Assembly: GCF_004102725.1 (NCBI RefSeq)
Contig: NZ_LHQS01000002.1
Span: forward strand, 301,984-365,983
Source: Methanoculleus taiwanensis
GTDB taxonomy: Archaea > Halobacteriota > Methanomicrobia > Methanomicrobiales > Methanoculleaceae
Direction: 5' to 3'
Length of the DNA stretch: 64,000 bases
Position 1 is the first letter of the stretch. Each line of letters starts with the position of its first letter. Positions 1 to 64,000 of the stretch are shown here, one piece after another. A program made the position numbers and the translations under genes. The notes under the pieces are model-generated. The model was not told the origin of the DNA. It made no database searches and saw only the letters and a program-made list of their open reading frames with translations.

Positions 1-115
1 CAAGACAACCTGTTCCGACTGCGGCGTCGAGTGCGAAGTTCCCTTCAAGCCGACCGAGGGTCGCCCCGTCTACTGCCGGGACTGCCTCCCCAAGCACAGA
101 AAACCCAGATTCTAA
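1..115 (+). CDS. CxxC zinc-ribbon small protein (3' end only)
   Basis: Reading from base 2, the window opens inside a short protein ending in TAA at 113-115. The visible 37 residues contain two Cys pairs, TCSDC and YCRDC, separated by about 18 residues with the stretch VPFKPTEGRPVYC between them, and a basic tail (KHRKPRF). This is the C-terminal zinc ribbon of a small protein family common in methanogens, in which Cys4 probably binds one zinc. The N-terminus lies outside the window. A T-run follows the stop at once (117-123), which fits an archaeal terminator. No specific function is known to me; nucleic-acid or protein binding is a guess from the fold. Confidence 0.7.
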   Translation, partial: KTTCSDCGVECEVPFKPTEGRPVYCRDCLPKHRKPRF

Positions 116-346
116 CTTTTTTTAGCCTGCCGCATGCGGAAGGTACTCTTCGTCGTTCCCCGTGCCGGTGTATTGTCATCGTACAGGTAAGGGCTTTTCT
201 GCACATTCCCGGGGAAACGCCCGATCTTCGAGAGTCTGTTGTAGTGCTGAATGAGTGTGCCGACTGCCCGTGTACGGGAGGTCGCCGGCAGTATCCCGCC
301 TGCGGATCAGAGAAGTGTTCATACCGGAACGGAGCGTAGATCTTCT

Positions 347-559
347 ATGGCATCACCACTCATCGCCGTGATACTCTCATTCTTTATTCCGGGTCTCGGC
401 CAGTTCTACACGGGGCAGCTCTTGAAAGCGATCCTGCTCTTTGCCCTCGCAGTCATCTTCGGCGGTCTATCGACCATTCTCATCGGTGTCCCGTTCTATA
501 TCCTCGTCTGGCTCTACAGTATGTACGACGCCTACGTCGCGGCAAAACGGAGTACCTGA
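347..559 (+). CDS. TM2-domain small membrane protein
   Basis: A 70-residue protein with an N-terminal hydrophobic helix starting PLIAVILSFFIPGLGQFYTG and a second hydrophobic segment around residues 28-58. The motif FIPGLGQFYTGQ followed by a second helix and a short YDAY-type tail is the signature of TM2-like proteins found in bacteria and archaea, whose role is unknown. I chose the ATG at 347 because the family signature begins a few residues after it; the open frame continues upstream to 251 but that part is unrelated in character. It stands alone between the zinc-ribbon gene and the convergent ABC transporter genes. Confidence 0.75.
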   Translation: MASPLIAVILSFFIPGLGQFYTGQLLKAILLFALAVIFGGLSTILIGVPFYILVWLYSMYDAYVAAKRST

Positions 560-626
560 CCCCGAGAAAGCCGTCTTCCTTTTTATAGATATTCCGCAGC
601 GTTCACGGTCGTCGCCGCCTTTCTCG

Positions 627-1409
627 TCACACGACCAGCCGCCTTCGCATCAGGCGGAGGGCGACAAGATAGAAGAGTACCGTCACCCCGGCGATCCAGA
701 CCAGATTGTAGAGGATGAGCGGGGAGAACTCCGTGAGCGTGATCGCCCGGTTGACGCTCACCACGTTGGCGAGCGGCAGGAATCCGAGCGCAAAGTACTG
801 GAGGGCTTCGGGCAGGATATCGAGCGGGAAGAAGGTCCCCGAGAAGAGGAACATCGGTGTGATGAAGAGAAACGACGGGTAGTTCAGCGCATCGATGCCC
901 GGCGTGATAGCAGTGAAGCACATCCCGATGCTCGCGAAGAGCAGCCCTGCGGGCAGAGCGAAGGGGATGAGCAGGAACGATGTGGGGAGATCGACGACCC
1001 CGAAGGCGATAAGTACCGGAAGCATCAGGGTTGCGTAGATCGTGCCCCTCGTCGCACCCCAGAGAATCTCGCCGGTGATAACGTCCTCGATGGAGATCGG
1101 CGTTGCGATGATTGCATCGAAGGTCTTCTGGTAATACATCCGGACGAATGAGGAGTAGGTGCACTCGAAGAAGGCCGAATACATCACTGAGATGGAGACG
1201 AGCGCCGGGGCGATGAACTGCGGATACGGGATGCCGTCTATGGTCTCGACGAAGGCGCCAAGGCCGTAGCCGAGGGCGAGGAGGTAGAGGAGGGGCTCGA
1301 CGAACGGCGGGATGAAGTTGACCCGGTAGGTCTTAATGAATGCATCCCAGTTTCTCCGCCAGACGTAAAGCGTCCCCCGTGTTACCTGTGAAAGGCCAAA
1401 GTGTGCCAT
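627..1409 (-). CDS. ABC-2 type transporter permease
   Basis: A 260-residue membrane protein with about six hydrophobic segments. The N-terminal part (RNWDAFIKTYRVNFIPPFVEPLLYLLALGYGLG) and the central ATPISIEDVITGEILW segment resemble the NodJ/ABC-2 permease family, which exports lipids, polysaccharides or drugs. It lies six bases downstream of the ATPase gene on the same strand, so the two form one transcription unit and presumably one exporter, with the permease as the membrane dimer. The substrate cannot be read from the sequence. It converges on the TM2 gene. Confidence 0.88.
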   Translation of the reverse strand: MAHFGLSQVTRGTLYVWRRNWDAFIKTYRVNFIPPFVEPLLYLLALGYGLGAFVETIDGIPYPQFIAPALVSISVMYSAFFECTYSSFVRMYYQKTFDAIIATPISIEDVITGEILWGATRGTIYATLMLPVLIAFGVVDLPTSFLLIPFALPAGLLFASIGMCFTAITPGIDALNYPSFLFITPMFLFSGTFFPLDILPEALQYFALGFLPLANVVSVNRAITLTEFSPLILYNLVWIAGVTVLFYLVALRLMRRRLVV

Positions 1410-1415
1410 AACTCG

Positions 1416-2324
1416 CTATTCCCGAAGTGTTCGCCCGGTCAGTTTCAGGAAGACATCTTCAAGCGTTGCCGGGCGTGCCATGACCTTTTCGTGGCTGCAG
1501 GACTCCATGAGCGCCCTGACGACCTCGTGCGGCCTGTCCGTCAGCACCTGGACGATATCCCCGGCCGCATCGAACGGAACCCCGATCCCCTCAAGGCACG
1601 AAATGACTGCCGGTGTCCGCTCCGCCTCGACGATATCGGTGCCTGCATGCTCCTTGACGAGGTCGGCGGGGCTTCCTTCCACCAGGATCTTCCCGTGGTC
1701 CATGATGACGAGGCGATCGCAGAGTCTTGCCGCCTCATCCAGGTAGTGCGTGGTCATCACCTGGGTATTCCCCTGTGCCTGGAGCTGTTTGAGTTTTTCC
1801 CAGATGAGGTGGCGTGCCTGCGGGTCGAGCCCGATCGTCGGCTCATCGAGGATGAGCAGTTTCGGATCGTTAACGAGAGCTCTTGCGATGATCAGGCGGC
1901 GCTTCATCCCACCCGAGAGCCTGTCGATCAGGACGTCGCGCTTCTCGGATAGCTGCATGAAGTCGAGGAGTTCGTCCGCCCGCTCTTCAGCCGTCTTCTT
2001 CGGGATACCGAAGTAGCGTGCATAGATCAGCAGGTTCTGATATGCGGTGAAGTCGGGGTCGAGGTTGTTCTCCTGCGGCACGACGCCGAGTATCCTCTTG
2101 ATATCCCTCGGCTGTCTCTCCACGTCCATGCCGAAGACGCGAAGGCTCCCCGCAGTCTTCGGGGAGATGCACTGGATCATCTTCATCGTCGTGGTCTTCC
2201 CTGCACCGTTCGGCCCGAGGAAACCGAAGATCTCACCTTCCCGTACGTCGAAATCTATTCCATCAACGGCGACGAGGTTGCCGAACCTTTTTTCGAGCCC
2301 CCGCGCTACGATAACGTCGCCGAT
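1416..2324 (-). CDS. ABC transporter ATP-binding protein, unusual start codon
   Basis: ATPase subunit of the exporter with the downstream permease. Taking the start at 2324 gives 302 residues: Walker A (GPNGAGKT, residues 37-44), Q-loop region, signature LSGGM (136-140), Walker B LLILDEPT (about 156-162) and an H-loop TTHYLDEA. The first ATG in frame (2184-2186) lies after Walker A and cannot be the true start. The frame is open upstream to about 2435 but holds no ATG, GTG or TTG. A strong Shine-Dalgarno sequence, GGAGG (2331-2335), sits six bases before an in-frame ATC (2322-2324), and homology to the family begins about here (VIVARGLEKRFG). So either ATC is used for initiation or the start codon has been lost by mutation or sequence error. 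Confidence 0.85.
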   Translation of the reverse strand: MGDVIVARGLEKRFGNLVAVDGIDFDVREGEIFGFLGPNGAGKTTTMKMIQCISPKTAGSLRVFGMDVERQPRDIKRILGVVPQENNLDPDFTAYQNLLIYARYFGIPKKTAEERADELLDFMQLSEKRDVLIDRLSGGMKRRLIIARALVNDPKLLILDEPTIGLDPQARHLIWEKLKQLQAQGNTQVMTTHYLDEAARLCDRLVIMDHGKILVEGSPADLVKEHAGTDIVEAERTPAVISCLEGIGVPFDAAGDIVQVLTDRPHEVVRALMESCSHEKVMARPATLEDVFLKLTGRTLRE

Positions 2325-3195
2325 GCTATCCCTCCATAGATGCGAGATACACGCTGTCCCACTACAACACTCTTTCGATCTATGTGTGGTGCTCTGAAAG
2401 CCTCCGGGCAGTATTCCTACGCATCACCATCGATACCATCGAGTTCGATCTGCCATCGAGATCTGCGGCCAGGATAGCGGCCGGAAAGGCGACGAGAAGT
2501 ATCTCTGCACCCGTACCTATGCTAGCCCTGCGAGCGTGGCGCCGGTTGTTGTCGACGACCCCTGCGGCGACCCGGCGTATCTCGGCGGTGATGCAGATCT
2601 CTTGGGCAATACCGGCAGCGTGACCGTGAATGTCCAGCATGTCAGAAAACCTTCCGTCCGGGAAACAGCCGGCAGCAGTTGAGCAGCCTCTCCGGCGAGG
2701 CGCTGAAGGGGAACGGAAGGCCGGTGCGGCAGACGTCCGCACCTCTTCCGGTTTTTCGGATATCCAAAGGCTCATGAACTGAGTACGTGGATTGCCTGGA
2801 ACGCCGGTTCTTCCTTGCTCATGGCGGTCTGGTGCCCCGCGGCGCGCTATTGTTCCATGGGGGTATAAGATGCCTGGCATGGCCTCTGGTGACGGGATCT
2901 CCTTTCTCACGCATTATTGGCGATAGTTCACACCTCTCTTCCTGAAGATCTGCATAAAATCGCTGCGAGCATCCTCCTTTATCCGCGAAGGGTATTTGTA
3001 GGTGTCCGTTGTAAGCCGGGGCGAGCCGGTTTACGTCTGCTCTCTCACAGATGTCCTCTGGTCTTTTATCCCCGTAATCTGGGGTTTAATGTCGAATCGG
3101 CTGGGATAATGGCGATTTTTTGGGGGCATTTTCGACCACAGCGTTATTATACCACGGATGCCCAGCTTCCGTTAATCCGCTGAGGTGATGTTGCA
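2325..3195. other. 870-bp stretch without a convincing gene
   Basis: No complete gene is supported here. One plus-strand frame (about 2403-2681) has protein-like composition, including the run VVVDDPCGDPAYLGG, but no start codon or ribosome binding site fits; it could be a gene remnant. Near the right end, TTATTATACC (3143-3152) is a plausible TATA box for the PAS gene at 3196. Confidence 0.4.
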
Positions 3196-3711
3196 ATGAT
3201 GATGGTCATCGGGAGTTTTGTTGTGTCACGGTCGATTGGGGAGGAGTTACTGCAGCAGCAGTTCGGCAGGCATGTTCTGCGCGCACTTGAATGCTTCCCC
3301 GTTCCGATCACTGCTATGGACAGGGATCTTCGCCTCACCTATGTGAACCAGGCGGGTGCCGAGCTGCTGCAGATTGGGAAAGAGTCGGCACCCGGCCGTC
3401 AGTGCTCGGCGGTCTATCCTGCATCGATGGTCGAGAAGACCTGTGGTCTCTGCCGGGAGGCGCTCGAGCAGGATGTGGTGCGTGCCGGCCGGATGGTCTC
3501 CGGGGACAGAACCTTCTGCTCGGTTGCCGCTCCGCTGAAAGAGAACGACGGAACGACAATGGGCGTGGTGCATATACTCTGGGAGGCAGACTCCGACAAT
3601 GCCGCATCCTGCCTCGAGGCTGAGAGCGCTCTGCGCGCGTACCTCGCTCCGCGGCCAAGCCCCGACGGCTCCGGGTACTGGGTTCCGGTCTTCATCCCGG
3701 AACCACGCTGA
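3196..3711 (+). CDS. Stand-alone PAS-domain protein
   Basis: A 171-residue protein with a single PAS fold at about residues 27-135: FPVPITAMDRDLRLTYVNQAGAELL is the typical opening, and the C-terminal beta strands follow (FCSVAAPLKENDGTTMGVVHIL). A CxxC (KTCGLCREAL) in the middle resembles cysteines seen in methanogen PAS sensors that bind heme or sense redox state, but ligand binding is inference. No kinase, methyl-accepting or DNA-binding domain is attached, so it must act through a partner. The start ATG at 3196 has GAGGTG eight bases before it and a TATA-like box about 45 bp upstream. Two further in-frame ATG codons follow immediately. Confidence 0.8.
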   Translation: MMMVIGSFVVSRSIGEELLQQQFGRHVLRALECFPVPITAMDRDLRLTYVNQAGAELLQIGKESAPGRQCSAVYPASMVEKTCGLCREALEQDVVRAGRMVSGDRTFCSVAAPLKENDGTTMGVVHILWEADSDNAASCLEAESALRAYLAPRPSPDGSGYWVPVFIPEPR

Positions 3712-3827
3712 AACTCTTTTCACCGTGCCTCCGGGGGGTTACTATCCCTGAAAACCTTGATAGCCTCCGGTGCAGAACTCCCATGCTGCATCTCTGCAGG
3801 AGCAGGGAGATGCGGGTTTCCACTACT

Positions 3828-4244
3828 ATGAACAGCAGTATCTCTCCATCCGATGCCGTCTATGTTGCTGAAACGAACTCCCGGGGCCGGGGTGTCTTTG
3901 CCGGTCGGAATATAAAACCCGGTGACGTAATCGAGGTCTGTCCGGTACTTGTGCTCGACGGAGCAGCAGCAGAGGGGCACCTTGATATGACCGGGCTCTA
4001 TGACTACTATTTTGCCTGGGGGGAGCATGAAGAGGCGATCGCTATCGCACTCGGCTATGGCTCCTTATATAACCACTCGTATACGGCGAACGCCGACCAC
4101 ATCTTCGACTATACGGAGGAGGTCATCCGCATTATCGCCTGCCGCCCGATACGGCAGGGCGAGGAGATCACCATCAACTACGGCGGCCGCCCGGACTGCC
4201 GTGACCCTGTCTGGTTTACGGTGCACGAGGGTGAAACGCCGTGA
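3828..4244 (+). CDS. SET-domain protein (putative lysine methyltransferase)
   Basis: A 138-residue protein that is almost entirely one compact SET domain. Family motifs visible are NSRGRGVFAGRNIKPGDVIE at the N-terminus, LGYGSLYNHSYTANADH (the SAM-binding NHS motif, with Tyr-Thr where many enzymes have Cys-x) and EEITINYGG (the catalytic Tyr region). The post-SET cysteine cluster of eukaryotic enzymes is absent. Such small proteins are expected to methylate lysine on a protein; the archaeal substrate is unknown. The frame runs back to an ATG at 3783, but homology starts just after the ATG at 3828, so I prefer that one. Neither has a strong ribosome binding site. Confidence 0.82.
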   Translation: MNSSISPSDAVYVAETNSRGRGVFAGRNIKPGDVIEVCPVLVLDGAAAEGHLDMTGLYDYYFAWGEHEEAIAIALGYGSLYNHSYTANADHIFDYTEEVIRIIACRPIRQGEEITINYGGRPDCRDPVWFTVHEGETP

Positions 4245-4463
4245 TGGCGCCGGAGTACGAACCCGGACAATAGATCCCCTGCACCGGTATCCTTCTCGGG
4301 CTGTCCTCCGGGGATGCTCTATCTTCTCCAGTGGAAATGGGGGGGTTCTATTGGCTTCATCTGTCGGTGGCGGGCATCTCTATATCTCCCATCTTTCCAG
4401 TAGGGAGGTATGGGTGCCGGGATCGGTGATCGAATGCCCGGGAGAGACGCCGGAGCTGCAGGT
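4245..4463. other. Intergenic region with an origin-recognition-box-like sequence
   Basis: At 4325-4347 the sequence TCTCCAGTGGAAATGGGGGG is followed by TTCT. It has the layout of an archaeal origin recognition box: a short dyad (CCAGTGG) followed by GAAA and a run of G. A weaker look-alike, TTTCCAGTAGGGAGG, lies at 4394-4408. No clear inverted partner or strongly AT-rich unwinding element is next to it, so calling this an origin is speculative. Confidence 0.3.
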
Positions 4464-4973
4464 TCATGATCGGATGACGAGCTGCACCTGTTCGGTTCTG
4501 GTCGTCCCGCCGCCGGTTGCGGTCACCTCTGCATAGACGGTGGTCTCTGAAACAAGCGGGGGGAGGTTCGGGATCTGAAAGTCATGGGTGATTGCCCGGT
4601 ACGGTGGATGTACCGCTCCGAGATAGGACGAACGGCTGACAGCGCCGCCGAGCGCAGTTGCTGAGACCGTGAGGTGAACCGGTTCGTCAAAGCCGCCCAG
4701 CGGCCGGATACGTATCAAATAGCGAACGGTTCCGCCGGAGTTCGCGGTTGCCGTCTGCGGAGAGACCGAGAGGGAGAAGGATTCCTGCACCTGCTGGTCT
4801 GCAGCTGCCGGTATGGCACTCTCTTCGCTGAAAGACCGGTTGAATCCGGTCGTATCGGGAGTGCCGGGTTTCGGCGTCTTGAAGATCGCCCCGCCGATGA
4901 CGACCAGTGCAAGCACCACGGTGAAGAGAAGAGCGATGCCCAGAAGCGCCATACCGTTGTTTGACTGCATCAT
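4464..4973 (-). CDS. Membrane-anchored secreted protein, unknown function
   Basis: A 169-residue protein with one N-terminal transmembrane or signal-anchor segment (MALLGIALLFTVVLALVVIGG, near residues 8-28) and a polar extracellular part. From about residue 65 the sequence looks like an immunoglobulin-like beta domain of the type found in archaeal surface proteins (FSLSVSPQTATANSGGTVRY, then alternating hydrophobic strands to the C-terminus). I do not recognise a named family. It follows the DUF61-like gene on the same strand after 21 bp and probably shares its transcript. Confidence 0.65.
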   Translation of the reverse strand: MMQSNNGMALLGIALLFTVVLALVVIGGAIFKTPKPGTPDTTGFNRSFSEESAIPAAADQQVQESFSLSVSPQTATANSGGTVRYLIRIRPLGGFDEPVHLTVSATALGGAVSRSSYLGAVHPPYRAITHDFQIPNLPPLVSETTVYAEVTATGGGTTRTEQVQLVIRS

Positions 4974-4994
4974 CCCCCTCTCCCCTCGCCAGGT

Positions 4995-5426
4995 TCACCG
5001 CATGACTATCTGGATGACCGTCGGGTAGCGGTTCATCAGGTCGTAGGCGATCGGTTTTGCAAACCAGAGTCTCCCCTCCCGCATTCTGCGGAGGTGGCTG
5101 ATCTCGCCGAGGTGCTGGAGTGCTTCCATTGCGGCCTCCTCGGTGAGGAAACAGCTGCCACCGACGGTCATATCGAAGTAGAAGAGCATCGGGAGTTTGA
5201 GCCTGCGGTGGAGGTCAGGCGGCAGCTGCTCCCCAAGCTGCCTGATGAGGCCTGCATCGAAGAGATACTCCTGGCCGCTTTTGGTCGTCGATGACGGTGC
5301 CTCCTCTTCGAGGAGCCGCCGGAGGGTCTTCCTCTCCGCGACGAGCCCCTCATTGAGTTTGCCGATCTCAAGCCGCATCCACCTCATCAGGACGGCTTCA
5401 TCGTGGAGTGGCGGGCGATCAGGCAT
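4995..5426 (-). CDS. DUF61/UPF0216-like protein
   Basis: A 143-residue soluble protein. The N-terminal half carries LRLEIGKLNEGLVAERKTLRRLLEEE, which resembles the opening of the archaeal UPF0216 (DUF61) family, and the middle has LPPDLHRRLKLPMLFYFD, again like that family. The function of UPF0216 is not known. It lies between two genes for exported proteins on the same strand. The family assignment is from memory of the motif pattern and should be checked with a profile search. Confidence 0.6.
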   Translation of the reverse strand: MPDRPPLHDEAVLMRWMRLEIGKLNEGLVAERKTLRRLLEEEAPSSTTKSGQEYLFDAGLIRQLGEQLPPDLHRRLKLPMLFYFDMTVGGSCFLTEEAAMEALQHLGEISHLRRMREGRLWFAKPIAYDLMNRYPTVIQIVMR

Positions 5427-5509
5427 CTTCCCTCCGGATGACCGTTCCCGGTGCTGCTGGGGGCCGGGTGCCTGCTGTGTTTTTCTGCCCTGTATACTGC
5501 CACGTCATA

Positions 5510-6151
5510 TCAACCACTCCCTGCCGCCGCTCCGAGGCTGGTGGTGTTCTCGATCTCTTCTCTCTCAAGGAGACCGTAGTTTGTGATCGTGTCGGTTGCG
5601 GTTATCTTTAACCTGCCCTGCTGTCCGGTCTCGTTTCCGCCGAATACGGCTTCCTCTTCAATCCCTACCGAGACATTCTGCCAGGTCTCGTTCGCTGCGA
5701 GGCTGATGGTAGTGTTCCGGTACTCTATCCTGGCCGTCCCGTTTGGTGTTATGTTCCGGATGATCAGGCCGTCGTCGGCCTCATAGGGGATACTGTATAC
5801 TCCCGAGAGGTCCGTTGCCGCACCGATACCGGCATCGCCTGAGAGGGAGAGGCCGCTGCCGTAGACGGCGATCAGTGATTGGTTGACCTCGAACGTCAGC
5901 AGTCCCGACAGCGTCCGGGTCTCGTTGTCGAAGGTATAGGTGGGAAAGTCTATGGCAATTACCGGATACCCTTCTTCCAGCGCCTCGCCGTGCCGGTGAA
6001 TGTGGTGGTCGATATACAGGACCTTTCCCGGAGGTACCGACGGGTTCTCTGCGGAGAGGCTCGCGCCCTGCATGCACGCGGCACCCGTGGGGACGACGAG
6101 GAGCATGAGGATCACGATTGCGGAGGCGGAAGACCTTCTTTGCATCGGCAT
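5510..6151 (-). CDS. Exported protein with signal peptide, unknown function
   Basis: From the ATG at 6151 the protein has 213 residues. It opens with MPMQRRSSASAIVILMLLVV and a Cys soon after (GAACMQG), so it is a secretory signal or possible lipoprotein. The mature part is rich in Asn-x-Ser/Thr sequons (FDNETRT, VNQSL, RNITPNGT, YRNTTIS, LAANETWQNVS, GGNETG, IENTTS), consistent with heavy N-glycosylation outside the cell. No family recognised. The frame runs further upstream but that part lacks a signal peptide. It is transcribed away from the M24 peptidase gene, with which it shares a 146-bp divergent promoter region. Confidence 0.65.
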   Translation of the reverse strand: MPMQRRSSASAIVILMLLVVPTGAACMQGASLSAENPSVPPGKVLYIDHHIHRHGEALEEGYPVIAIDFPTYTFDNETRTLSGLLTFEVNQSLIAVYGSGLSLSGDAGIGAATDLSGVYSIPYEADDGLIIRNITPNGTARIEYRNTTISLAANETWQNVSVGIEEEAVFGGNETGQQGRLKITATDTITNYGLLEREEIENTTSLGAAAGSG

Positions 6152-6297
6152 CACTTCGATCCGGTGCAGTGGATGCCGCCCTCTGTCATCTGCCTTTCGG
6201 TGAACCGCTTCTGCCGCTCCCGATCTCTTTCTGGATCTGCCCGGCTGAGGGCGGGCTCGCACAACCGGTAAATACCGACGGCATACAACGTTCTGTT

Positions 6298-7491
6298 ATG
6301 CACGGAAAGGTTCCCCTCTCTGAACTTGCAGGACGCATGAACCGGTTCAGGATTCTGATGGATACGGCCGATCCGGCGTGGGACCTGGTCGCACTCTTCG
6401 GGAAGATCAATCTCTACTACTTCACCGGCACGATGCAGGACGGGATGCTGCTGATACCGCGGAGCGGCGAGGCTGTCTTCTGGGTACGCCGGAGTTACGA
6501 GCGGGCGCTTGACGAATCACTCTTCCCCGATATACGGCCGATGGGCAGTTACCGTGATGCCGCGGCGATCTATGGGCGCTGTCCGGATGCCGTGCATGTG
6601 GAGATGGAACTTCTGCCGCTTGCGTTTCTTCGGAGGTTCCAGAAACACTTCCCCTTCAGCGAGGCGAGATCCGTCGACCGGGAGGTTGCGCGGGTCCGGG
6701 AGGTAAAGAGTGCGTATGAGCTCTCGTTCATGGAGCATGCAGGACGGATCCACCGGCGGGTCCTGGAGGGACGTGCGCCTGCCATTCTGCGTGAGGGGAT
6801 GACCGAACTTGAGTTTGTGACCGAACTGTACTCCGTCCTTGTTGAAGAGGGGCATCACGGGATTGTGCGTTTCGGGATGTTCGACACGGAGATCGCCGTC
6901 GGGCAGATTGGATTCGGCGAGAGTTCGATCTACCCGACCTGTTTCGACGGGCCTGGGGGGCACTCCGGACTGAGCCCCGCCGTGCCGCTCCTCGGGAGCC
7001 GGGAGAGGAGGCTGAAGGCCGGTGATCTGGTCTTTGCCGACATCGGGTGCGGGGTCGACGGCTACCATACCGACAAAACGATGACCTATATGTTCGGGAG
7101 ACCGATCCCGGACAAGGCCGTCGAGGAGCACGAACACTGCGTCGGGATCCAGAACGAGATGGCCTCGCTCCTCCGCCCCGGAATCGCTCCTTCGCAGATA
7201 TACGATACGATCATGGGGAGCTTGAGCCCGGATTTCCTGACTGATTTCATGGGATTCCGGGACCGGCAGGTGAAGTTCCTCGGCCATGGAATCGGCCTCC
7301 TTATCGACGAGACGCCCGTCATCGCGAAAGGTTTTGACGAACCCCTTCTCGAGGGGATGGCCATCGCACTCGAACCGAAGAAAGGGATCCGCGGTGTCGG
7401 GATGGTCGGCATCGAGAACACCTTCCTGGTGACGCCCGGGGGCGGGCGGTGCATTACGGGAGACCATCCCGGGCTGATGCCGGTCTGGTGA
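6298..7491 (+). CDS. M24-family metallopeptidase (Xaa-Pro peptidase type)
   Basis: A 397-residue cytoplasmic protein. The N-terminal creatinase-like domain (about 1-160) is followed by a pita-bread catalytic domain. Metal-binding residues of the M24 fold are visible: Asp in FADIGCGVDGYHTDKTMTY, His in FLGHGIGLLIDE, and Glu residues in IALEPKKG and VGIENTFLV. Such enzymes release an N-terminal residue preceding proline, or a related substrate. I chose the ATG at 6298 because the frame upstream of it has no domain similarity; a TATA-like TAAATAC lies at 6270-6276. Confidence 0.85.
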   Translation: MHGKVPLSELAGRMNRFRILMDTADPAWDLVALFGKINLYYFTGTMQDGMLLIPRSGEAVFWVRRSYERALDESLFPDIRPMGSYRDAAAIYGRCPDAVHVEMELLPLAFLRRFQKHFPFSEARSVDREVARVREVKSAYELSFMEHAGRIHRRVLEGRAPAILREGMTELEFVTELYSVLVEEGHHGIVRFGMFDTEIAVGQIGFGESSIYPTCFDGPGGHSGLSPAVPLLGSRERRLKAGDLVFADIGCGVDGYHTDKTMTYMFGRPIPDKAVEEHEHCVGIQNEMASLLRPGIAPSQIYDTIMGSLSPDFLTDFMGFRDRQVKFLGHGIGLLIDETPVIAKGFDEPLLEGMAIALEPKKGIRGVGMVGIENTFLVTPGGGRCITGDHPGLMPVW

Positions 7492-7581
7492 TATCTGGAC
7501 GGTCTGCAGGGGAGCGTCCGCCCAAAGCATATATTCCCATTGAGAGACCCTATCTAGAGCATTTCCCGATGGAAGATACCT

Positions 7582-8469
7582 ATGCAGCACGCCGATACCC
7601 GTATTCACACCGGAGCTTTTTCTGCGGATGCGCTTACCGTCCGGTATCCGGCTCCGGAGATCCCGGCGGAGGGGGACGCTCTCTTCCTGCTCGTCCGGGG
7701 TTCGGATATCTGCACTGTGGTGGGAGAACGCCCGCAGGTCTTTCTGCACGCAGATCCGGCCACGGCCGGCTGCCGGGTGGAACGGACGCTGTACCTCGGC
7801 CACCGCGCCGCCATCCCCTGCTATGCGGTGGAGATAGCGGTGGAAAGTCTCCTTCCGGAAGGTATGGGAGCCTGCGGGGTGCGTGCCCTTTACGGCAGGG
7901 TTCCGGAGGATGACCTTGCCGCCGCCGCTCTTGCCGTCCGGATCATCGATTTCGACCGGACGACGCAGTACTGCGGGAGGTGCGGTGCGAAGACCGTGCC
8001 GCTCACGGCCGAACGGGCGAAGACCTGTCCGGCCTGCAGCCTGATCGTCTACCCCCGGCTTTCGCCTGCCATCATTGTTCTCGTGCGGGACGGCGAGCGG
8101 ATTCTGCTTGCGCGTTCGCCTCATTTTCCGCCCGGAATGTATAGCATCATCGCCGGGTTCGTCGAGCCGGGTGAGAACCTCGAGCACGCCGTCCACCGCG
8201 AGGTTCGGGAAGAGACCGGGGTATCGGTCAGGAACGTCCGCTATTTTGGCAGCGAGCCCTGGCCGTTCCCCGACTCACTGATGATCGGCTTTACCGCCGA
8301 CTACGCGGGCGGCGATCTGGTCGCCGATAACAGGGAGATCGAGGCTGCGGGATGGTTCGAACGCGATAATCTCCCTCCCCTGCCGTCCACGATGAGCATC
8401 TCCCGGGCGCTCCTCGATCGGTGGCTGCACGGAGAAGGCAGATTGGATGTATACGGGGAGGAGGAGTGA
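7582..8469 (+). CDS. nudC: NudC-type Nudix hydrolase (NAD+ diphosphatase family)
   Basis: A 295-residue protein with the full NudC layout: an N-terminal domain, a zinc ribbon (YCGRCGAKT and CPACSLIVYPR, about residues 131-155), the Nudix box GFVEPGENLEHAVHREVREETG (about 192-213) and the family-specific SEPWPFPDSLM motif (canonical SQPWPFPxS) just after it. These hydrolyse NAD(H) to NMN(H) and AMP, and in some organisms remove NAD caps from RNA; which substrate matters here cannot be told. It lies 90 bp after the peptidase gene, so it may have its own promoter. Confidence 0.92.
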   Translation: MQHADTRIHTGAFSADALTVRYPAPEIPAEGDALFLLVRGSDICTVVGERPQVFLHADPATAGCRVERTLYLGHRAAIPCYAVEIAVESLLPEGMGACGVRALYGRVPEDDLAAAALAVRIIDFDRTTQYCGRCGAKTVPLTAERAKTCPACSLIVYPRLSPAIIVLVRDGERILLARSPHFPPGMYSIIAGFVEPGENLEHAVHREVREETGVSVRNVRYFGSEPWPFPDSLMIGFTADYAGGDLVADNREIEAAGWFERDNLPPLPSTMSISRALLDRWLHGEGRLDVYGEEE

Positions 8470-8547
8470 AAACGGGGTCATGGGTAGCCCCGCCTGGTAA
8501 TAACAACCATATGGTATCCGAACGCACTTCAGATACGGAAAAACCAC

Positions 8548-9753
8548 ATGCCCGCACCTGACGCCTCCCTCGAAACCACCATTGGTTCGCTTACGCTCAA
8601 AAACCCGTTCCTGCTGGCCTCGGGTCCGCCGACTGCTTCGGGCGAACAGATCCGGCATGCGTTCCGGCTCGGCTGGGCGGGTGCGACCATCAAGACCATT
8701 GTCCCGGATACGATGGACATTCGGGATGTCTCGCCCCGCTTTGCGGCCTGGAAGGATGAGCATTCCGGGCTTCTCGGCTTTGAGAACATAGAACTTCTGA
8801 GCAAAAAGGATGAATCATACTGGACGGGGGAGATTGCCGCCATCAGGAAGGAGTACCCGGATCGGGTTCTGATTGCGAGCATCATGGCCTCACCCGATCC
8901 CGGAGAGTGGCGGGAACTTGCCTGCACGGTGCAGGATGCAGGGGCGGATGCGATCGAGCTGAATGTCTCCTGCCCCCACGGGATGCCGGAACGGGGGGTC
9001 GGTGCGGCCATCGGGCAGCATGCCGATCTCGTCGGCGAGGTGACCCGTGCCGTGCGGCAGGTCGCCACGGTTCCCCTGATCGTCAAGCTCACCCCCAACG
9101 TGACGGATATTGTGCCCATTGCGCAGGCCGCAATAGACGGCGGGGCCGATATCCTTTCGGCCATCAACACGGTCCAGTGCCTCATGGGCATCGACCTTGA
9201 GACGCTTGAACCCCGCCCCTCGGTTGCCGGGTCGAGCACCTACGGGGGATACTCGGGGCCTGCGGTAAAACCCATCGGGCTCCGGATGGTCTCGCAGATT
9301 GCCCGGGAGCTGCCGATCCCGCTCATCGGCATCGGTGGGATCTCCCGCTGGCAGGACGCTGCCGAGTATATAGCGGCCGGAGCATCGGCAGTTCAGGTCT
9401 GCACGGCGGTCATGTGGGGAGGAGCCGGTATCATCCGCGAGATGAATGCGGGTCTGTCGGGGTATCTTGCAGAGAAGCAGTTTGCGGGTGTCGGGGCACT
9501 CAGAGGCCGTGCCCTTTCCCGCATCGGAACCCATGCGTCCCTCTCCCGGGACGTGTTCCGCCGTGCGGCCGTGGAATGTCCTGAACGCTGCACGTCCTGT
9601 GGGCGCTGCGTGACGGCCTGCCGCGACGGCGGGTACCACGCCATCTCGATGGCTGACCGGCATGCCGTGGTCGATCGAGACCGGTGCGACGGGTGCGGCC
9701 TCTGCTCCCATGTCTGTCCCGAAGGCGTGATCGTCATGCTGCCCGGTTCGTGA
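8548..9753 (+). CDS. PreA-like dihydropyrimidine/dihydroorotate dehydrogenase family flavoprotein with ferredoxin domain
   Basis: A 401-residue protein. Residues 1-320 are an FMN-binding TIM barrel of the dihydroorotate dehydrogenase family (LKNPFLLASGPPT, IELNVSCPHG, VKLTPNVTDI, IGIGGISRWQDA). The C-terminal 60 residues hold two 4Fe-4S motifs, CTSCGRCVTAC and CDGCGLCSHVCPEG. This arrangement is that of PreA, the catalytic subunit of NAD-dependent dihydropyrimidine dehydrogenase. No PreT partner is nearby, so here it may take electrons from ferredoxin. The true substrate is unproven. Confidence 0.85.
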   Translation: MPAPDASLETTIGSLTLKNPFLLASGPPTASGEQIRHAFRLGWAGATIKTIVPDTMDIRDVSPRFAAWKDEHSGLLGFENIELLSKKDESYWTGEIAAIRKEYPDRVLIASIMASPDPGEWRELACTVQDAGADAIELNVSCPHGMPERGVGAAIGQHADLVGEVTRAVRQVATVPLIVKLTPNVTDIVPIAQAAIDGGADILSAINTVQCLMGIDLETLEPRPSVAGSSTYGGYSGPAVKPIGLRMVSQIARELPIPLIGIGGISRWQDAAEYIAAGASAVQVCTAVMWGGAGIIREMNAGLSGYLAEKQFAGVGALRGRALSRIGTHASLSRDVFRRAAVECPERCTSCGRCVTACRDGGYHAISMADRHAVVDRDRCDGCGLCSHVCPEGVIVMLPGS

Positions 9754-9779
9754 ACCGGTGCGCTTACCGCAGCGTCACT

Positions 9780-9852
9780 GTTGCAACGGCCTTCGAATAC
9801 ACCCTCTCTTTTATCCGGCGGCAAGGTGTTGCACAACGTGGTGCAACCAGCG
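9780..9852. repeat. Cluster of GTTGCA-type inverted repeats upstream of a small gene
   Basis: GTTGCAAC (9780-9787, palindromic) is followed by GTTGCAC (9828-9834) and its inverse GTGCAAC (9841-9847), six bases apart, ending just before the ATG at 9853. GGTGTTGCACAAC (9825-9837) recurs exactly at 10021-10033 inside the gene. The spacing next to the start codon suggests an operator, perhaps for the product of the gene itself. Confidence 0.45.
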
Positions 9853-10233
9853 ATGAGACTGCTGACACGTACAAAAGTGGGAAAGAAGGTTTCGAAACCC
9901 CGCATTGCCTACCCTATCGTGCGCCTCTCCAGGGAGTGCGCATACCTGATCGGAGAGCGCGTGAGCATCTATGAGACCGAACACCGTGGGCGCCGGGCAC
10001 TCCTTGTCGTGCAGGATACCGGTGTTGCACAACCTGGCGACGTCAGCGCCCGGATCTGCAGTGGGGAGCGACTTCGGGAGCTCGAACTGCGTGTTGAGAG
10101 ACTGGAGGAATGGACGGAGAATCAGAAAAGCGAGACCGATGGTGCATCGCCGGATGCGGCGACATTCGGATGGGCCTGTCCGGATTCGAACCGGAGATCT
10201 TCGCCGTGTAAGGGCGACGTCATGACCAGCTAG
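9853..10233 (+). CDS. Small basic protein, unknown function; 3' end antisense to tRNA-Val
   Basis: A 126-residue protein from the ATG at 9853 (the frame is open back to 9781). The first 55 residues (TRTKVGKKVSKPRIAYPIV, then LIGERVSIYETEHRGRRALLVV) are basic and strand-rich, somewhat like AbrB/SpoVT-type DNA-binding domains, and a short helix with LRELELRVERLEEW follows, a likely coiled coil. The last 20 codons run antisense through the tRNA gene, so that part of the product is probably not functional sequence. Function unknown; the inverted repeats before the start would fit an autoregulated DNA-binding protein. Confidence 0.5.
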   Translation: MRLLTRTKVGKKVSKPRIAYPIVRLSRECAYLIGERVSIYETEHRGRRALLVVQDTGVAQPGDVSARICSGERLRELELRVERLEEWTENQKSETDGASPDAATFGWACPDSNRRSSPCKGDVMTS

Positions 10234-10244
10234 ACCACAAGCCC
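10171..10244 (-). tRNA. tRNA-Val (anticodon TAC)
   Basis: On the minus strand a full cloverleaf can be drawn: acceptor stem GGGCTTG/CAGGCCC (one G-T pair), D arm with GGTCTAGCTGGTCATGAC, anticodon stem TCGCC/GGCGA with loop CTTACAC giving anticodon TAC, and T arm CTCCGGTTCGAATCCGGA. The discriminator is A and CCA is not encoded. A box A-like TTTAATAC lies about 30 bp upstream. There is no intron. The gene overlaps the end of the small protein gene on the opposite strand. Confidence 0.97.
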
Positions 10245-10271
10245 GACCAGCCTTAAAACGTGGGCGGCTAT

Positions 10272-10281
10272 TGTATTAAAT
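10272..10281 (-). promoter_or_regulatory. TATA box of tRNA-Val
   Basis: On the minus strand TTTAATACAA is centred about 32 bp upstream of the first base of the mature tRNA (10244), the normal distance for an archaeal TATA box driving a tRNA with a short leader. Confidence 0.5.
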
Positions 10282-10284
10282 CTG

Positions 10285-10712
10285 TTGTTCTCTTCCGGCG
10301 GGGGTACTCCTTTATCTTTCCGGATTCGGAGTGCCGGGAAAGGGGGTTCTGTGCATGGGGTGGCCGCGGCACGCTCTTCAATCCGCCTCCTCTGTGTGGC
10401 GCATCACTGCAGGCTTATACGGTTAAGCAACACTTACATACTCGATTTTCCTGCCCGATCCGCCGGAATTACCGCCCTCACAGAAGCTGCCAGACGGCCG
10501 ATCGAGGGGGAGCATTTCGCTCTATTTTCAGATCCGGGCGAAGTTCTCACTTTTACAGTGCGGTCACTTTTCACCCTCGAAACGAGCGAGAATAGCCCGA
10601 AATATTCGAGATTTTGGGTGTTCGTACCCTGGTGGAGGGTCGGCCTCTTCGCACCCAGGCCCTGATCGTACGTCTCCTGCCGGTAGGCAGATGCGATACT
10701 CCGTGAGTTATC
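10285..10712. other. Stretch without a recognised gene between tRNA-Val and mch
   Basis: About 430 bp with several open frames on the plus strand but no start with a ribosome binding site and no recognisable protein. I see no repeat or RNA structure worth naming. It lies upstream of the tRNA and downstream of mch, so it is at least partly a termination and promoter region. Confidence 0.4.
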
Positions 10713-10727
10713 CGGAAAAAAAGAGTT
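10713..10727 (-). terminator. Poly-T terminator after mch
   Basis: On the minus strand the mch stop codon is followed within six bases by a run of seven T (plus-strand A-run at 10715-10722), the usual archaeal transcription stop signal. Confidence 0.6.
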
Positions 10728-11675
10728 TCAGATGAAGCCGAAGGACTTCAGGGTCACGTCGGGGTTGACCGCACCGACGTGGTAGATCTTGCCCTCGGAG
10801 AGCTCGTTGATGACGACTTCGGCCGGGGAGAAGAGCGAGGTGTCGATCTGGTAGAAGTCGAAGTTGGCCTCCTTGAAGATCTCGTAGAACGGTTTTCCGT
10901 ATCCCTTGGACTTATTCGAGGGGATCTTTTCGAGGTACTCGGTGATCTCGGGGGCGTTCATCGTCAGGTAGATGCTGCCGTGGTAGATGGTGGCGTCGTT
11001 GGTGCTGCCCATCGCCTTCGTGCCGTCTTTCTTGACGGGCGCGATCGGGGCGTGCCCGATACCGGCGGTGATCTTCTTGGTGTCAAACCCGAGCTCGTTG
11101 AGCTTGTAGACCGCGGTCTCGACACAGCGCCCGGCGACCTGGACGGAGCCGACGATCGAGGCGGTGGGTGCGACGACGGCGCAGGTGTTCGCCACATCGA
11201 CGTTGCAGGCCTCAGCTATCTTCTCCATGACGCCGGCGTTTGGAAGGTGGTCGGACTCAAGGGCGATGACCGCGTAGTCGAACTCGTCCTCGTACTCGAT
11301 GACCTCGTAGGTGTGCTTCGGCTTGAGGGAGAGTGCCCGTGCCGGGCCGCTGCCCATGGCGAAGTACTTGTTGACGTTGACCGTCCAGCCGGCCTTCTGT
11401 GCGCCGAGGCAGGAGATCGCGGGAAAGTCGGTGCTGACCTCGACGAACGGGATCGGGAACTCCCTGATCTTGCCCATGGTGATATTGACCTCACCCAGGC
11501 CGCCCATACAGATCTCGGTGAATCGCCTGCCGGCAAGGTAGCCGCCGGGAGTGCTGACTCCACAGTCGACGATACGTGCCCCGTTGTCGAGTTCGTGGTA
11601 GACTGCGTTATATTCTTCAGCATATTCTGCTAATTCCTCGAATATGTCCAGTGCAAGTTCGTTTACGCTGAGCAT
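10728..11675 (-). CDS. mch: Methenyltetrahydromethanopterin cyclohydrolase
   Basis: A 315-residue cytoplasmic enzyme of the CO2-reduction branch of methanogenesis. It converts 5-formyl-H4MPT to methenyl-H4MPT and water. The sequence is typical throughout: GGYLAGRRFTEICMGGLGEV, VSTDFPAISCLGAQKAGW, YFAMGSGPARAL, and the C-terminal VGAVNPDVTLKSFGF. Length matches the family. I start at the ATG at 11675, which has GAGG about eight bases before it; an in-frame start 24 bases upstream is less likely. It is transcribed alone, with cdc6 behind it on the same strand. Confidence 0.97.
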   Translation of the reverse strand: MLSVNELALDIFEELAEYAEEYNAVYHELDNGARIVDCGVSTPGGYLAGRRFTEICMGGLGEVNITMGKIREFPIPFVEVSTDFPAISCLGAQKAGWTVNVNKYFAMGSGPARALSLKPKHTYEVIEYEDEFDYAVIALESDHLPNAGVMEKIAEACNVDVANTCAVVAPTASIVGSVQVAGRCVETAVYKLNELGFDTKKITAGIGHAPIAPVKKDGTKAMGSTNDATIYHGSIYLTMNAPEITEYLEKIPSNKSKGYGKPFYEIFKEANFDFYQIDTSLFSPAEVVINELSEGKIYHVGAVNPDVTLKSFGFI

Positions 11676-11738
11676 GTGGAAAACCTCATCAGAGTACAAG
11701 TGGCAGCTGAACAGATAAGATTTGCCAATTGTCTGCCG

Positions 11739-12863
11739 TCACTGCAGATACTCCAGCACGCGGTCGGGATCGTAGCGGAGACTGATCAGGCGCGTCCGCC
11801 CTCTCCCCTGCCGGTAATGGAGGTTTAACAGCCGCATCGCATCGAACTTCTTGACGATCTCGTAGAACTTGGTGTAGCCGAGCGGCATCGTCTCTTTGAC
11901 GTACCGGTAGACCTCTCCCGCCGTCATCTCCTTTTCCTCGCGGGACATCTCTGCGATCTTCCCGAGGAGCTGCTGCTCTTCGGCCTTCAGCGTCCGGAGC
12001 GAGTAGGCGAGGTGGAGGTACTTCGAGACCTCGTAGGCTCTGCAGATATCGTCCCGCTCGATTGCCCTCCGGGCTTCCTTCTCGGCATTCAGCGCCGCAC
12101 GCTTGATCAGGTCGATCCCGACCCGGAGATCGCCGCTCTTCATCGTCTGTTCGACGATGAGGTCGAGTTCCTCCGCGGGGAGCACACCCGGATAGAGACC
12201 CTGTGCGACCCGTTCTTCGAGGATCGTCCGGACCTCCTCGAGACTGTAGGGCGGGAAGTAGATCTCGGTCGGCTGGAAGACCGACGCCACACGGGCATCC
12301 ACCTCGGTGCGGAGGTCGACGCTCATGTCACTGATGATGGTGATGACGCCTATGCGCGTTCCGGGGTAGGCCTCGTGAGATCGGAGCAGTGCGTAGAGGA
12401 CGCGGTTGATTTCGTTCTCGTAGAGGAGGTAGTTGGCATCGTCGAGCGCTACGACGAGCACCTGCTCCTCTTTCTGGAGTATGCGGCCGATTGCGTCGAA
12501 GACCTGTTTGAAGGAGGTGCCGGATGCGGGGGGGAGGTGGCCGGAGAGTTTTTTGTAGATCTGGGAGAAGATGGCGAATTTGGTATTGTCTATCTGGCAG
12601 TTGACGTAGACCGGCACGAGTTTCTTCGTGGTCTCCTCGATCTCGGCAAAGATCTTCTTGATGCTGGTCGTCTTCCCCGTCCCGGGAAGGCCGCGGCAGA
12701 TGGTGTTGAGCGGCCGTGCACCCCGGAGCCCCGGTTTGACCTGAAACGCGAGTTCACGGAGCTGTGCCTCGCGGTGATTGAACTGCTCGGGGACGTGGTC
12801 GATCTCAAAGACCTCGGGGTCGCGAAAGAGCGTCTCGTCCCACATGAGCAGGTTCTTCTTCAT
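11739..12863 (-). CDS. cdc6: Orc1/Cdc6 replication initiator
   Basis: A 374-residue AAA+ ATPase that recognises origins and loads the MCM helicase. Walker A is GLPGTGKTTSIKK (about residues 59-71), Walker B LVVALDDANYLL with the Asp pair, sensor-type residues follow, and the C-terminal 90 residues form a winged helix (EVYRYVKETMPLGYTKFYEIVKKFDAMRLL). The start at 12863 has GAGGAATT seven bases before it. The gene shares its strand with a zinc-finger protein gene 74 bp upstream, so they may be cotranscribed. Archaeal cdc6 genes often lie beside an origin, but I see no clear set of origin boxes within the adjacent gaps. Confidence 0.95.
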   Translation of the reverse strand: MKKNLLMWDETLFRDPEVFEIDHVPEQFNHREAQLRELAFQVKPGLRGARPLNTICRGLPGTGKTTSIKKIFAEIEETTKKLVPVYVNCQIDNTKFAIFSQIYKKLSGHLPPASGTSFKQVFDAIGRILQKEEQVLVVALDDANYLLYENEINRVLYALLRSHEAYPGTRIGVITIISDMSVDLRTEVDARVASVFQPTEIYFPPYSLEEVRTILEERVAQGLYPGVLPAEELDLIVEQTMKSGDLRVGIDLIKRAALNAEKEARRAIERDDICRAYEVSKYLHLAYSLRTLKAEEQQLLGKIAEMSREEKEMTAGEVYRYVKETMPLGYTKFYEIVKKFDAMRLLNLHYRQGRGRTRLISLRYDPDRVLEYLQ

Positions 12864-12937
12864 TAGTAATTCCTCTCTACGTCGGAATATATAACCTCCA
12901 GCGTTTTTATTTCCGCACCACACCCGTCAGGTCTGCT

Positions 12938-13552
12938 TCACGGCTGTTCCATGCACTTCTTGCAGAGGGTCTTTCCGGTGAAGAGCTGGGCGAGCTTCGC
13001 CTGCGACTTCGTCACCGGTGCTCCGCAGGTCTCGCACGTTGCTTCAGCCTCTCCGCTTGCGGGCTTGTTCGCCGGTGCGGCAGGTTTTGCTACGGGTTCG
13101 GGCTCGGGCGCCGGCTTTTCCGGTGCCGGTTCTTCCTTCGGTGCCGGCGGTTTCAGGTGCACCGGCGGGTGGGGCTGCTCCGGTGCAGCGGGTATGGCCT
13201 CTTCGATGAGATCTGTCGGGCACTTCTCTGCGGCGACGGGCTGCCGGGTTTCGTCTGCCGGAGGTGCTGGTTTTGCCGCCGCCACGCCCGCCTTTTCGGT
13301 CGGCTTTTGAGCGGTCTTCCCTGCCGTAGGAGGCGTGACCCGGGTCGTGAGGACGCGGCGCCGGTAAGCATCGATCCGCTCAGCGGTAGCCGGATCGCCG
13401 CGGCCGAGGCGGGAGAGGATGCCGTCGAGGAAGGCGACCAGTTCGTCGGCGTCCTCCTGGGTCTTCACGTCCCCCTCGACCTCGAGGCGGAGATTTTCGT
13501 AGTTCTCGAGATTGATGGTTATGCCGATGGTGACTTCCTTCTTATCTGACAT
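12938..13552 (-). CDS. Proline-rich protein with C-terminal Cys4 zinc finger, next to cdc6
   Basis: A 204-residue protein in three parts. Residues 1-65 form a small alpha/beta domain (VTIGITINLENYENLRLEVEG, then a helix with ELVAFLDGILSRLGRG). Residues 70-165 are a low-complexity Pro/Ala/Lys linker, and residues 170-204 a Cys4 zinc finger (CETCGAPV and CKKCMEQP). I do not recognise a named family; the N-terminal domain recurs next to replication genes in related methanogens in my recollection, but that is not proven here. Its position 74 bp before cdc6 on the same strand hints at a role with DNA. The ATG at 13552 lies just after an AT-rich promoter-like stretch (TATATGCC). Confidence 0.7.
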   Translation of the reverse strand: MSDKKEVTIGITINLENYENLRLEVEGDVKTQEDADELVAFLDGILSRLGRGDPATAERIDAYRRRVLTTRVTPPTAGKTAQKPTEKAGVAAAKPAPPADETRQPVAAEKCPTDLIEEAIPAAPEQPHPPVHLKPPAPKEEPAPEKPAPEPEPVAKPAAPANKPASGEAEATCETCGAPVTKSQAKLAQLFTGKTLCKKCMEQP

Positions 13553-13765
13553 ATAACTCAATAAATATTGGATGGCATATATAACAAATCCTCCGCTCGC
13601 CACCGGCGGCCGCGTGTCCGCATTTTCCGGCCTTGCGCTGCCGGTGTGGTGACGGTGGTGGAAGGGTAGTAGCCGGCAGTGTGATCTCAACACTAATCTC
13701 TGATCCCGTGAAATACATCTATGAACGGTTGACCGCCGATCCCTTCCGTGGGGGCGGCGGCCTCG

Positions 13766-13830
13766 TGCGGCAGATGATGACAGTTACCCCCACTGATACA
13801 AGGATGATGATGCAGGGGACTGATGCCGCA
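13766..13830 (+). ncRNA. Box C/D guide sRNA (2'-O-methylation guide)
   Basis: All elements of an archaeal box C/D sRNA are present in order. Terminal stem TGCGGCA (13766-13772) pairs perfectly with TGCCGCA (13824-13830). Box C ATGATGA (13774-13780) and box D CTGA (13820-13823) form a standard K-turn with a three-base bulge GAT next to that stem. Guide 1 is CAGTTACCCCCA (13781-13792, 12 nt), followed by box D' CTGA (13793-13796), a four-base spacer, a slightly degenerate box C' AGGATGA (13801-13807), and guide 2 TGATGCAGGGGA (13808-13819, 12 nt). Both guides have the canonical 12 nt. L7Ae, Nop5 and fibrillarin would assemble on it. Guide 1 can pair over ten bases with GGGGGUAACU, which I recall from helix 69 of archaeal 23S rRNA. 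Guide 2 target is not identified. It lies alone in the gap between two minus-strand genes. Confidence 0.92.
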
Positions 13831-13977
13831 ATGTTCTGCCCACCACTGTCTGTTCTTCTACACTCATCTGTACTGCCGGATGGCAACATCTCTCCTCTCA
13901 TAAATGCCCCGGCTATCGCTTCTCTCTTGCACACAGCCCTGTCGGAGCCGAGGCGAAACACCCGGATGGTATCGGGA

Positions 13978-14799
13978 TTATAGGTCCGGTGATCCGGAGG
14001 CTACTCCAGCGCTATCCCGAGCACTGCAGGAGATCCCCATCCGAACCGACCGCTCCCCCTCATCCAGATCCGCCTGCTGTAGTCTCACCTCGCACCCGAG
14101 CCCCTCCGCCATCATGCACATGATCAGGCTGCAGACCGAGCAGGGGCAGAGGGCACAGGACTCCGGGGATGCTTCCCGACGGGAGATGCAGCCCGAGAAG
14201 AACCGGTAGTTCTGCAGGGTAACAGTGACCACATCACCCTCCCTCTGTACCTCCACCTGATCGGCGACCGAGAGAAGATCCTCGCAGACCTCCCGGACCG
14301 CCCCCGCCAGCAGAGCATACTCGGTGGGGAGGACGAGATTATTGTCACGCTTCAGGTCTTCGAGCATGGAGCCCGCCAGGGGCTCGATCAGAATCCCGCT
14401 GCCCCCGTTGCATAAAGCAGATCCGTCCGCACCTCCTGTGTACGACCCGGAGGAGCGTGCGGTCGGAATGAACTGCATGACTGCCCCGTCCTCGCTCTTC
14501 GGCGGCAGAAAGACCGCCGTCCCGCGCCCGCCCCGGTCATGGATGATCCCGCCGAGGGCGGCGATGCCCTGCAGGGAGAACTGGCCGGCGACCGTCGCTC
14601 GCACGGGGTCGTCTCCCCCGAGTGCGAAGAGAAACGCTCCGCCGATGAAGGTGGTCGTGCTCAGCATGAGAAGGAGCGAGTGCAGAGATCCCCATCGGTC
14701 GGTAAGCAGGGCTGCAAGGAGGAGCAGGACAGCAAAGCCGATGAGGAGGTATGCGCCGGTCCTGTAGTTTTTATACCCGTCCATCTTCATTCCGTTCAC
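13978..14799 (-). CDS. Membrane protein with Cys-rich cytoplasmic tail, unknown function
   Basis: A 273-residue protein with two transmembrane helices near the N-terminus (YLLIGFAVLLLLAALLT and LLLMLSTTTFIGGAFLFAL, about residues 18-60) followed by a soluble domain. In that domain the segment CALCPCSVCSLIMCMMAEGLGCEV holds many cysteines, suggestive of metal or cluster binding, though no family is recognised. A smaller membrane protein gene lies 34 bp upstream on the same strand, and the two are likely cotranscribed. Confidence 0.65.
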   Translation of the reverse strand: MNGMKMDGYKNYRTGAYLLIGFAVLLLLAALLTDRWGSLHSLLLMLSTTTFIGGAFLFALGGDDPVRATVAGQFSLQGIAALGGIIHDRGGRGTAVFLPPKSEDGAVMQFIPTARSSGSYTGGADGSALCNGGSGILIEPLAGSMLEDLKRDNNLVLPTEYALLAGAVREVCEDLLSVADQVEVQREGDVVTVTLQNYRFFSGCISRREASPESCALCPCSVCSLIMCMMAEGLGCEVRLQQADLDEGERSVRMGISCSARDSAGVASGSPDL

Positions 14800-14833
14800 C
14801 AGGAGTATCCACGGGATATGGAGAGAGTTCCTC

Positions 14834-15094
14834 TTACCAGCTGAGTATCTCCAGTATCCGGAGGCCGATAGCCAGGCTGAAGAGCACCACAGATATCCCT
14901 ACCATATAATAGAGGTTGCGCATGTACCGCGGCGTTGAAAACACCGGGTGGATCACGTAGACTATGATGAAGAACCCCACGAGTGCAACGGCCGTAAACA
15001 GTCTCAAATCCTCAATGCGGAGCATACTCATAAGACCAGCCACGGCAAGCATCCCGGCCGTCAGCGTGATCGCCGCAGCATCCTTTTTCTGCAT
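14834..15094 (-). CDS. Small three-helix membrane protein
   Basis: An 86-residue protein made of three hydrophobic helices (about residues 7-24, 32-48 and 61-80) with short charged links. No family recognised. First gene of a probable two-gene unit with the Cys-rich membrane protein downstream. Confidence 0.65.
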   Translation of the reverse strand: MQKKDAAAITLTAGMLAVAGLMSMLRIEDLRLFTAVALVGFFIIVYVIHPVFSTPRYMRNLYYMVGISVVLFSLAIGLRILEILSW

Positions 15095-15762
15095 CGGTGC
15101 ACCCCTATCGTGAGCTCGTGCATATTAAACCTGCGGAGACCCGGACGGATAGCGCGATAGATTGCAGGTTCTGGGGTGTCGTCGGAGGATCTGCGCCGGT
15201 TCTCTTAATCTCCCCCTGAACCTCATTTTCACTTTATTCAGGAAGTTTTGATCGGTTTCTTCTCCGAAAGCCCTGATCCTGAATCGGTGTGGCCGTCCTG
15301 GAATTTGCCCTGCCCTGCTATCATCCGGAATACAACGCCGTGCACATTCCCCTTCACCGTAAGGGTCTTGTACCATACGTGCCTGCTTGAAGTACGGATC
15401 GCTCCCCAGGATCGGAAAATTTGGGGCTTGATTCTCTCAATTCGGATTCCGCTGTCCGGAGAGTGTTACATTCCGGTTGATAGATTCTCTGATCTGGTGA
15501 GTACATTGGTGGCCGGGTGTGGAGGGTCATGGGCGATGATAAATGACATCGAAACCCTAAATCCTCCTAGATGCTGATTTGGGGATTGTAGGTGCAATCC
15601 TCCGGACTTCTGCGGAACGTGAAAGTATATATATCCGAGTATCCTCTGTCGCTCCATCCGGTACACCCATATCAATGCTCTTGGAAGAGTGGGTACGTGA
15701 GAAGGTCTGTGAGAGTCAGGGGGCATGGTGTACTTTGATTGTAGCGGCTGGGAGGTCAGACT
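15095..15762. other. Gene-poor stretch before the polysaccharide locus
   Basis: About 670 bp in which I support no gene. A plus-strand frame at 15248-15577 (109 codons, TTG start) has no ribosome binding site. The base composition shifts toward AT here, marking the left edge of the surface-polysaccharide locus. The end of the stretch contains a strong TATA-like sequence (see 15622-15636). Confidence 0.4.
15622..15636 (+). promoter_or_regulatory. TATA-box promoter of the GT2 gene
   Basis: AAAGTATATATATCC is a strong archaeal TATA box. Initiation about 25 bp downstream would leave a leader of about 100 nt before the ATG at 15763, which has GGAGGT seven bases before it. Confidence 0.55.
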
Positions 15763-17187
15763 ATGTACGCGGGGCGCAGGATAGGTGCGATTGTAAGGGT
15801 TCCTGAAGATGCTGGTGCACTCCGGCCGATCGTGGATTCTATTCCCTCTTTTGTCGATAGTATATTCATTGCAGGGCAGAACGCCTCTCCGGGAATCCTC
15901 CGTCTCGATCAAAAAATCTCCGGAGATACCCGGCTTGAGTATATCCCGGGTGGCCAGGATGACTCCCCGGCGGTTACAATGCGTGCGGCGTACCGGAGAG
16001 CGCTTGAAGCGGGAATGGAGGTGATTGCCGTGATGAACGGAGACCATGGGGTGAACCTGCCGCTCATCTTGTACATCTTCAATCCCGTTGCTCTGGGAGC
16101 AGCGGACTATGCCTGGATAGGAAGAGTGCAGGGTGCGGTATCCCCGTACGAGGCAGGGGATCCCTCGTCGGAGTACGTCCATTACATCCAGCACTGCAAG
16201 CTGGTCTGCGGCAACCTGCAGCAGCTGAGTTCATTCCAGGGGTATGTCGTTTTCTCACGGCCTGCACTTCAACGGCTGTATGAACACCTCTCTACCGTCG
16301 GCACCGCAAAGGTGCTTGCTGGGATCCCCTGCTACAACGAAGAGGTCTCGATCGGATCCGTGGTTCTGAAAGCCCACCGGTATGTCGACGAAGTGCTTGT
16401 CATCGATGACGGCTCGAAGGACGATACGGCACGGGTGGCGAAGAAGGCCGGCGCCACGGTGATCCGGCATGAAAAGAACCAGGGGAAAGCGGCCGGGGTG
16501 AAGACTGCTATCCGGTACGCCCGCGAGCACCCGTTCGATCTGCTCGTCCTGCTGGACGGCGACGGTCAGCATAAACCCGAGGAGATCCCGGCACTCGCGA
16601 AGCCGATCCTCTACGGCGAGGCCGACCTCGTGATAGGATCCCGGTTCCTCGATGGGAACAACGGCAGCGTCCCGATCTACCGCCGCTTCGGGCAGACGAT
16701 CCTCACCCTCCTCACCAACGCCGCCTCGGTTCAGAAGACGACCGATTCCCAGTCCGGGTTTCGTGCTCTCAACAGGACTGCGATGGAGAGCCTCACCGTG
16801 GAGTCGGATGGCTACAGTATCGAATCGGATATGATCTCGCACCTTGCCGAGAAGGGCATCAGGATCCTCGAAACACCCATCACCGCTATCTACGACGTGC
16901 CGCACAAGCATAAGAAGAATCCGTTCAGCCACGGGTATGACATCGTGGCTGCTATCTTCGGGGAGATCGGGTATAAGAGGCCGATGCTGCTCTTCGGTCT
17001 TACGGGTGCCATCCTTCTCTGTGCCAGCCTCTTCCTCGGATCATATGCCTTCACAATCTTCTCCGATTCGGGTGTCATGCCTTTTGGATTCACCGTCGCC
17101 TTTGGAATCCTCCTGATCCTCGGCATGCTTCTGATTGTTGCCGGGCTGATCTTAAACTCGCTTGTGGTTATTATGAGCAGAAAGTAA
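15763..17187 (+). CDS. Two-domain GT2 glycosyltransferase, DPM/Dpm1-like with degenerate N-terminal half
   Basis: A 474-residue protein. Residues 183-400 are a complete GT-A domain of the dolichyl-phosphate mannose/glucose synthase type: VLAGIPCYNEEVSIG, VIDDGSKDDT (near 214) and LDGDGQHKPEEI (near 265), with IGSRFLDG and SQSGFRALNR. This class moves a sugar from a nucleotide donor to dolichyl phosphate. Residues 1-180 also look GT2-like (IGAIVRVPEDAGALRPIV, VIAVMNGDHGVNLPLI, and an SFQGYVVFSRPALQ acceptor-site segment) but lack the DDGS motif, so this half is probably inactive. Two transmembrane helices follow (about 405-470). It starts the locus and probably supplies lipid-linked sugar. Confidence 0.85.
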   Translation: MYAGRRIGAIVRVPEDAGALRPIVDSIPSFVDSIFIAGQNASPGILRLDQKISGDTRLEYIPGGQDDSPAVTMRAAYRRALEAGMEVIAVMNGDHGVNLPLILYIFNPVALGAADYAWIGRVQGAVSPYEAGDPSSEYVHYIQHCKLVCGNLQQLSSFQGYVVFSRPALQRLYEHLSTVGTAKVLAGIPCYNEEVSIGSVVLKAHRYVDEVLVIDDGSKDDTARVAKKAGATVIRHEKNQGKAAGVKTAIRYAREHPFDLLVLLDGDGQHKPEEIPALAKPILYGEADLVIGSRFLDGNNGSVPIYRRFGQTILTLLTNAASVQKTTDSQSGFRALNRTAMESLTVESDGYSIESDMISHLAEKGIRILETPITAIYDVPHKHKKNPFSHGYDIVAAIFGEIGYKRPMLLFGLTGAILLCASLFLGSYAFTIFSDSGVMPFGFTVAFGILLILGMLLIVAGLILNSLVVIMSRK

Positions 17188-17465
17188 CTCTATGAGGGTG
17201 AACATGCGGTCATCCCCTGTCCCCTCATAACTGTGTGCGGAATCCACCCTGTCTGGGGCAGATCACTTGGGGATGCACGTGCTGAAGAGCGATCCCCCTC
17301 CCGCCCAGCCATAAATCCGGCGCCTGCCTCGTTGTGGGAAGTGAAAGCCTACTGGATGAGTGAGGGGGCGCAGGGGTTTTGCCCTGCCCTATATCGCGGT
17401 GCCCCGGAGACCGAGCACAACCTTATTATCCTCGCTTCGGGATCGGTAGTGCACGGGAGGCACCC

Positions 17466-18944
17466 ATGGCGAGTTTTCTCAGCAATCTCTTTAAACTGAC
17501 AACAGGCACCATGATCGCCCAGGTTATCTCCATCCTCCTCGTGCCGATAGTAACGCGGCTCTACTCCCCGGAATACTTCGGGGTCGCCCAGCTCTTCCTC
17601 TCCATCGCAGCGTTGATCGTGGTAATCTCCTCCCTCTCTTACCATTTCGCCATCATGGTCTCGGAGAAGGATGAAGACTCCATGAACATCTTTGCGCTCT
17701 CCGTAGTCTGTATACTGGGCGTCTCCACGGTCTCCGGCGCTGTTTTTACCGGATTTGCAGACCGGTTCGCCGAGATCCTCAATGCACCTCTGATCGCAGA
17801 TTACCTTATTTTGCTGCCGCTCTTCGTCATCGTCAACAGCCTCTTCCTGATCCTGAACGAGTGGTTCTCCCGGAAAGTGAGGTACGGCGTCCTTGCTGGG
17901 GGAATCGTTGTAAGTACAGTCTCGACACGGGCGTTTCAGATAGGAGGCGGACTGGTTCTGGCTTCCCCACTCGGGCTCATCCTCGGTTCGGTGGTGGGGT
18001 TCGGTCTTGCCGATCTCTTCATGCTCCGGAACTTGAAGCAGGATATGTCGCTCATCAGATCTGTTACCTTGCAGCGGATGAGAGATCTTGCCGTCCGGTA
18101 TAGAAACTTTTCATTCTATGGATCCGCCGGGAGCCTTGCAAACAGCCTGTCCTGGGAGCTCCCGGCCTTTATGCTGGCCTTTTTCTTCAATCCCGCGGTT
18201 GTCGGATACTACGCCCTTGCCGTAATCGCCGTACGGATGCCCATGACGATGGTCGGAACAGCCGTTTCACAGGTATTCTTCCAGAAAGCGAGCGAAGAGA
18301 AGAACCTTACCGGGGGTGTGCAGGGCGTCGTTCGGGAGATCCACACACGGCTCATCTCTGTCGGCATTTTTCCCTTCATAGTCTTTATGATCCTCTCTGA
18401 AGATCTCTTCACCTTCATATTCGGTGCAGACTGGCTTACCGCCGGCACCTATGCACGGATCCTTGCCCCGTGGTTCTTCGCTGTCTTCCTGATCTCGCCG
18501 ATATCGTCCCTGTTCGCCGTCCTCGAGAGGCAGCGGGCATACCTTGCTTTTGAGGTCATGACGCTCTGCACGTGGACACTCATCTTCCTGGCCGGAGGCA
18601 CCTACGGCAACCCCCTCGTCACCCTCACCCTCTTCTCCATTGGCGGGGTGCTCCTGTGGGGGTCGAAGAGTGTATACCTGATACGGGAGTCCGGGGCAGG
18701 ATTTCGCGGGAGTGCTATCAGCCTGATGCGGCACCTGCTGATAAGCATCGCTGTCTCCCTCCCCCTCCTGGTCGGGGTCTTTCTGGATCTCCCGTTCCTG
18801 CTGCTGATCGTGGTTGCAGGAGTAACCGCGGTCACCTACTATCTCATTATCTTCTTCACGGATACCCTGGTGCGCAGGGAGCTCATGGGGATGCTCGGGA
18901 GTTACGTCCCGGCGAAGCATATCGATTGGATACGGCGCCTCTAG
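17466..18944 (+). CDS. Wzx-type polysaccharide flippase
   Basis: A 492-residue membrane protein with about 12-14 hydrophobic helices, of the polysaccharide transport family (MOP superfamily). The N-terminal FLSNLFKLTTGTMIAQVISILLVPIVTRLYSPEYFG is the hallmark of these proteins, which flip lipid-linked oligosaccharides across the membrane. I chose the ATG at 17466, at that motif; the open frame extends further upstream without similarity. A TATA-like CTTATTATC lies at about 17423. It lies about 280 bp after the GT2 gene. Confidence 0.9.
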   Translation: MASFLSNLFKLTTGTMIAQVISILLVPIVTRLYSPEYFGVAQLFLSIAALIVVISSLSYHFAIMVSEKDEDSMNIFALSVVCILGVSTVSGAVFTGFADRFAEILNAPLIADYLILLPLFVIVNSLFLILNEWFSRKVRYGVLAGGIVVSTVSTRAFQIGGGLVLASPLGLILGSVVGFGLADLFMLRNLKQDMSLIRSVTLQRMRDLAVRYRNFSFYGSAGSLANSLSWELPAFMLAFFFNPAVVGYYALAVIAVRMPMTMVGTAVSQVFFQKASEEKNLTGGVQGVVREIHTRLISVGIFPFIVFMILSEDLFTFIFGADWLTAGTYARILAPWFFAVFLISPISSLFAVLERQRAYLAFEVMTLCTWTLIFLAGGTYGNPLVTLTLFSIGGVLLWGSKSVYLIRESGAGFRGSAISLMRHLLISIAVSLPLLVGVFLDLPFLLLIVVAGVTAVTYYLIIFFTDTLVRRELMGMLGSYVPAKHIDWIRRL

Positions 18945-19036
18945 ACTCGTTCAGGTGCGCAGCGGATTCGCGTTCCGGCGGGGGCGGCGATGCATCCTGG
19001 CTCCCCGCCGGGTTTCCTGGAATGTAAAAGTGGTGC

Positions 19037-20068
19037 CTAAGATGCCCTGTTTATATGGGAGGTGCCCGGATTCTTGCCTCCAGGAAGTGATTTTTTCATT
19101 CGATAGAGTAATGAAGTCGCTTTTGAGAACAGAACAACCCTTGGGTACATCGGCACATGTTCTGCTCCAAAATCTGCCTTGATGCGAAAGCGGGCATTGC
19201 TCGGATCCAGCTTCTGCTGGCCAAGGGAGATCTTTTCATAGCCATTGCTCCATGCCCAGTTCAGCCCTTCCCAGAAGAGGTAATAGGTCGGGTGGTACGT
19301 GTTGGGGAGAGACCTATTCAGGGAGAGGTACTGGAAGTATGCTGTCTTGCGGGCAGGGTGCGTGAATGTGAGCAATCCTCCTGCGTAAATATCCCCTTTC
19401 GCTAGTGCTGTCACACGCATCTCATTCGGTGAAAAGGTTTCCAGAAGTTTCTGGAAGAATATGAGCGGCAGAAGATCGCCGTTTATGCGCATTAGATTTT
19501 CGGCATAGTACTGATAAAATGTCCTGATATCCTCTTGCCGGCGAATTTCATGAATTGTAAAACCCTTCTCATCGAACCGCCGGATAAATTTTCGCTGCCC
19601 TTTTTTTGCGGGGAAATTTTCCCAGATGCTATCCGGTGGCTTCTGCTGTAAGTCCAGTATCATATTTCCTGTATTGCCAGAGGGATAATGGTCGTAGCCT
19701 ATATGATCTAACAGTGTCTGTTTCCTTACACTCAGCGAGAAGAAGGAGTACTTTGATCCAAACAGGGAGAATGCCTCGCCCAGATCTTGGGGATTGACAT
19801 TATCGTCCAGTAAGATGTTGTTATATTCTGAATGAGGGATAGTATCCAGGCCTTTTGAAAATAGTATTCTGCGCTCTCGTGAAGGAAAAATACCGACTGT
19901 TTTCTGATCCCGCTGCAGGATCCAGTACTTCAGATCAGCATTGAGCACACTTTCCAGTACGCTCTTCCATTTTAGGTTATGGAAAAATGTTCCCTCTGCG
20001 CATCGGTTGTTGAACTCCTCCCAATCCTCTGTATTCTCCGCCGATAGTTCTTGCAGATAATAACCCAT
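19037..20068 (-). CDS. FemAB/GNAT-like protein, type A copy 1
   Basis: A 343-residue protein of the FemAB-related GNAT fold, in which an acyl or aminoacyl group is transferred to a cell-surface or lipid-linked acceptor. Typical parts are the N-terminal WEEFNNRCAEGTFFHNLKW, a middle TFYQYYAENLMRINGDLLPL, and a C-terminal YLFWEGLNWAWSNGYEKISLGQQ. It is a clear paralog of the gene at 25521-26522 (for example LNWAWSNGYEKISLG against VNWAWENGYEKVSFG). It has no ribosome binding site; instead a TATA box sits so close (20086-20098) that a leaderless transcript is likely. Confidence 0.8.
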   Translation of the reverse strand: MGYYLQELSAENTEDWEEFNNRCAEGTFFHNLKWKSVLESVLNADLKYWILQRDQKTVGIFPSRERRILFSKGLDTIPHSEYNNILLDDNVNPQDLGEAFSLFGSKYSFFSLSVRKQTLLDHIGYDHYPSGNTGNMILDLQQKPPDSIWENFPAKKGQRKFIRRFDEKGFTIHEIRRQEDIRTFYQYYAENLMRINGDLLPLIFFQKLLETFSPNEMRVTALAKGDIYAGGLLTFTHPARKTAYFQYLSLNRSLPNTYHPTYYLFWEGLNWAWSNGYEKISLGQQKLDPSNARFRIKADFGAEHVPMYPRVVLFSKATSLLYRMKKSLPGGKNPGTSHINRAS

Positions 20069-20085
20069 GGGGGGGCGTTACTATC

Positions 20086-20098
20086 AAAATATAAAAAC
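20086..20098 (-). promoter_or_regulatory. TATA box giving a probable leaderless transcript
   Basis: On the minus strand TTTTTATATTTTG is centred about 24 bp before the ATG at 20068, so transcription should start at or next to the start codon. No ribosome binding site precedes that ATG, only a run of C. Confidence 0.5.
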
Positions 20099-20099
20099 A

Positions 20100-20580
20100 C
20101 TTGCTACTCGACACAGTGCGGGTCTTAATCGGTAGGGTCAGAGGTTAACCTGCCGCACCGGTTCCTGTCTGTCCGGTCTCGGGATGTGAAATGAGTCCTG
20201 CGGTACTATTCATGACCGGCTTTTACTCCGGGTGTTGCCCGCAGTAGCTTCCGTCAGGCGATTGTTGCCGGATTGGTTATAGCATGATCTGCTGTTTGAG
20301 GTCGGGGGAGCGAAACCGGAAAGCAGGTTTCCGGCAGCTACCATGACTATGAGAGATCCTTTATGCAGTGGCGACGTTATCCCGGGTGGCTGTTCCATGA
20401 GAGGCCGGGTTTTGCTGCCACAAAGCGAAGGGGTGACGGTCTCTGTGAAGCGTGCGGGGCTGAATCCTGCGTGTGTTACTGTAAACTACCTATACGCCGG
20501 CAGTAACTGACGGTCACAAAAGATATATCTGAATGTTCAGCTTCTAGGCAGGAGTGTCCGAAAACTGATCTATCGGGTAA
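20100..20580. other. Intergenic stretch with no gene seen
   Basis: Divergent gap between the type A FemAB-like gene and the small Cys-containing gene. It should hold both promoters. No protein, RNA or repeat is supported. Confidence 0.4.
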
Positions 20581-20596
20581 GTATGAAGGGGGTATT

Positions 20597-21163
20597 ATGG
20601 ACAATAATGTAAAGCCCTGTACCTTCATGGCACAGGAGGTATACGGATTCACTCGGCCGTCATATACATTTCTCATGCAGAGGGTATGGAATGATTCGAT
20701 CAAGGCTCCTCTAATACCTATCATGCAACAGGTTCCATACGCCGTTCCAGTGTGGCGGCGGATCCTGCCGGTGATTTCACCTTCGGGTAACACCTCCCGC
20801 ACCGCAAACAGCTCACCATTTTCCCAAAAGGGGGATATGCCTGTGAAAGAAGTACTTAATCTGCAACCCGGCGAACTCGTCCAGGTCCGGTCTTTGGAAG
20901 AGATACGCTCCACGCTTGATGAGAACGGGAAATATAAAGGCCTGCTCTTCATGCCTGAAATGGAAGATTTTTGTGGGAAAAAATGTCGTGTATTTAAAAA
21001 GGTTCGTTCAATTACCCTTGAATCGAATGGTGATGTGAGGGTACTTAAGAGTCCTACCGTCTTTCTGGAAGGCGTATACTGCGATGGGAAGAGGCATAGT
21101 GACTGCGATAGATCTTGCTTGCTCTTCTGGAGAGAGGCATGGCTGAAACGGACTGAACCCTGA
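20597..21163 (+). CDS. Small conserved Cys-motif protein of polysaccharide loci
   Basis: A 188-residue soluble protein. The C-terminal 110 residues follow a pattern I recognise from proteins encoded in capsule and exopolysaccharide loci of many bacteria: a start like LQPGELVQVRSLEEI, then GKYKGLLFMPEMEDFCGKK, VFLEGVYCDG, and the ending CDRSCLLFWREAWLKR. Conserved cysteines in MEDFCGKKC and YCDGKRHSDCDRSC suggest metal binding. The function is not established. The ATG at 20597 has AAGGGGG six bases before it. It sits divergently next to a FemAB-like gene, agreeing with the locus type. Confidence 0.75.
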   Translation: MDNNVKPCTFMAQEVYGFTRPSYTFLMQRVWNDSIKAPLIPIMQQVPYAVPVWRRILPVISPSGNTSRTANSSPFSQKGDMPVKEVLNLQPGELVQVRSLEEIRSTLDENGKYKGLLFMPEMEDFCGKKCRVFKKVRSITLESNGDVRVLKSPTVFLEGVYCDGKRHSDCDRSCLLFWREAWLKRTEP

Positions 21164-21169
21164 TTCGTT

Positions 21170-21610
21170 CTGGTGTTCCTGTACTTCAGACGCACCTCTT
21201 TCCTTCAGTTTGCGGTAATTGTGGGAGATATGTCTTTTCTTCTGCTGGCGGGGCATGGCGGTGAGCCCCCCCTCTCGGCAAAAATGAGGGTCTGCGCCGA
21301 TCTCATTCCAAACTGTTTTAAATTCATGGTGATTGCAGACCCGGCCGAAGAGTGTTTATCTCCGCTCTCTGTGTCTGTTTTAAATCTGTCTTCGGGCCGC
21401 TCCCTTTCACTCGCTATGCTACATGCCGGATGAATCCGGCCGAGGAATGAGTTTTCGGTCTGTTCAGAGCACGAAAGATCCTTTTGACCGCCTCGACCCG
21501 CTGAAGGAATGTGGAACTGGCTCAGGTTGCTGCTATCTGGGCGGCTTTGATAGGCATTCGCAGGAGCGCTCACGGATCTCTATCGGTGGTGCAGGATGTA
21601 TGTTAGACAA
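21170..21610. other. Intergenic stretch with no gene seen
   Basis: Gap between two convergently oriented genes. Open frames exist on both strands but none has family similarity or a fitting ribosome binding site. Confidence 0.4.
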
Positions 21611-21614
21611 ATGG

Positions 21615-22613
21615 CTATCGAGCCAATTTCATCTTTAAATCTCTTAATATCTTATATTTAAGTCCGTGATATTCGACGCCGTAGTAGGGAACAAGCTCTG
21701 GGTTGAAACTTGCGATGAAAGCACTCAGATGCGCTATGTTTCCTGCCATCAGATTGATTGACGCGTATTCGCGATCCTTGGCGTCATCGAAGATCTCGCT
21801 GAGAAGAAGCGAGATCGCCCCCGAATACATATGATCCTCCGAGGAGGCGGCAGACCAACGATGAACGGTTCTCGAGTCTCTCAGGACGACTTCCGCTGCA
21901 GCAATCTCCCCCGAAGATGTTCTGGCAACCCACATGTCGCCCAGCCCCCTATCCTGAATCATGTCCAGCATGTTCACGAGATGCTCTTTAGAGAAGGGAG
22001 GGTGGGAGTTGTGCTTTTCAAAGGTTTTTACGGTGAGATCCCAGTACATCTCGGTGTCGAAATGCCGTGCTGCACTAACACCCAGCTTTTGAGCCTTACG
22101 GATACTCCGTCGTGCATTTTTTGAGATACAGTCAAAGACATCCCCGCCGATTGGGAGCGTATAGGTATAGTAAACCTTTGAATCCCATCCATTCTGGGTG
22201 AACGCCCGAATGTCTTGTAGTCCGGGAGAATTTACCAGGTCCACATGGTCAAACCTCTTCCGCACAATATGCTCACGAATGGCCGCAATGACTTTATTGC
22301 TATGTAACTCTCTCTCTCTTCGTTTCGTACTCTCTATGTTGGCTATCACCATCCCCCCGTAGGGGGTTAACACCGGTGTGGAAGAAGCGATTTTAAGCAA
22401 ATTATATGGTTTTGGCAGGAACAGGGGGCAGCCACCGATTAATTCGCCGTCTTCGTAGCACCCAAGGATCACTACCGACTGATCCGGGAGAGGTGCATTA
22501 TGTTGTAACCAGTCGCTTGTGTGGAAAATCGTTCCCTGTTCTGAACCGGCGATCAGCGTATCCCATTGGTCGAACTCGTCTTGTTCAAGTACTCGTACAT
22601 ACGCTTCTCTCAT
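21615..22613 (-). CDS. FemAB/GNAT-like protein, type B copy 1
   Basis: A 332-residue member of a second FemAB-like type in this locus. The opening WDTLIAGSEQGTIFHTSDWL is the usual FemAB start, and the FTQNGWDSKVYYTYTLPIG, NARRSIRKAQKLGV and NLMAGNIAHLSAFIASFNPELVPYYGVEY segments are closely matched by the gene at 24493-25521. The inner KNARRSIRKA helix is the usual FemAB substrate-site feature. I start at the ATG at 22613, with GAGG nine bases before; a start five codons upstream is possible. It directly follows the decayed remnant of a type A gene. Confidence 0.8.
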   Translation of the reverse strand: MREAYVRVLEQDEFDQWDTLIAGSEQGTIFHTSDWLQHNAPLPDQSVVILGCYEDGELIGGCPLFLPKPYNLLKIASSTPVLTPYGGMVIANIESTKRRERELHSNKVIAAIREHIVRKRFDHVDLVNSPGLQDIRAFTQNGWDSKVYYTYTLPIGGDVFDCISKNARRSIRKAQKLGVSAARHFDTEMYWDLTVKTFEKHNSHPPFSKEHLVNMLDMIQDRGLGDMWVARTSSGEIAAAEVVLRDSRTVHRWSAASSEDHMYSGAISLLLSEIFDDAKDREYASINLMAGNIAHLSAFIASFNPELVPYYGVEYHGLKYKILRDLKMKLAR

Positions 22614-22649
22614 TTCAATACGCCTCACTTAGACAGGAGCACTGCTTGG

Positions 22650-22842
22650 CCTTGCTAAATGCGCGGAAGACGGGCATATGCCTATGACCTTCTGCCCTTC
22701 ACGGATAAGGTAGTACTTCAGATTCAGTCCAATGCACCTCCCTGGGCTTTTTCCGGTATATTCTATGGGGACGGACTTTTATTCCTGAATTGCCGGCTGA
22801 ACTCTTCCTATTGATATGCATTACTCTCCGAAGATGCCTCCA
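22650..22842 (-). pseudogene. Remnant of a type A FemAB-like gene
   Basis: Translating the minus strand from the ATG at 22842 gives SMEASSESNAYQ, a stop, then EEFSRQF, which aligns with SIEALSEYNADG, W, EEFNRQC at the start of the gene at 26522. The stop replaces the Trp codon. In another frame, LNLKYYLIREGQKVIGICP (around 22670-22730) aligns with LNLKYYLILDEQHIVGICP of the same gene. So there is a premature stop, at least one frameshift, and the remaining 250 residues are deleted before the intact type B gene begins. Confidence 0.85.
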
Positions 22843-23126
22843 TGGACAACATGCCGGAGCATAGGTACTGAACATGGGTATTAACTGTTTCGCAGATTTT
22901 TTTTGTACTGTAAAATAACATGGGGGAGGAGCTCCTTCCCGCCCTTCCTGAAAGAATCGCACTTGCACTTTTCCCTGCCGCTTGCTTGCGCACTCCACAA
23001 CCTTTTTTCGGGTGCTGGAACGCGAAGAGCGAGTTACCGATCTGATGCCCTGTGCCCGCTTTGGTAGGTGTCCCTCTTTTAAGGGAACCGTTCCTGCCAA
23101 TGAGGGTCTGCCTCTGGAGTCAACCG

Positions 23127-24170
23127 TTACATGCGCTCGGGAGCTTTCAATCCGCTCTTCCTCCACCACGCCTCGATCTCTCCACAGCTTGTCAACCAGG
23201 CGCCCCTGCCTTGGCAGAACTTCAGGATCTTGCGGTATAACCGGAGCGGTTCACCGGTCATGCCGTCGTTATGCCAGAGAATAGTGATCACGCCGTGGTG
23301 CTGCTCCACGATCTTGAGGAGGTGCTCTGTCTGCTCCCAGGCCTGCTCCATGGTCAACCTCATATGGGTGAGCAGTGTCCGCTCCATGATCGCGAGCGGT
23401 ATCTCCAGAATCTCCATCTCCCGATCGGTATTCAGGTTGAACGGCCGGAATGGGTGACACATCCCGTTCCGAAACCCGACACAGTCCGGGTATCCGAGCG
23501 TGGTATCGTACCGGAACCCCGCCCGTTCCAGCAGTTCCCAGGTCTCCGGTACCCGAAACTTGAGAAAATGGTTTCGATACCCGGTTACCGTCCGGTTCAA
23601 CACTTTTTCGAGATGTTGCTTCTCCCGCTTCAGCGTCGGGAGGTCGCGGTAGGCGTCGCACCCCCCATGCAGACCGACTTCCCATCCCCCATCCTGGAGG
23701 GTACACATCTCCTGATCCAGGTCTTCGATCGCGTATGCGTATTCCTTATCCCCTTCTTCGAGCGCCATGAAATAGAAACTGGAGCATGCACCATAGAGTT
23801 CCTCAAGTGCCATGATCTCATCAAAGTTCCACCAGGGACACTTTTTTGAACGGAGTTGAGGGGTAATTCGGGTGACTCGAGAGAGATCACCGGCCTTCAG
23901 GGCTTTTGCGATCTCAAAACTCTTGGAGAAGAAACGCTCGTATACTCGGTCAATATCATGTGTAAGGCAGACAGCAAATGGCTGCGTATCGGGGTATTCG
24001 CAGTAATAGCCCTTTTCTATCAGCATCTGCGATACCTGGGGCACGGATATGTCCCGGTGGCGGCTCCGGTAGTACGGGAATCGGTCGTACCGGTCATGGC
24101 TGCACTTTGCATACTCTTCCTTCTTGGTAAACAGATCCCAGATCTCACTATCCTGCCTGAACAGATCCAT
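23127..24170 (-). CDS. Polysaccharide deacetylase-family protein
   Basis: A 347-residue protein of the NodB/carbohydrate esterase 4 fold in a long form. Motif 1 is VCLTHDIDRVYERF (two Asp after the His), motif 2 is WEVGLHGGCDAY (the His metal ligand), and the third catalytic region is near YRNHFLKF. Such enzymes remove N-acetyl groups from surface polysaccharide sugars. No signal peptide is seen, so it may act on precursors in the cytoplasm or be a structural relative. Its position between two FemAB-like cassettes agrees with exopolysaccharide loci in bacteria, where the two families also occur together. Confidence 0.85.
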   Translation of the reverse strand: MDLFRQDSEIWDLFTKKEEYAKCSHDRYDRFPYYRSRHRDISVPQVSQMLIEKGYYCEYPDTQPFAVCLTHDIDRVYERFFSKSFEIAKALKAGDLSRVTRITPQLRSKKCPWWNFDEIMALEELYGACSSFYFMALEEGDKEYAYAIEDLDQEMCTLQDGGWEVGLHGGCDAYRDLPTLKREKQHLEKVLNRTVTGYRNHFLKFRVPETWELLERAGFRYDTTLGYPDCVGFRNGMCHPFRPFNLNTDREMEILEIPLAIMERTLLTHMRLTMEQAWEQTEHLLKIVEQHHGVITILWHNDGMTGEPLRLYRKILKFCQGRGAWLTSCGEIEAWWRKSGLKAPERM

Positions 24171-24174
24171 TCTC

Positions 24175-24490
24175 TGCAGTCGACCCCTTTTGCATACTTG
24201 GATGGAGAGAGTTTATGCTTTTCTCCCGTACTCCTCGAAAATGTGAGCGTTTTGTCATATGCTGTTTACAAAATGTAAAGGGCCAGTCCCGATCGTCTCT
24301 CTGTCGGTGAGGGCTACCCTTCTCGGGGCTGTGGTCTGGGCACCAGCTCCCGGCCTTCGATCCGGGAGGAAAATGAATTTCTTTGCCTGAAAACAATGGT
24401 GCACTCTGGCGAAACTCCTGCGGGATTCCGAACAATGTTGTACACCGGAATAGCGGCGGTTGCGCCTGTAAACGATGCATAAGTGTCTGC
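24175..24490. other. Intergenic stretch with no gene seen
   Basis: Gap upstream of the deacetylase gene. An element resembling a T arm (CCCGGCCTTCGATCCGGG, near 24350) was examined, but its loop has eight bases and no acceptor or anticodon stem fits. Confidence 0.4.
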
Positions 24491-24492
24491 AC

Positions 24493-25521
24493 TTACTCTC
24501 TTTTGAATCTCTTCAGAATGGCGTATTTCGGCCTGGAATATTCAACGCCAAAGTAGGGAACCAGGTCTGGATTAAAACCTGATACGAATGAACTCAGCTG
24601 TGTCATATTGCCGCCCATCAGGTTGATCCGCCGAACTCCGAGATTGCTGAGACCGGTGAAGGTATCGTAGCAGAGAAGTGAGGCTGCTCCCATGGAGAGA
24701 TGCTCTTCGGAGGATGCGGCCGACCAGCTGTGGGCCATCTTCGGGTCCCACAACGTGACCTCCGCAGCTACGATTTCGCCGGAAGAAGTGTGTGCAACCC
24801 GCATCTCACCCAGATTCTTCGAAGTAATAAGATCCAGCAGACCCAAAAGATGTTCCCTGGAGAAGGGCGGCTTTTTCCCCTGTTTTGTGAATGTGCTCAT
24901 GGTGAGACTCCAGAAGATCTCGGGATCAAACTGTTTGGTTGTAGAGATGCCGTGCTTCTGAGCTTTACGAATATTCTGGCGGACATCTTTTGATGTATTC
25001 TTCAGCAGATCGTCATGCAGGGAAAGGATGTAGGTGTAGTATACCCTTGGATCCCATCCGTTCTGGGTGAACGCCCGGATATCCTGCAGGCCGGGAGAGT
25101 GTACCAAATTCACATGATCAAATCCTTCTCCTGCGATATGCTCAAGAATCGAAACGATAATCATTCTGTTGTGCAGTTCTCTTTTCCGCTGCTTTGCATT
25201 CTCAATTTCAGAGAGTACCATCCCGCCGTAAGGTGTCGCTATCGTTGTCGAAGAGGCTATTTTAAGAATCTTATATGGATTTGACAGGAAAAGAGGGCAC
25301 CCTCCGATTAACTCTCCGTCTGCGTAGCATCCAAGAAGGATCAGCGTCCGATCCTGCAGCGAGGCATTACGTACTAGCCAGTCGCTCGTATGAAATACCG
25401 TCCCCTCTGCCGAACCGGCAACCAGCGCATCCCAAAGGTGCAGTTCATCGCCCTTGACTTCCTCCACTTCAAGCGCTACCATACCCTGGGCACCAGGCTC
25501 GCCTAGGGATGTACTTCCCAT
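24493..25521 (-). CDS. FemAB/GNAT-like protein, type B copy 2
   Basis: A 342-residue paralog of the gene at 21615-22613, sharing WDALVAGSAEGTVFHTSDWL, LQDIRAFTQNGWDPRVYYTY, VRQNIRKAQKHGIS and INLMGGNMTQLSSFVSGFNPDLVPYFGVEY-type segments. The stop of the upstream type A gene and this start overlap as TAATG, so the two are translationally coupled; that favours the ATG at 25521 over a later one at 25482. The type A and B proteins probably act together or in sequence on one surface product. Confidence 0.82.
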   Translation of the reverse strand: MGSTSLGEPGAQGMVALEVEEVKGDELHLWDALVAGSAEGTVFHTSDWLVRNASLQDRTLILLGCYADGELIGGCPLFLSNPYKILKIASSTTIATPYGGMVLSEIENAKQRKRELHNRMIIVSILEHIAGEGFDHVNLVHSPGLQDIRAFTQNGWDPRVYYTYILSLHDDLLKNTSKDVRQNIRKAQKHGISTTKQFDPEIFWSLTMSTFTKQGKKPPFSREHLLGLLDLITSKNLGEMRVAHTSSGEIVAAEVTLWDPKMAHSWSAASSEEHLSMGAASLLCYDTFTGLSNLGVRRINLMGGNMTQLSSFVSGFNPDLVPYFGVEYSRPKYAILKRFKRE

Positions 25522-26522
25522 TAAATATTTCGGCTTTCGGTGAGCATTTTTTTAGACCGGTAGAGCAGTGAAGCTTTCTTTGAAAGAAGGACGGTCCTTG
25601 AGAGGATCGGTATATGATCAGCCCCGAATTTCACTTTGTACCGGAAGCGGCGATTGTTTGGATCTATTCTCTGCCGCCCGAACGATACCTTTTCATACCC
25701 GTTTTCCCATGCCCAGTTCACGCCCTCCCAGTAAAGGTACAGGCTCGGGGAGTATTTGTTCGGGAGGTTCCGGTTGAGAGCGAGGTACTCGAAATAGGCG
25801 GTCTTCTGATCGGGGTGGAGTATTGCCAGATTCCCGCCGGCAAATGAATCTTCGCTTGTTAAAAGCGCAACTCTCAGTTCCTCTGGTGAAAACGAGTCTA
25901 TGAGTTTCTGAAAGAAGGATAACGGTAGAATCTCTCCGTTTATATGATTCAGGTTTTCTGCATAGTAATGATAAAATCTCTCGATATCACGTTTATGGTC
26001 GATCTTCTGAACCTCAAACTCTACCTTCTCGAATGCACGGATCTTGTACCGGTCATCCTTTGACAGTGTGCTCTGCCAGAGGGTATCCGGAGGCTTATGC
26101 TTCAGGTTTACCACCATATTGCCTAGATTTTCATTTGGGAAGTTGTCATACTCTATTCTGTCAATGATCTCCGGATTATACGTGGTGAAATGGAGGAATG
26201 AGTAATCCTTCGCGAAGAGCGATAACAGATCGTTGATCCGCCGGATATCGAAGGTGTCTGCCAGAATAGGCTGAGTGTACTCGGAATAAGGGATGGTGTT
26301 CAGACCCCGGAAAAAGCCCGTCTTTTGCTCGATAAACGGACATATGCCGACGATATGCTGTTCGTCCAGAATAAGGTAGTACTTTAGGTTCAGTCGAAAT
26401 ATATCCTCCAGAATAGTCTTCCATCGTACACTGTGGAAGGGTGTCCCCTCCCCGCACTGACGGTTGAACTCTTCCCACCCGTCTGCGTTATACTCTGATA
26501 ATGCCTCAATGGAATACGTCAT
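25521..26522 (-). CDS. FemAB/GNAT-like protein, type A copy 2
   Basis: A 333-residue paralog of the gene at 19037-20068 and parent-like match to the remnant at 22650-22842. The opening is SIEALSEYNADGWEEFNRQCGEG, the middle FYHYYAENLNHINGEILPL, and the end LYLYWEGVNWAWENGYEKVSFG. I start at the ATG at 26522, with GAGGTG about eight bases before. It is the first gene of the A-B pair; AT-rich CTTATTATT just upstream (near 26543) is a plausible promoter. Confidence 0.82.
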   Translation of the reverse strand: MTYSIEALSEYNADGWEEFNRQCGEGTPFHSVRWKTILEDIFRLNLKYYLILDEQHIVGICPFIEQKTGFFRGLNTIPYSEYTQPILADTFDIRRINDLLSLFAKDYSFLHFTTYNPEIIDRIEYDNFPNENLGNMVVNLKHKPPDTLWQSTLSKDDRYKIRAFEKVEFEVQKIDHKRDIERFYHYYAENLNHINGEILPLSFFQKLIDSFSPEELRVALLTSEDSFAGGNLAILHPDQKTAYFEYLALNRNLPNKYSPSLYLYWEGVNWAWENGYEKVSFGRQRIDPNNRRFRYKVKFGADHIPILSRTVLLSKKASLLYRSKKMLTESRNI

Positions 26523-26544
26523 GGGAGCACCACCTCGCAAATAA

Positions 26545-26951
26545 TAAGCATAATACTTTCTCTCGTTCCCTGTGGTGGGTCATCCGCGGCCCATATCGAT
26601 ACCGCCACCGGGGGCTTCTCTCCAAAAATCCCTCTTCCTTCTTGGATATAATTTAGACGCGGAGACGGGCGTCGGGATGATCGGGTTTCCATGGGAAATC
26701 CCGGGACGTTGTTTAGTGAGGGTTTTCAACCGGAATACCGCTGCAGGACGTCCAGTTCCTCTCTCCGGGTAAGGGGCCGGGAGAGCGTTTCGGGAGGCGT
26801 CGGCATACGGGGAATCACATGGTTGAAAGGCTCCGGTTCTCCCGCAGTCGAGCCTTCCCGCATTGATTATAGAGGCGTATATACCGACAGCACCCGGATG
26901 AGAACCAACCGCTTCGTGACCGATCCCATCGACCTGAGCGTATGGCATCCG
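26545..26951. other. Intergenic stretch with no gene seen
   Basis: About 400 bp between the type A gene and the large membrane protein gene on the same strand. No start with a ribosome binding site, no family similarity and no clear RNA. Confidence 0.4.
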
Positions 26952-28880
26952 TCAGTGTATGAAACGGTATACTTCGACGCCGTAGTTTGAGTAAACCTTA
27001 TCCTCTACGAAGAGTTTCCGTGAGATCTTCAGAATATTTTCCTCTGTAGGCAGGTAGGGTTGGAGACTCTCCGGGTCGAACTCGTCATACGTCCCGAGGA
27101 GCAGTCCGTTCTTCAGGAACTGACCTTGAGGAATGATGATGTATCCGTGCTCGCCCGGGGTTTCCAGCGTGCTCTGCAGCCAGTAATTGCTATACACCGG
27201 TATAGTATAGTATGGTAGACCCAGGTTTTCAGATCCGTTGAACTTCTGCCGGTAGAAGAATCGCCATGTATAGTAATCCGAGTGCAGGGAAGACCCGCTT
27301 GGAACCATCGTTAATATGTGATCAAACCCGATCATCTCATCCTGGGTAAAGGAGTAGCGTATGTGACTCGGTTCGTCCTTCACAAGCCCAAGGGAACCGA
27401 TACCGAAGATGACGACCAGCGTGATCAGCAGTATCCCGCTCCATCGTGGCGTTCTTCTCCCGGTAGACAGGTATTTGGCGAAGATGTACATCCCGACTCC
27501 CATGGCGAGGGCGAGAAACGGCAGGAACAGAATTGCGAACCGGTCCATGCGAAGCACTTCGACGAACTGGAATACCGTAGTAAGAATATTCGGAACGTTC
27601 AGGAGTACCGCTGCCAGTCCCAGCATACCGAATACGATCGAGTACCTCGGCTGTTGCTTCCATATGAGGTAGATTGATCCGAGCAAAGCGAAGAAAACGA
27701 TGAGCAGAATATCCAGCCGGTTCACGAGGAAACTAAGGCCTAGGTGCTCAACGTTTGCAAAGACGATACTTTTATAAAGGGTCGACTCTGTGCGTGGGAG
27801 CAGCTCCCATATGAAGGAGTACGCAACGAAGAACCAGTAGGTGGCAAAAAGGGCGATAGGCACTGTCAGAAATACCGGGTTCACGTGCTTTTTGTCTCGG
27901 ACGAACAGTTCGAGGATAAAGAGGAGTCCGAGCAGGATGATGATCATGGGTGTGGAGATCTGGTGCGTGAGCAGAATGAAGACGAACGTGATGACGACGA
28001 GAGCTCTCCTGGCGGCGGGTCTGGTAACGGCAGAATCTATGTCTGATTTTGGATTTGCCAGGGAGTAGAGCAGGTACAGGAGGATCAGGAACCCGACATA
28101 GGCCATGGTTCTCGTCACCATATATGTGCCGTAGTAGATGACACTGGCATTCATGGCATATGCAAGGACGATCAGGAGAGAGATCTGCTCGTTTTGGAAT
28201 ATCCTGTCGACCAGGTAGTACAGGAGCGGTATCGTGCCGACGTAAATCAGGCCGGTGGTGATAAAGAGGGAAGTCTGGATATCCAGGCCGAGGGTGAGCG
28301 AGGAGAGAGCCACAAATATGTGGTAGAGGGGAAAGTTTGTGTAATTACCGAGGTCAGGTGGGATGATATGCCCGGATAGGTAGGTGATGGTGGACATGTA
28401 GATATGCGGCATTGTATCCGTAGCGCCGAAATAGAGCGCCGACCGAAGAGTATAACTGTAAATGGTGACCGCGAGGGTGAGCATGCCCTCTACGAGCACT
28501 ACCGCGGGGAGTATCCTCTTCGATAGTATCTGGACGAGGATTATGGCATACAGGATAAGAACCGCTACAAGGCCCCACCTGGAGTCGACGGGGGTGATGA
28601 GAAAGACGGGGATGGTGAACATATAGAGCAGCCCGAATAGCAGTGCGGATTTTGAGGGATTATACGAAAATAGCCCGATCTTCCCTGACAGATCAATCTC
28701 CTTCCTTTTGATGAGGATGAACGCAAAAGACCCGATGATTGCCGGAACCGCAAGAATCGAGCCGTTGATCAGGTAACTCATCCTGTCAATGAGAACGCTG
28801 AAAATGAAACCTGCTACATACGTGATCAGTATCAGGTACGGGAAGACCCCGGCCAGTCTCTCCAGGAATCGAATCTTCAT
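26952..28880 (-). CDS. Large membrane protein, glycosyltransferase-like (GT-C type)
   Basis: A 642-residue protein with about 13 hydrophobic helices, then a soluble C-terminal domain of about 130 residues (from IRYSFTQDEM). A loop with FGATDTMPHIYMSTITYLSG, acidic and His-bearing, lies after the fourth or fifth helix, as in GT-C enzymes that use lipid-linked sugars. I would expect a transferase or ligase of the surface glycan, but no named family is certain. Its place between the FemAB cassette and the GT4 genes supports such a role. Confidence 0.7.
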   Translation of the reverse strand: MKIRFLERLAGVFPYLILITYVAGFIFSVLIDRMSYLINGSILAVPAIIGSFAFILIKRKEIDLSGKIGLFSYNPSKSALLFGLLYMFTIPVFLITPVDSRWGLVAVLILYAIILVQILSKRILPAVVLVEGMLTLAVTIYSYTLRSALYFGATDTMPHIYMSTITYLSGHIIPPDLGNYTNFPLYHIFVALSSLTLGLDIQTSLFITTGLIYVGTIPLLYYLVDRIFQNEQISLLIVLAYAMNASVIYYGTYMVTRTMAYVGFLILLYLLYSLANPKSDIDSAVTRPAARRALVVITFVFILLTHQISTPMIIILLGLLFILELFVRDKKHVNPVFLTVPIALFATYWFFVAYSFIWELLPRTESTLYKSIVFANVEHLGLSFLVNRLDILLIVFFALLGSIYLIWKQQPRYSIVFGMLGLAAVLLNVPNILTTVFQFVEVLRMDRFAILFLPFLALAMGVGMYIFAKYLSTGRRTPRWSGILLITLVVIFGIGSLGLVKDEPSHIRYSFTQDEMIGFDHILTMVPSGSSLHSDYYTWRFFYRQKFNGSENLGLPYYTIPVYSNYWLQSTLETPGEHGYIIIPQGQFLKNGLLLGTYDEFDPESLQPYLPTEENILKISRKLFVEDKVYSNYGVEVYRFIH

Positions 28881-28884
28881 GCCA

Positions 28885-29195
28885 AACCTCTACTCTCCCT
28901 CTGGATGAGCGACTCCCTTCTGAACTCAAACCTTATAAATTTCAGCTATCAGTTGTCGCCTTGCATGGTGAAAAGGTGCAGTCACGCATCTCTCTGTGGA
29001 ATCTCCCTGATCCGGTGCAGGTTTCTTCTCCTTACTCTCTGCTGGGTGTTTCATTTCCACGTGCATGATCCTGGATATATCCTCTGCAGGAGATCTGGCC
29101 CGGCTATGGAACATGTATGCGCATACTCGCCGGTCATGTCTACACTCCTCGCAAAATTCGGGCAAGAACTCGTTTTTTCAAAAAAATGGCGATTT
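28885..29195. other. Intergenic stretch with no gene seen
   Basis: Divergent gap holding the promoters of the membrane protein gene and of the short ORF and GT4 gene. No coding potential recognised. Confidence 0.4.
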
Positions 29196-29198
29196 CCT

Positions 29199-29211
29199 AA
29201 AATTATATATA
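29199..29211 (+). promoter_or_regulatory. TATA box before a short ORF and GT4 gene
   Basis: AAAATTATATATA is a strong TATA box. Initiation about 25-30 bp downstream (near 29235) would give a short leader that still includes the GGAG of the GTG-started short ORF at 29252. Confidence 0.6.
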
Positions 29212-29251
29212 CCTGTTTATATTACTTGCTACCGAGGTCGGAGATCAGATC

Positions 29252-29419
29252 GTGATAGTCAGAGGCAACGCCATCACCACCATCAGAGCCGTCGCATCGG
29301 CAGAACCAAAAGGCGCAGAGGTGAGCTTTCTGCTTCTGTTCCCGGATGCTATCCAGGAGTCCTGTCTCTGCCTCCGGGGCTCTCCCGGGGATCTGGCTGT
29401 GTCAGCATGGAGAGTTTAG
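29252..29419 (+). CDS. Short ORF (55 residues), unknown
   Basis: Starts with GTG at 29252, with GGAG eight bases before it and a strong TATA box about 45 bp upstream, and ends with TAG at 29417-29419. The product begins VIVRGNAITTIRAVASAEPKG and carries a short hydrophobic run (VSFLLLFPDA). It ends 14 bases before the GT4 start, whose ribosome binding site GAGGTG lies in that gap, so both would be on one transcript. It resembles nothing I know and may be a leader peptide, a small protein or a gene remnant. Confidence 0.45.
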   Translation: MIVRGNAITTIRAVASAEPKGAEVSFLLLFPDAIQESCLCLRGSPGDLAVSAWRV

Positions 29420-29433
29420 GGATGAGGTGAAGC

Positions 29434-30567
29434 ATGAAGATCGCGTTTTTTGATGTCTACAATCCGGTTCCTATCAACAGCGGTGGCGACTGGTACAGAT
29501 TCTATCTGCTCTCTGAGTTAGGAAAGGGGAACGATGTATGCGAGTATTACGCACTGGATGTCGAAGGCAAGGAGGGTTACCTGCCTCCTGAAACAAACTT
29601 CAAGATGCAGTATCTGGCATCAAAACTCCCCTTCATCAGGCAGTCGAAGTTTTTGAGTATAATGAGGCCGGAGTATCTCCTGACCCGGCCTTCATCCGGG
29701 ATTCGTACTCCCGATGCAGTCTTCTTCAGTGTTTTTTACTATCATATCGCAAGACGGATTGCGAACAGGAGTCATATTCCGAAAATTCTTATTATGCATA
29801 ATGTCGAATGGCAGTACCTCAAAACGAATAACTCCCCGTTGTTTATGCCGATGAGACTCTACGAAAACCACGTTATCCGAAACGCTGATGCAGTCGTTAC
29901 GATCTCGCTCAGTGATTATGAGTATGTAAAAGGACTGATTGACGAAGAGAAGATCTTTTACATCCCTCCTCAGGTTGATACCGACCTGTTCAACCCTCAT
30001 GGATCACGTCATGAGTTCGGCGGTGATAAATTCAACCTCCTGTTCTATGGCAGCCTTGATAGGGATCAAAACCATGAAGCATTACGATTCATCGTCCAGG
30101 AGCTGGTTCCAACCATCAGCAATGAAGATCTGGATGCAAAGGTCAGGATGAACATCTTCGGGTCGGGAACCCCGCCGGAACGCTTCAACCTGAGAGAGAA
30201 TAACCACATTAATTATATGGGGCCGGTTGAAAAGCCTGGCGACTATGTACGGGCGGCCGATGCCGTTATTGTTCCCCTGAAAAACCAGGGTGGGATGAAG
30301 ATACGGATACTTGAAGCATTGGCGTGCGGCAGGCCTGTCATTGCATCCTCGCAATCCATACAGGGTCTTCCGGCAGCTCTGCAGGAGTACGTACTTACTG
30401 CTGATTCCGTCCGTGAGTATATCGACACGGTGAGAATGCTCATTGAAGGGAGTATTTCACCTGCAATAAATGCAGATGCGGTTCTCCAGTCACTGAAGGG
30501 GAGATCCGTTGATGATTTAATAACGCATCTGAGAGGAGGAACCATCCCGGAACTCCCCTGGTCATGA
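29434..30567 (+). CDS. GT4-family glycosyltransferase (a)
   Basis: A 377-residue GT-B enzyme. The N-terminal domain opens with MKIAFFDVYNPVPINSGGDW, whose SGG is the usual acceptor-side loop, and has LIMHNVEWQYLK. The C-terminal domain has LLFYGSLDRDQNHEALRF and the retaining GT4 signature region AADAVIVPLKNQGGMKIRILEALACGRPVIAS, including the Glu of the EALACG motif that contacts the nucleotide sugar. Probably a transferase adding one sugar of the surface glycan. GAGGTG lies before the ATG. Confidence 0.88.
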   Translation: MKIAFFDVYNPVPINSGGDWYRFYLLSELGKGNDVCEYYALDVEGKEGYLPPETNFKMQYLASKLPFIRQSKFLSIMRPEYLLTRPSSGIRTPDAVFFSVFYYHIARRIANRSHIPKILIMHNVEWQYLKTNNSPLFMPMRLYENHVIRNADAVVTISLSDYEYVKGLIDEEKIFYIPPQVDTDLFNPHGSRHEFGGDKFNLLFYGSLDRDQNHEALRFIVQELVPTISNEDLDAKVRMNIFGSGTPPERFNLRENNHINYMGPVEKPGDYVRAADAVIVPLKNQGGMKIRILEALACGRPVIASSQSIQGLPAALQEYVLTADSVREYIDTVRMLIEGSISPAINADAVLQSLKGRSVDDLITHLRGGTIPELPWS

Positions 30568-30733
30568 CGGCAGTGCTGGATCTGACAGTGGAATGACCCG
30601 CCCAAACCGCGTCACCCCGGTTGAATCGGCTCATCCTGGGTATCCCGGTACCGGTGCGGCATGTGAGACGATAGACCGGAGATCTACACTGCCGGGATGG
30701 ACTATACCGGGACGGATCGTTCGGACGAGCCGT

Positions 30734-31957
30734 TCATCGCACTGGAGGACGATCGTTCAGGAGCTGAGTGTACAGCGTAAGGTACCTCGGACCCACAGCC
30801 TCAAAGGTGAAATTGGGACTGATAGAGAGTGCATGTTCCATCATTCCCCTGCACCGCTCGGGATCGCTCAGCAGCTCTCGGGTCTTTGTGACGATCTCCT
30901 CTTCGGGGGTATACCGGTCGAACAGGAGTGAGCACCCGGAGATCTCTTCAGAAGACTCAACAGATGCCCGAACTACCGGGATCGCCCCGCAACGGAGGGA
31001 TTCGAAGAGTTTGTTCGGTGAGCTTGTGATCCAGTACGTCGTCTCCGGTTTGACGAAGAGAAATCCTACGTGCGATCGCTCGGTGAGCCGCTGGGTCGTG
31101 TCTCTGGCCACATATCCCTGGTGGAAGCGGAATCGCTCCCCGTACTGCTCCTGGAGCGGCAGCATCATCCGCTCGAGTTCCGCATCGTTCCCATAGGAAG
31201 GCCCGCCGATGAAGCATGTGGTCTTCGGTATCTGGCCTAATACCTCCGACGCGACCTTCAGTAGAAGTCCTATGTCCCGGTCGTGGGGGTTGAGGGATCC
31301 GATGTAGAGCAGGTTCATAGAAGAATCACTGCCGAACGATCGGGCTTTCTCCTGGATGCATGCCTCATCGTAGATGTCGGCAAGAGGGTAGTTCGGTACC
31401 TGTGTGGAGGCTGCTCGGGGAAACAGCGATCCGAGGCCGGAGTTGCCCCCGAGACTGGCATGGACGACCCCGTCGATACTGTCTCGGGCAAGGATCTCGT
31501 ACATTCTATGGATGGTCGGAACAGGCAGCCGGGTTTTCTTATAGAACACCTCGAAAAACTCGTGTCTGTCGTATACGATTTGTGCGTCCCGGAGATGATC
31601 CCTTTTCATCATCATCGCAACCCGCAGAAGGCCGGGATCGTGAACATGCAGCACCGTCGGGGCAGCCGGGTCTACATCCAGAGCTTCGAGTGCTTTCTGT
31701 ATCCGTGGGGAGAAGAGGGAGGGGAAGAGGTACATCGTATTGAAGCAGAGTACGTTTGCAAGGCGCATCGTGGAAAACGGTGGTTTGATACGGTAACCCT
31801 TTTCGCCGTACAGAGAGAAGCGGCCGGGCTTGAGGGTGGGAGCGAAGAGGCTGAAGTGGAGGCGAAAGACATCTCCGGTATGCCGCAGTAGATACGTTAT
31901 ATGCCGGGCCAGCCGCCCGTCTTCCGGCTGATGCTCGTCCAGAATAATGACGTTCAT
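30734..31957 (-). CDS. GT4-family glycosyltransferase (b)
   Basis: From the ATG at 31957, 407 residues in two GT-B domains. Visible features are VLHVHDPGLLRVAMMM and VYDRHEFFEVFYKK in the first domain, then LLYIGSLNPHDRDIGLLL and SSPNKLFESLRCGAIPVVRA in the second, the latter matching the E-x7-E nucleotide-sugar region. Starting at the GTG at 32002 would overlap the stop of the upstream gene, but the ATG at 31957 has GAGGTG before it. It forms a unit with the transferase gene upstream. Confidence 0.87.
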   Translation of the reverse strand: MNVIILDEHQPEDGRLARHITYLLRHTGDVFRLHFSLFAPTLKPGRFSLYGEKGYRIKPPFSTMRLANVLCFNTMYLFPSLFSPRIQKALEALDVDPAAPTVLHVHDPGLLRVAMMMKRDHLRDAQIVYDRHEFFEVFYKKTRLPVPTIHRMYEILARDSIDGVVHASLGGNSGLGSLFPRAASTQVPNYPLADIYDEACIQEKARSFGSDSSMNLLYIGSLNPHDRDIGLLLKVASEVLGQIPKTTCFIGGPSYGNDAELERMMLPLQEQYGERFRFHQGYVARDTTQRLTERSHVGFLFVKPETTYWITSSPNKLFESLRCGAIPVVRASVESSEEISGCSLLFDRYTPEEEIVTKTRELLSDPERCRGMMEHALSISPNFTFEAVGPRYLTLYTQLLNDRPPVR

Positions 31958-31998
31958 CTTTGCATGCACCTCATGCCCTCTGTTGGTTCCCCCGGTGC

Positions 31999-33114
31999 TC
32001 ACGCGAGCTCCCGGTAGATCGATGAGAGTCTCTCCTCCATGATCCCCCAGCGGAACAGGTTCTCATAGGCTGTCCGTGCGTTCACCCCGAGCCTGTTTCT
32101 CAGGTTTACGTCCTCTTTCAGGCGCAGGACCGCTTCCCTGAAAGCATCGGGATCCCCGAAAGGAACGATCACGCCGCACCCCGTATCCCTGACAACGGAC
32201 GTCATCGAACTGCCGTCATTCACGATGATCGGTTTACCGCAGAGCATGGCCTCGAAGAGCTTGTTCGGGCTGGCGAAGCGATTGTTGGGTACCTGCGGGT
32301 CGTAGAGGGCGAAGAGGAGGTCTGCCTCCATGGTTTTTGCCAGGATCTCCCTGTGCGGGGTCCACGTGAAGGAGAGCTGGATATTCTCGGAACTGCTGCA
32401 GATCTCCTGGAGCTTCCGGCTGTATTGCTCGGAGCACGGCCCGAGAATGGCGAGGTGTACGCCCGGGAGATCCCGAACGATCCGGCAGACCTCGTCGAGG
32501 TACCGGTCTTCCTGAACGTTGCCCCCATAGAAGATCCTGAATTGACCGTCGGAGTTCTCCAAAGAGATCCCGTCGATCGTGCTCTCTGCCGGAGAGTTTG
32601 CAATGATGGCGACCTTTTCTGCAGTGAGACTGCCCACCTGCTCTATTCGTGCCGGATCCGGGAGAATTACCCGGTCCGCATACTGCATCAGATACCTATC
32701 GATGGCCGATACGTATCTCTTTGAGAGATCCGGGAAGAGGGGAAACTGGATCATCTCGGCATAGAAATCATAGATGTCATATACGACCTTCTTCCCCCTC
32801 AGTCTCCCGACGAGGAGTGCCGGCACATAGGTGTCGAAGTCAGCTGCATGAACGACGTCAAACTTCCCGAATGCGAGGTGGAAGGTGATGAAGAGCCACC
32901 ACAGGGGCAGGTACAGCATGACACGGAGATCGTCCGGCTGTACCTGCACCCGGAATTTCTTTAGTCCGTTGCTATCTTCGTCGCGTGACTTCGGCCTCCT
33001 CCCCCTGTCCCAGACAAGAAAGCAGACCGAGTGGTCGTGCTTTCGGAGAGCTTCCGCTTCTTTCTCGAGTCTCGTGTCCGGGTAGTGGGAGCGAATCATC
33101 AGTACCTGTACCAT
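31999..33114 (-). CDS. GT4-family glycosyltransferase (c)
   Basis: From the ATG at 33114, 371 residues. The N-terminal MIRSHYPDTRLEKEAEALRKHDHSV, central VVYDIYDFYAEM and VILPDPARIEQV, and C-terminal FRIFYGGNVQEDRY and ASPNKLFEAMLCGKPIIVNDG segments are typical of the family. It shares the SPNKLFE block with the next gene, so the two are probably related by duplication. The open frame extends 78 codons upstream to 33348 but that part has no similarity. First gene of a two-gene unit. Confidence 0.87.
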   Translation of the reverse strand: MVQVLMIRSHYPDTRLEKEAEALRKHDHSVCFLVWDRGRRPKSRDEDSNGLKKFRVQVQPDDLRVMLYLPLWWLFITFHLAFGKFDVVHAADFDTYVPALLVGRLRGKKVVYDIYDFYAEMIQFPLFPDLSKRYVSAIDRYLMQYADRVILPDPARIEQVGSLTAEKVAIIANSPAESTIDGISLENSDGQFRIFYGGNVQEDRYLDEVCRIVRDLPGVHLAILGPCSEQYSRKLQEICSSSENIQLSFTWTPHREILAKTMEADLLFALYDPQVPNNRFASPNKLFEAMLCGKPIIVNDGSSMTSVVRDTGCGVIVPFGDPDAFREAVLRLKEDVNLRNRLGVNARTAYENLFRWGIMEERLSSIYRELA

Positions 33115-33377
33115 ACGAATCCTACAGTTCTGCATCTCCTGGCTGCGGGGGTTCCTGTTCCTCAATGGTATAAATACCTGCAGGATGGGTTGCGCGTCTG
33201 CCGCACCTCCCCCGGGGGACCTCTCCCCGTGCCGGAAGAGAGTGTTGCAGTACTCTTTCTGCACGGCGCCGGTGCCCGTGGCCGACCGGTGCCCGGCAGG
33301 GCAGGGGTGATACTGACATAGTCGCCACGGGCGCTGCGGATGGGGCATCTTCGCAAGAGAAAAGGTAATGGGGGAGT

Positions 33378-33965
33378 TTACACGAGGCTCGTCGAGATGA
33401 TCCTCTGCTGGAGAGTTGTCAGGATCTCTCCGGAAGGGCCTTTGTTCGCTCCGATGTACATACGGGTGTTGATCTGGTCGCTTGTAACGCCGGTGCGCCC
33501 GATCGGAGCGCCGGTGTACTCGATCCAGTTGTAATCGATGTATGCACCGCTCTTCGGGATCCCGCGAACGGCGATGCAGTAACTGGTCGTGCTGATGGCT
33601 TTAAACGTATTATTGTGAATGATCAGCTTGTTACCGGCGACGTTCCCGGACGCGGTGGCTATGCCGTGCATATCCACGACGTGAGCGTTGTTGCTCGCAG
33701 GAAAGTTCGGGCCGAAGAGGTTGTAGCGCACTTCATACCCGTTGTCGACATGCCCGGTGCCGGCGATCGCGTGGCGGCAGTAGTCGAACGTGTTCGCCTC
33801 GATCAGGCAGACGCCGCCCTGTCCGACCTCGACACCGTAGCCGAGACCGCTCATCTGACAGTGGTGGATGTAGTTGTGGTGGACGTAGCCGCCGGTCTTC
33901 ATGTCGGAGACCCCTGCTGTGCGGTAGATGCTGATTGCAGCGCCGCTCCAGCTGAAGAGCTCACA
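33378..33965. repeat. Long near-identical segment, copy 1 (pairs with 35443-36030)
   Basis: The 3' part of the beta-helix gene matches 35443-36030 at roughly 90 percent of bases by eye, in the same orientation, including silent positions. This points to recent duplication or gene conversion. Confidence 0.8.
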
Positions 33966-34985
33966 GTTGTCCACCTCAAGGTTCCGATATGCGGAGTAAA
34001 TTCCGTAAGCCGGGTGCCCTATGCCTTCGATTGTCGTATCCGGCCCCTCGATACGGAGGCCGGTGATCCGCACCTGTTCTCCTCCTGCAATAAGTGCGAC
34101 CGGGTGCTGTGGATCCGCCGCCTCCACGGAGATTCTTCCGCCCGGAGAGATCGGGGGATCACCCATGCCGGTACCTTCGGGAACCGTAATGTATGCTCCG
34201 CCCGATGCCGTGGGATCCGGTTCTCTCTCCATAGGGGGTGAGAGTGTTCCTGATTCTGCCTCTATCCGGATATCTCCCGCTTCATTCTGCGTTTCGACGT
34301 TCGTCTCCGGGACATATGTTGGTACGGCTGTGATAAGGATCTGGTCGAGCTTCGCGCCGTCCTCCCGCCACTGGACGGTCAGGGTCTGCTGTCCTGCGGA
34401 GAGGTTGTGGGTTCCCTCCCTGATCCAGTGCCAGTCAAAACCCGGTTCCATGTCCCACCGCCGTGTCTCCTCGCTGTTCATCCGTACCCAGAACGAGTTA
34501 TCGTTCTCATCAGGCGCAGATACAAGACCCCAGAGGGTATACTCCCCCGGTTCCTCGATGGTGAACGAGTATATTGTCGATCCTGCTCCGTTTTCCGCTC
34601 CCCGGTTGCTTGCAAGGGTCACACCGGAGGGAATGGTCACCGTCGGTGTATCCGTAAGATCGATCACGGCGTTTCCATCGATGTATATTACATCTCCGCT
34701 ATCTGCATTCCTGAGAGCGGTCAGGAGCTCGTCCCGGGTCGTGACGGTAGAGTTCACCTGTGGGTCTATCGGTGTGATGATCTCGCCGTAGCCATCGCCC
34801 CCGCCGATGGGGTTGCTGGTTGGGTTCGATTCGGCACCGAAGGCCTTCTCCTGATCGGCCGATACGAATGCCGACTCCGGGGCAGCTGCTCTAGAAGTTG
34901 CTGTAGCGAGAGTCAGTGCAGATTGGACGACCAGAACTGCGCCGATCAGGATCAGAGCAATAAGTACTACTTTTTTTGCATGCAC
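33378..34985 (-). CDS. Secreted right-handed beta-helix protein
   Basis: With the GTG at 34985 as start the protein has 535 residues and opens with a signal peptide (KKVVLIALILIGAVLVVQSA). Starts further upstream give a non-secretory N-terminus. A first beta-helix strand set follows (VTTRDELLTALRNADSGDVIYIDG), interrupted by an inserted carbohydrate-binding-like beta domain (about 120-250), then the pectate-lyase-like helix (LRIEGPDTTIEGIG, YVHHNYIHHCQMSGLGYGVEVGQGG) to the end. The last 200 residues are nearly the same as in the next gene, down to the DNA. It is a surface or secreted protein; enzymatic activity on uronates or glycans is possible but unproven. Confidence 0.8.
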   Translation of the reverse strand: MHAKKVVLIALILIGAVLVVQSALTLATATSRAAAPESAFVSADQEKAFGAESNPTSNPIGGGDGYGEIITPIDPQVNSTVTTRDELLTALRNADSGDVIYIDGNAVIDLTDTPTVTIPSGVTLASNRGAENGAGSTIYSFTIEEPGEYTLWGLVSAPDENDNSFWVRMNSEETRRWDMEPGFDWHWIREGTHNLSAGQQTLTVQWREDGAKLDQILITAVPTYVPETNVETQNEAGDIRIEAESGTLSPPMEREPDPTASGGAYITVPEGTGMGDPPISPGGRISVEAADPQHPVALIAGGEQVRITGLRIEGPDTTIEGIGHPAYGIYSAYRNLEVDNCELFSWSGAAISIYRTAGVSDMKTGGYVHHNYIHHCQMSGLGYGVEVGQGGVCLIEANTFDYCRHAIAGTGHVDNGYEVRYNLFGPNFPASNNAHVVDMHGIATASGNVAGNKLIIHNNTFKAISTTSYCIAVRGIPKSGAYIDYNWIEYTGAPIGRTGVTSDQINTRMYIGANKGPSGEILTTLQQRIISTSLV

Positions 34986-34989
34986 CCAA

Positions 34990-35440
34990 ATCCTGTGCTT
35001 GGTAAACCTTTTCTGTAATAAATTTTTACTGCAGATCAAACGGCCCGGGAGGTGCAGCATCTGCTGATCGGGATGGTATCTGCACTTTTCATTGCGGTTC
35101 CGGCTTTTTGCTACATGTACGGGGTGTAACAGAGAGCCTCTGAGACTTATTCGGGCACGAGTCCGGGAACTCGACATTTTGCCCCGTAGAGAGGCTGGTT
35201 GTCACCGGTCGGTCATCCTTTTGGCCGCCTGCATCTGTTACGATCAGTGCCTGCTTCTGCATGGGGACGCCAGCGGTGGTGCTATCGATCATGATTGCGG
35301 TATGAGAGCCGTCGCGAGGAGCCCGGTTGCAGTCGCTGGAGTTGTATTCCAGTAGGCCAGGTTCAGGTATGCCGAATGCCGACGGTGTGCGCGTAGGTGT
35401 GTGCTACACGTTCGCCACAAAAAAAGGAGGTGAGGAGGGA
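34990..35440. other. Intergenic stretch with no gene seen
   Basis: About 450 bp between the two beta-helix genes. AAAAATTTATT on the minus strand near 35020 is a plausible promoter for the downstream gene. No coding potential recognised. Confidence 0.4.
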
Positions 35441-35442
35441 GT

Positions 35443-38094
35443 TCATGAAAGGCTCGTCGAGATGATCCTCTGCTGAAGGGTCGTCAGGATCTCTCCGGAA
35501 GGGCCTTTGTTCAGCCCGATATACATGCGGGTGTTGATCTGGCTGCTTGTAACGCCGGTCCGCCCGATGGGAGCGCCGGTATACTTGATCCAGTTGTAAT
35601 CGATGTATGCGCCGGTCTTGGGGATCCCGCGAACGGCGATGCAATAGTCGGTCGTGCTGATCGCTTCAAACGTGTTGTGATGAATGACCAGTCTGTCGCC
35701 GGCGACGTTCCCGGACGAGGTGGCTATGCCGTGCATGTCCACGACGTGAGCGTTGTTGCTCGCAGGAAAGTTCGGGCCGAAGAGGTTGTAGCGCACTTCA
35801 TACCCGTTGTCGACGTCTCCTGTTCCGGCGATCGCGTGCCGGCAGTAATCGAACGTGTTCGCCTCGATCAGGCAGACACCACCCTGTCCAACCTCTACGC
35901 CGTAGCCGAGACCGCTCAGCTGGCAGTGGTGGATGTTGTTGTGGTGGATGTACCCGCCGGTCTTCATGTCGGTTACCCCTGCTGTCCCGAAGATGGCGAC
36001 TCCTGCATAGCCCCAGCCAAATATCTCACAGTTGTCCACCTCAAGATTCCGAGCGGAGGCGAAGATTCCGAATCTCTGCGGGCTTGACATGCTGTTGTCG
36101 GGTCCCTGAATCCGTAGACCGGTGATCCTCACGTTCTGTCCGGTTACCTTGAACAGGGTGGTATACCAGTCAGGCCCGCTGCCGGACTTGTCGCTCTGGT
36201 AGATCCGTCCGCCTGCTGCCCCATTCTCGCCCCGGTTACTCGCGATGGTAACGCCGGCAGGCACCTGGACGCTGAAAGAGCCACTCATGTCGATGTTTGC
36301 GTTTCCTTCGACATAGATGATATCGCCGGATCCTGCACTCTGCAGAGCTGAGAGCAGCTCGCTCTTCGTATCGACGATGAAATCTGCGTCGTTCCGGCTG
36401 ACCATGTTCTTATACCCGCTGCCTCCGCCGATGGGATTGCCGGTCGGATTGGCATTCGCCCCGTACACATCCTGGGCGGGGGTGGGCGTTGGGGTTGGTG
36501 TCTTTGTGGGCGTCGGTGTCACGGTGGGGGTCGGTGTCGGCGTCGGTGTTGCCGCTGTTGCGAACACGACGTACGCCAGGTCAACCGACCCGGTGTCCAT
36601 GCTGATCTGCATGGTGTGCTTCCCGCTGGTGAGCGGAATCTGCACGGTGGTCGGGTTGAACGTATACCAGCTGCCGGTGTTCGGCACGTTGACGGTCGCG
36701 ACCTTCTTCCCGTCCACCAGAACCGAGAAGGTTTTGGCGCTCTCGGTGGTGCTCGTGTAGAACGTGGCAGCATAGGTGCCCGTCGTGGCTACCGTTACCT
36801 CGGAGAACTCGATCCATTCTCCCGGATAGGTGTAGGCAATAACCGGGACGTCAAGGCCGGTTCGCTCGCCGATGTCCACGTCGGTGTTGTCGGTGCGGTA
36901 CGTGTAGCCGCCCTGGTTGCCTGCCACGGTATCGTGGTAGGCGAGCCCTTCTCCGCCGAGGTCGAAGTCAACGAAGTTGACCCGGCCGGGGATGGCGTGT
37001 GCCTTATACGGCTCCTGCGTCGGCACCGGGATCGGCGTCGGCGTCACGGTGGGTGTCGGTGTCGGCGTGGGCGTGGGCGTGGGCGTCGGTGTTGCCGCTG
37101 TTGCGAACACGACGTACGCCAGGTCAACCGACCCGGTGTCCATGCTGATCTGCATGGTGTGCTTCCCGCTGGTGAGCGGAATCTGCACGGTGGTCGGGTT
37201 GAACGTATACCAGCTGCCGGTGTTCGGCGCGTTGACGGTCGCGATTTTCTCCCCGTCTACCCGGACCGAGAAAGACCTGTCGCTTGCGGTGGTGCTCGTG
37301 TAGAACGTGGCAGCATAGGTGCCCGTCGTGGCTACCGTTACCTCGGAGAACTCGATCCATTCTCCCGGATAGGTGTAGGCAATAACCGGGACGTCAAGGC
37401 CGGTTCGCTCGCCGATGTCCACGTCGGTGTTGTCGGTGCGGTACGTGTAGCCGCCCTGGTTGCCTGCCACGGTATCGTGGTAGGCAACGCCTTCTTCACC
37501 GTAGTCGAAATCAACGAAGTTGACCCGGCCGGGGATAGCGTGTGCCTTGTAGGGTTTCTGCGTATCGGAGGATCCCTCCGGACTTAAGGTGAAACTGGTG
37601 GTAACGGTCTCTCCGGCGAGTGCCGTGACCGTCTTTGCGGTCGGTGTGGCGTAGTCTGGGAGCGTGACATATACTTCATGAGCTCCGGGTGCGATCCCGG
37701 TGAGCGTATATGGTGTTACTTTCCCGGTGTCTGCCCCGTCCAGATAGATTCCGGCCCCTGACGGTGTCGATGAGATGGTCAGGCCGGCTGGCTCGGGATT
37801 GGAGACCTTTACCTCGACGGGAGCCTTCAAGGTGTAGGCTCCGGGTTGAAGGAGTACGATGCCATTGCTGACAGCTTTCAGTGCAGTTTGAACGACTCTG
37901 TCGTCATCTGTTCCAGCTGTTCCGTTGCTGATCACCTGGCCGTTGCTGTCTTCCGCAACGATCATCGTGCCGTCGATGTACACAGTGATGTCGTAGGCAT
38001 CTGAAGACACCGCCTGGCTTTCTGCAGCCAGTGCCGGTGAAACCAGTGCAAAAGCCGTGCACAGGATCAAAGCCGTAAGTAGGGTTGTTCTCAT
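35443..38094 (-). CDS. Secreted multidomain protein: PEGA, two carbohydrate-binding-like repeats and beta-helix
   Basis: An 883-residue protein. In order: signal peptide (MRTTLLTALILCTAFALVSP, cleaved near LAAES); a short beta domain; a PEGA domain (about 104-172, GLTISSTPSGAGIYLDGADTG); two almost identical repeats of about 150 residues (near 182-335 and 364-517, YKAHAIPGRVNFVDFD opening and GSVDLAYVVFATAATP end), which look like CBM6-type modules; Thr-Pro-rich linkers after each; and a C-terminal pectate-lyase-like beta-helix (about 550-883) shared with the gene at 33378. No sorting tail or anchor helix is seen at the C-terminus. A cell-surface or secreted polysaccharide-binding protein is likely. 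Confidence 0.85.
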   Translation of the reverse strand: MRTTLLTALILCTAFALVSPALAAESQAVSSDAYDITVYIDGTMIVAEDSNGQVISNGTAGTDDDRVVQTALKAVSNGIVLLQPGAYTLKAPVEVKVSNPEPAGLTISSTPSGAGIYLDGADTGKVTPYTLTGIAPGAHEVYVTLPDYATPTAKTVTALAGETVTTSFTLSPEGSSDTQKPYKAHAIPGRVNFVDFDYGEEGVAYHDTVAGNQGGYTYRTDNTDVDIGERTGLDVPVIAYTYPGEWIEFSEVTVATTGTYAATFYTSTTASDRSFSVRVDGEKIATVNAPNTGSWYTFNPTTVQIPLTSGKHTMQISMDTGSVDLAYVVFATAATPTPTPTPTPTPTPTVTPTPIPVPTQEPYKAHAIPGRVNFVDFDLGGEGLAYHDTVAGNQGGYTYRTDNTDVDIGERTGLDVPVIAYTYPGEWIEFSEVTVATTGTYAATFYTSTTESAKTFSVLVDGKKVATVNVPNTGSWYTFNPTTVQIPLTSGKHTMQISMDTGSVDLAYVVFATAATPTPTPTPTVTPTPTKTPTPTPTPAQDVYGANANPTGNPIGGGSGYKNMVSRNDADFIVDTKSELLSALQSAGSGDIIYVEGNANIDMSGSFSVQVPAGVTIASNRGENGAAGGRIYQSDKSGSGPDWYTTLFKVTGQNVRITGLRIQGPDNSMSSPQRFGIFASARNLEVDNCEIFGWGYAGVAIFGTAGVTDMKTGGYIHHNNIHHCQLSGLGYGVEVGQGGVCLIEANTFDYCRHAIAGTGDVDNGYEVRYNLFGPNFPASNNAHVVDMHGIATSSGNVAGDRLVIHHNTFEAISTTDYCIAVRGIPKTGAYIDYNWIKYTGAPIGRTGVTSSQINTRMYIGLNKGPSGEILTTLQQRIISTSLS
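36548..37010. repeat. Intragenic tandem repeat, copy B (pairs with 37091-37553)
   Basis: A 463-bp segment encoding one carbohydrate-binding-like module is repeated 543 bp further on with only a few differences, several of them clustered where the codons for FSVLVDGKKVATV and FSVRVDGEKIATV differ. The near identity of silent sites shows recent duplication or ongoing conversion. Confidence 0.85.
37091..37553. repeat. Intragenic tandem repeat, copy A
   Basis: Partner of 36548-37010 inside the same gene. A short low-complexity stretch coding for Thr-Pro repeats (37020-37090) separates the two copies. Confidence 0.85.
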
Positions 38095-38848
38095 GCATTC
38101 TTCTCCTTAACTGCCTTCTGGAGGGTTCTGGTTCGTCTCCAGAAGGGCGCTGAGAGGGTCTTCCCCTCAGTAGTTTGTTACCGATTCTAATATTTATAGT
38201 AACTACATTTATAATCGCTTAGAATGTCGCTTAATTTTAATATTGGAGATTTTTTTACGGCGAATATTCTATTATATTGTGTTTAAGATAGAATTTATCT
38301 CTAGGTGGTTTTATATGTTGATTTGTGCGGCTGACCGCCAGACGGCCCCGTCTTCCTCTTGCGTCAATAATTTCGGGATTTATCTCGATCGAGTTCCGCT
38401 AATCGTCTATTTCCTGTATTCCGGGAACCATTGCCGTTAGTCTGCTTTCATGCCCCAATCTGAAATAACCTCTTTCGAAGATCTTCCGGAGAGAGTGCGC
38501 CCGTAATCTGTTGTATTTCCAGATCTACGGGTGTTATTAGGTTTAAATCGGGAACACGGCTTAAGATCCGCGCACCGGTCTTAAAAAGGCAAATACGGTT
38601 TTGGCCTGAGCCGCCCCGAGTTCTGGGTGGTTGCTCTCGAGGGATCAATGCGCCCATTTCCGGCACGGCATTCTCTATGCGAAATCGGGGAGTGAGTGGT
38701 CACTGTATGAGCAAAACGGGCGAAACGGAAGTTTTGCACATCCGGGATAAGTACGCAGATCCCTGGTGGCAAGAGTGTCTATCTGATGCTGCGGGTCTGT
38801 CCGGCTCTCAAAGACCCTGAACGAACCTGTTGTACGAGTGGCGGCGCT
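38095..38848. other. AT-rich intergenic region upstream of the multidomain surface protein
   Basis: About 750 bp. On the minus strand TATAAATA (38191-38198) is a good TATA box for the 883-residue gene, giving a leader of about 75 nt; GGAGAAG precedes the ATG. A minus-strand frame at 38448-38666 ends in a helix-like sequence (DLEIQQITGALSPEDLRKRLFQ) and could be a gene remnant, but it has no convincing start. Confidence 0.5.
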
Positions 38849-40396
38849 TCATATCACCGTTACGTCCGCCCCGGTATTTCTGGCCTTCGTAAGGACGATG
38901 GATCCCCCGGGATCGCCGAGCACATCTCTCGCCGCCCTGATGACGTCGTCCATACCGGAGTCGCCGATGGCATAGACCGTCGGGCCGAACGAGCTTAAGC
39001 CCGCTCCTGCGGCACCCGCGTCGGTCAGCGCCTCTAGAAGCGACGGGACAACCGGCGGCTGCACGGTGAGTTCCACTTTCTTAAAACCCAGGTGCTGGAT
39101 CCGGTTTACGGCGGTGCCGAAAGCGTCCAGGTCGTGCTCGATCAGCCCCGGGATCAGCCGCATCAGCACTTCGTGGCAGAGTTCCCGCACCTCGCCGAGG
39201 GGCACGGGGCAGTGCGTCCGGAAGAGATCGAGCTCGGTCGTCCCATGCACGCCGGCGCCGCCGTTCGGTGTGACCAGCAGAATCTGCCAGTCTTCGGGAA
39301 ACGGGTGCCGGGCGATGACGGGCGGGGGCTCAACCCCGCGGGATGCGGCGGACGGCCGGAAATCCACTTTCCCGCCGGGCTGCCCGAACCGGTGTCCGCC
39401 GTCGAGGACAAAACCGCCCTGCTCGAAGACCGCCGTGCCGATGCCGGAGGTTCCGCCGCGCCCGACGACTTTCGCAAGGTCGCGGGCTGCGGCTTCCCGG
39501 TCGTAGAGTCTGCAGAGGGCTGTTCCCGCACCAAGGGCAAGCGCCGTCCCGCTGCCGAGGCCGACGTGCTGCCGGGCCGTATCATGCACCGTTATCTCCG
39601 CACCGCCCGGCAGCGAGAAGTGACCCCTCGTCGCCCGGGCGGCCTCCCCGACACGATGCCGGGTATCATCGTCGCCTCCGTATACAGCAAGTTCGCTGCT
39701 CCCTCGTGCGTCGAGGATAGTGGCGGGATGATCGAGCGCTATCCCGATGCCCCCGTCCACCCTTCCAAGGCTGCCGTTCATGTCGAGCAGGGTGATATGA
39801 ATGCGGGACGGTGCGTTCACCAACACCCGCTTCCCCTCGGAAAAGGCGGTGGAGGGGAATATCTCCTCGATGGCGATCAGCGGCTGACGGTTGTGAATGA
39901 TGCGGTACTTCCGCGACAGCAGCGCCTGTTGCAGATGAATGTTGAACGTCCTGCCGAGCTGCGGGTCGGCGGGGATGGTACGGGCGTCGGTGATCTCCCG
40001 CCGCGACTCGATCCGGTGCTTTCGTAAGATCCTGCCGATGGGGATATCCGCCCTGAGGAGATCGTCTCTGAAGCCGGGTGCGAGACGCCGGAGCGGCGTG
40101 AAGGAGACGGCGTAGATGAGGGTATCTCCGGTCAGACCGTCTTTCAGTTCCACCACCCGGTAGTTGACGGCTTCGCCCGGTTCGATCCCGAGTTCCGCGG
40201 CGGTCTCCGGGGCTGCCGGCGCCACTTCCTGTATCAGGGTGACGATCTCGACGGGGTGGCCGGTCGCCATCTCGAGCAGGCTCGTCACCGAACCATCGGT
40301 GCCGAGCAGCACCTTCTGGAGCGGCGCGAGGTGCCCGATCTCGTCTTCGATCCTCTGGATCTTCTCTGAAATATCGATCGGTGCCGGTGCTTTCAT
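38849..40396 (-). CDS. mptG: Fusion of chorismate lyase-like (DUF98) domain and beta-RFA-P synthase
   Basis: A 515-residue fusion. Residues 1-185 resemble the archaeal DUF98/UbiC-like chorismate pyruvate-lyase family (GTDGSVTSLLEMATGHPVEIV, FNIHLQQALLSRKYRIIHNRQPLIAIEEIFP), which makes 4-hydroxybenzoate. Residues 190-515 are a GHMP-kinase-fold beta-ribofuranosylaminobenzene 5'-phosphate synthase (VNAPSRIHITLLDMNGSLGR, HVGLGSGTALALGAG, GRGGTSGIGTAVFEQGG), which joins a benzoate to phosphoribosyl diphosphate in methanopterin synthesis. Supply and use of the aromatic precursor are thus in one chain. I start at the ATG at 40396; the frame upstream belongs to the antisense of nothing known. It follows the phosphoglycerate mutase gene by 10 bp. 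Confidence 0.88.
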   Translation of the reverse strand: MKAPAPIDISEKIQRIEDEIGHLAPLQKVLLGTDGSVTSLLEMATGHPVEIVTLIQEVAPAAPETAAELGIEPGEAVNYRVVELKDGLTGDTLIYAVSFTPLRRLAPGFRDDLLRADIPIGRILRKHRIESRREITDARTIPADPQLGRTFNIHLQQALLSRKYRIIHNRQPLIAIEEIFPSTAFSEGKRVLVNAPSRIHITLLDMNGSLGRVDGGIGIALDHPATILDARGSSELAVYGGDDDTRHRVGEAARATRGHFSLPGGAEITVHDTARQHVGLGSGTALALGAGTALCRLYDREAAARDLAKVVGRGGTSGIGTAVFEQGGFVLDGGHRFGQPGGKVDFRPSAASRGVEPPPVIARHPFPEDWQILLVTPNGGAGVHGTTELDLFRTHCPVPLGEVRELCHEVLMRLIPGLIEHDLDAFGTAVNRIQHLGFKKVELTVQPPVVPSLLEALTDAGAAGAGLSSFGPTVYAIGDSGMDDVIRAARDVLGDPGGSIVLTKARNTGADVTVI

Positions 40397-40406
40397 GGTC
40401 GTCCGG

Positions 40407-41561
40407 TTATCTCGAGAAGAGCATCTCAAGGAAGTCCACAGCCTGCACAAGGCCGTACGATCCCGATGCCGCTTCTCTCTCGGTGAAGGCGCGGCAGCCA
40501 TCGGTTCCCTTCCCGAGGACGGCGAACGGCACGGGATCGCGGCTGTGCGTCCTCGTGCGGATCGGCGTCGGGTGGTCGGGGAGCACCGCAACCACGAGGT
40601 TGGGGACGTCGAGGATCAGCCCGATGACCTCGTCGAGCCGCTCGATCGCCCGCACCTTCTCTTCGACGCTCCCCATATGGCCTGCCTCGTCCGGAGCCTC
40701 GACGTGCATGTAGACGAAGTCGAGGCGGCCGAGAGCTTCGGCGGCGTAGCGTGCCTTGGCCTCGTAGTCGGTGTCGAGGTATCCCGTGGCGCCGGGGACG
40801 GTGATCACCTCCATCCCGGCGAGCCGTGCAATGCCGCCGAGAAGATCGACCGCCGAGATCATCCCGCCGGCAAGACCGTACTTGTCCTGGAATTGGGGGA
40901 GGTAGGGTCTCTTCCCGCCGCTCCACGGCCAGATCTGGGTCGCGGGCAGTTTCCCCGCCTGCACCCGGAGCCTGTTCGCCGGGTGATCGGCAAAGACCGC
41001 CCTGCTCGCCTCCATGCACCGGAGGAGGATTCCTGCATCTGCTCCCTTCGGGAGGTAGGGTTCGATCGGCTGGCCGACGATATCATGGGGCGGTGTGGTG
41101 GCGGCGCCCTCTCCGCCCGGCACCACCATCAGGTTCCGGTAGCTGATACCGGGGTAAAACCGAACCTCTCCGAGTACGGCATCGAGGTCCCGGAGGAGCT
41201 GTGCACCTTCGCCGCTCGATATATGCCCGGCGTTGAAGTCCTCCATCACGCCGCCTTCGATCGTGACCAGGTTGCACCGGTAGGCGACGTCGTCCTCGGC
41301 AAGATCGACGCCCATACTTGCCGCCTCGAGCGCTCCCCGGCCGGTGTACGACTCTGCCGGGTCATACCCGAGGATTGAGAGGTTGGCGATATCGCTCCCG
41401 GGCTCGAACGCATCGGGCACCGTCTGCAGAAGGCCGCATCGTCCCTCTCTGGCTATCCAATCCATATTCGGCGTGCGGGCGTATTCGAGTGGGGTCACCC
41501 CGCCGAGTTCCTCGAGCGGCTCGTCGGCCATACCGTCGCCGAGGATGACGATATACTTCAT
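40407..41561 (-). CDS. apgM: Archaeal cofactor-independent phosphoglycerate mutase
   Basis: A 384-residue alkaline phosphatase-superfamily enzyme that interconverts 2- and 3-phosphoglycerate. The start MKYIVILGDGMADEPLEELGG gives the first metal-binding Asp, ARTPNMDWIA and SILGYDP are typical, and VYMHVEAPDEAGHMG and VLPDHPTPIRTRTHS hold the other metal ligands. The start at 41561 overlaps the stop of the upstream membrane protein as ATGA. Length fits the archaeal family. Confidence 0.93.
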   Translation of the reverse strand: MKYIVILGDGMADEPLEELGGVTPLEYARTPNMDWIAREGRCGLLQTVPDAFEPGSDIANLSILGYDPAESYTGRGALEAASMGVDLAEDDVAYRCNLVTIEGGVMEDFNAGHISSGEGAQLLRDLDAVLGEVRFYPGISYRNLMVVPGGEGAATTPPHDIVGQPIEPYLPKGADAGILLRCMEASRAVFADHPANRLRVQAGKLPATQIWPWSGGKRPYLPQFQDKYGLAGGMISAVDLLGGIARLAGMEVITVPGATGYLDTDYEAKARYAAEALGRLDFVYMHVEAPDEAGHMGSVEEKVRAIERLDEVIGLILDVPNLVVAVLPDHPTPIRTRTHSRDPVPFAVLGKGTDGCRAFTEREAASGSYGLVQAVDFLEMLFSR

Positions 41562-42022
41562 GCCAGCCCTCCGATGATCCCGACGGTTGCGAGAGTGGTT
41601 ATCAGTGCGGCGATCAGAATGCCTGCGGCGATGGTGGGGAGCGCATAGCGGAAGCGTATCCCGAAGACGAAGGCCGCAGCACAGGCGGTCCACGCCCCGG
41701 TCACCGGGAGGGGCACTGCCACGAACGGCATCAGGGCGAGAGCGCCCCACTTCTCGAACCGCTCGCTGTGTTTCCTGGTCCGGTCAAAGAGCCAGGTGAA
41801 GAACCGCTCAAAGTGCCGTGAGTGCGTGGAGAGAAAGATCGAGACCGGTTCGAGCAGAAGCAGCACGACGATCACCGGGATGACGTTGCCGACGAACCCG
41901 AGGAGGAACGCCTCCGGTGCGGTGAACTGGCCGGAGAGTATGGCCGGGGGGATCGCGTAGCGCGCCTCGACGAAGGGCAGAGCGCTTGCAATCATCAGGA
42001 ATAGTGCTGAAGCAATATCCAT
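41558..42022 (-). CDS. COG2426-type small membrane protein (putative small multidrug export)
   Basis: A 154-residue membrane protein with about four helices. The family pattern SALPFVEARYAIPPAIL at the N-terminus, GNVIPVIVVLLLLEPV, and ALALMPFVAVPLPVTGAWTAC matches the COG2426 family annotated as small multidrug export proteins; the function behind that label is poorly supported. Overlaps the next gene by four bases. Confidence 0.82.
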   Translation of the reverse strand: MDIASALFLMIASALPFVEARYAIPPAILSGQFTAPEAFLLGFVGNVIPVIVVLLLLEPVSIFLSTHSRHFERFFTWLFDRTRKHSERFEKWGALALMPFVAVPLPVTGAWTACAAAFVFGIRFRYALPTIAAGILIAALITTLATVGIIGGLA

Positions 42023-42033
42023 TCGTCCCTCCG

Positions 42034-42966
42034 CTACACGAGCATGGCGCGAACGGCCCGGCGCACGCTCTCCCGTGACGTGATCTCCGGCTCCCAGCCG
42101 AGTCCCTTCAGTTTATCGATCGCAAGCTGCATCCTCGGGACGTCGCCGACCCAGCCCCGGCTGCCGCCGGTGAACCGGTACTGCACGTCGGAGAGATTCA
42201 TCTCTCGGGCGACGATATCGGCTATTGTCACGACATCGATCCAGTCTTCGGATCCGATATTGAACGTATTGACCGGACTTTTTGAATGCGCGACCCCGAA
42301 TTCCAGTGCCCGGATGCATTCGCCGACGTCGAGGTAGGACTTCGTCTGCCGTCCGTCGCCGAGGATCTCGAGTTCCTGTGGGTTCGCCCGCAGCTTTCTG
42401 ATAAAGTCCCAGATGACCCCGTGACCGCTCCGCTCCCCGATGATATTGGCAAACCGGTAGACCCATGCGTGCATCCCGAAGGAGTGACAGTAGGATGAGA
42501 TAAGCGCTTCGCACGCAAGCTTGCTCGCCCCGTAGACCGAGATCGGTTCAAGCGGCGAGTACGTCTCGGGTGTCGGGATGATGGCGGCCTCTCCGTAGAC
42601 GGTCGAGGTCGAGGTGAAGACGAGTTCCGGCACCCCGCATGCCCGCATCGCTTCGAGCACCCGGTAGGTAGCGAGAATGTTGTTGTTCACCTGCGTATCC
42701 GGCGTAAGAGCGCTCTGCCGGACGTCGGGGTCTGCAGCCATGTGGTAGACCCGGTCGGCTCCGGCAAGGTGCTGCTGCCACCCGTCCCGGAGGAGGTTCT
42801 CTTCATAGAGCTCTATCCGTTCGCCTGCAAGGTGGTCCGCAAGGTTGTTCCGGCTTCCGGCACTGCAGTCGTCGATAACCAGAACTTCGTCTCCCCGAGC
42901 CGCCAGATAGTCTACGAGGTGCGAACCGATGAACCCGGCACCGCCGGTCACGATACAGAACATCAT
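42034..42966 (-). CDS. NAD-dependent nucleotide-sugar epimerase/dehydratase
   Basis: A 310-residue SDR-family protein of the GalE type. The dinucleotide-binding loop is VTGGAGFIGSHLVDYL (residues 5-20), the catalytic Tyr-x3-Lys is in VYGASKLACEAL, with Ser/Thr in FTSTSTVYGEA, and the C-terminal sugar-site RFANIIGERSGHGVI segment follows. It probably epimerises UDP-glucose or a related nucleotide sugar for surface glycans. It is the first gene of a unit with the two genes downstream and is divergent from the marker 12 gene, 37 bp apart. Confidence 0.88.
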   Translation of the reverse strand: MMFCIVTGGAGFIGSHLVDYLAARGDEVLVIDDCSAGSRNNLADHLAGERIELYEENLLRDGWQQHLAGADRVYHMAADPDVRQSALTPDTQVNNNILATYRVLEAMRACGVPELVFTSTSTVYGEAAIIPTPETYSPLEPISVYGASKLACEALISSYCHSFGMHAWVYRFANIIGERSGHGVIWDFIRKLRANPQELEILGDGRQTKSYLDVGECIRALEFGVAHSKSPVNTFNIGSEDWIDVVTIADIVAREMNLSDVQYRFTGGSRGWVGDVPRMQLAIDKLKGLGWEPEITSRESVRRAVRAMLV

Positions 42967-43003
42967 AGAATAATATGCCTTCCATGCTATAGGATTACTG
43001 CTT

Positions 43004-43876
43004 ATGTATATCGGGATTGATCACGGGACGACAGCCATGCGTTTTGCATCCGAAGAGGCGGAGTTCAAGATATCACGCGAGAATGCCCGTACGTTCACTA
43101 TTCGGGATCTCGAGCGGCTCTGCCCCCTTGGAGAGATCGACGGGGTCGCCGTCTGTTACTCGATGGGCGACGGTATCAGCGCGATCACCGATATCCGAAA
43201 GGTTGAGAACCGCGGCATCGTCAGCCGCGAAGGGGCGGGCAAGCATATCGGCGGAGGCACCCGGGTCTACGATGAGATAGCCCGGTCGGGTCTGCCGGCG
43301 GTCGTCGTCCCGGGGTTGCACCGCGGGTCGCCGACCGATCCTCGCTTCAAGGCCTACTCGCACCAGGCGAGCCCCGAGAAGATCGGTATCGTCTACGCGG
43401 TCGCACGCGACCTTGGCGGGGATCTTGTGGTCTGCGATACGAGTTCCAACACTGTTACGCTTCTCGTTACGGGCGGCCTTTTAACGGGCGCGTTCGACGC
43501 CTGCATCTTCGCGCCCGGAACGCAGCACGGGGCTCTCGACGTCGACGCTATCCGGAAAGTCGACCGGGGTGAGTGGACCGCGAACGAGGCGTTTCTGAGC
43601 GCCGGGGTGGACTACTCGGTGCCGGAGGAGCACCGGGTGGCGGCACTTACCATGTTCGCGGCGATGGAGTGTGCTGCGATGCTGCTCCTGAATCCCGACG
43701 CGAAGGTCGCGCTCGCCGGTTCCATGGGGCCGGTGCTCGCCGCCGGTGTCGAAGGCCTGCTCGGGCGTCCCGTGGCCGTCTACGACGAGTGGTGTGCGGC
43801 ACGAGGGCTTGTGCGGATTGCCCGCGACGTTTTTACCGGGAAGCGCGAGATCCTTGGTCTTGCAGTCGATCTTTGA
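43004..43876 (+). CDS. Methanogenesis marker protein 12
   Basis: A 290-residue ASKHA-fold protein (acetate/butyrate kinase-like). The opening MYIGIDHGTTAMRFASEE is the phosphate-1 loop, and CYSMGDGISAITDIRKVENRGI and LHRGSPTDPRFKAYSHQASPEKIG are blocks I associate with the methanogenesis marker 12 family, which occurs almost only in methanogens. The exact reaction is not known. Divergent from the epimerase. Confidence 0.85.
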   Translation: MYIGIDHGTTAMRFASEEAEFKISRENARTFTIRDLERLCPLGEIDGVAVCYSMGDGISAITDIRKVENRGIVSREGAGKHIGGGTRVYDEIARSGLPAVVVPGLHRGSPTDPRFKAYSHQASPEKIGIVYAVARDLGGDLVVCDTSSNTVTLLVTGGLLTGAFDACIFAPGTQHGALDVDAIRKVDRGEWTANEAFLSAGVDYSVPEEHRVAALTMFAAMECAAMLLLNPDAKVALAGSMGPVLAAGVEGLLGRPVAVYDEWCAARGLVRIARDVFTGKREILGLAVDL

Positions 43877-43938
43877 TACCTGGCGGGCGCAGACGGTAAA
43901 TAGGTGGAGAGCAGAAGAGAATATTCGGAGACTACGGT

Positions 43939-44556
43939 ATGCCGGTTGACTGCTACAGTATTCTGGATCTCATGCTTCATGCGGCATCGCGGGTGGAAGA
44001 AACCGCCCGGGCCATCAGTCAGGACGAGGCGGCACAGTTCCTTGATGAGATCCTCTCCGCGAGCAGGATTTATGTCGTCGGTGCGGGCAGATCCGGGCTG
44101 GTGGGGAGAGCCTTCGGCATGAGGCTCATGCACCTCGGGTTCGAGTCTTATGTCGTCGGGGAGACGATCACCCCCGCATTCGGGAAGGGCGACCTGCTGG
44201 TAGCCTTCTCGGGCTCCGGTGAGACCAAATCCGTTGTGGAGACCTGTGAGATCGCCCGCGATCTTGGGGGGCGGATCGCACTTATCACCGCGACGCCGGA
44301 CTCGTCGATCGGTCTGATCGCCGATGTCACGGTGACCCTCGGGAACCATGAGCTCCTGCGGCCGGACGTCCCGACCGACTTTGAGGTCCGCCAGCTCACG
44401 GGGCAGTACCGCTCTGCCTCCACTGAGATAACCCCGGCCGAGACCATCTTTGAGACTGCCGCCCTCATCTTTTCCGACGCCATTATAGCCGCCCTGATGG
44501 AGGTGCGGCACTGCTCGCTCGATGAGATCAGGGGGCGGTGGGCGAACGTGCAGTAA
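43939..44556 (+). CDS. hxlB: 6-phospho-3-hexuloisomerase
   Basis: A 205-residue SIS-domain protein. The core is IYVVGAGRSGLVGRAFGMRLMHLGF followed by DLLVAFSGSGETKSVVETCEIAR, typical of PHI enzymes that convert hexulose 6-phosphate and fructose 6-phosphate in the archaeal ribulose monophosphate route, where it supplies ribulose 5-phosphate. The partner synthase (HxlA) is not in the window. A TAAATAG box precedes it at 43898-43904. Confidence 0.9.
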   Translation: MPVDCYSILDLMLHAASRVEETARAISQDEAAQFLDEILSASRIYVVGAGRSGLVGRAFGMRLMHLGFESYVVGETITPAFGKGDLLVAFSGSGETKSVVETCEIARDLGGRIALITATPDSSIGLIADVTVTLGNHELLRPDVPTDFEVRQLTGQYRSASTEITPAETIFETAALIFSDAIIAALMEVRHCSLDEIRGRWANVQ

Positions 44557-44737
44557 GGCCGTCTCCGTAGCCGGAGGGGCGGAGGGCTATTTTTCTGCTG
44601 CCGCCCGTGCCTGCTTATGCATCCCTGTTCCGGAGACAGCACTGCGCAGAGATCGCAGATTCGGCGGTCTTACTATCGGTCAGAACCCAGCCGAGCCCTT
44701 TTTATAGTATCCCGGGCTGATAACGCACTGCCTACGG

Positions 44738-44752
44738 TTTATTTATATTATT
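44738..44752 (+). promoter_or_regulatory. Promoter of the porCDAB operon
   Basis: TTTATTTATATTATT in an AT-rich stretch, about 35 bp before the TTG start codon of porC. Initiation should fall close to the GAGGGG ribosome binding site (44769-44774), so the leader is very short. Confidence 0.5.
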
Positions 44753-44780
44753 AATCATGTAAAATTATGAGGGGTTTCCA

Positions 44781-45323
44781 TTGAGAGAGTTACGTATCCA
44801 TGGAAGAGGTGGTCAGGGCTCTGTCACTGCGGCCGAGCTGATTGCGGTCGCCGCATTCGAGAGCGGCGTGTATGCACAGGCGTTTCCCGCCTTCGGCGTG
44901 GAGCGGCGCGGTGCACCCGTTCAGGCCTTCGTCCGTTTCAGCGACAAGAAGATCCGGCTCCGCAGCCAGGTCTACGAACCTGACTACGTCATCGTGCAGG
45001 ACAGCACCCTGATCAAGGACGTGAACGTCTTTCAGGGGCTGAAAGATGGCGGCATTGCCATCATCAACACCGAAAGGGCTCCCGATGGCGGCCTTCCGGA
45101 GGGGGTTAAGGTGCTGACCATCGATGCGACATCCATTGCGCTCGAGGTGCTCGGCGTACCTATTACCAACACCACCCTGATGGGTGCCTTCGCCGCCGCT
45201 ACCGGAGAGATCGAACTCGGGGCGCTTGAGAATGCGCTGCGGCACCGCTTTGCAGGCAGCATGGCGGATAAGAACGTCCTCGCTGCCCGGCGTGCGTACG
45301 AGCAGACCGGAGGTGTTCTCTGA
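44781..45323 (+). CDS. porC: Pyruvate:ferredoxin oxidoreductase, gamma subunit
   Basis: A 180-residue subunit with the pattern RELRIHGRGGQGSVTAAELIA and AFPAFGVERRGAPVQAFVRF, typical of 2-oxoacid:ferredoxin oxidoreductase gamma chains. The enzyme makes acetyl-CoA from pyruvate or the reverse, using ferredoxin, CoA and TPP. The start is a TTG preceded by GAGGGG; an ATG at 44767 is out of frame and closes at once. Gene order gamma-delta-alpha-beta is the usual archaeal one; the end overlaps porD by one base. Confidence 0.93.
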   Translation: MRELRIHGRGGQGSVTAAELIAVAAFESGVYAQAFPAFGVERRGAPVQAFVRFSDKKIRLRSQVYEPDYVIVQDSTLIKDVNVFQGLKDGGIAIINTERAPDGGLPEGVKVLTIDATSIALEVLGVPITNTTLMGAFAAATGEIELGALENALRHRFAGSMADKNVLAARRAYEQTGGVL

Positions 45324-45583
45324 TGGCGCTGAACGTTGGCTGTGCCGCACGCCCCGGCCTGGCACGGAGGAACAAGACCGGTTCGTGGCGTGTCTTCAAA
45401 CCGGTCTTCGAGTCCGAGCAGTGCACGAAGTGCGGGATGTGCGCACTCGTCTGTCCCGAAGGCTGTGTCCTCGAGACCGAAGGAGGGGAGTTCGTGCCCG
45501 ATTACGAGTACTGTAAGGGCTGCGGCATCTGTGCGGAGATATGCCCGAAGAAAGCGATCAGAATGGAACAGGAGGAGAAGTAA
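45323..45583 (+). CDS. porD: Pyruvate:ferredoxin oxidoreductase, delta subunit
   Basis: An 86-residue ferredoxin-like subunit with two 4Fe-4S motifs, CTKCGMCALVCPEG and CKGCGICAEICPKK. It passes electrons from the catalytic TPP site to external ferredoxin. Its ATG shares one base with the stop of porC (TGATG), and its stop is directly followed by the ATG of porA. Confidence 0.94.
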   Translation: MALNVGCAARPGLARRNKTGSWRVFKPVFESEQCTKCGMCALVCPEGCVLETEGGEFVPDYEYCKGCGICAEICPKKAIRMEQEEK

Positions 45584-46738
45584 ATGCTGCAGATCACCGA
45601 AGGCTCTCATGCCGTTGCCGAGATCGTGAAGCTCTGCCGGCCGCAGGTCGTCGCAGCCTACCCGATCACACCGCAGACGCACATCGTCGAGGCGCTCGCC
45701 GATATGGTGGCGAACTGTGAGCTTGATGCCGATTATATGACCGTGGAGAGCGAGTTCTCCGCACTCTCCGCCTGTCTCGGTGCGAGTGCCGCCGGCTCGC
45801 GCACCTACTCGGCAACCACGTCGCAGGGTCTCGCCCTGATGTTCGAGGTCTGCTTCAACGTAGCCGGAATGCGCCTCCCTATCGTGATGTCGATCGTCAA
45901 CCGCTCGCTCGGGGCACCGCTCTCGATCTGGAACGACCAGCAGGACTCCATCTCGCTGCGTGACTCGGGGTGGATGCAGCTCTACGCAGAGGACAATCAG
46001 GAGGCGACCGATCTCCATATGATAGCCTATAAGGTTGCCGAAGACCACAACATCCTCCTGCCGGCATTCGTCTGTTTCGATGGATTCATCCTCTCCCACA
46101 CCTACGAACCGGTCGATATGCCGTCGCAGGACGAGGTGGACGCATATCTTCCGGCGTTTTCGCCCTACCAGCGGCTTGACGCGAAAGATCCGATCAGCAT
46201 GGGGATGTATGCGACACCGGATTACTATATGGAGTTCCGCTACGAACTCGACCGGGCGATGCACCGGGCGGGAGATGCCATCAGGCGGGCGGGAGCCGAG
46301 TTTTCCGAACAGTTCGGCCGTGACTACAGCTCGCTCGTCGAAGGTTACCGCCTCGACGATGCGGATACCGCAATAGTGGCCATGGGCTCGATCTGCGGCA
46401 CCGTCAAGGATGCCATCGACGAGATGCGTGACGCCGGACGGAAGGTGGGTCTCGCGAAGATCCGGACATATCGGCCGTTCCCGGCGGCAGACCTCACAAG
46501 AGCGCTCTCCGGGGTCTCCAACGTCGCCGTGCTCGACAAGAACATCTCGATCGGCGGCGGCGGCGCCGTCGGCACCGAGGTGAAGGCGGCCCTGGCCGGT
46601 TCGGGTATCACGGTGAAGGATTACATCATTGGTCTCGGCGGCCGGGACGTCCGGACGAAGGATATCGCCGGGGTCGTCGATCTCGCGGAGAAGGGAGTTG
46701 GAGATATGTTCTACGGACTGCGGACGGAGGTGCTCTAA
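45584..46738 (+). CDS. porA: Pyruvate:ferredoxin oxidoreductase, alpha subunit
   Basis: A 384-residue subunit containing the pyrimidine-binding part. The block [20 protein letters not shown] (near residues 22-41) is the family signature, followed by [33 protein letters not shown]. It ends one base before the porB start. Complete and of normal length. Confidence 0.95.
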
Positions 46739-46739
46739 C

Positions 46740-47639
46740 ATGGCGGAAGAAGTAATGGGATGCGAACTCTTTGAGGCCGGGCACCGTGCCTGCGGGGGCT
46801 GCGGCCCGGCGCTTGCAGCGAGGCTTCTCCTGAACGCCACTGGCGAGAATACGGTCGCCGTGGCATCGACCGGGTGCATGGAAGTCTTCTCGACGCCGTA
46901 TCCGGAGACGGCATGGAAGATCCCCTGGATTCACTCGCTCTTTGAGAATGCTGCCGCCGTTGCATCGGGGATAGAAGCGTCGCTCAAGAAACAGGGGCGT
47001 TCCGAGAAGGTTATCTGCATCTGCGGCGACGGCGCCACCTTTGATATCGGGGTGCTCTGCATCAGCGGCGCTTTCGAGCGGGGTCATGACATCACCTACA
47101 TCTGCTACGACAATGAGGCCTACATGAACACGGGCATCCAGCGGTCCGGTGCGACGCCGTACTATGCCAGCACCACGACGAGCCCCGCCGGTTCGTGTTC
47201 GACCGGCAACCAGCGGCCGAAGAAGGATATGCCCGCCATCCTCGCCGCTCACGGGGCACCGTACGTTGCCACCGCGTCCATCGCCTACCCGCAGGACTTC
47301 ATGAAGAAGGTGGAACGGGCGGTCAACACCCCCGGGCCGACGTACGTCCAGGTGCACACGCCCTGCTGCACCGGGTGGGGCTTTGAGGCTGGCGAGACGC
47401 TCAACATCGCCAAACTCGCGATCGAGAGCGGTCTCTGGGTGAACTATGAGATGGAGAACGGCGTCGTCACCAAAGTCCGGAAAGTAAACCGAAAGCCCGT
47501 CGACCAGTACCTCAGCACCCAGAAGCGTTTCCGCCACCTCTTCAAACCGAAGCGGCGGGACGACGAGATAGGCCAGATTCAGGCTATTGCCGACCGAAAT
47601 GCCGAGAAGTACGGCATCGATATCAAGAAGAAAGAGTAG
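46740..47639 (+). CDS. porB: Pyruvate:ferredoxin oxidoreductase, beta subunit
   Basis: A 299-residue TPP-binding subunit. The start at 46740 is set by the family opening, [22 protein letters not shown], where the cysteines bind a 4Fe-4S cluster; [15 protein letters not shown] is the TPP-Mg motif (GDG-x-N-like) and [20 protein letters not shown] follows. A T-run at 47660-47665 behind the stop is the likely terminator. Confidence 0.95.
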
Positions 47640-47683
47640 GGCAAAAAGCCCTCAAGAACCTTTTTTAGGCTGTCCCCTGACAA

Positions 47684-48295
47684 TCACTCTTCCCGCAGCC
47701 GGGCGAGGAGGTAGGGGAAGAGCAGCACGACCGCCATCACGACCCAGATGGTGCCGAAGGTGTTGAGCAGGATCTCGCGCCCGGGGTCGTAAAACCGCAG
47801 CTCGATATAGGTTGTCCGCGGCCACGCGACGGTGACCGTATCGTTCTCCCCGGCACCGATCTGCCCGCCGGGACTGACCATGCCGAGAAGCGGGTTTCGG
47901 ATATCAAGCCCTTCCGGAATGACGGTGGTGACCGCATACGGCTCGTCGAAGAATGCCTGCAGGTGGTTGTTCCGAATAGCCCCGCGGTAAGTCGCGGTGT
48001 AGTTGCCTTCGGGGAAGGTGATGGTGCCGGCATCCTCCCACATGATCTCGACGGCACCGTCCGGGCCGGTTACCAGCAGATCCTCAACGTCGAGCGGGAC
48101 ACGCTCGCCGAGCATTCCCTGCCCCCAGAATCCATGCTCGGTTCCGGTGATCTCCACCGTTGCCCGGTATGCGGTGCCGTTCTCCAGTACCTGGTACTCT
48201 GCGGAGAGGGCGCCTGCCGGGACGATTATGAGTGCAAGTGCAATGCAGAGAGCAAAGACTGCAGATCTGCATCGATCTCTATCGGAGGTTCGCAT
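47684..48295 (-). CDS. Secreted membrane-anchored protein, possibly DUF5803-like
   Basis: A 203-residue protein with a signal peptide (CRSAVFALCIALALIIVPAGA) and a C-terminal transmembrane helix (TIWVVMAVVLLFPYLLARL), so most of it is outside the cell. The extracellular part is strand-rich and carries the blocks FPEGNYTATYRGAI and FDEPYAVTTVIPEGLDIRNPLLGMVSPGG, which resemble the archaeal DUF5803 family as I recall it. The start lies 70 bp inside the end of thrC on the same strand, but it is needed for the signal peptide and has GGTG before it. Confidence 0.6.
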   Translation of the reverse strand: MRTSDRDRCRSAVFALCIALALIIVPAGALSAEYQVLENGTAYRATVEITGTEHGFWGQGMLGERVPLDVEDLLVTGPDGAVEIMWEDAGTITFPEGNYTATYRGAIRNNHLQAFFDEPYAVTTVIPEGLDIRNPLLGMVSPGGQIGAGENDTVTVAWPRTTYIELRFYDPGREILLNTFGTIWVVMAVVLLFPYLLARLREE

Positions 48296-49440
48296 TGTTT
48301 CACCACCGTTTCCGGGTCTTTCAGCAGGTGTCCGGTGACCACGCAGACGATCCGTTCGTCGCGGTCGATGATACCGCTCTCGACCAGTTTTCGCACCCCG
48401 GCGACGGACGCTGCGGATGCCGGTTCGACGCCGATCCCCTCTTTCCGTGCGAGGTCACGCTGCATCATGAGGATCTCGTCGTCCGTCACCGAGGCCGCGA
48501 TGCCGCCGGTCTGCCGGATGGCGGTGAGCGCCTTTTCGGCGTTGACCGGAGCGCCGATCCTGATGGCGGTCGCCACCGTCTCGGGATTCGCTTCGGGGAT
48601 CAGCTCGGGGAGGTTCTGCTCGATGGCATTGACGACCGGAGCGGAACCTGCCGCCTGAATCCCGGTCATCATGGGGAGCCGGTCGATGAACCCGAGTGCT
48701 ATCAGTTCCTGCAGGCCTTTATGGACTGCGGAGATATTCCCGGCGTTTCCGACCGGCAGCACCATCCTGTCGGGGACGACTCCGTGCAGCTGGTCGATCA
48801 CCTCAAAGCCGATCGTCTTCTGGCCTTCGAGCCGGAAGGGGTTGACCGAGTTTAACAGGTAGAGGCCGTGAGAGATGCAGAGCTCGTGCACCATCTCGAG
48901 GGCGCGGTCGAAGTTGCCGCGGACGGAGATGACCCGGCCGCCGTGCATCAGCGCCTGGGCGACTTTGCCGACCGCCACCTTCCCGGCCGGGAGGAGCACG
49001 ACCGCCGGGATACCGCCTTTTGCAGCGTACGCGGCAAGGCTTGCCGAGGTGTTTCCGGTACTCGCGCAGGCAACGCTTGTCTTGCCGAGTTCGAGCGCCA
49101 TGCTGACGCCGACGGTCATGCCGCGGTCTTTGAACGAACCGGTCGGATTCATGCCTTCGTGCTTGGCATAGAGCTCGGCAAGTCCCATCTCTTCTCCGAG
49201 CCTTTTGAGATGGTAGAGCGGCGTGCCGCCCTCCTGGAGGGTGACCGGCTCGCCCCTGACGGGGAGAAGCTCACGGTACCGCCATACCGAGAGGGGGCGC
49301 CGGTTCCAGACGTCTCTCTCTATGGTGAGGGTATCGATATCGTAGCAGACGGCCAGAAGATGGCCGCATCGTTCGCAGGTATAGATGATCTGATCGGGTG
49401 CATAGGCTGCATCACAGTGAACGCAGACGAGACGGTACAT
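48226..49440 (-). CDS. thrC: Threonine synthase
   Basis: A 404-residue PLP enzyme that converts O-phosphohomoserine to threonine. A small Cys4 zinc ribbon forms the N-terminus (CVHCDAAY and CERCGH), as in many archaeal threonine synthases, followed by the PLP-lysine motif KHEGMNPTGSFKDRGM and the phosphate-binding STGNTSASLAAYAA. Its last 70 bases overlap the secreted-protein gene downstream. Confidence 0.95.
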   Translation of the reverse strand: MYRLVCVHCDAAYAPDQIIYTCERCGHLLAVCYDIDTLTIERDVWNRRPLSVWRYRELLPVRGEPVTLQEGGTPLYHLKRLGEEMGLAELYAKHEGMNPTGSFKDRGMTVGVSMALELGKTSVACASTGNTSASLAAYAAKGGIPAVVLLPAGKVAVGKVAQALMHGGRVISVRGNFDRALEMVHELCISHGLYLLNSVNPFRLEGQKTIGFEVIDQLHGVVPDRMVLPVGNAGNISAVHKGLQELIALGFIDRLPMMTGIQAAGSAPVVNAIEQNLPELIPEANPETVATAIRIGAPVNAEKALTAIRQTGGIAASVTDDEILMMQRDLARKEGIGVEPASAASVAGVRKLVESGIIDRDERIVCVVTGHLLKDPETVVKQCEPPIEIDADLQSLLSALHLHS

Positions 49441-49516
49441 GCAGAAATGTTGTTCCCCGGAGTACGTATAGATATGGGAACCGGGCTGCTCCGGCAGCAG
49501 TCATCGCCGCCGGATA

Positions 49517-50272
49517 TCAGGCTGCACGTAGCGCTCTGCCGTGCCGGACGCGTGAGGCGGTCAGAAAGAGGAGCCAGGGGAGGATGAGTGCTCCGACGGA
49601 GATCACGGCGAGTTCCCGGATCGGGACGAGTTCGAAGAACGCTGCTGCGGCGGTCGCCACCCCGATCAGGCCGAGTACGAGGGCGAACGCTCCCGGCCTG
49701 ATCTCAAGCATGCTTGCGGTTCGGATCATGCCGCAGGTACGGACGCGGCTGAACGGATAGAGCCAGGCGACCCCGGACGGGGTGCAGGTATCCTCCATGA
49801 GGTGGAAGAAGCAGCCGGCGAAGAACGCGATCCCGAAGAGAGGGATCCGCGGCATCGGTTCCCACCCGTGCCAGAGGAAGATCGCCGAGATGTAGGCAAG
49901 GAGCACGAAGGTGGTCATGGCAATCCCGATCAACGAGTGGAGCAGCCCGCGGTGCTGGTGCCGGTAGCGCTTCCCGAATGCGGCGAGGAAGAAGAGGGAG
50001 AGCGGATAGTAGATGAGATACCTGATGGTATACCCGAAGACGGGGAGGACGACGGCTGCGGTGTTGATGATATGTCCGTGAACCCCTTTCAGCCCGTGAA
50101 TCTCCCGATGAAAGATGGCGGCGTCGGTTGCATCCGCGTCGGGAGCGAGAGCACCGACGAATACGCCGAGCAGAGCGATGCAGGTCAGTTCTATACCGAG
50201 GATCGGGACGAGCGGTGCCAGCAGGATGCCGGCCGAGAAGAGGCTGATGAGTACGTGTTGGCTCCCCCGCAT
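49517..50272 (-). CDS. Membrane-bound metal-dependent hydrolase family (DUF457/YdjM-like)
   Basis: A 251-residue membrane protein with about six helices. Conserved metal-type residues are in HVLISLF (N-terminal His), LAPDADATDA, KRYRHQHRGLLHSL (His cluster) and FFHLMEDTCTPSG, as in the DUF457 family of predicted membrane-bound metal-dependent hydrolases. The substrate is not known. It is 8 bp downstream of the nitrilase-family gene on the same strand. Confidence 0.82.
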   Translation of the reverse strand: MRGSQHVLISLFSAGILLAPLVPILGIELTCIALLGVFVGALAPDADATDAAIFHREIHGLKGVHGHIINTAAVVLPVFGYTIRYLIYYPLSLFFLAAFGKRYRHQHRGLLHSLIGIAMTTFVLLAYISAIFLWHGWEPMPRIPLFGIAFFAGCFFHLMEDTCTPSGVAWLYPFSRVRTCGMIRTASMLEIRPGAFALVLGLIGVATAAAAFFELVPIRELAVISVGALILPWLLFLTASRVRHGRALRAA

Positions 50273-50280
50273 GGATGTCT

Positions 50281-51081
50281 CTATCTATTAGAGAGCAATC
50301 TGTGATAAAGGTCACTTCTGCGGTCTTTCAGGGCAGGAATGCGGTTTCGTGCATCGTGGATGCGGCCCGGATCGAGCGGTGCGAGGATCAGGTCCTCACC
50401 GGCCCCTCCCCGGGCGATGATGGTGCCTTCGGGGTCGGCCACAAGGGACGATCCGCACTGCGGGTCGCCCGCGTGTCCCGATCCGCCCGCATTGATCCCG
50501 GCGACGTAGTACTGGTTTTCAAGCGCTCTGCTGCCGACGAAGATCTCGAAGTGGGCAAGCCTGCTGCACGGCCAGGCCGAGGGAACGAGGACGCAATCGG
50601 CGCCTGTTTCGGCATACGCCCGGAAGAGCTCGGGGAACCGGAGATCGTAGCAGATTGCTATCCCGAAGGTCGTGCCGCCGACGGCGAAGGTGGCGAGCGC
50701 ATCTCCCGGTGTGCAGTGCCGGTCCTCGCCCCCGGGCGAGAAGAGGTGCATCTTCGCGTAGGTGGTGAGGATGCTGCCGCTCCGGTCGATAGCGACGGCG
50801 GTGTTCCGGGGCTTATCCCCCGTGTACTCGAGAAACGATCCGAGAACGGCGACCCCGTGGTCGCGCGCCGTCGCCTGGAGTGTGGTGATTGTCGGGCCGT
50901 CGATCGCCTCCCCGCTTCCGGCGGGGACCGTCGGCGACCAGCCGGTCGCGAACTGCTCCGGGAAGCAGACGAGATCTGCCCCCGCTGCGGCGGCCCTGGC
51001 TGCCAGCGTGTCCGCCCGGTGCAGGTTCTCTGCCGGTTTGCGGCCGAAACCTGCCACCTGGGCGATACCGATCGTACTCAT
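50281..51081 (-). CDS. Carbon-nitrogen hydrolase (nitrilase/omega-amidase family)
   Basis: A 266-residue enzyme with the Glu-Lys-Cys triad of the nitrilase superfamily: Glu in VCFPEQFATGW (near 41), Lys in TYAKMHLFSPGGE (near 110), Cys in FGIAICYDLRFPELFR (near 143). The layout fits the omega-amidase/Nit branch, which removes amides of small acids. The start overlaps the stop of the small membrane protein upstream as ATGA, so they are coupled. Confidence 0.9.
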   Translation of the reverse strand: MSTIGIAQVAGFGRKPAENLHRADTLAARAAAAGADLVCFPEQFATGWSPTVPAGSGEAIDGPTITTLQATARDHGVAVLGSFLEYTGDKPRNTAVAIDRSGSILTTYAKMHLFSPGGEDRHCTPGDALATFAVGGTTFGIAICYDLRFPELFRAYAETGADCVLVPSAWPCSRLAHFEIFVGSRALENQYYVAGINAGGSGHAGDPQCGSSLVADPEGTIIARGGAGEDLILAPLDPGRIHDARNRIPALKDRRSDLYHRLLSNR

Positions 51082-51287
51082 TTTCCTGCGGTGCTCTCTC
51101 CTGCTCCTCTGCAGCCTGCGAGAAGGGCGGCCGCGCCGATGACGACGAGCACTGCGAGCGCCACCATGATGTACGGTGCAAGCGGTACGGGTACCTGGAA
51201 GATCATCGCCCCGATGATGATGCCCCCGGCGATGATGCTGAGACTGGTGAGTAGTGCCCCCGATGTTGTCAGGTCCGGTATATGCAT
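51078..51287 (-). CDS. Small two-helix membrane protein
   Basis: A 69-residue protein with two hydrophobic helices (about residues 11-30 and 38-58) joined by VPVPLAPY. No family recognised. It lies four bases after the MarC gene and overlaps the nitrilase gene by four bases, so it belongs to that unit. Confidence 0.65.
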   Translation of the reverse strand: MHIPDLTTSGALLTSLSIIAGGIIIGAMIFQVPVPLAPYIMVALAVLVVIGAAALLAGCRGAGESTAGK

Positions 51288-51291
51288 ATGG

Positions 51292-51942
51292 TTATCCTCC
51301 TTTGAGCAGGGGGAATGCGGTCTGTATTCCGAGAATGATGAACTGCACCGCTATTGCGATGAGCAGCATCCCCATAAGCCGGTTGACCGCCCGGTACTCC
51401 CGCTGCCCGATGCGTTTTGTGATATAGTCTGCGTTCTTCATCATGTAGTAGGTAACAAGGATGGAGACGACGACCGAGAGCGGGACGATAAGGAGCGCCA
51501 GAACGTTCATATCCATTGCTTCGTTCATCAGCACGATCGCGGTCGTAATAGCCCCCGGTCCCGTGATCATGGGTATTGCAAGCGGCATGACGGCGATATC
51601 GTCGGCCTCCTGCCCCTCGTACTTCTCCGTCGCGGTCATCTTTGTCCGGGAAGTCTTTGCGTAGACCATCTCCATACCGATGCCGAAGAGCAGAAGCCCT
51701 CCGGCAATCCTGAACGCCTCGATCGTGATGCCGAAGAGCTGCAGGATAAATCCTCCTGCGATTGTAAAGACGAGGAGAACGATGAGAGCGAACCTGCTCG
51801 CTTCCCACGCAGTCCGCACCTTGCTCTCGCGGTCCATAGTCTCCGTGAGCGAGACGTAGATCAGGGTGGCGGCGAGCGGATTGATCACGATGATCATCGA
51901 CGAGAAACTTAAGAGCACAAAGCTCAGCAGATCGCCCGCCAT
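51292..51942 (-). CDS. MarC-family membrane protein
   Basis: A 216-residue membrane protein of six helices. FSSMIIVINPLAATLIYVSLT and VMPLAIPMITGPGAITTAIVL contain the two NP/GPG-type loops that define the MarC (UPF0056) family. Annotations as antibiotic or amino-acid transporters are not well supported. The ATG at 51942 fits the family length; an in-frame start 60 bases upstream adds an unrelated peptide. Confidence 0.87.
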   Translation of the reverse strand: MAGDLLSFVLLSFSSMIIVINPLAATLIYVSLTETMDRESKVRTAWEASRFALIVLLVFTIAGGFILQLFGITIEAFRIAGGLLLFGIGMEMVYAKTSRTKMTATEKYEGQEADDIAVMPLAIPMITGPGAITTAIVLMNEAMDMNVLALLIVPLSVVVSILVTYYMMKNADYITKRIGQREYRAVNRLMGMLLIAIAVQFIILGIQTAFPLLKGG

Positions 51943-52112
51943 CGTCCATATGTGCGGCAGATTTTGATATAGGGTTTTTGGTTTTGCGGGATACGGGAGC
52001 ATAAATCCGGTTGTGGCGGGAGGAAGCCGCCGAACGATAGGAACTATGTATGGTGCCGGGTATCCGGCAGTACGCCGGAGAAAAGGCAGCTCCGCTCCGT
52101 AAGCAGCGTCTT

Positions 52113-52140
52113 CAAAAAAAGAATACCCCGTTTGGGGTAT
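52113..52140 (-). terminator. Hairpin plus T-run terminator after ndk
   Basis: Directly after the ndk stop the minus strand reads ATACCCC-AAAC-GGGGTAT, a perfect 7-bp stem with a 4-base loop (52123-52140), followed by TTCTTTTTTT. This has the form of a bacterial intrinsic terminator; in archaea the T-run alone would already suffice. Confidence 0.75.
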
Positions 52141-52589
52141 TACTCGTACAGCATGCCCTGGTCGATTCTGGTGTATGCGACCAGTTCTGCGGGTGTGAAA
52201 TGGATGCCGATCTCACGGTCGGCGCTCTCGGGGGAGTCGGATGCGTGGATAACGTTCCGCCCGATATCGAGAGCATAGTCCCCGCGGATGGAGCCGGGTT
52301 CGGCCTCGGCGGGGTTTGTGGCGCCGACGATCCGGCGGACGATCGGAACCACGTTCTTGCCTTCCCATACCATCAGGAAACAGGGGCCGCTCATGATGTA
52401 CTGCTTGAGCCCCGGGAAGAAGGGTTTTTCAAGGTGCTCACGGTACTGGTCGGCGATGCGCTCCTCAGGGAGCCGTTCGAGCTTGGCTCCGACCATCTTG
52501 AGACCTTTGGACTCGAAACGGGAGACGATCTCTCCGACGAGTCCGCGCTGTACGCCGTCAGGCTTGACCATAACGAAGGTGCGGTCCAT
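52140..52589 (-). CDS. ndk: Nucleoside diphosphate kinase
   Basis: A 149-residue enzyme that transfers phosphate from ATP to nucleoside diphosphates through a phosphohistidine. Family motifs: the [21 protein letters not shown] opening and [16 protein letters not shown], where the His is the catalytic residue. Last gene of the rpl7ae operon, six bases after rpl24e. Confidence 0.96.
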
Positions 52590-52595
52590 CCTGCA

Positions 52596-52787
52596 TCACT
52601 CTTTGCCACGTGCCTTGCGGCCGGCGGCCGTCCAGTCGACACGGCGCGGCACCCTGCCGAGCTTGTAGTTGTTCTGGCACTTGGTGCTGCAGAAATAGAA
52701 GATGGCTCCGTCCCTGCGGACGAACATCTTGCCGGTACCGGGCTCGAGCTGCTCACCGCAGAAACTGCACACGTATGTTTCTACCAT
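52596..52787 (-). CDS. rpl24e: 50S ribosomal protein L24e
   Basis: A 63-residue zinc-ribbon ribosomal protein. Cys pairs are in [15 protein letters not shown] and [11 protein letters not shown], typical of L24e. The start at 52787 is fixed by the [10 protein letters not shown]-type opening; the frame extends upstream but that part is antisense to nothing real. Third gene of the operon. Confidence 0.95.
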
Positions 52788-52792
52788 TCTCT

Positions 52793-53002
52793 TCACCGTC
52801 TCGAGAGTTTCTTGGCCTCGCGCTCGGTTTCGAGCAGCGAGAGGATATCGCCTTCCCGGATCGGTCCGACCGTATTGCGGGTGATGATACGCCCTTTGTT
52901 CGGCCCGTCGAGAATGCGGCACTTTACCTGCTGTGCCTCACCGTGCATCCCGGTGATGCCGATGACCTCAATCACTTCTGCGGGCGTTCCGTCGTTTGCC
53001 AT
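52793..53002 (-). CDS. rps28e: 30S ribosomal protein S28e
   Basis: A 69-residue OB-fold protein with the archaeal S28e pattern: [24 protein letters not shown] and [27 protein letters not shown]. Second gene of the operon, 10 bp after rpl7ae. Confidence 0.96.
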
Positions 53003-53012
53003 AGATACTACC

Positions 53013-53381
53013 TCACGCTCTCAGTGCGCTGACCTGCTTGGCAATCTCGTCGACGAGTTCCTTTGCCTTGCCGGGCTTTACAATTGCAGCAGCTGCGGAA
53101 CCGACGTCGAGGCCGCTTGCGGCGCCGATATCGTTCTGCTTGCTGATGAAGATGTACGTGATCTGCTTCTCGTCGCAGAGCGGGGGCAGGTGCATCACGA
53201 TCTCTTCAGGCTCAACATCTGCGCCGATGAGAACCAGCTGGGCGATGCTGCGCTCGACTGCCTTGGTCGCTTCGTTCGAACCCTTCTTGACCTTACCGGT
53301 GTCGCGTGCGATCTCAAGTGCCTCAAGCGCTTTATTCTGGATATCATCCGGAATCTCAAATTTAACGTATACCTTTGCCAT
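53013..53381 (-). CDS. rpl7ae: 50S ribosomal protein L7Ae
   Basis: A 122-residue kink-turn-binding protein, part of the large subunit and also of box C/D and H/ACA guide RNPs and archaeal RNase P. The signature blocks [38 protein letters not shown] are all present. Its leader can form a K-turn abutting the ribosome binding site GAGGTG (see 53392-53420), which suggests that the protein represses its own translation. Confidence 0.97.
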
Positions 53382-53391
53382 AACTCACCTC

Positions 53392-53420
53392 ATTCAGGAG
53401 TAGCGTGTCTCCTTCATCAT
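53392..53420 (-). promoter_or_regulatory. Kink-turn in the rpl7ae leader (probable L7Ae autoregulatory site)
   Basis: Read on the minus strand: AT, bulge GAT, GA, stem AGGAG (53413-53409), loop ACACGCTA, stem CTCCT (53400-53396), GA, AT. The AGGAG/CTCCT helix is followed by tandem sheared G-A pairs (GA 53415-53414 against GA 53395-53394) and a three-base bulge (GAT 53418-53416), with two weak pairs outside. That is the standard K-turn layout. The ribosome binding site GAGGTG (53391-53386) begins with the next base, so bound L7Ae would cover it. Confidence 0.72.
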
Positions 53421-53459
53421 TCATCAGCTGATGATCGAATGTAGCTGTATTATTTTAAT
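53421..53459 (-). promoter_or_regulatory. Promoter and palindrome of the rpl7ae operon
   Basis: TTAAAATAATA (53449-53459, minus strand) is a plausible TATA box. About 20-25 bp downstream lies the perfect 14-bp palindrome TCATCAGCTGATGA (53421-53434), at or next to the expected transcription start. It could be an operator or a 5'-end hairpin. Confidence 0.5.
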
Positions 53460-53578
53460 GACCGGAGGGATAAAGGTTTGTTATCGGGGTGAATACCCCC
53501 GCCGGTCATCCGAAAGCCTGCCGTACCATGCCGGGTGGCCGCTCTCTTCCTGCCGGGCTCTTTCCGGCTGAAATACGT

Positions 53579-55588
53579 CTATTCAGGGGTTATCCGGTAG
53601 ATCTGTACGCCCCGTTCGTTGTAGATCTCAGAGAGCCCGTCCGTCGGAAGGGAAACTGCGTACTTCTCCCGTTCCGGATCGCCGACGTAGAGGAGCGTGG
53701 CGTCGTACTTCCGCATCAGTTCGACGGTGTGCGAGGGCTCTTCGTAGATTGCACGAACATCGTCTATTCGTCCGGAGACCGCCGGCCAGTCGTTCCGCCA
53801 CATATACTCGTGGAACGGCATGCCGATGATGGTGGGGATCCCCGTAAACGACGAAATACGCGAGTAGTAGGTGTAGTCGCCGCCCTCAGCCTCGACGATC
53901 CGGAGATCCCCGCTAAGGTTCCTGAGGTATGCCACCGCCGCTGCGTCGCCGGGGTGCGCACTCTCGAGGTATGCGAGCCCGTCGAGCGTATGGGTGCCGT
54001 AGCCGAAGTCGACGTTGATCGCGAACGGCGCGGCGAGAAGGAGCACCACCGCGAGCGCCGGAAGTGCCCGACCGAAGCGTTCCGGTATTCTCTCCATAAC
54101 CCCGGTTGTATCGAGCCACCTTGCCAGGATGGCGAAAGCGGCGGTGCCCATCAGGATCCATGCCGGCAGATAGAACTTGAAGATGGTATTCATCCGGTAG
54201 TAGGTCTCGCCCATGTTATCCTTCAGGTAGACAAGCTCGGTGATGAGGATGATGGCAAGGCCGAGAACGGCCAGTATCTCCGTCACAGAGAGTTGCCGCC
54301 GGGCGAGGAGGTAGGCGAGCGGAACTGCTGCAATGGCGGCGGCAACGTAGCCCGTTGCCAGGAACGGCACCGTGATCAGGAGGAGATACGGCCTCTTTGC
54401 GATATCGCGTGCGCAGTAGGCGAAGAAGATCGCGAGGAAGAACCCGTGAACAAGCAGAAACGACACCGGTTCTGAGGGTGCCGGCACGATCCCGATCCCT
54501 TCGACCCCGGCGCTCTGGAGCTGCAGGTAGTAGGGGAGGTACAGCGCAATCGAGAGCGGCGGCACGGCAAGAAGCAGCATCAGGGACTGTTTCGTCCCCG
54601 AGGTTTCTCTCCCCGAGCGCCACCAGATGAGAAGGCCGAATACGATGACGATTGGGGCATACACGAGTACGTCCCAGGTGTTGATCCCGGGCATCGACCC
54701 GAGGCTCAGCGCCGCAAGGGCGCAGACGACGATCCGCCCCCTCGTAGCGAGGGCTTCCCACTTCACGAGGGCGAAGATGAGGATCAGCAGCAGGAAGATC
54801 TGGTTGAAGATCCCGATGACGTGGGGGTGCACATCGCCCCAGAGCATCGAGAAGATCGGGTACTCGTTGATGGTATCGGGGATCGTCCGCGTGCTCTGCC
54901 AGAGCACGTCAAACCAGGTGCTGCCGATAAGGATCTGGTAGATCGCGGAGGGGTTCGGGATGAGGAGAACGAGGAGCAGGAGCCACCGGTAACGCTCCAT
55001 GATCAGGTGCCCGAGGGCGTAGAGGGATACGGCGGCAAGACCGAATACCGTCGGGAGGGCGAGGTTGAAGGTCACCGGTGAGGGGACGCCGGTGACGAGG
55101 CCGAACGCTCCGAAGATCCAGTACCCGAGGTAGTAGTACACGGCAAGCGTCCCCCCCGCATACCAGGGGTCGAGGGGCGGAACCACCGGTGTCTGCATAA
55201 TCGACGCGATGAAGGCGTGGTCCATGAACTTTTCGGCATACGAGATGGTCGGGTTGATATAGCGCACCTCGAGCATGAAGAGGAACGGTATCAGAAAGAC
55301 CAGATCCCACATGGCACCCGATGAGAGTCTCTCTCGTGTGTAAAACCCTGTGTACCCGCCGTAGACGATGAGGCCTGCGAACGGGATGAGGGCGAGCCAG
55401 ACGGGAAGGCCGGCGAGTCCCAGGTACCAGGATGCGATGGTGAAGATCAGGATCGAGGCCGGGTAGGCGACTGCCGGCGCAAGCCGCCCGAAGGTGCGGT
55501 CGAGAGCCGGCCAGGCTCCGAGCTGGAGTATCTTTATCGTGGCGAGCCAGGCCAGCACGAAGAGGATCTGCGCTTCACCTGCTGCCAA
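53579..55588 (-). CDS. DUF2298 / YYY-family membrane protein
   Basis: A 669-residue membrane protein with about 12-14 helices. The family name motif is visible in LDPWYAGGTLAVYYYLGYWIFG, with NPTISYAEKFMDHAFIASI before it and INEYPIFSMLWGDVHPHVIGIF after it, as in the archaeal and Chloroflexi YYY family, which is thought to be a GT-C-like glycosyltransferase. I prefer the TTG at 55588 as start because GGAGGAG stands six bases before it; the longer TTG start at 55606 overlaps the upstream gene by 32 bp. Confidence 0.85.
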   Translation of the reverse strand: MAAGEAQILFVLAWLATIKILQLGAWPALDRTFGRLAPAVAYPASILIFTIASWYLGLAGLPVWLALIPFAGLIVYGGYTGFYTRERLSSGAMWDLVFLIPFLFMLEVRYINPTISYAEKFMDHAFIASIMQTPVVPPLDPWYAGGTLAVYYYLGYWIFGAFGLVTGVPSPVTFNLALPTVFGLAAVSLYALGHLIMERYRWLLLLVLLIPNPSAIYQILIGSTWFDVLWQSTRTIPDTINEYPIFSMLWGDVHPHVIGIFNQIFLLLILIFALVKWEALATRGRIVVCALAALSLGSMPGINTWDVLVYAPIVIVFGLLIWWRSGRETSGTKQSLMLLLAVPPLSIALYLPYYLQLQSAGVEGIGIVPAPSEPVSFLLVHGFFLAIFFAYCARDIAKRPYLLLITVPFLATGYVAAAIAAVPLAYLLARRQLSVTEILAVLGLAIILITELVYLKDNMGETYYRMNTIFKFYLPAWILMGTAAFAILARWLDTTGVMERIPERFGRALPALAVVLLLAAPFAINVDFGYGTHTLDGLAYLESAHPGDAAAVAYLRNLSGDLRIVEAEGGDYTYYSRISSFTGIPTIIGMPFHEYMWRNDWPAVSGRIDDVRAIYEEPSHTVELMRKYDATLLYVGDPEREKYAVSLPTDGLSEIYNERGVQIYRITPE

Positions 55589-56549
55589 ACGACTCCTCCA
55601 TCTCAAGCTCTTTGTTGAACGCCTTCTTCATCAGGGCGACCGACCAGTCGCCGAAGTAGTAGATCGAGAGCACCCCGCCGACCAGAGTGACCATATTCTT
55701 GATCAGGTGGTCGACGACGGCTATCAGGGTCGCCGTGGCTGCGGCGGTCCCTGAAACCTCGAAGGTCAGGGCAAGCGCGAGTTCGTAGGTGCCGACGCCG
55801 CCCGGCGTGATCGGAACGGCTTTGACGAGGTTGCCGATGACGATCGCGAGCACAATTACCGCGAAGGGGATCGTCTCCTGGAACATCGCCACGACCGCGA
55901 CCGCGACGAGGACGTCGACGATCCAGATGAGAAGCGAGGTTCCGCTGAGCATGGCGAGCGCTCTCGGGTGGAGCGAGGCTTCGCGGACCTCCTCGAGCAC
56001 CCGGAGGAGTATCCCGATGTACTTGTTTTCAGAGTTGAATCGTCCCGAGTAGAGGAGGAAGGCGAAGAAGGCTCCTCCCGCCACGATAGGGAGGACGATG
56101 ACCGTTACGAACCAGTCCGGGACGTTGAGAACGAAGGGGAGCGCGAGAAGGCCGAGCACCGCTATCATCAGGACGTCGAAGATACGCTCGACGACGATCG
56201 AGGAGAATCCCTGCGAGTAGGTGGCGTCGTCCTCGTGCTTGAGGATGAGCATCCGGACAAAATCCCCGAGGCGGGCAGGGACGATCAGGTTTGCAGTCTG
56301 GGAGACAAAGATGCAGGCCGTCGAGAACCAGACGCCCTCCTCTATCGCGAGCCCCTGTAAGATGGCGCGGTAACGCACCCCCCGCAGAAACCACGCGAAC
56401 ACGCAGATGATGACCGCGGCGAAGAGGAAGGGGAGAACGATATGCTCAAGCGTGATGAGGAGGCTGTCCCAGACCCGGTAGAGCATGTAGGCGATGATCG
56501 CCACCGCTACCAGGGTGGGGAGGACGATCGCACTAACTCTTCTCAGCAT
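55575..56549 (-). CDS. UPF0104 / AglD-C-terminal-like membrane protein
   Basis: A 324-residue membrane protein of about eight helices from the lysylphosphatidylglycerol synthase transmembrane-region family (UPF0104). Typical parts are LRGVRYRAILQGLAIEEGVWFSTACIFVSQTANLIVPARLGDFVRM and VPITPGGVGTYELAL. In haloarchaea this domain is attached to the AglD glycosyltransferase; here it directly follows a free GT2 gene, with a 17-bp overlap, so the two probably do the same job in two chains. Confidence 0.87.
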   Translation of the reverse strand: MLRRVSAIVLPTLVAVAIIAYMLYRVWDSLLITLEHIVLPFLFAAVIICVFAWFLRGVRYRAILQGLAIEEGVWFSTACIFVSQTANLIVPARLGDFVRMLILKHEDDATYSQGFSSIVVERIFDVLMIAVLGLLALPFVLNVPDWFVTVIVLPIVAGGAFFAFLLYSGRFNSENKYIGILLRVLEEVREASLHPRALAMLSGTSLLIWIVDVLVAVAVVAMFQETIPFAVIVLAIVIGNLVKAVPITPGGVGTYELALALTFEVSGTAAATATLIAVVDHLIKNMVTLVGGVLSIYYFGDWSVALMKKAFNKELEMEESFGSR

Positions 56550-57252
56550 GCAGTTGCCACCAGAGGGAGAGGATCGCCGAACCCATCTCGACGACGTCTT
56601 TGCGCCTCACCGTTGTTCCCGCGCCCTGCCGCCACCTGACCGGGAACTCACGTATTCGGTATCCGTTCCGCTCTGCCCTGACCAGCACCTCGGTGTCCCA
56701 GAACCAGTGGTTCGACGATACGGCGGGGAGCAGGTTGAGGAGGCGCGCGCGGTCGAAGGCTTTGAACCCGCACTGGTGGTCGTGGAGGCTGCTACGCAGG
56801 ATCGTCCTGACCAGCTGGTTGTATCCCCTGCTTGCTATCTCACGATCGCCGCTCCTGACGATATCGCTCGTCGGGAGCAGGCGCGAGCCGGTAGCGATAT
56901 CATATCCCTGGTGGATAGCGCCGATGAGTTCGGGGAGATGCTGCAGATCAGTGGCGAGGTCGACATCGTAGTAGCAGACGATCGAGCCCTGTGCCGCCGT
57001 GAATGCGCGGTTCAGAGCCCTTCCCCGGCCGAGCCTCTCGTCGCTGTGCAGGAGGCGGATGCGTGCATCTTCCCGGGCAAGGCCGGCCACGAACTCCGCA
57101 CTGCCGTCGGTGCTGCCGTCTTCAGCGACGAGCACCTCGAATCTCCCCGGAGCAATCGTTTCCAGGCACTTGACCGATCGCGGAACGGCAGTCGCAAGCG
57201 CGTCACGGTCGTTGTAGACCGGGAGAACGCAGCTGACCTCTATCTCACTCAT
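56533..57252 (-). CDS. GT2 glycosyltransferase (dolichyl-phosphate type)
   Basis: A 239-residue GT-A enzyme. VSCVLPVYNDRDALA opens the domain; VLVAEDGSTDGSAEF holds the nucleotide-binding acidic pair, YYDVDLATDLQHLPELI the metal-binding DxD-like motif, and HQCGFKAFDR the acceptor loop. It resembles Dpm1/AglD-type enzymes that load a sugar on a polyprenyl phosphate. The start at 57252 is seven codons after a GGCG-type site and overlaps the FAD gene stop by eight bases. Confidence 0.9.
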   Translation of the reverse strand: MSEIEVSCVLPVYNDRDALATAVPRSVKCLETIAPGRFEVLVAEDGSTDGSAEFVAGLAREDARIRLLHSDERLGRGRALNRAFTAAQGSIVCYYDVDLATDLQHLPELIGAIHQGYDIATGSRLLPTSDIVRSGDREIASRGYNQLVRTILRSSLHDHQCGFKAFDRARLLNLLPAVSSNHWFWDTEVLVRAERNGYRIREFPVRWRQGAGTTVRRKDVVEMGSAILSLWWQLHAEKS

Positions 57253-58480
57253 GCGCCGCCCTCGTGTGTATCCGACGTGCGACCTCTTCTGCTGCGACGA
57301 CCGACCCCTCCATGCTCCGTTCGGGGTAGTTCGGGAGGCTGAACATCCCCGCCATGAACAGGCCGTGCTGCTCGTAGTCCGGGATCTGTGACCGAAGGCC
57401 GGTTGTGTAGATCGGCCCTGCGTAGGGGTCGACGGCCATCCGGTGCCAGAGAACCTCGCGCTCCTGTACGCCAAAGCGCCTGCAGAAGTCGGTGAGCATC
57501 GTCTTTTCGAACGTCCCGGGGAGGCGCCCTGCAAAGTAGGAGGCAAGGTAGATGAGGCGGTCGCCGTTGTACCATTCGGGCGGGGCGAAGTTCGTATGCG
57601 AGACCACGGCGCCGTACGGGGCGCGGTCTTTCATGTTGAGCCAGTAGATGCCGTCCGTAACGTCCCGGGAAAGGGCGAGCGTCATGCATGCTGCCCCCTG
57701 GTACGGGATCGGATCTATCGCCATCCCGGAGATTCGTGCCGTCTCCTGCGGCGGTATCGTTGAGAGCACGATGTCATACGGCTCGCCGTCCACCAGCCAG
57801 CGCCCCCCGTCCCGCTCGATCGCCTGAATGGTTCTGCCGGTGGCGATTGAGCAGCCCTTTTGGATCAGATCCTCCCGGAGGCGGTCGATGAGGCACTGAA
57901 AACCGCCCCGCAGGTACCCAAGGCGTTCCCCTCCCGTGCCCCGGTTCGACCGGATCGCGATCCGGGAGATGAGCCAGGCCGCCGAGACCTCGTCGCTGCG
58001 CTCCCCGAACTTGCTGCGCAGGAGCGGCTCGAAGAACGATGTATAGACGCCGGAACCGAGGTTGTTGAGGATGAACTCTTTCGCGGTGACGGTGTCGAGC
58101 GATTCGAGATCGAAGCGTTTCGACCGGAGGGTAAGCACGGCAAGGCGTGCCTTGTCGGTGAGGGAGAGGTAGGGGTACTTGAGGATCTCGGTAGGGGTGG
58201 TCAGCGGGTAGGCGGTGCTTTCGGCATAGTATCCGGTGGTGCCCCGGAGCCACTCGAGCCGATCCGCAATCTTAAGCTCCTTTAAGAGGTTCAAAAGGCG
58301 GGAATCGCCGGCAAAGCAGTGGTGATAGTACTGCTCGATAGAGTAGCCGTCGATGGCATACGATGCGAGGCAGCCGCCGAGGATCGGTCTTCTCTCGACA
58401 AGGGTGACCTCCGCGTTGTCGGCAAGTTCCCGTGCAGCCGTAAGGCCGCATAATCCTCCGCCAATTATGCAAATCTTCAT
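57245..58480 (-). CDS. FAD-dependent oxidoreductase (amine oxidase/protoporphyrinogen oxidase-like)
   Basis: A 411-residue flavoprotein. MKICIIGGGLCGLTAARELA is the FAD-binding Rossmann loop, followed by the acidic residue in VTLVERRPILGGCLASY, and the C-terminal YEQHGLFMAGMFSLPNYPERSMEGSV is the second FAD contact. In sequence it resembles desaturase and UDP-galactopyranose mutase-like enzymes. In glycan loci such proteins may reduce or isomerise a lipid-linked sugar or polyprenol. First gene of the unit; the exact substrate is unknown. Confidence 0.8.
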   Translation of the reverse strand: MKICIIGGGLCGLTAARELADNAEVTLVERRPILGGCLASYAIDGYSIEQYYHHCFAGDSRLLNLLKELKIADRLEWLRGTTGYYAESTAYPLTTPTEILKYPYLSLTDKARLAVLTLRSKRFDLESLDTVTAKEFILNNLGSGVYTSFFEPLLRSKFGERSDEVSAAWLISRIAIRSNRGTGGERLGYLRGGFQCLIDRLREDLIQKGCSIATGRTIQAIERDGGRWLVDGEPYDIVLSTIPPQETARISGMAIDPIPYQGAACMTLALSRDVTDGIYWLNMKDRAPYGAVVSHTNFAPPEWYNGDRLIYLASYFAGRLPGTFEKTMLTDFCRRFGVQEREVLWHRMAVDPYAGPIYTTGLRSQIPDYEQHGLFMAGMFSLPNYPERSMEGSVVAAEEVARRIHTRAAHE

Positions 58481-58523
58481 TGTTCACCCGGTATGTAAAA
58501 ACTATGAGAAGGTTTTTGAGCTG

Positions 58524-58537
58524 AATAATATAAAACG
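58524..58537 (+). promoter_or_regulatory. TATA box of the CetZ gene
   Basis: AATAATATAAAACG lies in an AT-rich gap between divergent genes, about 60 bp before the ATG at 58594. Start of transcription near 58557 would leave a leader of about 35 nt. Confidence 0.5.
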
Positions 58538-58593
58538 TCTTTATACATAAACGTCAATATTACCTGTTAGCCGAAGAGAGGGTGTGTAACCAG

Positions 58594-59763
58594 ATGAGGG
58601 TCTTTTTCATAGGATTTGGTCAGGCCGGCGGCAAAATTGTCGATATGTTCATAGAACAGGACAAAAAAATGCCGACCCAAAGCTTCCGGGGAATCGCCGT
58701 GAATACGGCGCGGACTGACCTGATGGGCATCAAGAACATAGAACTGAAGGATCGATTGCTGATCGGGCAGACCGTGGTGAAAGGACACGGTGTCGGCACC
58801 GACAACGTCACCGGTGCCAGAGTGACGGCCGACGAGATCGACAGCATCATAAACGCCATCGATTCCCGGGGGACGCACGATATCGATGCCTTCGTCATCG
58901 TCTCCGGCCTCGGCGGCGGTACGGGATCAGGCGGTACCCCGGTGCTCGCCCGCCACTTAAAGCGGATTTATCGGGAGCCGGTCTATGCTATCGGCATTCT
59001 GCCGGCGCCCGAAGAGGGTCGCCTGTACTCCTATAACGCCGCCAGAAGTCTCAGCACCCTCGTTAACGAGGCGGATAATACGTTCCTCTTCGATAACAGC
59101 GCCTGGAAGAACGAGGGTGAGAGTGTCAAGGATGCCTACAACCGTCTGAACGACGAGATTGTCCGCCGTTTCGGCGTCCTCTTCCGTGCCGGAGAGGTCG
59201 GTGCAGGTGGCGTCGGTGAGATGGTCGTCGATTCGAGCGAGATCATCAACACGCTGCGCGGCGGCGGCATCAGCAGTGTCGGCTATGCGATCAGCGAGCG
59301 GATAAACCCCCGCACCAAGCAGAAGCAGGGCTTCCTCGGCAGCTTTATGAAGAAGAAGGAGAAGGCTGAGGACGTGTTGCTGACGGGCGAGGATAAGTCG
59401 GCAAAGATCATCGCGCTCGTCCGGCGTGCCATGCTGGGTCGGCTCACCCTGCCGTGCGACTACTCGTCGGCGGAGCGTGCTCTTGTTCTCCTGGCAGGGC
59501 CGCCGCAGGAGATGGACCGGAAGGGCGTCGAGAAGTCCAAGAGCTGGGTCGAGGAGAACATTGCCGGGGTTGAGGTGCGTGGCGGTGACTATCCGGTATC
59601 GAGCGATTATATCGCTGCTGTAGTCCTCCTCGCCACCATCGAAAACGCCCCGAGGATCACCGACCTCCTTGAGATCGCCAAAGCAACCAAAGAAGATGTG
59701 ATACGAGCGAAGGATAAACGCTCCTCAATGTTTGACGAAGGTATAGAACCATTATTCGAATGA
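58594..59763 (+). CDS. CetZ/FtsZ-family tubulin-like GTPase
   Basis: A 389-residue protein of the tubulin/FtsZ superfamily, closest in pattern to archaeal CetZ. The N-terminal nucleotide loop is FFIGFGQAGGKIVDMF (residues 4-19), the tubulin signature VSGLGGGTGSGGTPVLARHL (about 105-124) is intact, and the YAIGILPAPEEGRLYSYNAARSL and NNSAWKNEGES-like NSAWK segment correspond to further GTP contacts. CetZ proteins shape archaeal cells. I start at the ATG at 58594; a GTG four codons before would share its ribosome binding site. The next gene follows after 10 bp. Confidence 0.9.
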   Translation: MRVFFIGFGQAGGKIVDMFIEQDKKMPTQSFRGIAVNTARTDLMGIKNIELKDRLLIGQTVVKGHGVGTDNVTGARVTADEIDSIINAIDSRGTHDIDAFVIVSGLGGGTGSGGTPVLARHLKRIYREPVYAIGILPAPEEGRLYSYNAARSLSTLVNEADNTFLFDNSAWKNEGESVKDAYNRLNDEIVRRFGVLFRAGEVGAGGVGEMVVDSSEIINTLRGGGISSVGYAISERINPRTKQKQGFLGSFMKKKEKAEDVLLTGEDKSAKIIALVRRAMLGRLTLPCDYSSAERALVLLAGPPQEMDRKGVEKSKSWVEENIAGVEVRGGDYPVSSDYIAAVVLLATIENAPRITDLLEIAKATKEDVIRAKDKRSSMFDEGIEPLFE

Positions 59764-59773
59764 GGTGATGCAC

Positions 59774-60862
59774 GTGAGGTCAATACACAGAGCCATCATT
59801 CTCCTGCTGGCACTCGTCTGTGCCGTGCAGGCAGCATCGGCATTTACTATCACCACGGAGACTATCAACCCCGCAAGCGGCGCGCTCGAGCCGGGTCAGC
59901 AGGTCACGGCGCACTATAAGATCGCATACTCGATGACGACGGCGGATGGAAGCGATGAGTCTTTTGATTTCAGCACCGGACTGCAGAACCCCGTATGGAC
60001 GTTCACCATATACCGGGACGGTGTTGGTATCAACACGTTTACCAGAGGCGGTTTCTATCCCACAATCACCGAGTTCGAGCTCTCCTACGGGAGCGGTAAC
60101 ATCGAACTCGACGCCCAGCTGAGAGGATCGGCGCCTTCCTCCTCAACGGGGACGGTCGAGGTTGTAAAGATCGAGCATGTGGCAAACGGGCGGGTCGTCG
60201 ACGATCACGTCGTCACCCGTGAGGTTCTGAACCCCGCAGAGGTTGCAAGCCAGCTCGCGGCGCGGGAGAAGCAGCTCTCCGATCTGAAGGTAAATATCGA
60301 TCAGAAAGCTGCCGAAGGCGTCGATGTGACGGCGGCCACGGCAAAGTACAATACGGCGGCCGATGCCATAGAGCGCGCCAAGACGGCGAGCGCGACTCAG
60401 GCCGCAACGCTTCTTGCCACCGCCAAGACCAATATGGACAGTGCCGCGAACCTGCTTGAGAAGGCGTGGGCCGAGAAGGACGTCGGCGATGCGGCGGCGA
60501 CGATCCAGCAGGTGGACGACCTCATCACCTATTTCAAGGATAACCGCTCGATGGGCTCCGACGCGCGGGTCGTTGCCATCATCACCAAGCGGGAGAGCGC
60601 CGTGCAGTACTACACGACGGCATCGGACGAACTCACGAGGGGGAACTATGCTGCTGCCAAAACAAAGGCTGCTGACGCCGAGACGAAGGCAACGGAAGCC
60701 CTTAATGATGCTACTGCCCTTCGGACCGAGATCGGCGACGGCTTCTCCTTCAACTTCGGGAGCACCCTTCTCTACATCGGTGTGGGTGTCGTCCTGATTC
60801 TGCTTGTCGTGGGCGCTGTCGTCGTCTACCGCAGGCGCGGGAAATGGGACGAGCTCGGTTGA
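59774..60862 (+). CDS. Membrane-anchored coiled-coil surface protein, cotranscribed with CetZ
   Basis: A 362-residue protein with a signal peptide (AIILLLALVCAVQAASA), an extracellular beta domain (about 28-145), a helical, Ala-rich coiled-coil region (about 160-320: QLAAREKQLSDLKVNIDQKAAEG, TLLATAKTNMDSAANLLEKAW, NYAAAKTKAADAETKATEAL), and one C-terminal transmembrane helix (LLYIGVGVVLILLVVGAVVVY) with a short basic tail inside the cell (RRRGKWDEL). GAGGTG six bases before favours the GTG at 59774. No family recognised. The tail and operon position suggest a membrane link for CetZ. Confidence 0.75.
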   Translation: MRSIHRAIILLLALVCAVQAASAFTITTETINPASGALEPGQQVTAHYKIAYSMTTADGSDESFDFSTGLQNPVWTFTIYRDGVGINTFTRGGFYPTITEFELSYGSGNIELDAQLRGSAPSSSTGTVEVVKIEHVANGRVVDDHVVTREVLNPAEVASQLAAREKQLSDLKVNIDQKAAEGVDVTAATAKYNTAADAIERAKTASATQAATLLATAKTNMDSAANLLEKAWAEKDVGDAAATIQQVDDLITYFKDNRSMGSDARVVAIITKRESAVQYYTTASDELTRGNYAAAKTKAADAETKATEALNDATALRTEIGDGFSFNFGSTLLYIGVGVVLILLVVGAVVVYRRRGKWDELG

Positions 60863-61368
60863 GCGGTTACCCCTCTGTTTCACTCTCTTTTTTCATCCTT
60901 CTGCGATCCTTCATCCGGAGACGGCAGCGGATACTTTCCGGCAGGTTATCTGCTGCAGCACGGGATCAGGCCTACCACCGGGCTTCGGGGGAGAGATGAT
61001 CCTCCTGCATCATAGGATCTCCACGGATCTCATCCCTGGCCGTTTTTCCTGGAAATGCCCATCCGATTCCCGGTATACTTTCCTGCGAGGGGTGCCGGCA
61101 CGCCGGTGAGAAGGTATCCCGGAAGCTACGGGCAGGATTGCAGGAGCGGTCACTTTCCGGCTATCGCACAGGGGAGCTCCGGGACGACCCCTGTTGTGCG
61201 GCGCAAGTTTGGAACCGCCCGGGTTCACATGCGCTATCAGAGGCGAAGGATCTGGACGATGCCTCTCGACACCCTGTGCAATATCTTCGGCAGTCTCCGT
61301 GCTCGGTGACTCTGCGAACTCCCTCACGCCCTGCCGATGGCCGGAAAAAATGGTGCTGTTTGAATATT
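60863..61368. other. Convergent intergenic region with no gene seen
   Basis: About 500 bp between convergent genes. T-runs at 60888-60893 (plus) and at 61344-61349 (minus strand) are the likely terminators of the two neighbours. No coding potential recognised. Confidence 0.45.
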
Positions 61369-62970
61369 TTACAGCGACGGTGCCTTCTTCGTGAAGACGT
61401 CGATATTCATGCTCCCCGTCTTCCCGTCCCGCATGAGGTAGTACTCCGCGATCCGATCCTGGTTGTCGTAGTACGAGAACCAGTAGCTGAGCTTGTAGCG
61501 CTCCTTATCGTAGCCGGTGAGCGACGGGTAGGTGTCCTGATCGTACGCGATGACCATATCGAAGTTTTGGGAGTAGATCGTGCTCTCGTCGACCTTACCG
61601 CCGTAGTAGGAGATCTTCGACGCCTGCTCTCCCCGGTAGTACCAGGGAAGCGGCCAGTAGGTATCCGATGCGATGGCGACCTTCTCCGATGCGTCGATCA
61701 TCGCCATGATCTCCCTGAGGTCTTCGGAGTTCTGCACCTGTACGATCGGTTCGTTGATGTCGACCGGCACGAACCCGACGTGCCACGTCATGGCGATGAG
61801 GAAGATGCTCGCACCGACCGCGATCGCCGCCTTCTTCGTCGTCATCGCATACACGGCGACGAAGATCAGGGGGAGCAGCTGGTGCAGGATCAGCCACGGC
61901 ACCTTCTCGCCGATGTAGGCGTAGGCGCCGACGGAGAGCACCAGCCAGTAGATGGAGAACCGCATGAACTCTTCCCGCCGATCGAAGATCCGGGTGCCGA
62001 CCACCTCATCGAGGTCTTGCGGCAGTGGTGCTGCAGTATCGCTCTTTCGCGCGAGGCGTCGACGGATCTCCCGCACTGCCCGGGTGCCCCGCCCGTTGCC
62101 TGCGAGGAACTGGCCGATTCCGAAGACGGCGAGGATGAAGATCGGCACCTCGTAGAGGAGGAAGAAGATGATGTAGAAGAACGGCGGCCCGCCGAGGCGC
62201 TCCTGCTGGTGCATTGCCGTCCAGTGCTCGATGGCTTTTAGCCACCCGTCCGCGAGCACCTCGGGGTGAGCGCCGAACGAGGAGTAGAAGGCTGCCATGA
62301 TCCCGACTGTAACCAGGGCTCCGAAGAGGAGATCGGTCTTCCACCGCTTCGGCAGTTCGAGGCGCCGGGTGCTGATCAGGTAGATGAGGTAGGATCCGAA
62401 GATCGCAAGCACGATCGGCATATTCTCCTTGCTCGACATCCCGAAGCCGACTGCGGCGCCCGCGATGAGAGCGTACTTCGTCTCCCGCCTCTCGAAGTAG
62501 TAGAGGAGTGAGACGAGGAGAACCAGTGTAAAGAAGATGATGAAGATGTCGTTTCGAAGAAACCGCGAGAAGTAGACCATCCCCGGAGAGACGGCGATGA
62601 AGAGCGCTGCTATGAGCGTCTGCCTCTTATCGAGGTACCCGAGTCTGTAGATCGGGTAGAGGAGCGGGATCAGCGCGAGTCCGAGGAGTGCCGGGACGAC
62701 CCTCCCCACGAGATCGGAGTCTCCGAAGACTGAGAACATCCCTGCCGTGACGTAGTAGAGCAGCGGCCCGTGGTACATGGGATCGTACGTATAGATCCCT
62801 TCGGTCAGCAGGCGATACGAAAACCATGCGTGAATAGCTTCGTCGTGATGAAAGAGTTTTAAGTCCAGCTGATAGAACCGCAGCCCCAGGGCTACCAGAA
62901 AAATCAGGAAAAAAAGTCTCTCGTAGGAGAGCTGTTCACGGATCCTGTCGTAGAATCCAGCGGCCGTCAC
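61369..62970 (-). CDS. Agl23-like/TIGR03663-family membrane protein (putative GT-C glycosyltransferase)
   Basis: A 533-residue membrane protein with about 11 helices and a C-terminal soluble domain. The opening FYQLDLKLFHHDEAIHAWFSYRLL contains the acidic HDEA motif of GT-C enzymes, and YDPMYHGPLLYYVTAGMFSVFGDSDLVGRVVPALLG is typical of the TIGR03663 family, which is usually found together with the YYY family encoded at 53579-55588. Function in protein or lipid glycosylation is inferred. It is 12 bp after rps10 on the same strand and so on the ribosomal transcript. Confidence 0.85.
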   Translation of the reverse strand: MTAAGFYDRIREQLSYERLFFLIFLVALGLRFYQLDLKLFHHDEAIHAWFSYRLLTEGIYTYDPMYHGPLLYYVTAGMFSVFGDSDLVGRVVPALLGLALIPLLYPIYRLGYLDKRQTLIAALFIAVSPGMVYFSRFLRNDIFIIFFTLVLLVSLLYYFERRETKYALIAGAAVGFGMSSKENMPIVLAIFGSYLIYLISTRRLELPKRWKTDLLFGALVTVGIMAAFYSSFGAHPEVLADGWLKAIEHWTAMHQQERLGGPPFFYIIFFLLYEVPIFILAVFGIGQFLAGNGRGTRAVREIRRRLARKSDTAAPLPQDLDEVVGTRIFDRREEFMRFSIYWLVLSVGAYAYIGEKVPWLILHQLLPLIFVAVYAMTTKKAAIAVGASIFLIAMTWHVGFVPVDINEPIVQVQNSEDLREIMAMIDASEKVAIASDTYWPLPWYYRGEQASKISYYGGKVDESTIYSQNFDMVIAYDQDTYPSLTGYDKERYKLSYWFSYYDNQDRIAEYYLMRDGKTGSMNIDVFTKKAPSL

Positions 62971-62982
62971 GCCGCTCTCACC

Positions 62983-63291
62983 TCAGCTTTCCAGAACGAT
63001 CTCAATGCCGATGTCCTTCGGTACCTGAATGCGCATCAGCTGCCGGAGGGCTCGTTCATCTGCATCGATATCGATGAGTCTCTTGTGTACGCGCATCTGC
63101 CAGCGATCCCAGGTGGCGGTTCCTTCGCCGTCGGGGCTCTTGCGGATGGGTACAACCAGTCGCTTCGTTGGGAGCGGTATGGGACCTGCCAGATTGACGC
63201 CTGTGCGTTCTGCAATCTCTTTGATCCGATTGCATACCATCTCAATCTTCTCAAAGTCCGTTCCGGAAAGACGTATTCTGGCTTTTTGCAT
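62983..63291 (-). CDS. rps10: 30S ribosomal protein S10
   Basis: A 102-residue ribosomal protein with the archaeal S10 pattern: [59 protein letters not shown]. The start at 63291 has GGTGG six bases before it; an in-frame start four codons earlier is less likely. It follows the EF-1alpha gene after 30 bp, the usual archaeal order. Confidence 0.96.
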
Positions 63292-63321
63292 GATGTCCAC
63301 CAAAAATATTGGGAGATTAAG

Positions 63322-64000
63322 TTATCTCATCTGCTTGGGGGTGATATCCATGCACATGCCGGCAGCGATCGTGGAGCCCATATCACGGACTGCAAAGCGT
63401 CCGAGCTGGGGGATCTCCTTGACCTTCTCGATGACCATGGGCCGGGTGGGCTTGATCTTGACGATTGCGGCATCGCCTGTCTTGAGGAATGTGGGGTTCT
63501 CTTCTTTGACCTGACCGGTGCGGGGGTCGAGCTTCTTGACGAGCTCGACGAAGGTGCAGGCAATCTGCGAGGTGTGGCAGTGGAAGACCGGGGTGTAACC
63601 GACGGTCAGTGCGCTCGGGTGGTGGAGCACCACAATCTGTGCGGTGAACTCGTCTGCCACGGTCGGGGGCGCGTCGGCGGGACCGCAGACGTCGCCACGG
63701 CGGATGTCGCCCTTGCCGATACCACGGACGTTGAAACCGACGTTGTCGCCGGGGAGTGCCTCTGCCTGCTCTTCGTGGTGCATCTCGATGGTCTTGACCT
63801 CACCCTCCTTGTTGGCGGGCATGAAGTTGACCTTCATTCCTTTCTTCATGATTCCGGTCTCGATACGGCCGACGGGCACGGTTCCGATACCGGAGATGGA
63901 GTAGACGTCCTGGATGGGGAGACGGAAGGGAAGGTTCGTGGGCTTCTCGGGCTCCGTGAGCAGGTTGAGTGCGTCAAGAACCGTGGGGCCGGTGTACCAG
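63322..64000 (-). CDS. tuf: Elongation factor 1-alpha (3' part only)
   Basis: The gene enters from the right edge and ends at 63322; 225 codons are visible. Domain 2 starts [20 protein letters not shown] and has [27 protein letters not shown], and domain 3 is complete to PKQMR. The protein brings aminoacyl-tRNA to the ribosome. The GTPase domain lies outside the window. Confidence 0.96.

What the first reader, a model, noticed from the sequence alone, without database searches (positions are those of the whole stretch)
13766..13830. Previously unannotated box C/D guide sRNA with two 12-nt guides
Perfect 7-bp terminal stem, box C ATGATGA, D' CTGA, C' AGGATGA and D CTGA in the canonical order and spacing; both guides are exactly 12 nt. 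The box C/D K-turn at the stem is textbook, with the three-base bulge GAT. Guide 1 matches GGGGGUAACU, which I recall in helix 69 of archaeal 23S rRNA; by the box D' plus five rule the modified base would be a G in the 5' strand of that helix. The structure is seen directly; the target is inference from memory.
Basis: partly seen in the sequence, partly recalled or inferred. Interest (0 to 1): 0.82.

Follow-up and report, generated by a model that had tools for sequence, protein, structure and literature searches.

The report
Archaeal C/D guide RNA for helix 69
This is a real small guide RNA of a methane-producing archaeon that almost certainly directs a methyl group onto one known base (G1909, helix 69) of the large ribosomal RNA; the RNA class, the modified base and a guide for it were already described in archaea, so it is a new member of a known kind.

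Summary
Window 13766-13830 (+) is a box C/D sRNA: 7-bp terminal stem, K-turn with GAU bulge, box C AUGAUGA, D' CUGA, C', D CUGA. It is conserved in 48 of 61 related genomes while flanking DNA is not. The stem has compensatory changes at 4 of 7 pairs. A covariance model finds it in 214 of 392 genomes of the phylum. The D' guide (AGUUACCCCC) pairs with 10 consecutive bases of 23S helix 69, GGGGGUAACU, identical in all relatives checked. The +5 rule gives G1909 (E. coli numbering). That is a mapped 2'-O-methyl-G in Haloarcula marismortui (Gm1950), for which a C/D guide with homologues in 25 archaeal genomes was proposed in 2008 (PMC2584109).

One detail fails. Box C' is not AGGATGA with a 12-nt second guide. 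Comparison places C' at ATGATGA, 13804-13810, and leaves a D guide of only 9 nt, without an rRNA or tRNA target above chance. Across orders the D' guide stays constant while the D guide is replaced. In 44 of 114 loci the sRNA lies within 1.5 kb of orc1/cdc6, on the opposite strand. Verdict: new member of a known kind, function well predicted, expression not shown.

The parts
13766..13772 (+). 5' arm of the terminal stem, TGCGGCA
   Evidence: Pairs fully with 13824-13830; 4 of 7 pairs show changes on both sides among 43 homologues, 90.7% of cells paired
13773..13775 (+). three-base K-turn bulge G-A-U (last two bases are the first two of box C)
   Evidence: Sequence; K-turn rule from established knowledge of L7Ae K-turns
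13774..13780 (+). box C ATGATGA
   Evidence: Invariant in all 43 aligned homologues
13781..13792 (+). D' guide CAGTTACCCCCA; 10 bases (13782-13791) complementary to 23S helix 69 GGGGGUAACU, predicted to direct 2'-O-methylation of G1909 (E. coli numbering)
   Evidence: AGTTACCCCC invariant; 10-bp match in 12 of 12 relatives' 23S
13793..13796 (+). box D' CTGA
   Evidence: Invariant
13797..13803 (+). D'-C' spacer TACAAGG, length variable among relatives (about 3 to over 20 nt)
   Evidence: Register fixed by RTGATGA in relatives
13811..13819 (+). 9-nt D guide TGCAGGGGA, target unknown
   Evidence: GCAGGG core mostly conserved within Methanomicrobiales; no rRNA/tRNA match above chance
13820..13823 (+). 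box D CTGA
   Evidence: Invariant
13824..13830 (+). 3' arm of the terminal stem, TGCCGCA

Best explanation
The locus encodes a roughly 65-nt archaeal box C/D guide sRNA. The terminal stem and boxes C/D form a K-turn, and boxes C'/D' form the internal K-loop; both bind L7Ae and recruit Nop5 and fibrillarin. The D' guide pairs with GGGGGUAACU in the 5' strand and loop of 23S helix 69. The fifth base upstream of box D' (C13788) faces the fourth G, so fibrillarin methylates the 2'-OH of G1909 (E. coli numbering, equal to H. marismortui Gm1950), next to intersubunit bridge B2a and the tRNAs. The D side carries a short 9-nt guide without a recognisable target; it probably serves mainly as the second half of the RNP scaffold. 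Shown here: anatomy, conservation, covariation, complementarity and presence of fibrillarin and Nop genes. Inferred: transcription, RNP assembly and methylation.
For: Found in 48 of 61 relatives with matches confined to the sRNA. Boxes C, D' and D and guide AGTTACCCCC invariant in 43 sequences. Stem covariation 0.230 vs 0.095 in shuffles, 0 of 500 as high, and above all slid controls. Covariance model: 82.7 bits in the window (the window's own sequence is in the model), 214 of 392 genomes across the phylum. Ten contiguous Watson-Crick pairs to helix 69 in 12 of 12 relatives, meeting the published criterion of at least 9 bp covering the +5 base. Target base is a mapped Gm in H. marismortui, with a C/D guide proposed in 25 archaeal genomes. 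Weak matches to archaeal C/D Rfam families snoPyro_CD, sR1, sR55 at these coordinates. Fibrillarin and Nop genes present and adjacent in the genome.
Against: No expression data. 23S rRNA is missing from the window's own assembly, so the target was read from relatives, including one of the same genus. By shuffling alone, a 10-bp match to the rRNA operon has p about 0.02; the claim rests on conservation and on the known Gm site. Some lineages lack the sRNA yet keep the target sequence. RNA folding energy alone is not unusual (z 0.11), as expected for a protein-stabilised K-turn RNA.
Confidence: 0.93

Rival explanations
1. It is a double-guide sRNA: the D guide also methylates a second RNA, with 16S rRNA GUCCCUGCU (about C1382, E. 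coli numbering) the best rRNA candidate.
For: The GCAGGG core is conserved in most Methanomicrobiales; this 16S site scores highest on average over 12 genomes.
Against: Only about 6 to 8 bp, not above shuffled guides; several genomes have guide changes (GCAAGGGG, GCACGGGG, GCTGGGG, GCGTGG) that break it; the spacer is 9 nt, shorter than usual.
Confidence: 0.12
2. One reading: C' is AGGATGA (13801-13807) and the D guide is the full 12 nt TGATGCAGGGGA.
For: Sequence permits it in G000 and G001; 12 nt is the usual archaeal guide length.
Against: C' would carry a mismatch; nearly all other relatives offer no such register; a perfect C' lies 3 nt downstream; the 12-nt guide has no better target.
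Confidence: 0.05
3. A small protein is encoded here (ORF 13633-13983 +) and the resemblance to a C/D sRNA is incidental.
For: An open frame crosses the site, and the same-genus relative also has one.
Against: Spacer lengths among relatives vary by 1, 2 and 4 nt, breaking any frame; bases, boxes and stem pairs are conserved instead.
Confidence: 0.01

Closest known systems
Haloferax volcanii / 25-archaeal-genome C/D sRNA candidate for 23S Gm1950 (Gm1909 E. coli numbering), Grosjean et al. 2008, PMC2584109
   Same: Same class and same predicted target base; the identical guide AGTTACCCCC at D' also turns up in Haloquadratum walsbyi, Methanolobus, Methanohalophilus and Methanocaldococcus.
   Different: Their sequence file could not be read here, so whether it already lists Methanomicrobiales is unknown. 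The D guide is different in each order.
Pyrococcus sR41 (proposed in PMC2584109 to guide the same position)
   Same: C/D sRNA proposed for the G1950-equivalent.
   Different: The Rfam sR41 model matches this locus only at E = 10, 10 bits, so family-level sequence identity is not shown.
Yeast snR63 (25S Am2256, helix 69)
   Same: C/D RNA-guided methylation within helix 69.
   Different: Another base: with yeast psi2258 = E. coli 1915, Am2256 corresponds to A1913; the 1909 equivalent in yeast is A2252, listed without modification.

Membership tests
Archaeal box C/D guide sRNA | Boxes C (RUGAUGA), D' (CUGA), C' (RUGAUGA-like), D (CUGA) in order | tested here: met
Archaeal box C/D guide sRNA | Terminal stem with K-turn geometry, maintained by compensatory change | tested here: met
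Archaeal box C/D guide sRNA | Length about 50-70 nt | tested here: met
   65 nt; range in PMC7994747
Archaeal box C/D guide sRNA | At least one guide with 9 or more consecutive pairs to rRNA covering the +5 base | tested here: met
   10 pairs to helix 69; criterion from PMC4644070
Archaeal box C/D guide sRNA | Second guide with a target (common but not required; sRNAs with one empty guide are known) | tested here: inconclusive
   No rRNA or tRNA match above chance; other RNAs not scanned
Archaeal box C/D guide sRNA | Core RNP proteins in the genome | tested here: met
   Fibrillarin and Nop; L7Ae not tested
Archaeal box C/D guide sRNA | Transcribed, bound by L7Ae/Nop5/fibrillarin, directs 2'-O-methylation | not testable with these tools
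   Needs RNA-seq, pull-down, RiboMeth-seq
Rfam archaeal C/D families (snoPyro_CD, sR1, sR55) | Score at or above the gathering cut-off | tested here: not met
   29.3 of 45, 27.3 of 45, 23.3 of 35 bits

The most novel reading that the evidence does not exclude
A half-fixed guide RNA: the D' guide for G1909 has been held constant over several archaeal orders while the D half is repeatedly replaced, and in Methanomicrobiales it is shortened to 9 nt, so that it works as a non-methylating or chaperone arm, or on a fast-changing non-rRNA target.
Probability: 0.3. Interest if true: 0.4.

Novelty: new member of a known kind. Interest (0 to 1): 0.25.

Why it matters
It gives an unannotated guide RNA gene a precise predicted target, an experimentally known 2'-O-methyl-G in helix 69 at the subunit interface, and a covariance model that picks up the gene across the phylum. 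The lineages that keep the target but lack this sRNA offer a natural test of whether Gm1909 is dispensable or made another way.

Tried and rejected
Second-guide targets: scanned 16S+23S of relatives and 42 distinct tRNA sequences of the same genome with 9- and 12-nt versions; nothing above shuffled guides. tRNA-Cys C32 looked attractive (CTGCA) but pairs over only 5 bp. Yeast Am2256/snR63 as the equivalent site: rejected on numbering. A conserved promoter: AT-rich patches lie upstream in many relatives but there is no clear aligned TATA peak. Coding explanation: rejected by indels. Origin-like repeats near orc1/cdc6: none, and no sharp GC-skew turn there. RNA minimum free energy: uninformative. 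A 23S search by Rfam model over handles failed on the server and was replaced by a helix 69 pattern.

Full report
WHAT IS THERE. Window 13766-13830 (+) reads TGCGGCA G ATGATGA CAGTTACCCCCA CTGA TACAAGG ATGATGA TGCAGGGGA CTGA TGCCGCA. The only hit of a combined C/D pattern in the window, either strand, is this one, and 150 random windows of the same dinucleotide make-up gave none. Rfam at gathering thresholds reports nothing here, but at relaxed thresholds the best hits are archaeal C/D families snoPyro_CD, sR1 and sR55, aligned box for box.

CONSERVATION. A 111-base query found homologues in 48 of 61 related genomes (the window's own included), with matches mostly limited to about 60-80 bases, so flanking DNA has diverged. 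In 43 distinct sequences boxes C, D' and D and AGTTACCCCC are invariant. The terminal stem has changes on both sides at 4 of 7 pairs; the covariation score is 0.230 against 0.095 for shuffles (0 of 500 as high) and 0.014-0.152 for slid controls. A covariance model (R1) scores the window at 82.7 bits and finds matches in 214 of 392 genomes of the phylum. Named records with the same guide include Methanoculleus, Methanoregula, Methanocorpusculum, Methanocalculus, Methanomicrobium, Methanolobus, Methanohalophilus, Haloquadratum walsbyi, Methanocaldococcus and Methanothermococcus.

CORRECTION TO THE ANATOMY. In relatives, C' is RTGATGA and ends 9 (rarely 10) nt before box D. In the window the trinucleotide repeat GATGATGATG allows two readings; comparison selects ATGATGA at 13804-13810. 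The D guide is then 9 nt, TGCAGGGGA, not 12.

TARGET OF THE D' GUIDE. 23S rRNA is missing from this assembly, so relatives were used. GGGGGUAACU, in helix 69 (...GGCGGGGGUAACUAUGACCCUCUUAAGG...), is identical in all 12. The guide pairs with it over 10 contiguous Watson-Crick pairs in every genome. Position 5 from box D' (C13788) pairs with the fourth G, G1909 in E. coli numbering. By shuffling the guide, a match this long has p about 0.02, so chance is not excluded by length alone. What settles it is invariance of the guide across orders plus prior data: in H. marismortui 23S exactly this base is Gm1950 (1909), and Grosjean et al. 2008 proposed a C/D guide with homologues in 25 archaeal genomes, and Pyrococcus sR41 for the same site (PMC2584109). 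Helix 69 is a methylation hotspot in archaea (PMC4644070). It is not the yeast Am2256 position.

THE D GUIDE. GCAGGG is conserved in most Methanomicrobiales, but no target in 16S, 23S or 42 distinct tRNA sequences exceeds chance. The best average rRNA site, 16S GUCCCUGCU, is broken in several genomes. Methanosarcinaceae and Methanococcales carry other D guides with the same D' guide. So one half of the RNA is held and the other replaced; whether the short D side methylates anything is open.

MACHINERY AND CONTEXT. Fibrillarin (G000:C2:191211-191834) and Nop (G000:C2:190813-191226) lie next to each other in the genome. The gene lies divergently upstream of a conserved protein and orc1/cdc6; among 114 loci bearing the guide, 44 have cdc6 within 1.5 kb, all on the opposite strand.

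ABSENCES. Family f3 and several genera of f5 have no recognisable copy; those whose helix 69 could be read keep it unchanged. Either the modification is lost there or it is made by a diverged guide or another enzyme.

VERDICT. An ordinary but genuine, well-predicted guide RNA gene: new member of a known kind. Not shown: expression, RNP binding, methylation.

Noticed in passing
window 11739-13552 and loci: The sRNA gene keeps its place divergent from orc1/cdc6 (11739-12863 -) and a conserved protein (12938-13552 -): cdc6 is within 1.5 kb in 44 of 114 loci, always on the opposite strand.
   Followed up: partly
L045-L048: In family f2 the D'-C' spacer is longer (for example AAACGCCTTTTAGGAGGCTTTG) and can form a stem by eye, which would turn the internal K-loop into a K-turn.
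   Followed up: no
genomes G038, G043, G048 (f3), G040, G055, G060, G339, G356 (f5): No recognisable copy of the sRNA; helix 69 target is unchanged wherever it was found in these genomes.
   Followed up: partly
L120, L121, L126, L154, L178 (Methanococcales): Same D' guide but a 12-nt D guide such as AATCGGCACTGT, whose target was not identified.
   Followed up: no
window genome G000: The assembly lacks 23S rRNA although it is rated 99.98% complete.
   Followed up: yes
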